A stretch of DNA of 34,822 nt from the NCBI GenBank assembly GCA_021735245.1, contig JAIPHJ010000019.1, positions 1-34,822 of the forward strand. The letters are read 5' to 3'. The stretch's first letter is position 1. The number at the start of each line of letters is the position of its first letter. A program made the translations under genes and the position numbers. Under the pieces are notes generated by a model, which searched no databases, had not been told where the DNA came from, and was given only the letters and a program-made list of their open reading frames with translations. This DNA comes from Candidatus Bipolaricaulota bacterium (GTDB lineage Bacteria; Bipolaricaulota; Bipolaricaulia; M55B111). This document shows, piece after piece, positions 1-34,822 of the stretch.

Positions 1-62
1 GATATCAAACTGGGTGCTGGTTGAAAGCCCTGGAAGAGGGACTTGATTTAACGCTTTAGATA

Positions 63-77
63 TCACCTAATAGGTGA
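63..77. promoter_or_regulatory. 15-bp perfect palindrome, possible operator
   Basis: TCACCTA-A-TAGGTGA is a perfect 7-bp dyad around a single central base, about 140 bases upstream of the Pat-like/acyl-CoA synthetase gene. It has no T-tract, so it is not a terminator. The form suits a dimeric transcription factor, but I cannot assign one. The remainder of positions 1-214 shows no convincing gene. An open stretch in frame 3 ends at 57-59 and may be the tail of a gene outside the window, but nothing in it is recognisable. Confidence 0.35.
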
Positions 78-214
78 AGATAACTAAGTTTCTCAAATAG
101 GGATTATTTTTTCCTGTAGACTGAATTATAAGTTGGTCTTAGGAGAGAGAATCGCATGACTTAGGTAATAGTTATATTTGAGGGTGTAATTATTTACGCC
201 CGGGAGGGGGTAAG

Positions 215-2893
215 ATGCCAGCTGAAAAACTAGATAAAATCTTCAATCCAGAATCTTTAGCCGTGATCGGAGCAAGCGAAAAGGAAGGCTCCGTAGGGGC
301 TACTCTGATGCAGAATATAGTCGAGGGCTTCGAAGGGGAAATATACCCCGTCAACATCGACAAGGAAACGGTAATGGATATCGAGGCGTTTTCCAGCGTC
401 AAAGATATCGAAAGCGAAGTAGACCTGGCCATTATAGCAACGCCGGCCAAGACGGTTCCGGATATAGTTGAGGAATGCGGGGAATCAGGAATTGAAGCGG
501 GTATCATAATTTCTGCAGGTTTTAGCGAAACGGGCAAAGAAGGAAAAAAACTGGAGAAAAAATTAGAATCCGCGAGAAAAAAACACGGAATGAGGCTTCT
601 CGGCCCTAATTGTCTGGGAACTATCAGACCAGGTCAAAACTTAAACCTTACGTTCCTCCGCAAGGATCCTTCACCCGGCAAAGTCGCTTTCTTATCTCAG
701 AGTGGCGCAATGGGATCGGCAATTCTTGACTGGTCGACAAAGGCAAAAGTCGGATTTAGTGCGTTCGTTTCCGTGGGGAACATGCTGGACATAGACTTCG
801 GCGACCTTATAGACTACTTTGGCCAGGATCCAAAGACAAGCAGTATAATAATGTACATGGAAGCAGTTAAACATGCGGAGAAGTTCATGAGCGCTGCAAG
901 GGGATTCGCAAGGACCAAACCGATTCTGGTAATAAAGGCGGGCAAGTATTCCAGAAGCGCCGAAGCCGTAGCTTCTCACACCGGTTCACTGGCCGGGGAA
1001 GATCAGATATACGACGCCGCATTCAAGCGAGTCGGGGTTACTCGGGTCTCTGACGTCGACGATCTATTCAGTAGCTCGGAAACGCTGAGCAAACAGAACC
1101 TCCCGGACGGGCCGAGAATGGCCGTAGTAACTAACGCCGGAGGACCCGGTATTATGACGACGGACGCAATACTCGACTCCGGTGGTGAACTAGCAGACTT
1201 CAGCCGGGAGACGGAGCAGGAATTAATCGAAACCCTCCCGAAACACGCCAGCGTAAAGAACCCCGTGGACGTTCTGGGTGACGCTGGATCGTCTCGCTAC
1301 AAGAACGCAATAAGAATATGTCATGAGGACGATAACGTCGACGGCTTAATAGTATTATACGCGCCTCAGGGAGAAGCCTCGGCCAAAGATGCTGCGGAAG
1401 CGGTGGCAGCTGTATCCAAGGATACGGAAAAGCCGATAGTTACGTCCTTTATGGGAGCGGGAGAAGTTGACCAGGGACGTCAAATCCTGCGAGAGGAGAA
1501 CGTCCCGACCAGACCGACGCCTGAGCAGGCGATAAGTGCCTACATGTACATGCATCGATACGCCAGAAACCTGGAACTGCTTTACGAAACTCCCGAGGAA
1601 CTTCCCGTAAATAACCAGCCACCCCACCACCACTTAAAGGCGATGGTAAGGAAGGTCCTGCGTTCAGAGAGGTCGACGCTGACCGAAGTCGAGTCAAAGA
1701 AATTTCTAGACACTTACGACATCCCAACCTCTTCCACCAAAGTCGCCGAATCAGCAAATCAGGCAGCCAACATAGCTTACGAAATCGGCTATCCGGTCGT
1801 ACTTAAGGTTTACTCTCACGACATAACCCACAAAACAGACGTGGGCGGTGTAGAACTTAATTTACAGAGCAAAGAAGAAATAAAAAAGGCTTACGAAAGG
1901 ATAGTATCACGAGCAAGAAATCACCGGCCTTCAGCCGAGATTCTCGGGGTAACAGTCCAGAAAATGTTTTCCAACGTGGACTACGAACTCATCCTCGGTT
2001 CAAAGAAGGATCCCCTGTTTGGCGCGTCGATCCTGTTTGGACGTGGTGGAACGGGTGTCGAACTTTACAAGGACACTGCAGCCGGCTTTCCTCCATTAAA
2101 CCAGGTCCTGGCCCACAGACTTATGGAAGATACGAAAGTTTACCAGTTACTCAAAGGATATAGAGGGAAAGAAGGAGCTGACATCAGGGAGCTGGAAAAG
2201 CAATTAATAAGGTTCTCTCAGTTAATAATCGACTTCCCCGAAATCAAAGAAATCGATATAAATCCTCTTGCAGTAATAGACGGGTCCTTCAAAGCCCTTG
2301 ACGCAAGGATGATCCTCGACGACAGCTTCAAAGATGAGAGAATCGAAAAAACTCACGAACACCTTGCTATCGAACCTTACCCGAGGCAGTACTCGGAAGA
2401 GTGGAGGCTGGACGACGGCAGGAACGTGACCCTGAGACCAATAAAACCGGAGGACGAACCGTTGGAATTCGAACTGTTCGATTCCTTCTCCGATAAGACG
2501 TGGCGTCAACGGTTCTTTGGCCCGAGAACGGAAGTTTCCCACAGGGAAATGACCCGTTACACGAATATCGATTACAGGCGAGAGATGGCAATAATCGGAC
2601 TTCTGGAAGAGAACGGGGAGAAGAAAATGATAGGCGTGGGCCGATTGATAATCGGTCCCGACCAGGATACCGGAGAGTACGCGGTCGTCGTAGGTGACCC
2701 CTGGCAGAGACTGGGTCTCGGCGAGAAGCTCACGGACTCGTTAATAGGAGTAGCCGAGGACAAAAACCTAAAAACCATTTACGCAACGATACTGAAAAAC
2801 AACAAGCATATGCTTCAACTAGCCCGTAAAATGGGATTTAAGGAGGAAGAGAGGGATTCAGATACCGTAAAAATGGTACTGAGGCTCAGATAG
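215..2893 (+). CDS. ADP-forming acyl-CoA synthetase fused to GNAT acetyltransferase (Pat-like)
   Basis: This is a four-part protein of 892 residues. Residues 1-130 are a CoA-binding Rossmann domain (VIGAS near the start). About 145-460 are the succinyl-CoA-ligase-like domains. About 485-700 form an ATP-grasp domain (ITHKTDVGGV). Residues 730-892 form a GNAT acetyltransferase with the acetyl-CoA loop WQRLGLG at 830-836. Related proteins are ADP-forming acetyl-CoA synthetases and, with the GNAT tail, the Pat/PatZ protein lysine acetyltransferases that shut off Acs. The phosphohistidine loop SHTGSLAG is present with His255, so the ligase half may still work, unlike enterobacterial Pat, which is regarded as ligase-dead. 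A GGGAGGGGG ribosome site precedes the ATG. acs lies next door, which suggests that this protein acetylates it. Family is secure. Whether it acts as ligase, acetyltransferase or both is open. Confidence 0.88.
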   Translation: MPAEKLDKIFNPESLAVIGASEKEGSVGATLMQNIVEGFEGEIYPVNIDKETVMDIEAFSSVKDIESEVDLAIIATPAKTVPDIVEECGESGIEAGIIISAGFSETGKEGKKLEKKLESARKKHGMRLLGPNCLGTIRPGQNLNLTFLRKDPSPGKVAFLSQSGAMGSAILDWSTKAKVGFSAFVSVGNMLDIDFGDLIDYFGQDPKTSSIIMYMEAVKHAEKFMSAARGFARTKPILVIKAGKYSRSAEAVASHTGSLAGEDQIYDAAFKRVGVTRVSDVDDLFSSSETLSKQNLPDGPRMAVVTNAGGPGIMTTDAILDSGGELADFSRETEQELIETLPKHASVKNPVDVLGDAGSSRYKNAIRICHEDDNVDGLIVLYAPQGEASAKDAAEAVAAVSKDTEKPIVTSFMGAGEVDQGRQILREENVPTRPTPEQAISAYMYMHRYARNLELLYETPEELPVNNQPPHHHLKAMVRKVLRSERSTLTEVESKKFLDTYDIPTSSTKVAESANQAANIAYEIGYPVVLKVYSHDITHKTDVGGVELNLQSKEEIKKAYERIVSRARNHRPSAEILGVTVQKMFSNVDYELILGSKKDPLFGASILFGRGGTGVELYKDTAAGFPPLNQVLAHRLMEDTKVYQLLKGYRGKEGADIRELEKQLIRFSQLIIDFPEIKEIDINPLAVIDGSFKALDARMILDDSFKDERIEKTHEHLAIEPYPRQYSEEWRLDDGRNVTLRPIKPEDEPLEFELFDSFSDKTWRQRFFGPRTEVSHREMTRYTNIDYRREMAIIGLLEENGEKKMIGVGRLIIGPDQDTGEYAVVVGDPWQRLGLGEKLTDSLIGVAEDKNLKTIYATILKNNKHMLQLARKMGFKEEERDSDTVKMVLRLR

Positions 2894-2955
2894 CTCGAGA
2901 ATCCTCTAAAGAAGAGGTGAGGTACGGGGGTTAGTTAACAATAATTCAGGGGTAA

Positions 2956-2988
2956 TAGAGGTGTAAACCAGTTTTAATTTCACCTCTA
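2956..2988 (+). terminator. Hairpin between the Pat-like gene and acs
   Basis: TAGAGGTG (2956-2963) pairs perfectly with CACCTCTA (2981-2988). Three more A-T pairs can form inside after a one-base bulge. Only a weak A/T tail follows, so this may be a leaky terminator or attenuator rather than a full stop. It sits 40 bases ahead of the acs start. Confidence 0.35.
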
Positions 2989-3027
2989 AAATACTATTTC
3001 CAAGTAAAACCACAGGAGGGAAATAAA

Positions 3028-4989
3028 TTGACTGAACCGAAAAAATGGGTCAAAGAAGACCCTGAAAAGGAAGACGTATTTTGGCCGACGGAGGAAATGA
3101 AAGAAAGAGCGTGGGTCTCGGACGAATCCATCTACGAAGAGGCGCTAGAGGATCCCCAGGCTTTCTGGGCTAAACATGCAAAAGAGGGCATCGACTGGTA
3201 CGAAGAATGGGACGAGACCTATTCAGAGGAGCCTTATAACTACGAATGGTTTGTTGGCGGAAAACTCAACCTAGCCTATAATGCTGTCGACAGGCACGTC
3301 GAAAACGGAAAAGGCGATAAGAACGCAATTATCTGGGAGCCAGAACCGACGGACGAAGAAACCGTACGGATGACCTATGCCGAACTCCAGGAAGAAGTTT
3401 CCAAATTCGCCAACGTCCTGGAAAGCTTCGGGGTCGAAAAGGGCGACAGAGTAGGAATCTACATGCCGATGATTCCCGAAGCCCTGATAGCAATGCTCGC
3501 TACGGCCCGGGTTGGAGCTGCTCACAGCGTAGTCTTTTCCGCATTTAGCCCCGATTCTCTAAAAGACAGGCTGGATGACGCAAATGCCAAAGTTCTGGTA
3601 ACGGCGGACGGCTATTACAGGCGAGGAAAACCGCTGAACCTGAAAAAGAACGCCAACCGAGGACTGCAAGGGAGTCCGGTTGAAGACGTCGTAACGGTCA
3701 AGAGGACGGGAAAAGACGTTGAAATGCAGGAAGGAAGAGACCACTGGTACCACGAAGTAATGGAGGGAGCCGATACCGAACACGAACCGGCAGTAATGAA
3801 CAGCAGCGACCTCGCATTCATCCTTTATACAAGCGGCACAACCGGTAAGCCCAAAGGGGTCATGCACCATGTCGGGGGATACGCCGTCCAGTCATACCTT
3901 ACGGCTAAATGGAACTTCAACCTTCGCGACGACGACGTATTCTGGTGTACCGCCGACGTAGGCTGGATAACCGGCCACACTTACATCAACTACGGACCCC
4001 TCCTAAACGGTGTTACCACGGTCGTCTACGAAGGCGCGCCTGACTATCCAGAGTACGACAGGCTCTGGCAGATAGTCGAGGACGAAGGAGTCACCGGATT
4101 CTATACGGCACCGACCGCTATCAGGATGTTCATCAAGCAAGGGACCGAATGGCCGGAAAAGCATGACCTTTCCAGCCTGAGAGTCCTCGGTACCGTTGGA
4201 GAACCAATAAACAAGGACGCCTGGATGTGGTACTTCGAGAATATAGGTGGAGGGCGCTGTCCCGTCGTAGACACATGGTGGCAGACTGAAACCGGCGCAA
4301 ACGTCATCAACGCACTACCGGGAATCGGACCCTTTATCCCGACTTTTGCCGGCAAACCGTTCCCGGGAATTGACGCCGAACTCCTCGATACCGAGGGAGA
4401 TCCCGTTGGAGTAGACGAAGGCGGGTATCTAACCATCAAATCGCCGTTCCCACCCAGTCTAATCAGGGGAGTTTACAAACGGCCGGAAAAGTTCAAAGAA
4501 GAGTACTGGAGTGAATACGGTCCGGGCTACTACTTCACTAGCGACGGAGCCAGAAAGGACGAGGACGGAAATATCAGAATCACCGGTCGACTGGACGACG
4601 TGATGAACGTCGCAGGACACAGACTGGCAACCGGTGAGGTAGAGAATGCCCTTGGCAAACACGAGTCAGTCGCGGAACCGGCAGTGGTCTCCCGACCGGA
4701 CGAGGTAAAGGGTGAGGTTCCCGTGGCGTTTGTCATGCTGGAAAAGGGTGCTGACATCGACGAGGAAACTTTACAGAATGAACTTATCCAGCTAGTAGAC
4801 GACACTATAGGACCGACGGCCCGTCCCGCAGACATAATCATCGCAGACGAAGTTCCCAAGACGAGATCCGGCAAGATAATGCGTAGAATACTAAAGAGCC
4901 TGGTAAGGGGCGAAGACGTCGGAGACCTCACTACCCTCAGAAATCCCGAAACCGTTGAAGAACTTCAGAAAAAGTTACAGGGAGAATAG
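3028..4989 (+). CDS. acs: Acetyl-CoA synthetase (AMP-forming)
   Basis: Acs converts acetate, ATP and CoA to acetyl-CoA, AMP and PPi. The 653 residues match the usual size of about 650. Visible motifs are the adenylate-forming signature [12 protein letters not shown] near residue 267, WWQTETG in the middle, and the C-terminal [11 protein letters not shown] with Lys616. That lysine corresponds to the one whose acetylation inactivates Acs in Salmonella, where Pat does it. A Pat-like protein is encoded directly upstream and an acetate transporter directly downstream (35-base gap to the chosen satP start), so uptake, activation and control of acetate lie together. The start is TTG, chosen because AGGAGGG stands 5 bases upstream and the N-terminus then matches the family. 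The PPi made here could be removed by the class I pyrophosphatase encoded at 23.7-24.2 kb. Confidence 0.95.
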
Positions 4990-5024
4990 TCCAATTTACA
5001 CAAGGATAAACGGAGTGATTGAAC

Positions 5025-5591
5025 TTGGAAATTAATGAAGACGTTGCCAACCCCGCACCTCTGGGATTAGGAGGGTTCGCCCTCTCAACATTCATCTTAA
5101 ACCTGGTCAACGCCGGCCTGGTCGCCGAGGGATCGCTCGGTATCGTAATGCCGATGGCGATCGCCTACGGAGGTCTGGCTCAACTTCTGGCCGGGATGTG
5201 GGAATTCAGGCGCAATAATATTTTTGGAGCCACGGCGTTCTCGTCTTTTGGCGCGTTCTGGATGGGCCTGGCTTCTTTCTTCTTCCTGACCTGGGCAGGG
5301 TTAATTAATAACGTGCCCAGGGAAGGTCTCGCGATCGCGCTAATTGCCTGGGGAATATTTACCTTGTACATGACGATAGCGTCCCTGCGCGAACCGAAAG
5401 CTATTATGTGGATATTTATAACCCTGACAGTTCTATTCTTCCTGCTTGCCTGGGGAGAATTTAATCCAACTGTCGCCAGGATAGCTGGTTACGAAGGGCT
5501 CTTATGTGCATCAATAGCCTGGTATTCATCTGCCGGTGTCATCATAAATAAGATGTTCGGAAAAACCGTTCTCCCTCTGGGTGAACGTTAA
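5025..5591 (+). CDS. satP: Acetate/succinate transporter, GPR1/FUN34/YaaH (SatP) family
   Basis: A 188-residue inner-membrane protein with six hydrophobic helices. Near the N-terminus it carries NPAPLGLGGF, the family signature that precedes the first helix. The family moves acetate or acetate plus proton across the membrane. It follows acs closely, so it probably supplies acetate to Acs or exports it. A TTG at 5019 is in frame but only one base from the GGAGTG ribosome site. The TTG at 5025 has proper spacing, so I start there. A strong terminator follows, closing the acetate module. Which carboxylate it carries, and in which direction, cannot be read from sequence. Confidence 0.9.
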   Translation: MEINEDVANPAPLGLGGFALSTFILNLVNAGLVAEGSLGIVMPMAIAYGGLAQLLAGMWEFRRNNIFGATAFSSFGAFWMGLASFFFLTWAGLINNVPREGLAIALIAWGIFTLYMTIASLREPKAIMWIFITLTVLFFLLAWGEFNPTVARIAGYEGLLCASIAWYSSAGVIINKMFGKTVLPLGER

Positions 5592-5621
5592 TCAAACGCG
5601 GAAAACTTTTAAGTCGTTTAC

Positions 5622-5658
5622 ACCCCCGGGTCAGGTGACTGCCCGGGGGTTTCTTCTT
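5622..5658 (+). terminator. Rho-independent terminator after satP
   Basis: A perfect 9-bp GC-rich stem, ACCCCCGGG (5622-5630) with CCCGGGGGT (5642-5650), is followed by TTCTTCTT. It lies 30 bases after the satP stop and ends the acetate module. Confidence 0.9.
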
Positions 5659-5751
5659 GATTTCACCACTCTGGATAAACCATAATTTGTTGAAAGTTTA
5701 GAAGTTTATTGTTTTTCATTCCTCTCAGATTTAGTTAAAGGGTTAAACAAA

Positions 5752-5787
5752 ATGACCAGCACCCAACAAATTAATAGTCATGTTTGA
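5752..5787 (+). CDS. Possible 11-codon leader ORF overlapping the secA start
   Basis: An ATG at 5752 opens a reading frame of 11 codons that ends at TGA 5785-5787, overlapping the secA start (5780) by 8 bases. AAAGGG stands 9 bases upstream of this ATG, whereas the secA ATG itself has no clear ribosome site. That geometry would allow translational coupling, as known in another form for secM-secA. The peptide resembles nothing I know, and the frame could be chance. Confidence 0.2.
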   Translation: MTSTQQINSHV

Positions 5788-8395
5788 TAGAGTAAAAAAA
5801 GCCGTAGATTGGGTATTCGGCCAGACGAACGAACAGAAACTCTCCCGGCTCCGGAATTACGTTGATAGGGTAAACGATCTGGAAGACGAAGTAGCTGATC
5901 TGTCAGCGGAGGAAATGAAGGAAAAGACCGAAAAATTCAGAGAGAAAATCTCGTCCGGAACTGAGCTGGATGAACTAATCCCCGAAACCTTCGCCCTGGT
6001 CAGGGAAGCCGCCAAAAGAGAGACCGGCATGAGACCATACGACGTTCAAATTATCGGGGGAGCGGCCTTACACGAGAGAAGGATCGCGGAAATGGCAACG
6101 GGAGAAGGAAAGACCCTGGTCGCCACGATGCCGGCTTATTTAAACGGCCTTACGGGCCAGGTTCATATAGCAACCGTAAACGATTACCTGGCGGAACGAG
6201 ACAGAAACTGGATGGGACCCATTTACGAGACCCTTGGGCTGGACGTATCGGTAATTCAGGAAGATATGGACGTAGAAGCCCGTAAGAAGGCCTACGAAGC
6301 AGATATAGTCTACGGCACCGCAAACCAGTTTGGCTTCGACTACCTGCGAGACAACATGGTGATGTCTAGGGAGCAGCGGGTTGGGGCGAGCCGGGATTTC
6401 GCGATTATCGACGAGATCGACAGTATACTGATAGACGAAGCTAGGACCCCGCTGATAATTTCGGGCTCCACGGAAGAATCCACCAAACTTTACAAAAGGT
6501 TTGCTCGACTTGCACCGAGATTTAACGAAGGACAGGACTACGAAATCGACGAGAAAAATCAGTCAATCACCCTGACCGACGACGGGGCAAACAGGGCAGA
6601 GAACTTTCTCCACCTGGATGACCTTTACTCTCCCGAAAACATCACGATGCTCCACCACCTCAAGACGTCGCTGAAAGCTGAGGAGTTTTTCCAGAAGGAC
6701 GAGGACTACATAATTCAGGATGGGGGAGTCGTTCTGGTGGACGAATTCACCGGCAGGTTGATGCCGGACAGGAGACTGTCCGAGGGATTACATCAGGCAA
6801 TAGAGGCAAAAGAAGGAATGATGGTTCAGAAGGAAAATCAGACCTTCGCTCAGGTGACTCTGCAGAACTTCTTTCTCCTGTACGACGGGTTAAGCGGGAT
6901 GACTGGAACGGCAAAGACTGAGGAAGACGAGTTTGAAGATATCTACGACCTTGACGTCGTAGTAGTGCCAACAAACGAACCTTTACGCAGAGACCACAAG
7001 CCCGACGTAATCTTTAAGACTAAAGAGGCTAAGTACGAAGCAGTTGCAGAGGAAGTCGAAAGACTCCACGAAGCAGGACGACCCGTCCTGGTAGGGACAA
7101 ACGCGATTGAGAAATCGGAGAGGCTTAGTTCCCTTCTGGAGAAACGTGGGCTGCCTCACGAAGTACTAAATGCCAAAAATCACGCCCGGGAAGCCGAAAT
7201 AATCAAAGACGCAGGTCAACGCGGAGCAATAACGATAGCAACGAATATGGCGGGAAGAGGAACGGATATAAAGCTGGGAGAAGGTGTGGCAGACTTTGGC
7301 GGTCTCCACGTACTGGGCACCCAGAGACACGAAAGTCGAAGAATAGATAATCAGCTCCGGGGCCGAGCCGGCCGGCAGGGTGACCCGGGTTCTTCACAGT
7401 TCTACCTTTCACTGGAGGACGACCTTCTGAGGATATTCGGTGGCGATAGGATTGATTCCATAATGGATAAAGCTGGCATGGAAGAAGGTGAAGCCATTGA
7501 ACATCAGCTGTTGACCAAGGCCATCAGACGCGCCCAGAAGAAAGTCGAGGGGATAAATTACGAAAGACGTAAAAACGTCTTAAAGTACGACAAAGTGCTT
7601 GCTCAGCAAAGAGAAGCTATTTATAGCCTGCGTGATCACTTCGTCCTTACCGAGGAAGGGAGCAACTGGGAAGAAATAGATAGCTATCTACGACCGGTCC
7701 TTACTGATTTTTCGGAAGACCTTCTCGAACAATACGGCCTGAAGGACGGGGGGGAAGAAGAAAGACTGGAAGATCTCCAGAAAGAGCTGGCGGAGTTTCA
7801 AAATTATTCCCCGAAAGGAGAGCTGACTGAGAATAGCCCAAATCTGAAAGAATCGGTAATGGAAATAGTAGTATCGAATTGGGAAAACCAGCTTGAAAAG
7901 TTTATAAACACGGACCAGGTTACCCCGGAACTAATAAAATCCATAATTATAAAGGTTATCGATAGGGAATGGCGCCAGCATCTCTACGTCATTGACGATC
8001 TGAAGGCCGGAGTAGGTTGGTCATCCTATGGTGGTAAGGATCCCCTGGTCGAGTTCAAACGCGAATCCTTCCGCTTATTTCAGGACATGAGAACCGAGTT
8101 GCGACGAGAGATAGTTGAACTACTGGTAAAGTCCCGCCTGGATATCGAAGGGGGACAAAAACCAGTTGAATCGGAAGTAGACACCTCAAAGTTTAATTTC
8201 AAGGCGGATGAAGGTAGCTCGGGGATGCCCGAAAGAAAATCCGGACAGGGTAAAGGGTCTTCCGCCCGGCAAGAGGAATCCAATACCTCTTCAACCCAGG
8301 AACAACGAATCGTCGAAGATGAGCCCGGTAGAAACGACCCCTGTCCCTGTGGAAGCGGAAAGAAGTATAAGTATTGCTGTGGTGCAAATGATTGA
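5780..8395 (+). CDS. secA: Preprotein translocase ATPase SecA
   Basis: SecA is the motor that drives unfolded proteins through SecYEG. The 871 residues carry the DEAD-type motor with Walker A GEGKT at 108-112, the IDEIDSILIDEARTPL Walker B region, and the NBD2 motifs GTNAIEKSE and NMAGRGTDI with QLRGRAGRQGD. After an acidic/Ser-rich linker comes a C-terminal zinc SEC-C motif (CPCGSGKKYKYCC), used for SecB or lipid/ribosome contact in other bacteria. The start is fixed by the usual SecA N-terminus, although no Shine-Dalgarno stands directly before it (see the overlapping leader frame). It lies alone between a terminator and a new promoter, so it is probably monocistronic. I saw no strong promoter in 5660-5779. 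Confidence 0.97.
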   Translation: MFDRVKKAVDWVFGQTNEQKLSRLRNYVDRVNDLEDEVADLSAEEMKEKTEKFREKISSGTELDELIPETFALVREAAKRETGMRPYDVQIIGGAALHERRIAEMATGEGKTLVATMPAYLNGLTGQVHIATVNDYLAERDRNWMGPIYETLGLDVSVIQEDMDVEARKKAYEADIVYGTANQFGFDYLRDNMVMSREQRVGASRDFAIIDEIDSILIDEARTPLIISGSTEESTKLYKRFARLAPRFNEGQDYEIDEKNQSITLTDDGANRAENFLHLDDLYSPENITMLHHLKTSLKAEEFFQKDEDYIIQDGGVVLVDEFTGRLMPDRRLSEGLHQAIEAKEGMMVQKENQTFAQVTLQNFFLLYDGLSGMTGTAKTEEDEFEDIYDLDVVVVPTNEPLRRDHKPDVIFKTKEAKYEAVAEEVERLHEAGRPVLVGTNAIEKSERLSSLLEKRGLPHEVLNAKNHAREAEIIKDAGQRGAITIATNMAGRGTDIKLGEGVADFGGLHVLGTQRHESRRIDNQLRGRAGRQGDPGSSQFYLSLEDDLLRIFGGDRIDSIMDKAGMEEGEAIEHQLLTKAIRRAQKKVEGINYERRKNVLKYDKVLAQQREAIYSLRDHFVLTEEGSNWEEIDSYLRPVLTDFSEDLLEQYGLKDGGEEERLEDLQKELAEFQNYSPKGELTENSPNLKESVMEIVVSNWENQLEKFINTDQVTPELIKSIIIKVIDREWRQHLYVIDDLKAGVGWSSYGGKDPLVEFKRESFRLFQDMRTELRREIVELLVKSRLDIEGGQKPVESEVDTSKFNFKADEGSSGMPERKSGQGKGSSARQEESNTSSTQEQRIVEDEPGRNDPCPCGSGKKYKYCCGAND

Positions 8396-8412
8396 TTTTC
8401 CTGCCACTTCAT

Positions 8413-8440
8413 TTGAATTATCGTCGATCCACGGTATAAT
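8413..8440 (+). promoter_or_regulatory. Strong sigma-A-type promoter after secA
   Basis: TTGAAT (8413-8418), a 16-base spacer and a perfect TATAAT (8435-8440). A second TATAAT at 8449-8454 lacks a partner. It drives the 30-codon ORF and probably the exported protein after it. The region lies only 18 bases after the secA stop. Confidence 0.7.
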
Positions 8441-8473
8441 AATCATGATATAATTTAAGAGGAGGTGTTTTAC

Positions 8474-8566
8474 ATGACAGTAACAACGGCATTTGTGCTT
8501 GGCTTCTTTTGGTCTCTCTGGGGATTAGCCGTCTTCTCGTTCTTGGGAAGCTGTGGACTTTGTTAA
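8474..8566 (+). CDS. 30-residue hydrophobic membrane peptide with C-terminal CGLC
   Basis: A short frame with an excellent ribosome site (AGGAGGTG, about 7 bases before ATG) under a near-consensus promoter. The 30 residues are a short polar start (MTVTT), then about 20 hydrophobic residues rich in Phe, Leu and Trp, then GSCGLC at the very end. It is therefore probably a single-span membrane peptide with two cysteines at one face. No terminator separates it from the exported-protein gene 42 bases on, so the two may form an operon. I recognise no family. It could be a small membrane protein, a partner of its neighbour, or a regulatory leader peptide. Expression seems likely from promoter and ribosome site. 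Function is unknown. Confidence 0.6.
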   Translation: MTVTTAFVLGFFWSLWGLAVFSFLGSCGLC

Positions 8567-8608
8567 CCAGGTAAGGAGAAGAAAACAGCATTAATCTAGG
8601 TGATTTTA

Positions 8609-9367
8609 GTGTCGAAAAAGAGTGTCCTTTATACTGGTGTTTTATTGATTGTGGCCCTGCTTCTCATAGCTAATCCCGCAACGGGGCAGAATATTGGGGA
8701 CAAGTTATCCAGGACCATTAAACAAAGACTTAACCTGGACTCGGAAGTTTACAGGGTTGTTGAAACGGAGTATCAGGGCGAAAAGGTCGTCCTAATAGTT
8801 ATTTACGGAAACGGGGAGGCCCAAAATAGCAAACTTGGCTCCGATATAAAGTCCGGGCTGAAAAGGCACGAAGGTGAGTCCCCGGTCGCGATCTCAGTGC
8901 TAACACGGAACCGAGAGGCGAGTTTTCAACCTTACGCACTGAGAATTATCCAGAACGGAGAGACCTTACAGGCCAGCCAGATATTTGGGATAACGGATGG
9001 CTTCAAAGAGGGCAAGGTGCCTGAAAAAGTCCCAATCGAGGGCAAAGTTTTCTGGGGAAGCAAAGGAATAATTACTCTGGGAAGTTCGTTTGACCCGACT
9101 ACTCCTTTCAAAATCAAGTACGGTACGACCAGTGCGAAGTTTGCCCTGGATTCCAGCCTGCAACAAGAAGAACAAAAACCAGCCGAAGTATCCCAGAACA
9201 ACGAGGAGACCCAGATGGAGGGATACGAAGATAGCGAATCATCTGAAAGAAAGGACGAAGGTTCCTCTCGAGCAAGCAGTAGCAGGAAAAAAACGGGGCA
9301 GGGTCTGACTCTGGCTTTCTGGGGCGGCGTATTAACAGTAATTTCGTTTTCGCTTTTGGGGCTTTGA
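8609..9367 (+). CDS. Exported, C-terminally anchored protein of unknown function
   Basis: I do not recognise this family. The 252 residues begin with KK and a hydrophobic stretch ending near NPATG-Q (about residue 26), a signal peptide without lipobox Cys. A globular part of about 160 residues follows, rich in beta-type segments (for instance KVVLIVIYGNGEA and IKYGTTSAKFAL). Then comes a Gln/Glu/Ser-rich low-complexity linker of about 45 residues, and finally a hydrophobic segment of about 18 residues at the extreme C-terminus. It should sit outside the cytoplasmic membrane, tethered by its tail. I start at GTG 8609 because AGGTG at 8597-8601 is correctly spaced. The in-frame GTG at 8600 lies inside that ribosome site. 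It follows the 30-codon ORF and ends at a bidirectional terminator. Confidence 0.7.
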   Translation: MSKKSVLYTGVLLIVALLLIANPATGQNIGDKLSRTIKQRLNLDSEVYRVVETEYQGEKVVLIVIYGNGEAQNSKLGSDIKSGLKRHEGESPVAISVLTRNREASFQPYALRIIQNGETLQASQIFGITDGFKEGKVPEKVPIEGKVFWGSKGIITLGSSFDPTTPFKIKYGTTSAKFALDSSLQQEEQKPAEVSQNNEETQMEGYEDSESSERKDEGSSRASSSRKKTGQGLTLAFWGGVLTVISFSLLGL

Positions 9368-9394
9368 GATTTAAGGACAACAATATAATTATAA

Positions 9395-9436
9395 ACTGGG
9401 GCAGGCACATGAGTCCTGCCCCAGTAACAATTTTTT
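9395..9436. terminator. Terminator between convergent genes
   Basis: A perfect 11-bp stem, ACTGGGGCAGG (9395-9405) with CCTGCCCCAGT (9415-9425), has a 9-base loop. On the + strand AACAATTTTTT follows. On the minus strand a T-rich stretch also follows. It can therefore serve both the exported-protein gene and gcvH. Confidence 0.9.
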
Positions 9437-9446
9437 GGTCGTTTGG

Positions 9447-9830
9447 TTAAGCTTCTTCTTTTTTTAATTCTTCGTATTCGGATTCCCCCATTAGAGTCTC
9501 TAGTTCCGATTCATCTTCCATATCAAGTTTTACGAGCCAGCCTGACTCAAACGGAGATTTGTTTATCTTCTCCGGTTCGCCCTCGAGCGATTCATTGACT
9601 TCCGTTACTTTCCCGCTGATCGGAGCCTCAACGTCCGATACTGATTTTACGGATTCGATAACTACCATTTCCTCACCTTTTGAGTACTCTTCCCCCTGGT
9701 CAGGTAACTCGACAAAGACAATATCACCCAGTTCCTTCTGAGCAAAGTCGGTTATGCCAACTGTAACTTTACGACCTTCGACCCTGATCCAATCGTGATT
9801 TTCAGTATATTTAACCTCTCCTCCGGCCAT
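9447..9830 (-). CDS. gcvH: Glycine cleavage system H protein
   Basis: GcvH carries the lipoyl arm that takes the aminomethyl group from the P-protein to the T-protein. The 127 residues show the usual N-terminus (YTENHDWIRVEG), the lipoylation motif VIESVKSVSDV with Lys62, and the downstream EPEKINKSPFESGWL. AGGAGG lies 4 bases before the ATG. In most genomes gcvH sits with gcvT and gcvP. Here it stands alone, some 20 kb from gcvPA-gcvPB and facing a terminator, so it is probably expressed separately. The bases 9831-9968 between it and the GlmU-like gene form a divergent control region. Confidence 0.95.
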   Translation of the reverse strand: MAGGEVKYTENHDWIRVEGRKVTVGITDFAQKELGDIVFVELPDQGEEYSKGEEMVVIESVKSVSDVEAPISGKVTEVNESLEGEPEKINKSPFESGWLVKLDMEDESELETLMGESEYEELKKEEA

Positions 9831-9934
9831 AATACCTCCTCTTTTTTGATCGTGGTATATAATTGTAGCACTGATTCGACTTACTGATTAGTTAAAATCT
9901 TTCCCAGATTATTGTCGAGAAACCCGTTTATCAT

Positions 9935-9963
9935 TGCAACCAAGAAACCGATTAATTATATTT
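9935..9963 (+). promoter_or_regulatory. Possible promoter for the GlmU-like gene
   Basis: TTGCAA at 9935-9940 is followed after about 17 bases by an AT-rich -10-like stretch near 9958-9963. The placement just ahead of the gene fits, but the -10 is poor. Confidence 0.3.
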
Positions 9964-9977
9964 AGTCGGTGAAGTCG

Positions 9978-10979
9978 ATGGATTGTGTAATTCTCGCAGC
10001 GGGAGAAGGTTCCCGCATGAATTCGTCAAAACCGAAAGTCCTGCATGAAATTGCCGGGAAGCCTTTAATCGAACATTTACTGGGGTCAATCGATCCCTTA
10101 GAATTGTCTCGTATTATCGTGGTCGTAGGATACAAGGAAAAATTAATCAGGAATTCGCTGGCGCAAAAGGATCTTAAATTCTCAGTCCAGGAAGACCAGA
10201 AGGGTACGGCACACGCTCTTAATCAAGCAAAGGGGAAAATCAAGAGTAGTGACTTTCTGGTCATCTTCGGGGATATTCCTTTAGTAAAAACTTCTTCACT
10301 GGAAAGGTTTATAGAATTTTCAAATAAGAAAAAAGTCGATCTTTCTCTCCTTACGGTAAATAGAGACGATCCCAGCGGCTACGGTAGAATTAAGCGGTCG
10401 AGTGACGGAAGCGTAGAAGAGATAATAGAGGAGCAGGATACTTCGGAAGAAGAGAAGAAAATAACGGAAATCAACGCGGGAATCTACCTTATGGCAAACA
10501 TAGACTACCTCTGGCAGGAACTTGACTCGATAGGTTCGGATAATGCTCAGGGTGAGTTCTACTTGACCGATCTAGTAAAACGCTTTTCACGGAAAGGGAA
10601 AAGGGTCGCTGGGTTCCGGGCCGAAAGCCCGGAAGAATTTCTGGGAGTAAATACCAGAAAAGACCTGGCATTTGCAGGAAAAGTGCTAAACCGGAGGAAA
10701 ATGAACTCGCTATTTGATAGCGGGGTAACCGTAATTGACCCGGAATCGACGATAGTCGAAAGCGAGGTCAGTATAGGTCAAGACACGATTATAGAACCTT
10801 TCACTATAATTAAAGGAGAAACGTCAATAGGATCGAACGCCAGAATAGGCCCCCATGTGGAAATTGTCGACGGCGAGATCGGCGAGGGAGTGGAGCTAAG
10901 CCATTCGGTTGTAAAAGGTGCTAGGGTTCGGGATAATAGGACGATTGAGCCATTTAGTATTCTCGGCCCAAATAGTTGA
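9978..10979 (+). CDS. GlmU-like UDP-GlcNAc pyrophosphorylase lacking most of the acetyltransferase domain
   Basis: The protein is 333 residues, against about 455 for normal bifunctional GlmU. The N-terminal nucleotidyltransferase is complete in its signatures: LAAGEGSRM, GTAHAL, GDIPLV, GYGRI, INAGIYL and QGEFYLTD. After it only a few left-handed beta-helix repeats remain (IGSNARIGPHVEI, IGEGVELSHSVV). The chain stops at FSILGPNS, so the region with the acetyl-transfer histidine and CoA site is missing. The next gene, prs, starts 60 bases later, leaving no room for a frameshifted remainder. It probably makes UDP-GlcNAc from GlcNAc-1-P and UTP only; a separate glucosamine-1-P acetyltransferase would be needed. 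I start at ATG 9978 (GGTGA 5 bases upstream) rather than GTG 9969. The glmU-prs-ctc order is typical of Bacillota. Confidence 0.85.
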   Translation: MDCVILAAGEGSRMNSSKPKVLHEIAGKPLIEHLLGSIDPLELSRIIVVVGYKEKLIRNSLAQKDLKFSVQEDQKGTAHALNQAKGKIKSSDFLVIFGDIPLVKTSSLERFIEFSNKKKVDLSLLTVNRDDPSGYGRIKRSSDGSVEEIIEEQDTSEEEKKITEINAGIYLMANIDYLWQELDSIGSDNAQGEFYLTDLVKRFSRKGKRVAGFRAESPEEFLGVNTRKDLAFAGKVLNRRKMNSLFDSGVTVIDPESTIVESEVSIGQDTIIEPFTIIKGETSIGSNARIGPHVEIVDGEIGEGVELSHSVVKGARVRDNRTIEPFSILGPNS

Positions 10980-11039
10980 TAAGTCCTGATCAAATTCCAA
11001 AGCTGGGCGCAATAAACCAAATAAACCGAGGAGATAAAA

Positions 11040-11987
11040 TTGCAGGATCTTAAAATCATAGCGGGAAACTCAAACCCCGAATTAACTCAAGAAATTGTTA
11101 CTAACCTGGACAAGGAACTAACCGAAGCTTCAGTAGACAGGTTTCCGGACGGAGAAATACACGTCCACGTGCAGGAGACCGTAAGAGGAGCATCCGTTTT
11201 CGTCGTCCAGTCCACCTCGCCGCCGGTGAACGAAAACCTGGTGGAACTGCTCCTTATAATTGACGCGCTAAAGAGGGCTTCGGCAAAGCAAATAGCGGCC
11301 GTCATCCCCTACTACGGTTACGCCCGACAGGACAGAAAACAGACCGGCAGGGTTCCGATTAGTGCAAAACTGGTAGCAAACATCATATCTACTGCCGGAG
11401 CGGACCGAATCCTAACGGTAGATTTGCACGCCGGCCAGATACAGGGGTTCTTCGACATCCCCGTAGACAACCTTCGAGGGGATCCAGTACTGGCAAAAAC
11501 ACTAAACGACGAGATATCCTCCGAAGAAGGCGTAGTAGTCAGCCCGGACGTCGGAGGAGCAAAAAGGGCAAGAAAAGTATCGCAAAAACTAAACCTACCC
11601 CTTGCCATAGTCGAGAAGAAAAGGGATAGACGGGACGGAGGCGTGAAGGTCTTAAACCTGATCGGCGACGTGAAATCCAAGCGGTGTCTGATAGTCGACG
11701 ACATAGTCAGTACTGCGGGAACTCTAACAGAGGTAGCGGAAATACTGAAAGAAAGAGGAGCAAGTCACATAGAAGCAATCTGCACACACGGCATCTTCGC
11801 AGAGGACGCCCTGGATTTGATCGAGAAGTCTTCGATAAACTCCGTCACCGTGACAAACACGATCAAAAATCCAGAGGCGGAAAAAACTGACTTTATAAAT
11901 TACATCTCCGTGGGAGATTTATTCGCCCGAACGATAAAACGGATTTACGAGGAAAAATCGGTGTCGACTTTGTTCCCCCATTCCTAA
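11040..11987 (+). CDS. prs: Ribose-phosphate pyrophosphokinase (PRPP synthetase)
   Basis: Prs makes 5-phosphoribosyl-1-pyrophosphate from ribose-5-phosphate and ATP, feeding purine, pyrimidine, NAD, His and Trp synthesis. The 315 residues are the standard length. They carry the PRPP synthetase signature DLHAGQIQGFFDIPVDNL, the VVSPDVGGAKRA loop and the PRPP-binding CLIVDDIVSTAGTL. The start is TTG with GAGGAG 7 bases upstream, and the next residues (DLKIIAGNSNPEL) fit the family. PRPP from here would serve the nicotinate phosphoribosyltransferase encoded at 21.5-22.7 kb. Confidence 0.97.
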   Translation: MQDLKIIAGNSNPELTQEIVTNLDKELTEASVDRFPDGEIHVHVQETVRGASVFVVQSTSPPVNENLVELLLIIDALKRASAKQIAAVIPYYGYARQDRKQTGRVPISAKLVANIISTAGADRILTVDLHAGQIQGFFDIPVDNLRGDPVLAKTLNDEISSEEGVVVSPDVGGAKRARKVSQKLNLPLAIVEKKRDRRDGGVKVLNLIGDVKSKRCLIVDDIVSTAGTLTEVAEILKERGASHIEAICTHGIFAEDALDLIEKSSINSVTVTNTIKNPEAEKTDFINYISVGDLFARTIKRIYEEKSVSTLFPHS

Positions 11988-12045
11988 TATAATTGTGTGA
12001 AGTAAGACGGATCTGGAAAAAGAAATTCAAAGAAAGGTGATATTG

Positions 12046-12771
12046 ATGGCAACGCTTCAGGTAAGTGAAAGAGAATCAGAGGAAAATCCGAATACCTTGC
12101 GGCGCGAGGGCAAGCTACCAGCGGTACTCTACGGACCCGAGCGGGATTCGGTAAGCTTAACGATAAACAAGAAAAAGATGAAAGAACTGATGAACGAGAT
12201 AACGAGAAGTACCAGAGTTGAGCTCGAACTCGACGGCGACGTTCACGAGGTATTCCTGCGGGATATCCAATACGATCATCTAACCGACGAACCGATTCAT
12301 ATCGACTTCTACGAAGTTCCGGACAATCACCCCGTAGAAATGGAAATACCGGTAGTAACGGTGGGAACACCGGAAGGGGTTAGCTCAGGTGGAATTATGG
12401 ACCATTTGATGGAAACCATAACGGTGTACGGAGAGGCAACGGACATTCCTGAAATACTTAGGCTGGACGTAGAAGAACTCGAAATCGGTGACTCAATCCA
12501 CGTATCGGACCTCGATCTAGGTGACTTAGAAATCCTGACCCCTGAAGACAGAACTGTACTATCAATTTTGGCTCCGAGAAAGGAAATAGAAATAGACCTC
12601 ACGGAACCAACCATAGGCGAGGAACTACTGGGGGAAGAAGAATTAGAAGCCGAAGAGGAAGAAGAATTAGAAGCCGAAGAGGAACTTGAAGAAGAAGAGA
12701 TGGAAGAAGGGGCCGCGGAAGAAGAGGAAGAAGAACTCGAGCCGGAAGAAGAAAGCGAAGGAGCGGAATAA
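12046..12771 (+). CDS. rplY: 50S ribosomal protein L25/general stress protein Ctc, with long acidic tail
   Basis: L25/Ctc binds 5S rRNA. The 241 residues have the N-terminal L25 fold (TLRREGKLPAVLYG, then FLRDIQYDHLTDEPIHIDFYEV) and the C-terminal TL5/Ctc beta domain (EIPVVTVGTPEGVSSGG to ILAPRKE). From about residue 185 the protein turns into a tail made almost wholly of Glu with Leu and Ala, longer than usual and partly built from a 24-base tandem duplication. In the family, acidic C-terminal tails are common, but this extent is striking and suits a salt-adapted proteome. ATG 12046 is chosen over GTG 12037, which lies in the AAAGGTGA ribosome site. It follows prs by 58 bases and is probably in the same transcript. 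Confidence 0.92.
   Translation: MATLQVSERESEENPNTLRREGKLPAVLYGPERDSVSLTINKKKMKELMNEITRSTRVELELDGDVHEVFLRDIQYDHLTDEPIHIDFYEVPDNHPVEMEIPVVTVGTPEGVSSGGIMDHLMETITVYGEATDIPEILRLDVEELEIGDSIHVSDLDLGDLEILTPEDRTVLSILAPRKEIEIDLTEPTIGEELLGEEELEAEEEEELEAEEELEEEEMEEGAAEEEEEELEPEEESEGAE
12637..12684 (+). repeat. Two perfect in-frame 24-bp tandem copies in the L25 tail
   Basis: Copies at 12637-12660 and 12661-12684 are identical and encode EELEAEEE twice. The duplication keeps frame and lengthens the acidic tail, which points to recent slippage or unequal exchange. Confidence 0.9.
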
Positions 12772-12849
12772 CCCAGTACCTAAGAGAGATCGGTTTGCTC
12801 CTTCCTCTTTGAAACACGGATTAACGGTTAGCTTCGGCTGATACTATTT

Positions 12850-12879
12850 TTGAAATGGTGAATATTATTTACATATAAT
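12850..12879 (+). promoter_or_regulatory. Sigma-A-type promoter of clpC
   Basis: TTGAAA (12850-12855), an 18-base spacer and TATAAT (12874-12879), about 35 bases before the clpC start. I found no CtsR heptad repeat (GGTCAAA type) and no CIRCE dyad around it. A small TTAGC-TTCG-GCTGA hairpin precedes it (about 12829-12842) but is too weak to call a terminator. Confidence 0.65.
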
Positions 12880-12914
12880 TCTAAAGATGAAGAGTTCTCT
12901 GGGAGGTGAGCTTG

Positions 12915-15398
12915 GTGAGTAACATGTACAAAAAGTTTTCGAAAAAGTCGATGGAGATAATGGCTACGGCATACGATGAGGCGGAAAAGTTAAACGATAA
13001 GGCAGTCTCCCCGGAACATCTGCTGCTGGCTCTTCTTAGAGCTAAAAACACGAGAGTTTATAAATTCTTGAAAGATAACGGGCTGTCCTATCATCACGTA
13101 CTCAGAGTGGTCAAACGGAATGATGAAGAAGAATTATCGCTTCCGCTACAGGACGAGCTGGAGCCGACGTCCCAGCTAAAGAAAATAATGAAAATGGGTT
13201 ACGACGAAGCTAGGTCAAGCCAGGGCGAAAACAAGATCGAACCCGCTCATCTCCTGATAAGCATCCTGGAGGAAGGCAACGGTACTGCTTCCTCGGTGAT
13301 AAAACAATTTGGTATCACTACAAGAAAGGCTCGATCCTACTTCTCCATGGTCCGGAAGAGCGACGCAAACCAGGGAATGGAATTAAAATTACAATCGACG
13401 GAAAAGGGCGGCCAGGAAGAAGGAGTGCTCGAGGAATTTGGAAGAAACTTAATTAAAGAAGCCAACGAGGGAGAACTGGACCCGGTAATTGGGAGAGACG
13501 AGGAGATAAACAGAGTCATCCAGACCCTTACCCGGAGAAAAAAGAATAATCCCGTACTTATAGGTGAGGCCGGCGTGGGAAAAACGGCGATTGTAGAGGG
13601 ATTAGCTCAGAAGATAGCCAGCCAGGAAGTTCCCGGTATTCTGACAAGTAAGAAGATATTCGAAGTCGATATGGCTGCTATGGTCGCTGGAACTAAGTAC
13701 AGGGGAGAATTCGAGCAACGACTCAAGGCCCTGATCAACGAGGTCACCAACAAGGACGAAGTAATTCTATTTATCGACGAACTTAGTACTGTAGTAGGAG
13801 CCGGCGGAGCCGAAGGTGCGATAGATGCTTCGTCGATCCTCAAACCCCCCCTTGCCTCCGGGGCAATCCAGAGTATTGGTACGGCAACAATAGACGATTA
13901 CCGAAAATCCGTCGAAAAGGATCCCGCATTAAAACGCAGGTTTAAGACGATTACAGTGGAAGAACCGACAATTCAGCATACAATAGAGATTCTAAAAGGG
14001 ATTCAGGATAGATACGAAAACCATCATAACGTAAAGATAACCGAAGAAGCTATCGAACAGGCCGCACGGTTGAGCGACCGCTATATAACCGGGCAGTTCT
14101 TACCCGATAAGGCGATAGATCTCATCGACGAAACAGCAGCAAAAGTAAGACTGGATAACTTCAATTTGCCCCCTGAATTAAGGGAAGTTTCCCGGGAGAG
14201 GATTTCGATCAAGCAGCAGGAAGAAGAAGCAACTAATTCAGGAGATTACGAAAAGGCGGCGGAACTGAGGGACCAGAGAAGGGAGCTTACTGAAGAACTT
14301 GAAAATTACGAAGAGACCGAAGATAGGTCTCAAAACGGCGACGGATTAGTAGAGGGTAAGGATATAGCTGAAATGGTCTCTTCCTGGACGGGAGTTCCGG
14401 TAGGTCGTCTCCAGAAGGAAGAGAGAAAGCGAATGGTAGACATGGAGCAAGAGATACACAAGCGGTTAATCGGCCAGAACGAGGCAGTAAATGCAATCTC
14501 CCAATCGCTTCGCAGAGCTTACGCCGGAGTGAAAGATCCCAATCGTCCGATAGGTTCTTTCATGTTCCTCGGACCAACAGGGGTGGGGAAAACCGAACTT
14601 AGCAAAACCCTCGCCGAATTCCTGTTTGGGGACGAAGAGGCACTAATCCGGGTAGACATGTCTGAATACATGGAAAAATTCAATGTCTCACGGTTGACCG
14701 GTGCACCTCCCGGCTACGTAGGATACGAAGAGGCCGGTAAACTAACCGAAGCGGTCCGCCACAGGCCACACTCGGTAATCCTGTTCGACGAGATTGAAAA
14801 AGCCCACCACGATGTCTTTAATATCTTACTTCAGGTTATGGAAGACGGCGTTCTTACCGATTCTCAGGGACGTCAGGTCAATTTCCGAAATAGCGTTATG
14901 ATAATGACGTCGAACCTTGGCGGGAAACTCATAACTGACAAGACCCAGTTGGGATTCGGGTCCAAGGAAGTGGACTCGAAGGAATCTTACGAAGAGATGA
15001 AGAATATGGTTATGGATAAGGTGAAGGACGAGTTCAGGCCCGAATTTCTAAACCGTCTGGACGACCTCGTCGTGTTCCACCAGCTGACGGAGAAAGAGGT
15101 ATTCAAGATTGCCGAATTCATGCTGGATAGGCTCCAGGAAAGGTTGATTGAAAAGCACGGGTTGAACTTAGACATCTCCCAATCGGCAAAAGAACTTCTG
15201 GTCGAACAAGGTTACGACTCCAAGTACGGTGCGAGACCGATGAGACGTACCATCGAACGGTTAATAGAGAACAAGATTTCCGATCACCTATTACAGGGTG
15301 ATTTCGACGAAACGAGCACGATATCCGTCGGTTCCGAGGACGGAGATATCCTTCTCGAGGGGGTAAACAACAAGAGCGCCGTCGGCGTCGGAGATTGA
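12915..15398 (+). CDS. clpC: ATP-dependent Clp protease/chaperone subunit ClpC
   Basis: ClpC is the two-ring AAA+ unfoldase that feeds ClpP. The 827 residues contain two N-terminal Clp repeats (SPEHLLLALL and EPAHLLISIL), a first AAA domain with GEAGVGKT (Lys223), and a middle domain with a UVR-like coiled segment (KAAELRDQRRELTEEL). A second AAA domain follows with GPTGVGKT (Lys559) and the C-terminal small domain (RPMRRTIERLIENKI). The start is GTG 12915, 8 bases after GGAGG; GTG 12906 overlaps that site. In Bacillus, clpC follows ctsR-mcsA-mcsB. Here those are absent, and clpC has its own promoter and leads straight into radA and disA. Confidence 0.96.
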   Translation: MSNMYKKFSKKSMEIMATAYDEAEKLNDKAVSPEHLLLALLRAKNTRVYKFLKDNGLSYHHVLRVVKRNDEEELSLPLQDELEPTSQLKKIMKMGYDEARSSQGENKIEPAHLLISILEEGNGTASSVIKQFGITTRKARSYFSMVRKSDANQGMELKLQSTEKGGQEEGVLEEFGRNLIKEANEGELDPVIGRDEEINRVIQTLTRRKKNNPVLIGEAGVGKTAIVEGLAQKIASQEVPGILTSKKIFEVDMAAMVAGTKYRGEFEQRLKALINEVTNKDEVILFIDELSTVVGAGGAEGAIDASSILKPPLASGAIQSIGTATIDDYRKSVEKDPALKRRFKTITVEEPTIQHTIEILKGIQDRYENHHNVKITEEAIEQAARLSDRYITGQFLPDKAIDLIDETAAKVRLDNFNLPPELREVSRERISIKQQEEEATNSGDYEKAAELRDQRRELTEELENYEETEDRSQNGDGLVEGKDIAEMVSSWTGVPVGRLQKEERKRMVDMEQEIHKRLIGQNEAVNAISQSLRRAYAGVKDPNRPIGSFMFLGPTGVGKTELSKTLAEFLFGDEEALIRVDMSEYMEKFNVSRLTGAPPGYVGYEEAGKLTEAVRHRPHSVILFDEIEKAHHDVFNILLQVMEDGVLTDSQGRQVNFRNSVMIMTSNLGGKLITDKTQLGFGSKEVDSKESYEEMKNMVMDKVKDEFRPEFLNRLDDLVVFHQLTEKEVFKIAEFMLDRLQERLIEKHGLNLDISQSAKELLVEQGYDSKYGARPMRRTIERLIENKISDHLLQGDFDETSTISVGSEDGDILLEGVNNKSAVGVGD

Positions 15399-15404
15399 TA
15401 ATGG

Positions 15405-16751
15405 ATGGCTTATGAATGTAAAAACTGCGGATACGCTTCCGTCGAATGGCTCGGTCGCTGCCCAAAGTGTGGAGACTGGGATAGTTTCCGGCAGAATGAA
15501 TCGGAAGAGGATCCTGCTCGCGTAGACTTCGTCGACGAATCCCCGAAGCCCCTTTCGGAAATTTCGTTCGATTCAAAAGAACGGATACCAACTGACATCG
15601 GTGAGTTTGACCGTGTCCTGGGGGGTGGACTGATACCCGGTTCCGTAACCCTCCTCGGCGGAGACCCCGGTATTGGGAAATCTACCCTGCTCCTTCAAGC
15701 GGCAACAAACATAGCCAAGCGAGGCAAGGTTCTGTACATTTCAGGCGAGGAGTCCTCCAAACAACTCAAAATGAGGGCGGATCGCCTTAACATCTCCGCG
15801 AACGACCTGATTATTTACAGCGGACAGAGTCTCGAAAATGCGGTTTCCCACCTAAACGAACTGGAACCCATTTGTGTTATAGTGGATTCAATCCAATCCC
15901 TTCAAAGCACCGGCAATTCTTCCTCCCTCGGAAGTACAAAGCAGGTTCGTGAATTGGGACGGGAATTTACCAGGCTTGCCAAAAAGAAAGAAATAGCTAC
16001 CCTGTTAATCGGCCATATCACGAAATCCGGGGACTTCTCCGGGCCAAAAACGATCGAACACCTGGTAGATTCCACTATATATTTTGAGGGAAAGAGGGAC
16101 AATAACGTCAGACTAATGAGGCCGGAAAAAAATAGGTTCGGTTCGACCAGACTTCTGGGTCTATTCCAGATGACGGGGCAAGGGCTTCAGGAAATATTGA
16201 ACCCTTCCCAGTTCTTCGCTAAGAAAAACGGTCATTCGGACCAAAAAGGGACCACTACGGTCTGTACTGTCGAAGGAACTCGACCTATACTGGTGGAGAT
16301 TCAGGCCCTGGTTACCCCATCAAACTCCGGAGGAAGCGCTCAAAGGAGAACTACCGGCCTGGACTACAATCGGACTTCTTTACTATTTGCGGTTATCCAA
16401 AAACAGCTTGGCATAAATTTGCAGGAATTCGACATTTATCTTAACGTAGTCGGGGGATTCAATGTCGAGGAAACAGCTGCAGACCTGGGAATAGTAAGCG
16501 CCATTCTTTCCAGTTTCCAGGACAGGAAGATTGATAGTCAAACGGTAATAATCGGAGAAGTGGGCTTAAGCGGCGAGATAAGACCGGTGAAAAACTTGAA
16601 GTCGAGGGTTACCGAGGCAGAAAAATTAGGGTACAGGAAAGCTTTACTACCTGAAAGCCACGCAAAATTGAACGATCTGGACATGAACGTCGACCTAAAA
16701 CCAGTCAGCGACCTCGCTGACGCAATTGCGGAACTTGAATTGAGGGAGTAA
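15405..16751 (+). CDS. radA: DNA repair protein RadA
   Basis: RadA is a RecA-like ATPase that helps branch migration in recombination. The 448 residues begin with a C4 zinc finger (Cys5, Cys8, Cys19, Cys22). The RecA core follows, with GGDPGIGKST (Lys92) and the RadA-specific KNRFGST. The C-terminal Lon-like domain contains LNVVGGFNVEE and GEVGLSGEIRPV. It begins 6 bases after the clpC stop and leads to disA with one base between, so clpC-radA-disA is one transcription unit. Order and content match Bacillota. Confidence 0.97.
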   Translation: MAYECKNCGYASVEWLGRCPKCGDWDSFRQNESEEDPARVDFVDESPKPLSEISFDSKERIPTDIGEFDRVLGGGLIPGSVTLLGGDPGIGKSTLLLQAATNIAKRGKVLYISGEESSKQLKMRADRLNISANDLIIYSGQSLENAVSHLNELEPICVIVDSIQSLQSTGNSSSLGSTKQVRELGREFTRLAKKKEIATLLIGHITKSGDFSGPKTIEHLVDSTIYFEGKRDNNVRLMRPEKNRFGSTRLLGLFQMTGQGLQEILNPSQFFAKKNGHSDQKGTTTVCTVEGTRPILVEIQALVTPSNSGGSAQRRTTGLDYNRTSLLFAVIQKQLGINLQEFDIYLNVVGGFNVEETAADLGIVSAILSSFQDRKIDSQTVIIGEVGLSGEIRPVKNLKSRVTEAEKLGYRKALLPESHAKLNDLDMNVDLKPVSDLADAIAELELRE

Positions 16752-16752
16752 T

Positions 16753-17817
16753 ATGCCATTCGAGACCCTGGAAGAATTGCTGGAAGAAGTCGCCCCAGGT
16801 ACCCTCCTGCGTGACGCCTTAAACAGAATAGTCGAGCAAGGTCACGGAGGACTTCTGGTCCTTTCTTCTCTTGATGGTATCGAAGATATCATAACAACAG
16901 GTTTTCAGATGGATGCGGAAGTCACCTCCCAGCGATTGAGCGAACTATCGAAGATGGACGGGGCGATAGTCGTGGACGACAACCTCAGAAGAATTACCTA
17001 CGCAAACGCCCACCTTTCTCCTGATCCATCGATAGAAAGCCTGGAAACGGGCACCAGACATAAAGCAGCAGAACAGACCGCCAAACAGTTAAGACTACCG
17101 GTAGTGGCAATATCGGAGAGGAGAGACAGGATAACAGTCTACTTCAAAGACCAGCGATACATTCTAAGGGACATCTCAACAATCATGTCCAAGGTAAACC
17201 AGGCGCTGCTCATAATGGATCAATACAGGGGTAACTACGACGAGGCGCTCCAGGAATTAACCGCCCTTGAACTTGACGGAAACGTGCTGCCGTTTCACGT
17301 TGCTAACCCACTGACGAAGATCGGGCAGATGTTGACTTTAAAGGAAGAAATTCTGAGGATGTTCATCGAATTAGGCGAAGAAAAAGCTCTCCCCGGTCGC
17401 CAGCTCGATAACATGATTGCCGGGATTGAAAGTGATCTGGAGTTCATTATAAAGGACTTCAAGAGAACGGAACCGGAGGTAAAATTCGAAAAAATTAGGG
17501 AAAGGATAATTGATCTCTGTACCGACACGCCCCCCTCAACCAAAGAAATTATGGGGTTGCTGGGCTACGAAGAGGAAGATTTGGACGATTTCCTGTTCTC
17601 TCGGGGCTACAGAGTCCTTCATCAGATTCCCCGGTTGCCCCATACGGTTATAGAGAGGATGGTAGATAAATTTGGCAATCTACAGGGGATCCTGTCTGCG
17701 GAAAAAGAAGAACTTCAGGAGGTTAAAGGGATAGCTGAGACCAGATCCAACACGATTAAGGCCGGCCTGAAGCGTCTGGAAAACAGAATTACCCTAATGG
17801 AGGAGTTAGAAACTTGA
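16753..17817 (+). CDS. disA: DNA-integrity-scanning diadenylate cyclase DisA
   Basis: DisA makes c-di-AMP from two ATP and senses branched DNA. The 354 residues have the DAC domain with the catalytic DGA at 69-71 and GTRHK at 100-104, a helical linker, and a C-terminal RuvA-like helix-hairpin-helix (FGNLQGILSAEKEELQEVKGI). Active-site motifs are intact, so cyclase activity is expected. In Bacillus, DisA is inhibited at Holliday junctions and interacts with RadA, whose gene is next door. In several Bacillota c-di-AMP controls K+ and compatible-solute uptake, which would matter in a salt-adapted cell with OpuAC-type proteins. It overlaps punA by 4 bases. Confidence 0.96.
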   Translation: MPFETLEELLEEVAPGTLLRDALNRIVEQGHGGLLVLSSLDGIEDIITTGFQMDAEVTSQRLSELSKMDGAIVVDDNLRRITYANAHLSPDPSIESLETGTRHKAAEQTAKQLRLPVVAISERRDRITVYFKDQRYILRDISTIMSKVNQALLIMDQYRGNYDEALQELTALELDGNVLPFHVANPLTKIGQMLTLKEEILRMFIELGEEKALPGRQLDNMIAGIESDLEFIIKDFKRTEPEVKFEKIRERIIDLCTDTPPSTKEIMGLLGYEEEDLDDFLFSRGYRVLHQIPRLPHTVIERMVDKFGNLQGILSAEKEELQEVKGIAETRSNTIKAGLKRLENRITLMEELET

Positions 17818-18632
17818 ACAAGATTGAGAAAATTAAGGAGTCGACCAGGCTGTTATCGGATAGACTATCGGGTGAACCAGAAATAGGTATGGTCCTTGGT
17901 TCGGGACTTTCCGAAAGCTTAACTCCGATACTGGACGGAGTCGAAGAATTGAGCTGGAGCAAAGTACCTCACTTCCCCCAACCGACCGTGGAAGGCCACG
18001 AGGGAAAATACCTCATCGGAACTCTTTTCGAAAAAGAAGTATTAATCCAGCAGGGAAGGATTCACTGGTACGAAGGACTACCCTGGGACGACGTAATATA
18101 CCCGGTAAGGGTACAAAAATACCTGGGGATCGAAAAGTTAATAATGACAAACGCGGCAGGGGGGATAAACGAGGGTTTTTCGCCCGGCGATCTGTGTCTG
18201 CTTACCGATCACATTAATTTCTCCGGCGACAATCCTTTGCGGGGACCGAATAACGACGAATTCGGTCCGAGGTTTCCAGACTTGTCCTACGCCTACGATC
18301 AGGAGTTGCGAAATATTGCCACCGAGGCCGCCAACCAGATGGGTATAGACCTCCAGCATGGAGTCTACGCAATGACGTCAGGGCCCAGCTACGAGACGCC
18401 CGCAGAAATCGAGGCGCTAAGAACGCTCGGTGCTGATCTGGTCGGAATGTCAACCGTTCCGGAGGTTATTGCGGCAAATCATTCCGGCATGGAAGTTCTT
18501 GCTATATCCTGTGTAACGAACAAGGCAGCAGGTATGCAGGATAAGTTGACGCACGAAGAAGTCCTGGAAGTTACAGAAAAAACGAACGAAAAGCTTGGTA
18601 AGCTTATAGGCGAGATCGTTAAAAGGATTTAA
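17814..18632 (+). CDS. punA: Purine nucleoside phosphorylase
   Basis: It splits inosine and guanosine with phosphate to base plus ribose-1-phosphate. The 272 residues fit the trimeric PNP-I family: VLGSGLS phosphate loop, PQPTVEGHEG, NAAGGIN, SGPSYETPAE, GADLVGMSTVPE and the base-binding SCVTNKAAG. The start is TTG, overlapping the disA stop by 4 bases, with GGAGGAG just upstream in the disA end. Expression is thus likely coupled to clpC-radA-disA. A purine gene at the end of this repair cluster is a local arrangement. It ends 57 bases before the accA stop, which faces it; no good terminator is visible there. Confidence 0.95.
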   Translation: MNKIEKIKESTRLLSDRLSGEPEIGMVLGSGLSESLTPILDGVEELSWSKVPHFPQPTVEGHEGKYLIGTLFEKEVLIQQGRIHWYEGLPWDDVIYPVRVQKYLGIEKLIMTNAAGGINEGFSPGDLCLLTDHINFSGDNPLRGPNNDEFGPRFPDLSYAYDQELRNIATEAANQMGIDLQHGVYAMTSGPSYETPAEIEALRTLGADLVGMSTVPEVIAANHSGMEVLAISCVTNKAAGMQDKLTHEEVLEVTEKTNEKLGKLIGEIVKRI

Positions 18633-18689
18633 CGCTCTGGCCCGGATCGGGTAGATAGAATTTCCTACGTAAGCCTGGAGCTGGCGGGG

Positions 18690-19658
18690 CTAGTTTTCCT
18701 TTTTCTTTTTCTTCTGGACAACATTCCGGAAACTACCTATCGACCGATACTTTTCCCGTCGCTTTGCCAGTAAAGTTTCCGAATCTAAATCCTTTAGTTC
18801 TTTCAGATAGGCGGAAATAGAATTATTGAGGTTACCGGCAACAGTTTCTAAATCCTCGTGGGCTCCTTTTCCTTCGGGTATCACCTCGTCTACAACCCCT
18901 AATTCTTCGGCGTGTTCGGCAGTAAGTTTGAGTGCCCGAGCGGCTTCGTCCGCCCGCTCGCGGTCGTTCCAGAGAATGGCGGCGCATCCTTCAGGAGAAA
19001 TAACGGAATAGATAGAATTCTCCAGCATAAGCACCCGGTCCGCGGCACCAATTGCTACGGCACCACCACTACCTCCTTCTCCGATAACTGCGGCAATAGT
19101 GGGGACCTCAAGTGAGACCATGGTTGATATACTCCGAGCTATCATTCCGCCTATATTTCTCTCCTCAGCTTCTTTCCCGGGATAAGCTCCCGGAGTATCT
19201 ATAAGCGTTAGTATCGGAAAACCAAATTTTTCTCCCAGATTCATCAAGCGGCGGGCTTTCCGGTAGCCTTCGGATCGAAGCATACCAAAATTGGTTTCCT
19301 GGGACTGTTCTGCATCCCCGCCTTTGCTTTGCGCAATAACAATTATCGTCTCGTCCTCGTACCTGGCCAGACCGCCCTCCAGCGCGCTATCGTCACCTAT
19401 TAACCTATCGCCACTAAGGGCATAATAATCATCAGTGAGGAAGTTAACATAATCTTTTGAATCCGGCCTGTCTGGGTGCCGGGCAAGCTTCACGCAATCC
19501 CAGTCATCCAGGCCTTCTTCGGACGATTCCTTGCGCTGAGCCAGTTTTTCGGTCAGGTTATCTATTTCCCGGCTCAGATCCAGACCGTTCTCGGAATTCA
19601 GCGCTCTCAATCGTTCAATCTGTTCTTCCAGTTCTCTTAACGTTCTTTCTTCACTCAT
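18690..19658 (-). CDS. accA: Acetyl-CoA carboxylase, carboxyltransferase alpha subunit
   Basis: With AccD it transfers carboxyl from biotin to acetyl-CoA, giving malonyl-CoA for fatty acid synthesis. The 322 residues show the N-terminal coiled region, the DTPGAYPGKEAEERN core, GEGGSGGAVAIG and SVISPEGCAAILW. It follows accD after 2 bases. The C-terminus is a run of lysines (QKKKKKEN). accB and accC are not in the window. The acetyl-CoA could come from Acs. Confidence 0.96.
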   Translation of the reverse strand: MSEERTLRELEEQIERLRALNSENGLDLSREIDNLTEKLAQRKESSEEGLDDWDCVKLARHPDRPDSKDYVNFLTDDYYALSGDRLIGDDSALEGGLARYEDETIIVIAQSKGGDAEQSQETNFGMLRSEGYRKARRLMNLGEKFGFPILTLIDTPGAYPGKEAEERNIGGMIARSISTMVSLEVPTIAAVIGEGGSGGAVAIGAADRVLMLENSIYSVISPEGCAAILWNDRERADEAARALKLTAEHAEELGVVDEVIPEGKGAHEDLETVAGNLNNSISAYLKELKDLDSETLLAKRREKYRSIGSFRNVVQKKKKKEN

Positions 19659-19660
19659 TT

Positions 19661-20500
19661 CTAATTAAAAAACCCCAGAATTGTTGCCAGTTCGTTCCTC
19701 ATCGACTCCCTCTCGACTACAGAATCCACAATTCCGTGTTCCATGGCAAACCTACTCGATTGAAAATCCTGAGGTAAATCTTCGCCAATTGTTTCCTCGA
19801 TCACCCTCCGGCCGGCAAATCCGATCAAAGCTCCCCTTTCAGCTATTGTCACGTCCCCCAGGCTCGCTATACTTGCTTCCACGCCCGCCGTAGTTGGATA
19901 GGTCATAACTGAGATGAACGGCAAACCCGCTTCGGACAATAAATCCCTCGCCGAAGTCGTCTTTACCATCTGAAACAGGGACAAAATGCCCTCCTGCATT
20001 CGAGCTCCGCCGGACGAGCTGACCAGCACAAACGGCAGGTCTTCGTCGACAGCCCTTTCTATACCACTGACGATCTGCTCTCCCACGACCGACCCCATAG
20101 AACCGCCGATAAACCGGAAATCCATGACCCCCAACACAAGAGGAACTTCCTCGATCTCTCCGGTTCCCACTATGATAGCATCAAACATTCCCGTTTCCGT
20201 CTGGTTTTCCTTGACTTTCTCTTTGTAAGGCTGAGTATCGACGAAATCCAGGGGATCGTCCGATTCTATCCTCTTCGTTTTATCTGAAAAAGTTTCTTCA
20301 TCCACCAGAGTTTTAATTCTCTCTTTAGCGGTCAGAAAAAAGTAGGCATTGCAGTTGGGGCAAACGTGGTTATTCTCCTTGAGTTTTTTCTTGAAAATGA
20401 GCTTCTCGCACGATTTACACTTGACCCAGAGCGCCTCGTCCTTTTCTTTCTCCTCCTCAAAATCTACTCTGAGATATTCTTCGTCGCGGAATAACGGCAT
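19661..20500 (-). CDS. accD: Acetyl-CoA carboxylase, carboxyltransferase beta subunit
   Basis: Partner of AccA. The 279 residues begin with a C4 zinc ribbon (Cys28, Cys31, Cys47, Cys50). The crotonase-like carboxyltransferase fold follows, with GSMGSVVGEQ and SSGGARMQEG. It begins one base after the stop of the DUF502 gene (TAA-T-ATG), using AAGGGGAT as ribosome site, so the three minus-strand genes are probably one operon. Confidence 0.96.
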   Translation of the reverse strand: MPLFRDEEYLRVDFEEEKEKDEALWVKCKSCEKLIFKKKLKENNHVCPNCNAYFFLTAKERIKTLVDEETFSDKTKRIESDDPLDFVDTQPYKEKVKENQTETGMFDAIIVGTGEIEEVPLVLGVMDFRFIGGSMGSVVGEQIVSGIERAVDEDLPFVLVSSSGGARMQEGILSLFQMVKTTSARDLLSEAGLPFISVMTYPTTAGVEASIASLGDVTIAERGALIGFAGRRVIEETIGEDLPQDFQSSRFAMEHGIVDSVVERESMRNELATILGFFN

Positions 20501-20501
20501 A

Positions 20502-21173
20502 TTAATCCCCTTTCAATACCTTTGGCCCAACACTATTGTCCAGAAACTTAGAAGGTATTACAATCCCCATCGACAATACCAACCTCAAACCCTCTTCCAC
20601 AGTAAGATCCAGGTAAGTCAGATCCTCTTTGGGAAGAAACACGGTCATGCCGCTCATTGGATTGGGAGTCGTAAAAACAAAAGCCGCCACCGATTCTTTA
20701 CCGATTATATCTTCTAACTCTCCCAGGTTTTCGTTTGTCACAAAGCCTACCACGTAAGTCCCTCTCCTCGGGTATTCAAACATAACCACATCTCTAAAAG
20801 TCGTGGATTCACTGCTCAATATCGCGTTAATTATCTGCTTAACCGTGACGTACATCTTGTTTACCAGCGGCGTAGAACCCATTATCCTATCCAGGAGAGA
20901 GTAGACCTTTCTTCCAACGTAAATTCGAGTAACCAGGCCCACTAGAAAAACCAGCATCAGCGTCAATATCGCGCCGATTCCCGGAAGCCACTCCCTGCCT
21001 ACAGCCATTCTCAAAAAATTCCCAATCAGGCTACCAATCTCCGATCCTTCCCCGGTAAACCTTCGGAACATCCTGTATATAAGCCATAATACGTAGAACG
21101 TAAACCCCACGGGGAGAATGACGAGCAACCCATTTATGAACGTGTTCTTGATATATGCCAGTATACTTTTCAT
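20502..21173 (-). CDS. DUF502 family membrane protein
   Basis: The 223 residues have two strong hydrophobic segments (about 10-30 and 63-83) followed by a soluble part. FTTPNPMSG matches the conserved TPNPTSG-type motif of DUF502, a widespread membrane family with no settled role. It is first in a likely operon with accD and accA, which hints at a link to membrane lipid supply, but only by position. No good ribosome site stands before the ATG, so the transcript may have a short leader or the start may be off. Confidence 0.85.
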   Translation of the reverse strand: MKSILAYIKNTFINGLLVILPVGFTFYVLWLIYRMFRRFTGEGSEIGSLIGNFLRMAVGREWLPGIGAILTLMLVFLVGLVTRIYVGRKVYSLLDRIMGSTPLVNKMYVTVKQIINAILSSESTTFRDVVMFEYPRRGTYVVGFVTNENLGELEDIIGKESVAAFVFTTPNPMSGMTVFLPKEDLTYLDLTVEEGLRLVLSMGIVIPSKFLDNSVGPKVLKGD

Positions 21174-21203
21174 AGTAGATAAATTAGAACGAATCTAGAC
21201 TAA

Positions 21204-21233
21204 TTCTAGTACATGACGGTCTATCTGTCTAAC
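21204..21233 (-). promoter_or_regulatory. Possible promoter of DUF502-accD-accA
   Basis: Read on the minus strand: TTAGAC (21228-21233), an 18-base spacer, TAGAAT (21204-21209). It is back to back with the promoter of the ribbon-helix-helix gene, and a CTAGA-N5-TCTAG dyad (21196-21210) overlaps its -10. Confidence 0.35.
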
Positions 21234-21245
21234 TTTAGCTCGCCG

Positions 21246-21274
21246 TTGGAACCTATCATATCATGGACTATAAT
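21246..21274 (+). promoter_or_regulatory. Promoter of the ribbon-helix-helix gene
   Basis: TTGGAA (21246-21251), a 17-base spacer and a perfect TATAAT (21269-21274). A start of transcription at the usual distance would fall near 21281, only about two bases before the ATG at 21283, so the mRNA may be leaderless. Confidence 0.6.
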
Positions 21275-21282
21275 CAAGGTAA

Positions 21283-21459
21283 ATGCGAAGAGTAAACTGG
21301 ACAATAACGGAAAAACAGCACAAGGAATTGCAACGACTATCCCGGGAAACTGGACTTCCCATTTCGGAACTGGTTCGGCGTTCTCTGGATAAATACCTCG
21401 GCCTGGTGGGAGAGGAACCTCTGAAGGGACCCGAAGAAGAGGAGCGGGGTCCGGAGTAG
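21283..21459 (+). CDS. Small ribbon-helix-helix (CopG/Arc-like) DNA-binding protein
   Basis: A 58-residue protein. The start MRRVNWTITEK is a short strand with alternating residues. It is followed by KELQRLSRETG and PISELVRRSLDKYLG, the two helices of a ribbon-helix-helix fold, then a Glu/Pro tail (GPEEEERGPE). Such proteins bind DNA as dimers through the strand. It lies between divergent promoters, 52 bases ahead of the nicotinate phosphoribosyltransferase gene and with no terminator between, so it is probably co-transcribed. It may repress its own promoter or that of DUF502-accD-accA. The target is a guess. The antitoxin half of a toxin-antitoxin pair is the other option, but no toxin is adjacent. 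Confidence 0.72.
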   Translation: MRRVNWTITEKQHKELQRLSRETGLPISELVRRSLDKYLGLVGEEPLKGPEEEERGPE

Positions 21460-21511
21460 ATTCTACCCCTGATACAGGACGGAGAAGGATATTTAAGTAG
21501 AGGAGGTCGTA

Positions 21512-22672
21512 ATTTTTAATACTGCAACGTCAGACGAGATAAAGAACGGAGAAATCACAGACGTATACTTTGAAAGAACCCAGAAGATTCTGGAAGAGAA
21601 TAATATTGATAAAAAGGTGAGAATGGAAGTAAGAACGAAGAGTGTGCCGGGAAAAGGACCGGGGGTCCTAACCGGGCTCGACGAGGTGGTCCAGCTACTA
21701 GAGGGGACGGACAACTCCGTCTGGTCAATACCGGAGGGAAGTGTCTTCCTTCCTTACGAACCGGTAATGATGATCGAAGGTCAGTACCGAAACTTCTCTC
21801 CCCTGGAAACGCCCCTGCTCGGCCTCCTCTGCCAGGCAAGCGGAATTTCTACGAAGGCCAGGGTCGTAACGGAATCAGCGGCGGATAACCCAGTTTTTCA
21901 CTTTGGGTCTCGTCGAATGCACCCGGCCATAGCTCCAATGATCGGCCGCAGCGCTTATATAGGGGGATGTGACGGAGTCGCGGTCACGAAGACAGCCAGA
22001 CAGCTGGGCCTGGAGCCGGTAGGCACTATTCCGCACGCACTCATTTTAATTCTGGAAGATTCCACAACCGCAACGGGAATGTTTGAAAAACTCTTTGGCG
22101 AAGAAGTAGATACGGTAGCTCTCGTAGATACATTTGGCGACGAAAAGTTCGAAGCTCTGGAAAATGCCGACCTAATAGAAGGATTAAACGCAGTTAGACT
22201 GGATACACCTTCTTCCCGCCGCGGTAATATGCTGGAAATAGCCCGAGAGGTCAGGTGGGAACTGGATCTCCACGGCTTTACCGACGTAGATATCTTCATA
22301 TCTGGAGGCCTGGACGAGGATAGTATACCTGATCTCAACGAGGTCGCGGACGCCTTCGGAGTCGGTACCGCTATCTCAAATGCACCGGTAGTCGATTTCT
22401 CTCTGGATATAGTGGAAATTGAAGGAGAGCCTGTGTCCAAGCGAGGAAAGAAATCCGGCGCCAAGCAACTCTTCGTATGCAACAGTTGCCACAACAGATT
22501 GGTTAGATCCTTTGGGGAGACCGAACGTAAGTGTCCTGAATGCGGAGGCGAAGCTGAACCTGTCATGGAACAAGTTGTAGAAAACGGAGACCTAGTTAAA
22601 GACTACCCAGAACCAGGACAGATAAGAAATTACTCGATTTCTCAACCATTTATCAGGACTGATCAGGGCTAG
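21512..22672 (+). CDS. Nicotinate phosphoribosyltransferase, probable ATT start
   Basis: It makes nicotinate mononucleotide from nicotinate and PRPP in NAD salvage. Family motifs visible are FHFGSRRMHPAIAP, GTIPHALIL, FISGGLDEDSI and FGVGTAIS. The C-terminus carries a zinc knuckle (CNSC and CPEC), as in the Thermoplasma enzyme group. The first ATG/GTG/TTG in frame is GTG 21617, but the frame is open upstream and encodes conserved N-terminal sequence (FNTATSDEIKNGEITDVYF). Between the stop at 21494 and 21617 the only start-like codon near AGAGGAGGT (21499-21507) is ATT at 21512, 5 bases from GGAGG. This gives 386 residues, the usual length. Confidence 0.9.
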   Translation: MFNTATSDEIKNGEITDVYFERTQKILEENNIDKKVRMEVRTKSVPGKGPGVLTGLDEVVQLLEGTDNSVWSIPEGSVFLPYEPVMMIEGQYRNFSPLETPLLGLLCQASGISTKARVVTESAADNPVFHFGSRRMHPAIAPMIGRSAYIGGCDGVAVTKTARQLGLEPVGTIPHALILILEDSTTATGMFEKLFGEEVDTVALVDTFGDEKFEALENADLIEGLNAVRLDTPSSRRGNMLEIAREVRWELDLHGFTDVDIFISGGLDEDSIPDLNEVADAFGVGTAISNAPVVDFSLDIVEIEGEPVSKRGKKSGAKQLFVCNSCHNRLVRSFGETERKCPECGGEAEPVMEQVVENGDLVKDYPEPGQIRNYSISQPFIRTDQG

Positions 22673-22837
22673 CCGAAAAGCTTCTACGGTGATATTGAAT
22701 TCAGACGATAAGCTGGTCGTGGTTCACAGGATTTTTAAAGACCAATATTCCTATACTACTTTACATCTAATAACCCTGATAAACCTACAAGTTGCATTAG
22801 ACCTATAGATCTCCAACAATTATTCGAGGTGATTTTG

Positions 22838-23584
22838 TTGAATTTCTCGAAGAGAAACCTAGTAATTTTCTCTCTTGTCTTACTATTGGTTACACCCGCT
22901 TTTGGAGTGCTGGCCCAGGACGAAGATTCCAACCAGCAATCGGCTCAGCAAGACCAACCCACTGTAGTAGCGACGGTAAACGGAGAAGAGATAACTGAGC
23001 AGCAACTGTCACAGGCAGCTCAGGTTTATCCAATAATCATGACACTCTCCAGGCAGTTTCGATCTTTCGCTCAGTTTCTTATGACCAGCGAAGCCGGTAA
23101 TACTTTCCTGACAGAATATCGAAAGTACGTACTCGACAACCTAATAGAGCAGGAGTTAAAGAAACAAAAGACGGACGAACTTGGTATAGAGGTTAGCGAA
23201 AAGGAAATCCAGGGCCAGATTGACAAAATTATCGAAAATAACGACCAGTTCGAGGATGAAAAAAGCCTGGAAGACTACCTCAAAAACAATCAAGATATGT
23301 CCCTGGACGACCTTAAAGCAAGGATAAAGGAAAGCCTCAGACAGCAAAAACTAAGGGAAGAAGTAACCGGCAAAGTGGAAGTCACCGAGGACGAAATAAC
23401 CTCTTTTTACGAGCAAAACAAGCAAAGCTACACGGACGAAAAAGGCAACGTCAAACCATTAAAGGAAGTAAAAGACAAGATCGAGGGAACTTTAAGAAAC
23501 CAAAAGGGTAACGAAGCCTGGTCCGCATGGCTCCAAGAAGCAAAAGAAGAGGCTGAAATAGAGAAAAAGAAAGAAAACTTATAA
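22838..23584 (+). CDS. Exported SurA_N-type chaperone without PPIase domain
   Basis: The 248 residues start with a signal peptide (NLVIFSLVLLLVTPAFGVLAQ, cleavage after about residue 26) and no lipobox Cys, so the product should be soluble outside the membrane. ATVNGEEITEQQL is the strand-turn that opens SurA/PrsA N-terminal domains. Long charged helices follow (EQELKKQKTDELGIEVSEKE, and SLRQQKLREEV). VTEDEITSFYEQNKQSY then joins directly to PLKEVKDKIEGTLRNQK, where PrsA or PpiD would carry about 90 residues of parvulin. It is thus a holding chaperone rather than an isomerase. I start at TTG 22838, since the in-frame GTG 22829 is part of GAGGTG. A strong terminator follows. Confidence 0.8.
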   Translation: MNFSKRNLVIFSLVLLLVTPAFGVLAQDEDSNQQSAQQDQPTVVATVNGEEITEQQLSQAAQVYPIIMTLSRQFRSFAQFLMTSEAGNTFLTEYRKYVLDNLIEQELKKQKTDELGIEVSEKEIQGQIDKIIENNDQFEDEKSLEDYLKNNQDMSLDDLKARIKESLRQQKLREEVTGKVEVTEDEITSFYEQNKQSYTDEKGNVKPLKEVKDKIEGTLRNQKGNEAWSAWLQEAKEEAEIEKKKENL

Positions 23585-23623
23585 TCGATAGACAATTGGT
23601 TTCTCGTTAGACCGATACTCCTT

Positions 23624-23670
23624 TCCAAGAAGAGCACTAATTCTCCTTTTGGTGCTCTTCTTGGAATTTT
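23624..23670 (+). terminator. Terminator after the SurA_N-type gene
   Basis: A perfect 14-bp stem, TCCAAGAAGAGCAC (23624-23637) with GTGCTCTTCTTGGA (23652-23665), and AATTTT after it. It lies between convergent genes; the minus-strand side lacks a T-run, so it may serve ppa less well. Confidence 0.85.
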
Positions 23671-23673
23671 AAC

Positions 23674-24213
23674 CTAGTCCATGAATTTCTCTTCGTAAGT
23701 TTCCTGAGCCTCCATAATGGATCTCTTCGCTTCCTCTTTGCCGTACCATCCCAAGGTTTCCACTGCCCCATCTCCTTTCTCAAGTTCTTTGTATACTTCA
23801 AACATGTGAGAAATCTCGTCCATAATGTGATCCGGAACGTCGTCAATATCTTTGTAACCCTGATACCTCGGATCCTTCAAAGGCACCGCCAGTATCTTAT
23901 CGTCCCTCTTGCCGGCGTCGACCATCTTCAGAATTCCGATCGGTCGAGCTTCCATTATACAGCCGGGAAAAGTCGGGTTGGTAACAAGCACGAGAATATC
24001 CGTTGGATCGCCATCTTCGTCGTAAGTTCGAGGTAAGAAACCGTAATCGCCGGGATAGTGCACCGCCGTATGCAGCACCCTATCCAGAACTATTTCTCCT
24101 TTTTCCACGTCGTACTCGTATTTGTTCTCCGTCCTCCGTGGATTCTCAATCACCGCATTTACTATCCTTGGGGAGTCGGGCCCCGTTTCCAGATCTCGCC
24201 ACTTGTCCTTCAT
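23674..24213 (-). CDS. ppa: Inorganic pyrophosphatase, class I
   Basis: It hydrolyses PPi to two phosphates, pulling PPi-forming reactions such as those of Acs, Prs-dependent transferases and GlmU. The 179 residues show the family core HYPGDYGFLPRT, the metal-binding DEDGDPTDILV, and DDKILAVPLKDP. AGGAGG stands upstream of the ATG, and ddl ends 22 bases before it, so ddl-ppa is one unit. Confidence 0.95.
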   Translation of the reverse strand: MKDKWRDLETGPDSPRIVNAVIENPRRTENKYEYDVEKGEIVLDRVLHTAVHYPGDYGFLPRTYDEDGDPTDILVLVTNPTFPGCIMEARPIGILKMVDAGKRDDKILAVPLKDPRYQGYKDIDDVPDHIMDEISHMFEVYKELEKGDGAVETLGWYGKEEAKRSIMEAQETYEEKFMD

Positions 24214-24235
24214 ATTTGAATACCTCCTGAAAAAC

Positions 24236-25186
24236 CTATCGATCCAGGGCAGATAACGCCATCCTCTCTACCAGTTCATTAAAACCAATTCCGGCTTCCC
24301 TGGCCGCCTGAGGAAGATCGCTGGTCTTAGTCATTCCGGGCAACGTATTTACTTCCAGCCCTAAGATTTGGTCTTCTCCATTTATCATGAAATCGACTCG
24401 GCTGTACCCTTCACAGTTGAATTCTGAATGAGCCCGCAGAGCTTGTTCCTTTACCGATTCAGCCAGGTCCTCTGTTAACCGGGCGGGACAGATGAACTCC
24501 GTCTCCCCGGGTGTATACTTTGCTCTGAAGTTAAAAAAACGCTCCCGCCTGACATTCATTTCTACCAGAGGCAGAGGGGTAGGTTCTCCATTCTCGTCCA
24601 GGACTCCGGCCGTGACTTCCCTGCCGTTTATGTATTCCTCTATAAACAGACGCCCGTATTCGGATCTGACCTGATTTATTTTCTCGAGCAGATTTTTCTC
24701 ATCGTCCGCTATCCCCACTCCTCGACTGGAACCTTCCTCGACCGGTTTTACAATGACTGGATATGTTAGCTCGTCAGAAACTAACTCGACCAGCAGGGAG
24801 GCGGAGCGGTCCGCTCCTTCTACGTATCCAGGGGTATTGATCGAAGCCCGGTGGAAAACTTCTTTGGAATATAACTTATTCATCGCTATCGAACTTCCCA
24901 GAGGACCCGTACCCGTATAGCGAATACCCAGGATATCGAGTAAAGCCTGTATGGTACCGTCTTCGCCAATACCGCCGTGGAGCGAGTTAAAAACAACATC
25001 GACATCCACTATCAGGTCCAGAATTTCGTCCTCGTGACTGAATTCTCCCCGGATGGGGTTAAATTCTTCGTTACCTTCCACGAGGGCCTCGTATACGTTC
25101 TCACCGCTCTTTAACGAAACTTCTCGCTCGGAGGACGTGCCGCCCATGAGAACACAGACGTCAAGTTCCTCGTCAAGGTTGACCAT
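24236..25186 (-). CDS. ddl: D-alanine-D-alanine ligase
   Basis: It joins two D-Ala for peptidoglycan precursors. The 316 residues begin with LMGGTSSEREVSLKSG. HGGIGEDGTIQ is the N-domain signature. The ATP-grasp core has VIVKPVEEGSSRGVG and ends with LGLEVNTLPGMTKTSDLP. ATG 25186 is chosen, 5 bases after AAAGGTGA; an in-frame TTG at 25204 precedes that ribosome site. First gene of ddl-ppa. No resistance-type change was looked for beyond these motifs. Confidence 0.95.
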   Translation of the reverse strand: MVNLDEELDVCVLMGGTSSEREVSLKSGENVYEALVEGNEEFNPIRGEFSHEDEILDLIVDVDVVFNSLHGGIGEDGTIQALLDILGIRYTGTGPLGSSIAMNKLYSKEVFHRASINTPGYVEGADRSASLLVELVSDELTYPVIVKPVEEGSSRGVGIADDEKNLLEKINQVRSEYGRLFIEEYINGREVTAGVLDENGEPTPLPLVEMNVRRERFFNFRAKYTPGETEFICPARLTEDLAESVKEQALRAHSEFNCEGYSRVDFMINGEDQILGLEVNTLPGMTKTSDLPQAAREAGIGFNELVERMALSALDR

Positions 25187-25274
25187 AAAAGTTTCACCTT
25201 TCAAAAGTTTATTTTCAGTTTAATACTAATTTCTCTCCGGCGGAAAGTAAAAGAAAGTCTACTGGAATCAATCC

Positions 25275-25312
25275 GAAAATAAAAAACATCCCCTCAGCTA
25301 GAAGGGATGTTT
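25275..25312 (-). terminator. Terminator of the one-carbon operon
   Basis: On the minus strand AAACATCCC (25312-25304) pairs with GGGATGTTT (25292-25284) around an 11-base loop, followed by TTTATTTTC. It lies about 155 bases past the folD stop. The bases between (25313-25467) hold no gene or motif that I recognise. Confidence 0.85.
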
Positions 25313-25467
25313 GGAGTCTCCACTACTCAAGCCTTTCACCTCGTATGAAAGCGGAACTTAATTTATGAAGGTTGGCTCCATTTTTTCACTAGGAGGATCA
25401 GACAGCTAAATTCGCCGCTGGTTAAAGAACTGGGTACTAACTAACGAAAAGAATAAGCTTATTAGTA

Positions 25468-26349
25468 TTAACCCTGGAGTAACTTCGCGGCCTTAACCGT
25501 ATTCGACATTATCAGGGTAGTAGTCATCGGTCCTACTCCCCCTGGAACCGGAGTTATCCGTGATGCTTTACCTTTCACGTTCTCGTAATCAACGTCCCCG
25601 GTAATGCCGTTTTCCGTCTCGTTTATGCCCACGTCCACCACCACGGTTCCTTCAGAAATCATGTCCGAAGTTATGAAGTTCTTTTTACCCACCGAAGAAC
25701 AAACAATATCCGCCCGTCGGGTCTTTTCGGCCAGGTCGCTCACCTGATATTCGCAAAGAGTAACAGTCGCATAGCCTTCCCGCAAAGCGAGCAGCGAAAG
25801 TGGCAGCCCAACAGCCCCACCACCAACCACGAGAAATTCCTTACCGGCAAGATCGATATCCGAATACTTCAGAATCTCCATAACCGCGTAGGGGGTCGCC
25901 GGAAGCAGGACCTCCGGATCATCCTTCAAATCTTCGTAGCTCGCTCTGACAGCCCCTCCCGACAGCAGTTTTCCACTATTTATAGGGTTTATACAGTCCA
26001 CGTCCTTATTCGGGTTTATCTCGGCTCTCAGTTTTCCGATATCCAGACCCTCCGGAAGCGGCAACTCTATAAATAGCCCATGAACGGATGGATCACCGTT
26101 CAATTCCCTAACCTTTCCTACTAGTTCTTCTTCCGAAGTGTCTCCGTCCAGCTTGATCCCTCTGTACTCGATCCCTAGATTCTCGGCCAGTTTCTTCTTC
26201 GTCCTGTAGTACACCCTGGCTCCCGGGTCGTCACCTACGAGGACGGGAGCGATGGCGGGCTGCACTCCCTCTTTCTTCAGATCTTCCACTTCGCCTTTCA
26301 AATCCTCTCTGTAAGTTTCAGCTATCCGATTACCGTCTATCTTTGACAT
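25468..26349 (-). CDS. folD: FolD-type methylene-THF dehydrogenase/cyclohydrolase with unusual active and cofactor sites
   Basis: FolD interconverts 5,10-methylene-, methenyl- and 10-formyl-THF. The 293 residues align along the whole family with Tyr47, Lys51 and Asp118 kept. Several landmarks differ. The usual QLPLP is ELPLP, so the catalytic Gln (98 in E. coli) is Glu95. The NADP loop GRSxxVG is GGGAVG (176-181), one residue shorter and without Arg-Ser. The HSRT segment after the second Rossmann strand reads EYQV with Glu200. KDVDGF is KDVDCI and PCTPxG is PATPYA. Loss of the 2'-phosphate contacts and an acid after strand two suggest NAD rather than NADP; Glu95 may lower cyclohydrolase activity. 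AGGAGGG precedes the ATG. Last gene of the C1 operon. Confidence 0.9.
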   Translation of the reverse strand: MSKIDGNRIAETYREDLKGEVEDLKKEGVQPAIAPVLVGDDPGARVYYRTKKKLAENLGIEYRGIKLDGDTSEEELVGKVRELNGDPSVHGLFIELPLPEGLDIGKLRAEINPNKDVDCINPINSGKLLSGGAVRASYEDLKDDPEVLLPATPYAVMEILKYSDIDLAGKEFLVVGGGAVGLPLSLLALREGYATVTLCEYQVSDLAEKTRRADIVCSSVGKKNFITSDMISEGTVVVDVGINETENGITGDVDYENVKGKASRITPVPGGVGPMTTTLIMSNTVKAAKLLQG

Positions 26350-26363
26350 CGTCCCTCCTGGCG

Positions 26364-26933
26364 TTACACGTTGTTTTCCTCGCTGATTAAAGTTAAGGCC
26401 TCGTCCCTGGCCGCCTTATCCGTCTTAAATTTGCCTCTTATCGCAGAAGTAACCATTTTGGAGCCCGGCTTTTTAACTCCCCTTATCGTCATGCATAAGT
26501 GCTCCGCTCGTACCTTAACCAGGACTCCGTAAGGCTCGATTTCCTCCATCAGGACGTCGGCCACCTGAGATGTCAGTCTTTCCTGAATCTGTGGCCTGCT
26601 GGACGCGACCTCCAGGGCTCGCGCCAGCTTGCTCGCCCCAACTATTCTGCCCCCTTTGGGCATGTACACGATACTTGCCTTCCCTAAGATCGGAAGCAGG
26701 TGGTGCTCGCACAGGGATTGGAATGGGATGTCGTCGAGCACCACCATTTCTTTATAATCTTCCTGGAAAAACGTCGAAACTTCTTTTCCCGGATCGGTAC
26801 CTATCCCGGAACAGATCTCTTCCATCATCCGAGCTACTCTATCCGGGGTTTCCTTTAACCCTGACCTTTGGAGGTCTTCCCCTATTCCTTCCAGTATTAG
26901 TTTTGTTCCCTCTGTTATCTTTTCTTTGTCCAT
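26364..26933 (-). CDS. folE: GTP cyclohydrolase I
   Basis: First step of tetrahydrofolate synthesis, GTP to dihydroneopterin triphosphate. The 189 residues have the zinc ligands Cys75, His78 and Cys147 (in CEHHLLP and EHLCM), plus GASKLARALEVASSRPQIQERLT. It lies between fhs and folD with gaps of 23 and 14 bases, so supply of the carrier is tied to the C1 enzymes. The ribosome site CTGGAG is good. Confidence 0.96.
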   Translation of the reverse strand: MDKEKITEGTKLILEGIGEDLQRSGLKETPDRVARMMEEICSGIGTDPGKEVSTFFQEDYKEMVVLDDIPFQSLCEHHLLPILGKASIVYMPKGGRIVGASKLARALEVASSRPQIQERLTSQVADVLMEEIEPYGVLVKVRAEHLCMTIRGVKKPGSKMVTSAIRGKFKTDKAARDEALTLISEENNV

Positions 26934-26956
26934 TGATTCTCCAGTATAGTTTTATA

Positions 26957-28690
26957 TTAGAATAAGCCTTCTACGTTCCCGTCTTCGTCGATATCTACGT
27001 CTTCGTAGGCAGGTTCGGACGGAAGGCCCGGCATGGTACTCATCTCTCCGCACAGCGGATAGACGAAACCTGCACCCACGCTCGCCCTTACCTCACGAAC
27101 CGGCAGGGTAAAGCCAGTCGGCACGCCCTTCTTCTTCGGGTCGTGCGAGAGTGACAGATGTGTCTTTGCCATGCAGATCGGGAGATCGCCAAAGCCGGAT
27201 TCTTCGTAATCCTTTATTTGCTTTTCCGCTTTGTTCGTGTATTCGACACCGTCGGCACCGTAGATTTCCTTTGCGATGGTTTCTATCTTCTCTTTGATCG
27301 ATTTATCCAGGTCGTAGAGGAACTCGAAGTCGGACTCTGCTTCACTTGCCTCTACAGTGGCTTCTGCAAGATCTACAGCTCCCGCTCCACCATCGGTAAA
27401 GTGGTTTGATTCGACTGCGTCAAATGCGCCCGCTTCGAGTGCTTTTTCTTTGACCAGCTCTACTTCCTTGTCCGTGTCGGTGTGGAACCTGTTTACGGCA
27501 ACTACCACTGGAACGCCGAACTTCTGGGCGATCTCAATATTTTTAGCAAGGTTTTCCGTACCTTTCTCGAGCAGATCAAGGTTTTCTTCTCTGTACACCG
27601 GGTCAAGTTCCTTTCCTGCCACGACTTCCGGGCCTCCACCGTGAGTCTTAAGCGCTCTCACAGTGGCCACAAGTACGACTGCGTCGGGTACGTTGCCGCT
27701 GTACCGACATTTGATATTAAAGAACTTCTCCATGCCGATATCAGCGCCAAAGCCGGATTCCGTAACCACGTAATCTGCTATTTTCAGGCCGACCATGTCA
27801 GCCAGGTTGGAGCTATTTCCGTGAGCTATATTTGCAAACGGACCGGCGTGGACAAATGCGGGCTGGCCTTCTAGAGTCTGAAGCAGGTTGGGTTTTATGG
27901 TATCCTTCATAAGTACTGTCGCCGCCCCGGCTGCCCCCAGATCTTCTACCGTAACCGGTTCGCCGTCCCAGGAGTACCCGAGAACGATCTTACCGATTCT
28001 TTTCCTGAGGTCCTGCAGACCGTCCGTAAGACCGAGAATTGCCATTAGCTCAGAAGCGACGGTTATGTCGAAGGCGCTTTCTCTCGGGTAACCGTCCCAC
28101 TTACCACCGAGTCCGACGTTTATATTTCGCATAGCCCTGTCATTAATGTCCACTACTCTATTCCACGTTATGGAGTATGGATTGATATTTAACTTCTCTT
28201 TGCCTTTTTCCTTCCAGGCTTCGTCCGAGTAGTTACGCTCGTGCATCAGACGGGCGTCAAGCGCGGCCGCTATCAAGTTGTGAGCCGCTCCTATGGCGTG
28301 GATATCTCCAGTAAGGTGGAGGTTGAAGTCCTCCATTGGTATTACCTGAGAGTAACCTCCTCCAGCTGCTCCACCTTTTATCCCGAAAGTAGGTCCCTGA
28401 GAGGGCTGGCGAATGGCGGTCATAACCTTCTTTCCAATCTTCCCCAGAGCCTGGGTCAGCCCGATATTAGTCGTTGTCTTTCCTTCGCCCAGGGGCGTAG
28501 GCTGGATCGCCGTCACGTCGATATACTTTCCATCGGGTTCGTTCTTTCGATCCTCGTAAGCATCTAACTTGACTTTTGCTTTGTAATCGCCGTACAGCTC
28601 TAGCTCGTCCCTGTTAAGTCCTACTTTTTTCGCAATTTCTTTTATTGGCTTCAGGTCCGCCGCTTGAGCAATTTCAATATCACTTTTCAT
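26957..28690 (-). CDS. fhs: Formate-tetrahydrofolate ligase
   Basis: It joins formate to THF with ATP, giving 10-formyl-THF, or runs in reverse to make ATP and formate. It is a key enzyme of the methyl branch of the Wood-Ljungdahl path and of C1 oxidation. The 577 residues are about 20 more than usual, mainly from a charged insert near [16 protein letters not shown]. Motifs: [11 protein letters not shown] at 64-74, [22 protein letters not shown], the [13 protein letters not shown] region, and [11 protein letters not shown] near the end. AGGAGG precedes the ATG. Confidence 0.97.
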
Positions 28691-28786
28691 GAAATATACC
28701 TCCTGATTGAATTAAAAATTGACCGAGATCCTAATTTTTTAAGCTCGTTCTCAAATTGCCACCACGAGTACCAAGCTGAAATTGGA

Positions 28787-29572
28787 CTAATTGCCCCTTT
28801 TGTATTTAAGGTAGTTCAGACAATTCTTATCCACACCCAGAAGAGACTCTGCAGCTTTCAGGGTATCCATCATGGGCTTATCGGTCGGATCGATCAGAGC
28901 AGCGTCAAGACCCGCCTCCAGCAACATAGCAAAGACGGTTCTGTTGATAAGTGCTCTGTCCGGAAGGCCGAAGGACATATTACTTAGCCCGATATTTGTT
29001 TTTACCCCGAATTTCTCCTTAATTTCCCTGACCGAGTCTATTACGTACTGACCCTGCTCCTGGTTGCTCCCTATCGTCATGGCTATAACGTCTACATAAA
29101 GCCGATCCTCCTCTATTCCCAGGCTATCGCATTTTTCCAGCAGCGCCTCCGTCTCGTTTAACCTGTCCTCTACCGTCTCGGGCATTCCCTCTTCTCCCAT
29201 CGCTAAACCGATTATCTCGGCGTCGGAATCGGCCGCTACTTCTCGGGCCCTTGCTTTGTCTTCTTCGTTGCTTATGGAGTTAACTACAGGCCTGTTTTCG
29301 ACCTTCTTCAGGGCAAACTCCAGCACTTCCGGGTCCGGCGTATCTATACATATTCTGACGTCATCGACTTCGTCCTCGACTAGATCGATGAGCCAATCCA
29401 TGTCGGACTGCTCGTCTTCCATCGATTCCCCGGCATTGAGGTCAACTACATCCGCCCCGGACTCCGATTGTTCCCGGGCTAGCTTTCGAATTAGTTCTTC
29501 GTCCTTTTCCTTAAGAGCCTGCTTAACTTCGTCCCTCGTGGAATTGATTAATTCACCAATTGTCAAAAACAT
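28787..29572 (-). CDS. Methyltetrahydrofolate:corrinoid protein methyltransferase (AcsE/MtgA-like)
   Basis: A pterin-binding TIM-barrel methyltransferase of 261 residues, the size of AcsE. It shows IGELINSTRDE at the start, the pterin-site GADVVDLNAG (to residue 48), CIDTPD with Asp77, VDVIAMT with Asp161, and GLSNMSFGLPDRALINRT with Asn198, which matches the catalytic Asn of AcsE. Such enzymes move methyl between N5 of THF and Co(I) of a corrinoid protein. Here the corrinoid protein of the same operon, not the two-subunit CFeSP, is the visible partner, which favours an MtgA-type role (methyl from a methylated compound to THF). The direction is not decidable. It lies between gcvPB and fhs. 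A GGAGG ribosome site is present. Confidence 0.9.
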   Translation of the reverse strand: MFLTIGELINSTRDEVKQALKEKDEELIRKLAREQSESGADVVDLNAGESMEDEQSDMDWLIDLVEDEVDDVRICIDTPDPEVLEFALKKVENRPVVNSISNEEDKARAREVAADSDAEIIGLAMGEEGMPETVEDRLNETEALLEKCDSLGIEEDRLYVDVIAMTIGSNQEQGQYVIDSVREIKEKFGVKTNIGLSNMSFGLPDRALINRTVFAMLLEAGLDAALIDPTDKPMMDTLKAAESLLGVDKNCLNYLKYKRGN

Positions 29573-29688
29573 AGATCTTTACCTCCAGATTTCAGGTTTT
29601 CCTTTCAGGAAGTTCCTCTTTCTCTAGCGTCCTACCGCTCAGACGTCAAACGGCGGAATTATTATTTAAGTCGATAAGAAATTTTAGC

Positions 29689-31143
29689 CTACTCCTCGTC
29701 TTCAGTTCTCCATCTTAAAACTGGTTCGCGGGCGGCTTTTGTCTCATCCAGCCTGCCCACCGGGGTGGTCTTCGGAGCTTCGTGGAGCAATTCGGGATCC
29801 TCCGAAGCCTCCTCCGCGATACTAAGCATTGCTTCTGCAAATTCATCCAGTGCTTCTTTGGATTCCGTTTCAGTTGGTTCAACCATTAACGCCTCTTTAA
29901 CGATTAACGGGAAGTAGACGGTCGGCGGGTGGAAACCGTAGTCCAGGAGTCTCTTGGCGATATCCACCGTTTTGACCCCCTCTCCTACCCCGCTTCCGCT
30001 GAGCACGAACTCGTGTTTACAGAGTCCTTCGTAGGCAACTCTGTACGCGCCCTTCAGCCTCTCTTTTAGATAGTTTGCATTGAGCACGGCGTTCCCGCTA
30101 ACCTCTCTTAAACCTTCGTCCCCCAGGGCTTTAATATAACTGTAAGCTCTAACCATTATTCCAAACGGACCGGAAAAACTATTGACCTTACCTATAGACC
30201 GCGACCTGTCGTAAGCAAATTCGTAGCTATCCTCGTTTTTCTCAACAGTCGGTACGGGCAGGTAAGGAACCAGTTCCTGTTTAACACCGACAGGTCCTGC
30301 CCCCGGGCCACCACCCCCGTGTGGAGTGCTAAACGTCTTGTGTAAATTGAAGTGGGTAATATCCATACCGATATCTCCGGGCCTGACCCTGCCCAGGAAG
30401 GCGTTGAGGTTAGCACCGTCGAAGTAACACAAACCTCCGGCGTCGTGAACGACCTCCGCTATTTCGGTAATATCGGTTTCAAAAATACCTAGCGTATTGG
30501 GGACGGTTAGCATAATTCCCGCCGTAGCATCGCCAACTGCACTTCTGAGCTGCTCCAGATCGACGGTTCCTTCTTCGTTCGATTCTATCTCCACCGCGTC
30601 GAAACCAGCTACCGCCGCCGAGGCCGGATTTGTGCCGTGGGAAGAGTCGGGAAGCAATATTTCCCTTCGCCGGTCCAGCTCACCGTTGTCTTCGTGATAC
30701 TTTCGAATCATGAGCATACCCGTGAGCTCCCCGTGAGCACCGGCTGCCGGCTGAAGCGTAATACCGGCCATTCCGGAGATACTTTTCAGCATCTCTCCAA
30801 GCTCGTACATCAACTCAAGGTTGCCCTGAACCAGGTCTTCCGAGGCCAGCGGATGGTGGTTCTGAAATCGATGATCCTTCGCCAGATCCTCCATGGGCTT
30901 CGGGTTGTGCTTCATGGTGCAGGAGCCAAGTGGATATAACCCGTCATCCACGCCGTAGTTCTTCTTCGAGAGTTCGGTATAATGCCGAATAAGCTCGGAC
31001 TGGCTGACCTCCGGAAGGCCTGGATCGTCCGACCTCAATAATTTGTCGTCGAGTTCCTCCTCCGGGGCTTCTTCCGCAAAGGACTCCTCTTTAAAAGAAG
31101 TGCCCGTCTTACCTTTCTCGCTTTTATCGAAAATCGTGGGCAT
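29689..31143 (-). CDS. gcvPB: Glycine dehydrogenase (decarboxylating) subunit 2
   Basis: C-terminal half of the P-protein, carrying the pyridoxal phosphate. The 484 residues include SSHGTNPASAAVAGF and the PLP site FNLHKTFSTPHGGGGPG with Lys269, and end with the typical PVGRLDETKAAREPVLRW. With GcvPA it decarboxylates glycine and loads the aminomethyl group on GcvH, or the reverse. Start ATG 31143, two bases after the gcvPA stop and after GAGGTGG. An open frame extends further upstream but overlaps gcvPA and has no family similarity. Confidence 0.96.
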   Translation of the reverse strand: MPTIFDKSEKGKTGTSFKEESFAEEAPEEELDDKLLRSDDPGLPEVSQSELIRHYTELSKKNYGVDDGLYPLGSCTMKHNPKPMEDLAKDHRFQNHHPLASEDLVQGNLELMYELGEMLKSISGMAGITLQPAAGAHGELTGMLMIRKYHEDNGELDRRREILLPDSSHGTNPASAAVAGFDAVEIESNEEGTVDLEQLRSAVGDATAGIMLTVPNTLGIFETDITEIAEVVHDAGGLCYFDGANLNAFLGRVRPGDIGMDITHFNLHKTFSTPHGGGGPGAGPVGVKQELVPYLPVPTVEKNEDSYEFAYDRSRSIGKVNSFSGPFGIMVRAYSYIKALGDEGLREVSGNAVLNANYLKERLKGAYRVAYEGLCKHEFVLSGSGVGEGVKTVDIAKRLLDYGFHPPTVYFPLIVKEALMVEPTETESKEALDEFAEAMLSIAEEASEDPELLHEAPKTTPVGRLDETKAAREPVLRWRTEDEE

Positions 31144-31145
31144 CT

Positions 31146-32489
31146 CTATTCCACCTCGCTCCTCATCGACGCGACGAAATGGTCTAATTCGTCCTTCTTC
31201 ACTTTTTCCGTAACTGCAACCAGCAGGATGTCTTCCCACCCCGCCCCCTTCAGGTTGTCGGGGTGAAGAAGATCCACCTCATTCTCCTTCATCTTCTCCC
31301 AGATATCGCAGGAGTCACCCGGTACCTCGATCGCAAACTCGTTGAAGAACGGCTGGTTCCTGGCCAGTTCAATCCCGGGCAAATCCGTAAGTTCGTCCGC
31401 AAGGTAATGTGCTTTGTCCCAGTTAATTTTTGCCAGGGATTTGAGTCCGGAGGGACCCAGAGACGCAAGGTACACGGTAGCCGCCAGGGCGTTCAACGCC
31501 TGATTCGTACAGATATTTGACGTAGCTCGTTCCCTTTTTATGTGTTGCTCCCGCGTCTGCAGAGCCATTACGTACCCTTCACTCCCCTCTCGATCAAGGG
31601 TCTTACCGGAAACCCTGCCCGGCAGGTAGCGCAGGTAATCCTTCCTGGTGGCAAAAAGCCCCAATAACGGACCTCCGAAATTCATTGGATTGCCCAGAGG
31701 TTGACCTTCTCCCACCACTATGTCAGCTCCAAAGTTCCCCGGTGGCTCAAGTAAACCCAGAGATATCGGATTAGAACTCACGATGAGGAACGAATCGTCC
31801 AGCGCTTCCTTCAGCCCACTGAGGTCCTCGACAATTCCCAGATAATTGGGGGATTGGACAACCAGCCCCGAAATCGAATCTTCGCTGGACAATATCTCGT
31901 CTAATTGAATCCTGTCGATCCGTCCGTCCCTGGTACCGAGCTCGATAACCTGCTTCTCTTCCAGCGGCAGGTAAGTTTCAATAACGTCCCTGTAGCGAGG
32001 GTTCAGGGTCTCGCTTACGATAATTTTGTCTCTACCAAGATACTCCTGAGCCATCAATACGGCCTCGGCTGCCGCCGAACCTCCGTCGTACATGGAGGAA
32101 TTTGCAATATCCATGCCGGTTAATTCAGAAATTTCCGTCTGGAACTCGAACATCCAGGTTAGAGTACCCTGGCTAATTTCGGCCTGATAGGGAGTATAAG
32201 CGGAATAGAATTCGGATCTCCCGGTAACGTGGGAAACTATGGAAGGAATGAAATGATCGTAAAGCCCGGCGCCAATTAGGCTTAATCGGTCGCCAGGCTT
32301 TTTGTTACGATCAGCTATTGCTTTGACGGACTCCTTTAATTCAAGCTCCGTCTCTCCTTTACCGTCTACTAAATCTTTTTCTACCTTCAGGTCGTCCGGG
32401 ATATCGGAAAACAATTCCTCAAGGGAATCGACGCCGATATCCTCCAGCATTTCCCTCCTGTCACTGTCCGTATTGGGGATAAAATCCAT
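31146..32489 (-). CDS. gcvPA: Glycine dehydrogenase (decarboxylating) subunit 1
   Basis: N-terminal half of the split P-protein, 447 residues. Motifs: PNTDSDRREMLEDIG at the start, FYSAYTPYQAEISQGTLTWMFEFQT, SMYDGGSAAAEA, NFGGPLLGLFATR and ATSNICTNQALNALAATVYL. Split GcvPA/GcvPB is common in Bacillota and Archaea. It begins 14 bases after the corrinoid-protein stop and leads into gcvPB with two bases between. Neither gcvT nor gcvH nor lpd is in this operon. Confidence 0.96.
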   Translation of the reverse strand: MDFIPNTDSDRREMLEDIGVDSLEELFSDIPDDLKVEKDLVDGKGETELELKESVKAIADRNKKPGDRLSLIGAGLYDHFIPSIVSHVTGRSEFYSAYTPYQAEISQGTLTWMFEFQTEISELTGMDIANSSMYDGGSAAAEAVLMAQEYLGRDKIIVSETLNPRYRDVIETYLPLEEKQVIELGTRDGRIDRIQLDEILSSEDSISGLVVQSPNYLGIVEDLSGLKEALDDSFLIVSSNPISLGLLEPPGNFGADIVVGEGQPLGNPMNFGGPLLGLFATRKDYLRYLPGRVSGKTLDREGSEGYVMALQTREQHIKRERATSNICTNQALNALAATVYLASLGPSGLKSLAKINWDKAHYLADELTDLPGIELARNQPFFNEFAIEVPGDSCDIWEKMKENEVDLLHPDNLKGAGWEDILLVAVTEKVKKDELDHFVASMRSEVE

Positions 32490-32503
32490 GAGGGATCCTG
32501 AAG

Positions 32504-33139
32504 TTAACTGGTTAATTTCTTAACCAGCTTGGATGCCGCCGCCGCGTCTGCCGCGTACCCGTCCGCGCCAATTTCATCCGCGAAGTCCTGAGAAACTGGT
32601 GCGCCACCAATGGCCACTTTTACCTGATCCCTGATACCTTCTTCCTCGAGCGCCTCAATAACTTCGGGCATATGAGTCATGGTGGTCGTCAGCAGGGCAG
32701 ACATTCCCAGTACGTTTGCGTTGTTTTCCTTGATTGCCTCTATAAATTCCTCTGCGGGGGTCTCCGCACCAAGGTTGATGACCTCAAACCCAGCACCTTC
32801 AAGCATCATGCTAACCAGATTCTGGCCGATGTCGTGCAGGTCCCCTTCTACGGTCCCCATTACTACGATGCCGGCTGGCTCGACTCCGGATTCAGCCAGG
32901 AGAGGACGCAACAATTTCATGGCCCCTTTCATCGCCTCGGCGGAAAGCAACATCTCCGGCACGTACCTGTCACCACTTTCGTATTCCTCTCCGACCTCGT
33001 CCATCGCGGGAACCAGGCCTTCGTTCAGAATTTTTTCCGGATCAAGGCCTTCGTCTATTGCCTTTTCAGTCAGCTCCACCGTCTTATCTTCGTCCATGTC
33101 GAACACAGCTTGACCTAATTCTTCCAGTAAGTCGCTCAT
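32504..33139 (-). CDS. Methyl-carrier corrinoid protein (MtgC/MttC-like)
   Basis: The 211 residues hold a helical cap (about 1-85, with LVPAMDEVGEEYESGDRYVPEML) and a B12-binding Rossmann domain (about 88-211). The domain carries the base-off motif DLHDIG (Asp100, His102, Gly105), whose His binds cobalt, then NLGAETPAEEF, SALLTTTM and IGGAPVSQDFADEIGADGY. Proteins of this form accept methyl from a substrate-specific methyltransferase (amines, betaine, methoxy compounds) and pass it on, here probably to the THF enzyme encoded at 28.8-29.6 kb. The substrate methyltransferase and the reductive activator are not in the window. First gene of the operon, with GAGGAGG upstream. Confidence 0.92.
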   Translation of the reverse strand: MSDLLEELGQAVFDMDEDKTVELTEKAIDEGLDPEKILNEGLVPAMDEVGEEYESGDRYVPEMLLSAEAMKGAMKLLRPLLAESGVEPAGIVVMGTVEGDLHDIGQNLVSMMLEGAGFEVINLGAETPAEEFIEAIKENNANVLGMSALLTTTMTHMPEVIEALEEEGIRDQVKVAIGGAPVSQDFADEIGADGYAADAAAASKLVKKLTS

Positions 33140-33181
33140 TCTAACATAAACCTCCTCAAATATTTTACCTTTTGTGAGATC

Positions 33182-33210
33182 ATTATATCTCTTGCAACTG
33201 CGGTTACAAG
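33182..33210 (-). promoter_or_regulatory. Promoter with overlapping dyad for the one-carbon operon
   Basis: Read on the minus strand: TTGTAA (33209-33204), a 16-base spacer, TATAAT (33187-33182). A near-perfect dyad, CTTGTAAC-CGCA-GTTGCAAG (33210-33191, one mismatch), covers the -35 and most of the spacer, the usual place for a repressor site. About 35 bases of leader separate it from the ATG. Confidence 0.65.
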
Positions 33211-33211
33211 C

Positions 33212-33236
33212 AAAAAGGTGGGATAAATTATCCCAC
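33212..33236 (-). terminator. Terminator just upstream of the one-carbon promoter
   Basis: On the minus strand GTGGGAT (33236-33230) pairs with ATCCCAC (33224-33218) over a 5-base loop, then CTTTTTG follows. It would isolate the C1 operon from transcription coming from the binding-protein genes, or end an unseen transcript in the 33.2-33.6 kb gap. Confidence 0.75.
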
Positions 33237-33577
33237 AGGAAACGACATTTATCTTTGGCACTCCAGTAAACGGGATGGCCAGGTCTACAGTTATTTGAGG
33301 CCCGAATTAAGCGCTGGGTGAAAGTTATGGGAGAGTAATCTGGATTAACCTTTTAGTCATCGCCCTGTGGGTGAGATAATTAGTTCCTCCAACGGAAGTG
33401 ACTTTCTTTTATATTCTGGTTTAGAAGATGGTTTTAAACGAGAGGATCGCTCAACATAGGTTGAGAATACTTTCCAGGTCGAAAAAGGGTAGTCTAATTA
33501 CCTTTAAAACGCCGTGGAGGAAAAAGCGACGGTCTTGCCGGGGAAGTTTTCTCAGGGCTTATTTTGGTTAGGGATAG
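33237..33577. other. Non-coding stretch, nothing identified
   Basis: No gene is supported here. I looked for glycine, cobalamin and folate riboswitch cores and for tRNA-like folds on both strands and saw none. A + strand frame at 33428-33571 encodes 47 very basic residues, but it lacks a ribosome site and is unlike the acidic proteins around it. Confidence 0.5.
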
Positions 33578-33624
33578 AAAAGAGGAAGCTAAACAACCAA
33601 GAACCTAATTTACCCCCCTCTTTT
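33578..33624 (-). terminator. Possible terminator after the OpuAC-like gene
   Basis: AAAAGAGG (on minus, 33624-33617) pairs with CCTCTTTT (33585-33578) around a long 31-base loop, about 40 bases past the stop. The long loop and lack of a separate T-run make it uncertain. Confidence 0.3.
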
Positions 33625-33665
33625 AAGAAACCTCAAAACGCCCGGCACTATCATCTCGCTAATGG

Positions 33666-34568
33666 CTAACTTCGAAGGGACGAAATACCTTCAAGCCAAT
33701 AATTTACCAACTCCGGGTGGGCATTAACAAACTTAGTTACCGCATTCCGCTTCCTTTTATCGAATAAGCGAGTCAATTCGTTCACCTGGTCTATAGAGAG
33801 ATGAAAACGGCTTAAGAACCGGGTGACCCTATTCGGGTACTTCTCCATCAGCCCCTCTCGAGCAAGTAGATGCACTACTTTTTCGTCGGTCAGTTCGGTA
33901 ATGAATCTTGTATTATAAATGCTAAACGGGACACTCGGGCGTTTAAGGGTGATTAATACCCATTCTTGGCTCCGAATAGCTCGGTTAAGCTCGGAAACTG
34001 CGACCATTTCATCTATCTTCACCAGTTCGTAACTGCTTAATCCTTTTACTGTATCCATAATTATACGGGAACTCTCCAGGAGTGAACTCTCCGAAGCTAA
34101 ACCAATTATTTCTTTATTCAGGTTGTTCATGACCTCCTGCCTAGTAAGGTCCTCTAGCGAAGCCAGTTTAGTTTCCGGCACGTAATCCGGTACGGCCCAG
34201 CCTGCCACTACGTCCTCGTACACCGGCCCCAGGTTGCACAATTTGCCGGCAAAGTCGTTCCACGTCCTACTTTCCGGTCGAGGAAGTTTCATACCTAGAA
34301 ATAGGTCAGCATCACCGTCCGAAGTCTTTTTTAAACCGACTTGCGCGTACTGTATTTTTTTATTTACCTTCCAGTCTAATTCTTCTTCCAGAAGGTGTGT
34401 AATCAACTCGGCTACGGGCAGGTATTCCGTTTCCGGAACTACGTAAAAATCTATTGCATCTTCCTGGGCATTTGTCTTTGGGGGGGATAAAAAAACCATC
34501 ACCGTGCCAAGGGTCAAAAAAACGAAAAGGAAGAGAGCCTTTTTCATTAAATCAAGTTGGAGATTCAT
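33666..34568 (-). CDS. Divergent OpuAC-type (glycine-betaine-like) substrate-binding protein
   Basis: A 300-residue periplasmic-type binding protein. The signal peptide (LFLFVFLTLGTVMVF to TNAQ) has no lipobox Cys. The fold is that of OpuAC: QVGLKKTSDGDADLFLGMKLPR, WNDFAGKLCNLGPVYEDVVAGWAVPDYV, a hinge and second lobe, and the closing KFVNAHPELVNYWLEG. Positions where betaine binders have aromatic-cage residues look changed: the usual NW near the start is VPET, and the usual Trp-x-Pro-His-Trp segment is LKRPSVPF. Its ligand may therefore differ. Start ATG 34568 follows AAAGGAGG; an in-frame ATG at 34595 precedes that site. It lies after a second binding protein. No permease or ATPase gene is in view. 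Confidence 0.8.
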   Translation of the reverse strand: MNLQLDLMKKALFLFVFLTLGTVMVFLSPPKTNAQEDAIDFYVVPETEYLPVAELITHLLEEELDWKVNKKIQYAQVGLKKTSDGDADLFLGMKLPRPESRTWNDFAGKLCNLGPVYEDVVAGWAVPDYVPETKLASLEDLTRQEVMNNLNKEIIGLASESSLLESSRIIMDTVKGLSSYELVKIDEMVAVSELNRAIRSQEWVLITLKRPSVPFSIYNTRFITELTDEKVVHLLAREGLMEKYPNRVTRFLSRFHLSIDQVNELTRLFDKRKRNAVTKFVNAHPELVNYWLEGISSLRS

Positions 34569-34593
34569 ATAATCCTCCTTTGATGAGGACCGC

Positions 34594-34691
34594 AAATTTA
34601 GGCCATTACAATCGTTCGAGCGGCCCTATTAAGGAAAGGGGTGAGGAACCCCGTCCCCACCCCTTAAAAGAACGAATGTTGGCCTAGATTT
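34594..34691. repeat. Large imperfect inverted repeat with inner hairpin between the two binding-protein genes
   Basis: The outer arms 34594-34617 and 34670-34691 pair over about 20 positions (AAATxTAGGCCA, then ACA and TCGTTC), broken by one mismatch in each half and a two-base bulge. Inside, AAGGGGTG (34636-34643) pairs with CACCCCTT (34658-34665). The whole could fold as one long branched hairpin in the minus-strand transcript between the genes, ending about 25 bases before the start of the second. It may act as a leaky terminator, RNA-stability element or mobile-repeat remnant. Confidence 0.6.
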
Positions 34692-34707
34692 AAGTATGTC
34701 CTAACAG

Positions 34708-34822
34708 TTATCCCAGAGCGTCGACTCCGTTGACAAAGTAGTCGATGACTTCAGGGTATTTCTCTGCAAACTGGGCTCCGGCCCCTTCTCCCATATCGGA
34801 GTACATTGCCGATAGTTCGTTG
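34708..34822 (-). CDS. OpuAC-type substrate-binding protein, C-terminal end (partial)
   Basis: Only the last 37 codons are in the window; the gene continues past the right edge. The readable end (MYSDMGEGAGAQFAEKYPEV, then VNGVDALG) matches the C-terminal helix of glycine betaine/proline-type binding proteins better than the neighbouring copy does. The two are tandem paralogues, and this one is probably the regular betaine binder of an OpuA/ProU-like transporter encoded to the right. Confidence 0.7.
   Translation of the reverse strand, partial: NELSAMYSDMGEGAGAQFAEKYPEVIDYFVNGVDALG

Follow-up and report, generated by a model that had tools for sequence, protein, structure and literature searches.

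A conserved operon of halophilic Candidatus Bipolaricaulota as a probable one-carbon hub linking a corrinoid methyl carrier to glycine dehydrogenase

The stretch of DNA analysed here (the window, 34,822 nucleotides) belongs to an 85% complete metagenome-assembled genome (MAG) of a halophilic Candidatus Bipolaricaulota (Acetothermia) bacterium; the lineage guessed in the initial annotation, Halanaerobiales or Natranaerobiales, was wrong. The seven minus-strand genes listed there were borne out by open reading frames and family matches. Specifically, in the order of transcription, the first gene (32504..33139) encodes an MtgC-like corrinoid protein of 211 aa, a methyl carrier with PF02310 and PF02607 above cut-off. 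It is followed by gcvPA (31146..32489), coding for glycine dehydrogenase (decarboxylating) subunit 1 (447 aa; NF001696, 556.9 bits against a cut-off of 364; PF02347), and by gcvPB (29689..31143), coding for subunit 2 (484 aa; NF003346, 749 bits against a cut-off of 441), in which the motif NLHK, presumably the PLP lysine motif, is present. Comparison with relatives makes 31143 a more likely gcvPB start than 31239. The fourth gene (28787..29572) encodes an MtgA-like methylcorrinoid:tetrahydrofolate (THF) methyltransferase, MeTr, of 261 aa (NF005719, 265.6 bits against a cut-off of 259; PF00809), and the last three are fhs (26957..28690; formate-THF ligase, 577 aa; PF01268, 877 bits), folE (26364..26933; GTP cyclohydrolase I, 189 aa; TIGR00063, 213.6 bits against a cut-off of 181.6) and folD (25468..26349; methylene-THF dehydrogenase/cyclohydrolase, 293 aa; PF00763 and PF02882). 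The intergenic gaps measure 14, 2, 116, 96, 23 and 14 bases. The promoter scan returned no site inside the two larger ones, and their alignment among relatives revealed probable ribosome-binding sites along with a conserved block for which we have no explanation.

The promoter scan placed a promoter-like site on the minus strand (TTGTAA-16-TATAAT; 33182..33209) immediately ahead of the corrinoid gene, and the terminator scan placed an intrinsic-terminator-like hairpin downstream of folD (25284..25312, minus strand). Over the region, promoter-like matches numbered 6 against 8.1 expected by chance, and terminator-like matches 5 against 10.1. Since the scan matches are not above chance, the case for the promoter rests on its conservation in 6/6 genomes of the order, all of which keep TATAAT, and five of which keep TTGTAA. 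Of the single promoter and single terminator first proposed, the promoter is upheld by this conservation, and the terminator corresponds to a putative hairpin in the window, of a kind no more frequent than chance.

Directly upstream of the -35 element lies a 19-bp palindrome, GTGGGATAAATTATCCCAC (33218..33236), found with 0 to 2 mismatches in all six genomes, which is probably an operator. The same element, read as a hairpin (33236-33218), was considered as the terminator of the upstream unit; an operator is preferred because the T-run is lost in three of the six genomes (G001, G004 and G005) while the palindrome stays. No further copy with up to three mismatches was found in the 238,650 bases of host sequence scanned, so the regulon cannot be extended from it. 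A GntR-FCD regulator encoded upstream of the operon in one relative (G002) is only a candidate for the protein acting on the palindrome. Riboswitch control was rejected, as nothing in the window or in loci L034, L046 and L078-L082 reached the gathering threshold of any Rfam family; two tRNAs, both in L045, were the sole hits at that level. With E values up to 1 admitted, the operon region yielded a single sub-threshold hit, to a fungal snoRNA and on the opposite strand, which we took as chance.

The corrinoid protein combines B12-binding_2 and B12-binding domains with an intact DLHDIG motif, the D-x-H-x-x-G signature of MtgABC-type carriers, and it shares the operon with a corrinoid:THF methyltransferase, as in MtgABC-type systems. 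Its matches to NF047995, NF047996 and TIGR02370 all stay under the curated cut-offs (TIGR02370 narrowly), and the scores below the NF047995 and NF047996 cut-offs do not allow a betaine-specific assignment. It is the single PF02607 match in the host assembly, which encodes 10 near-complete MttB-type methyltransferases. In the carrier tree, the six carriers of the order form one group (98/99), whose placement as sister to 12 other Bipolaricaulota carriers has weak support (82/47). The operon MeTr is the second such enzyme in the genome, beside the AcsE of the acetyl-CoA synthase (ACS) cluster. NF005719 cannot tell the two types apart, because the host AcsE also passes its cut-off (270.7 bits), and in the MeTr tree MtgA and AcsE are not resolved from each other, because the host AcsE falls as a very long branch near the window's group (91/87). 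In the comparison with the PDB, the best match of the operon enzyme was 4o0q, an entry deposited as DHPS which we take to be MtgA of D. hafniense, and AcsE (2yci) came next.

The absence of gcvT, gcvH and lpd, on which the initial annotation laid weight, holds for the operon and not for the genome. The gene for GcvH, the lipoyl carrier of the glycine cleavage system, overlooked at first, lies in the window itself (9447..9830, minus strand; PF01597, E 5e-44), with the motif ESVK that we take to be the lipoyl lysine motif. The T-protein occurs in two copies fused to serine hydroxymethyltransferase (SHMT), one on a 5.4 kb contig whose end it runs off and one on a 15 kb contig; both carry the motif VIDD, to which we assign the role known from GcvT, and its two aspartates are invariant across all nine aligned fusions, that of G003 included. 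The lpd gene sits at the edge of contig C50. All four proteins of the system (P, H, T and L) have genes in the host, and rather than being clustered as a gcv operon these are spread over C66 (at two places), C40/C11 and C50. Across the order, GcvT was found in two genomes and not found in the other four, which are 70-84% complete. Since the fusions sit on small contigs (5.4 and 15 kb in the host, 3.7 kb in G003), they may easily drop out of MAGs. An AlphaFold2 model of the fusion had a mean pLDDT of 57.9, too low for structure search, and a literature search on the fusion protein returned nothing relevant.

Upstream of the operon, the next gene in the window (33666..34595, minus strand) encodes an OpuAC-type ABC substrate-binding protein (PF04069 above cut-off, TIGR03414 below), and the contig stops short of any MttB or OpuAA/OpuAB gene. 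G002, G003 and G004, the three relatives with contigs long enough to cover the region of these genes, each carry two MttB genes of the non-pyrrolysine type, as in MtgABC-type clusters, together with OpuAA, OpuAB and two OpuAC genes, directly upstream of the operon; by synteny, the OpuAC-type gene of the window is read as the end of this MttB-OpuA unit. In G005 a divergent frame takes its place. One MttB per position (the G003 copy nearer the transporter and the outer copy of G002) was searched against the PDB; for both, 2qne and 9yce ranked first, the latter named glycine betaine methyltransferase, and trimethylamine enzymes ranked lower. This ranking and the transporter, of the Opu/betaine/choline type by family match, only suggest betaine as methyl donor. 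Betaine is a main osmolyte in brine.

The gene order of the operon is kept, as far as contigs reach, in all six genomes of the order examined, which represent two genera, and the association is thus above chance. At 25 loci with carrier homologues from other families of the phylum, gcvPA/gcvPB were never found (0/25), RACo occurred at 12, a MeTr gene at 10, fhs at seven, metF/metV at six, folD at three and folE at one. Six clusters from other Bipolaricaulota (L083, L085, L091, L092, L093 and L096) have a carrier 62-74% identical to that of the operon (over 113 aa only in L096) next to fhs, with a MeTr gene where the contig reaches it and folD in L091 and L096. They differ in having RACo and MetV/MetF where the halophile order has gcvPA/gcvPB, and no gcvP was found in the stretches examined around their carriers.

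A separate CODH/ACS cluster (L034) provides the host with Wood-Ljungdahl enzymes, including its own AcsE and RACo; AcsB and RACo were recognised by family and AcsE by NF005719, and acsC, acsD and cooS, which complete CODH/ACS with its corrinoid iron-sulfur protein (CFeSP), are putative assignments from position and likeness. Methylene-THF reductase (MTHFR) had no match in the host assembly; as the five other genomes of the order all carry it, its absence is probably a gap of the 85% complete MAG. The presence of MTHFR in these relatives also speaks against the idea that its lack makes glycine necessary as electron donor, and a glycine-based electron balance is possible, not forced. A search for GrdB-type subunits (GRDB) of glycine/sarcosine/betaine reductase, a conceivable fate of the demethylated product, matched in none of the six genomes of the order and was equally silent on the control set. 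A hypersaline Bipolaricaulota clade from Turkish geothermal sites, which may not be kin of this order, is described as being without the Wood-Ljungdahl pathway (PMC9992828).

The content, order and conservation of the genes, the common promoter with its putative operator and the partner enzymes present in the genome lead us to propose, with a probability of roughly 0.6, that the operon is a one-carbon hub for osmolyte methyls and glycine in a halophilic bacterium of the acetogen type. The substrates, direction and electron balance of this hub would be as follows. Many MttB-family methyltransferases, acting on betaine, proline betaine and similar compounds, would methylate the single MtgC-like carrier, whose cobalt RACo would hold in the reduced state, and the MtgA-like enzyme would pass the methyl from the carrier to THF. 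Methyl-THF could then enter acetyl-CoA via AcsE, CFeSP and CODH/ACS or, alternatively, be oxidised to formate via MetF, FolD and Fhs, with gain of ATP. Glycine, a possible end product of betaine demethylation, would be cleaved by GcvPA/GcvPB together with GcvH, SHMT-GcvT and Lpd, whose genes lie outside the operon. The CH2-THF from glycine would join the FolD/Fhs branch, and FolE would sustain the folate pool. The more modest proposal of the initial annotation, transfer of osmolyte methyls to THF, their oxidation with ATP formation by Fhs and C1 exchange with glycine, finds support in this context, because MttB and Opu/choline-type transporter genes lie upstream in three relatives and ten MttB stand against one PF02607 carrier. 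The conversion of glycine to formate with ATP gain has already been proposed in the phylum (PMC6092417). The betaine fermenters described in the sources stop earlier: A. woodii removes one methyl (PMC12674515) and strain DCMF stops at sarcosine (PMC9768040). As a tentative extension, which we regard as possible but rather doubtful, betaine could undergo a complete intramolecular dismutation, with its three methyls becoming acetyl-CoA precursors and glycine being oxidised by GcvP, FolD, Fhs and a presumed formate dehydrogenase. Glycine oxidation would then yield exactly the six electrons needed for three CO2 -> CO reductions, giving a net betaine + CO2 + 2 H2O -> 3 acetate + NH3; methyl oxidation would be unnecessary, and the one promoter would lock methyl uptake to glycine oxidation.

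The same enzymes could also run in the assimilatory direction, with glycine cleavage reversed as in the reductive glycine pathway, so that osmolyte methyls, oxidised to CH2-THF, combine with CO2 and ammonia into glycine and then, through SHMT-GcvT, into serine and biomass. Brockarchaeota are proposed to do likewise with MttB, a THF branch and the glycine cleavage system (PMC8065059), a T domain and SHMT on one polypeptide would suit the hand-over of CH2-THF, and MTHFR is general among the relatives. On the other side stand the missing MTHFR of the host assembly and the CODH/ACS cluster, which makes direct acetyl-CoA synthesis possible. No operon feature fixes the direction, and we consider this reading possible but unlikely. 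Less probable still is a loose folate housekeeping operon, whose genes would share a promoter only through their common tie to folate, outside any joint pathway: folE and folD serve folate metabolism in general, and elsewhere in the phylum the carrier does lie near fhs, metF/metV, folD or folE, but order, promoter and palindrome are kept in six genomes of two genera, and MttB and transporter genes adjoin the operon in the three relatives with contigs of sufficient reach. The test for mere chance adjacency framed in the initial annotation gave a mixed outcome: a dedicated CFeSP cluster, which includes an AcsE of its own, was indeed found, and the T and L proteins are encoded elsewhere, but the gene order is not that of a single strain.

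The boldest proposal of that annotation, in which the corrinoid pair would stand in for GcvT and accept the glycine carbon directly, draws on the position of carrier and MeTr flanking gcvPA/gcvPB and on the four genomes in which the GcvT domain went undetected. It is unsupported by our data and, in our judgement, highly improbable, given that H, T and L are in the genome, with two VIDD-bearing GcvT domains on fusions that may be readily lost from MAGs, and that carrier homologues outside the order accompany RACo (12/25 loci) and not gcvPA/gcvPB (0/25). Moreover, we know of no precedent for aminomethyl transfer to cobalt.

Among known systems, MtqC/MtqA of Eubacterium limosum are common to several MttB of different substrates. 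There too, a carrier and a THF methyltransferase serve MttB-family enzymes, in another phylum, and the passages of the source on these proteins do not mention glycine dehydrogenase alongside (PMC8604678). The MtgB-MtgC-MtgA systems of D. hafniense, A. woodii and 'Ca. Formimonas warabiya' likewise unite an MttB-type enzyme, a carrier of about 210 aa, an MtgA-type enzyme and a betaine transporter as a module, with several MttB genes in the cluster of strain DCMF; as described in the source, this nine-gene cluster is without gcvP, fhs and folD, and the DCMF pathway ends with sarcosine reductase (PMC9768040). The present operon differs from these Mtg systems in placing gcvPA/gcvPB between carrier and MeTr and in its one carrier for about ten MttB. 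In Peptoclostridium acidaminophilum, gcvP adjoins fhs (gcvT-gcvH-gcvPA-gcvPB-fhs) and the glycine carbon is oxidised via THF; that cluster contains the T and H genes, and its description in the source mentions neither a corrinoid carrier nor a MeTr (PMC12674515). Brockarchaeota unite MttB, THF and glycine cleavage enzymes in one lineage; by the account in the source, glycine is formed rather than degraded, the corrinoid:THF methyltransferase was not identified, and the cleavage parts come from different MAGs and no single operon (PMC8065059).

Bipolaricaulia of Great Salt Lake sediment have been predicted to be H2/CO2 acetogens (PMC11287216), in a paper whose main text contains the words glycine and betaine nowhere. 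Relatives of the window carry isolate labels starting with GSL and may or may not equal the OTUs of that study. Uptake of osmolyte methyls and oxidation of glycine beside acetyl-CoA synthase would widen the role expected of such bacteria to include osmolyte scavenging, and our data suggest that the operon may allow the complete breakdown of betaine. If the dismutation holds true, halophilic Bipolaricaulota, now viewed as hydrogenotrophic acetogens, would also be osmolyte eaters. In conclusion, the locus would exemplify a single corrinoid hub facing about ten methyltransferases, and its conserved putative operator is open to testing.

The minus-strand unit proposed in the initial annotation was recovered in full by open-reading-frame and family searches, all seven named genes matching the expected families. 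Specifically, these are the MtgC-like corrinoid protein (hereafter the carrier, 32504-33139), gcvPA (31146-32489), gcvPB (29689-31143, start corrected), the MtgA/AcsE-type methyltransferase (MeTr, 28787-29572), fhs (26957-28690), folE (26364-26933) and folD (25468-26349), separated by 14, 2, 116, 96, 23 and 14 bases. The carrier retains an intact DLHDIG motif, GcvPB an NLHK and the methyltransferase a GLSN, which we take to be functional motifs. The operon proteins are acidic (computed pI 4.05 to 5.75), a trait of salt-in halophiles. Within the MeTr-fhs gap (28691-28786), the block CGTGGTGG, which gave no Rfam match, is invariant in four aligned genomes, while the rest of the gap is variable.

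The closest relatives of the operon's methyltransferase lie in Candidatus Bipolaricaulota itself. Searching genome contigs with this protein returned 11 loci. Four of them, 88-95% identical, are on Bipolaricaulota contigs labelled GSL_GSL3510_1, GSL_GSL3510_5, GSL_CB2_2 and Tobar18m-G13; one more from the phylum matched at 50%, two from Dehalococcoidia at 50-53% and four from gut Bacillota at 34-35%. The window does not belong to Halanaerobiales, the lineage suggested earlier. We compared the gene order in the host genome and the five other available genomes of its halophilic order, of which G001-G004 are the contigs of loci L022, L020, L019 and L021, each counted once. The carrier is followed by gcvPA in 6/6 genomes, then by gcvPB and MeTr in 5/5 and by fhs-folE-folD in 4/4 of those whose contigs extend that far, so that the arrangement belongs to the order and not to one strain only.

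The start of the unit is conserved as well. A promoter-like site, TTGTAA-16-TATAAT, aligned in all six genomes (TTGTAA itself in five), and directly upstream of it a 19-bp palindrome (33218-33236) was kept in all six, with 0, 0, 0, 1, 1 and 2 mismatches. Upstream of these elements, G002, G003 and G004 carry two MttB genes, OpuAA, OpuAB and two OpuAC, whereas G005 shows a divergent 253-aa frame and still keeps promoter and palindrome, which indicates that the unit begins at the carrier. No second copy of the palindrome with up to three mismatches was found in 238,650 bases of the host's own sequence (chance expectation 0.13 matches for the window alone), and the T-run that would make it look like a terminator is absent from three of the six genomes. 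Across the region, neither promoter-like nor terminator-like sites were more numerous than in shuffles. The palindrome is probably an operator, predicted to have a single target.

Across the phylum, carrier homologues occurred in 25/100 genomes (E <= 1e-20). We retrieved 25 loci around carrier homologues outside the order, 3.3-19.5 kb each, and searched them at the DNA level. All 25 contain the carrier, and gcvPA/gcvPB was found in none; MeTr was found in 10, RACo in 12, MttB in 11, fhs in seven, metF/metV in six, folD in three and folE in one. Pfam matches identified MetF in both L083 and L091, and MetV in L091. Therefore, the union of carrier and gcvPA/gcvPB was seen in this halophilic order only.

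The partner enzymes were sought in the host genome (1.95 Mb, 83 contigs, 85% complete; the window is its contig C66). The initial annotation had called gcvT, gcvH and lpd absent; all three are encoded, outside the operon. A family search placed gcvH in the window at 9447-9830, and contig C50 has at its edge a dihydrolipoyl dehydrogenase that scores over the cut-off of TIGR01350. GcvT (PF01571) was found in two long frames, on contigs C40 (L045:386-3931) and C11 (L046:2-3472), both being serine hydroxymethyltransferases fused to two GcvT-type stretches, about 1,150-1,180 aa in length; the first stretch is a far weaker match and lacks the VIDD motif. The genome hence encodes a complete, though scattered, glycine cleavage system. 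In four of the six genomes of the order (G001, G002, G004 and G005, 70-84% complete) no GcvT family member was found, which we tentatively read as assembly loss, since the fusions sit on short contigs: one host copy runs past the end of a 5.4 kb contig, and that of G003 occupies a whole 3.7 kb contig. Elsewhere in the phylum, families f1, f2, f6 and f9 commonly have long PF01571 frames (about 1,000-1,330 aa, shorter at contig breaks), and f3, f4, f5 and f7 show a stand-alone GcvT of about 360-390 aa. Alignment confirmed the fusion in six genomes of other families (46-50% identity) and in the G003 fragment (84%), and our literature searches found no published description of it.

In addition, contig C32 carries, consecutively, cooC, acsB, acsC, RACo, cooC, acsD, acsE and cooS. 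AcsB and RACo were named by family and AcsE by an NCBIfam model match; acsC, acsD, cooC and cooS are presumed from position and sequence likeness. Given this dedicated AcsE, the MeTr of the operon is a second such methyltransferase. Its best solved relative, ahead of the AcsE structures, is 4o0q, which we take to be MtgA of D. hafniense; the NCBIfam model, passed by both proteins, and likewise the tree do not separate MeTr from AcsE. Judging by sequence likeness, window positions 215-5591 presumably encode three consecutive proteins that would suit the handling of acetate: an ADP-forming acyl-CoA synthetase that has a GNAT end, an acetyl-CoA synthetase and a small transporter of the acetate type.

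One carrier faces many MttB enzymes. The only PF02607 match in the host genome is the carrier of the window, and each of the six genomes of the order has a single carrier match at E <= 1e-20. Since that match is the sole one, cobalamin-type MetH is also undetected in the host assembly, perhaps owing to incompleteness of the MAG. PF06253 (MTTB), counted in the host genome, occurs at 11 places, namely ten near full length, all matching TIGR02369 under its curated cut-off, and one contig-edge fragment. The ten genes are spread over contigs C28, C31, C51, C35, C49, C73, C46 and C44 (L036-L043) with differing neighbours: proline racemase and an OpuAC-type binding protein on C73, glutamine synthetase and Fe-ADH on C31, a non-Pyl MtmB-type PF05369 protein and a class III aminotransferase on C46, and a Cys/Met metabolism PLP enzyme on C49. 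This variety hints at many different methylated substrates. The MtqC/MtqA pair of E. limosum is reportedly common to several MttB-family enzymes. MtqC and MtqA are a known pair operating with enzymes of this family (PMC8604678).

Alongside the anatomy, conservation and partner enzymes demonstrated here, we propose that MttB enzymes would bring methyls of betaine-type osmolytes to the carrier, from which MeTr would move them to THF, while AcsE with CODH/ACS would form acetyl-CoA. GcvP with H, SHMT-T and Lpd would split glycine into CH2-THF, which FolD and Fhs would then oxidise to formate, gaining ATP. Full demethylation of betaine would yield three methyls and glycine, and glycine taken to 2 CO2 would release six electrons, the need of three CO2-to-CO reductions. 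By our own arithmetic, betaine + CO2 + 2 H2O -> 3 acetate + NH3 is balanced in C, H, O and N, and is worth testing. No MTHFR was found in the host assembly; its absence was dropped as support for this balance because MTHFR is present in 5/5 relatives of the order.

The literature contains related systems. Glycine conversion to formate with ATP was proposed for a phylum member from anaerobic digesters (PMC6092417), gcvP adjoins fhs in P. acidaminophilum (PMC12674515), and the glycine cleavage system and Wood-Ljungdahl pathway were proposed together for Dehalobacteriia (PMC10327494). For Brockarchaeota, a combination of MttB, THF and glycine cleavage was proposed in the opposite, assimilatory direction (PMC8065059). 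In the betaine fermenter DCMF, degradation ends at sarcosine, which is then reduced (PMC9768040). Great Salt Lake Bipolaricaulia were treated as hydrogenotrophic acetogens with MetVF adjoining HysAB (PMC11287216); a hypersaline clade of the phylum is described without the Wood-Ljungdahl pathway (PMC9992828), so that the trait is not general among its salt-loving members. No published gcvP inside such an operon was found in the titles, abstract openings and passages covered of open-licence PMC papers, which is weak evidence. In conclusion, the methyl-carrier half and the glycine half are each of a known kind; what is new is that Bipolaricaulota join the two under a single promoter, together with the one-carrier arrangement there.
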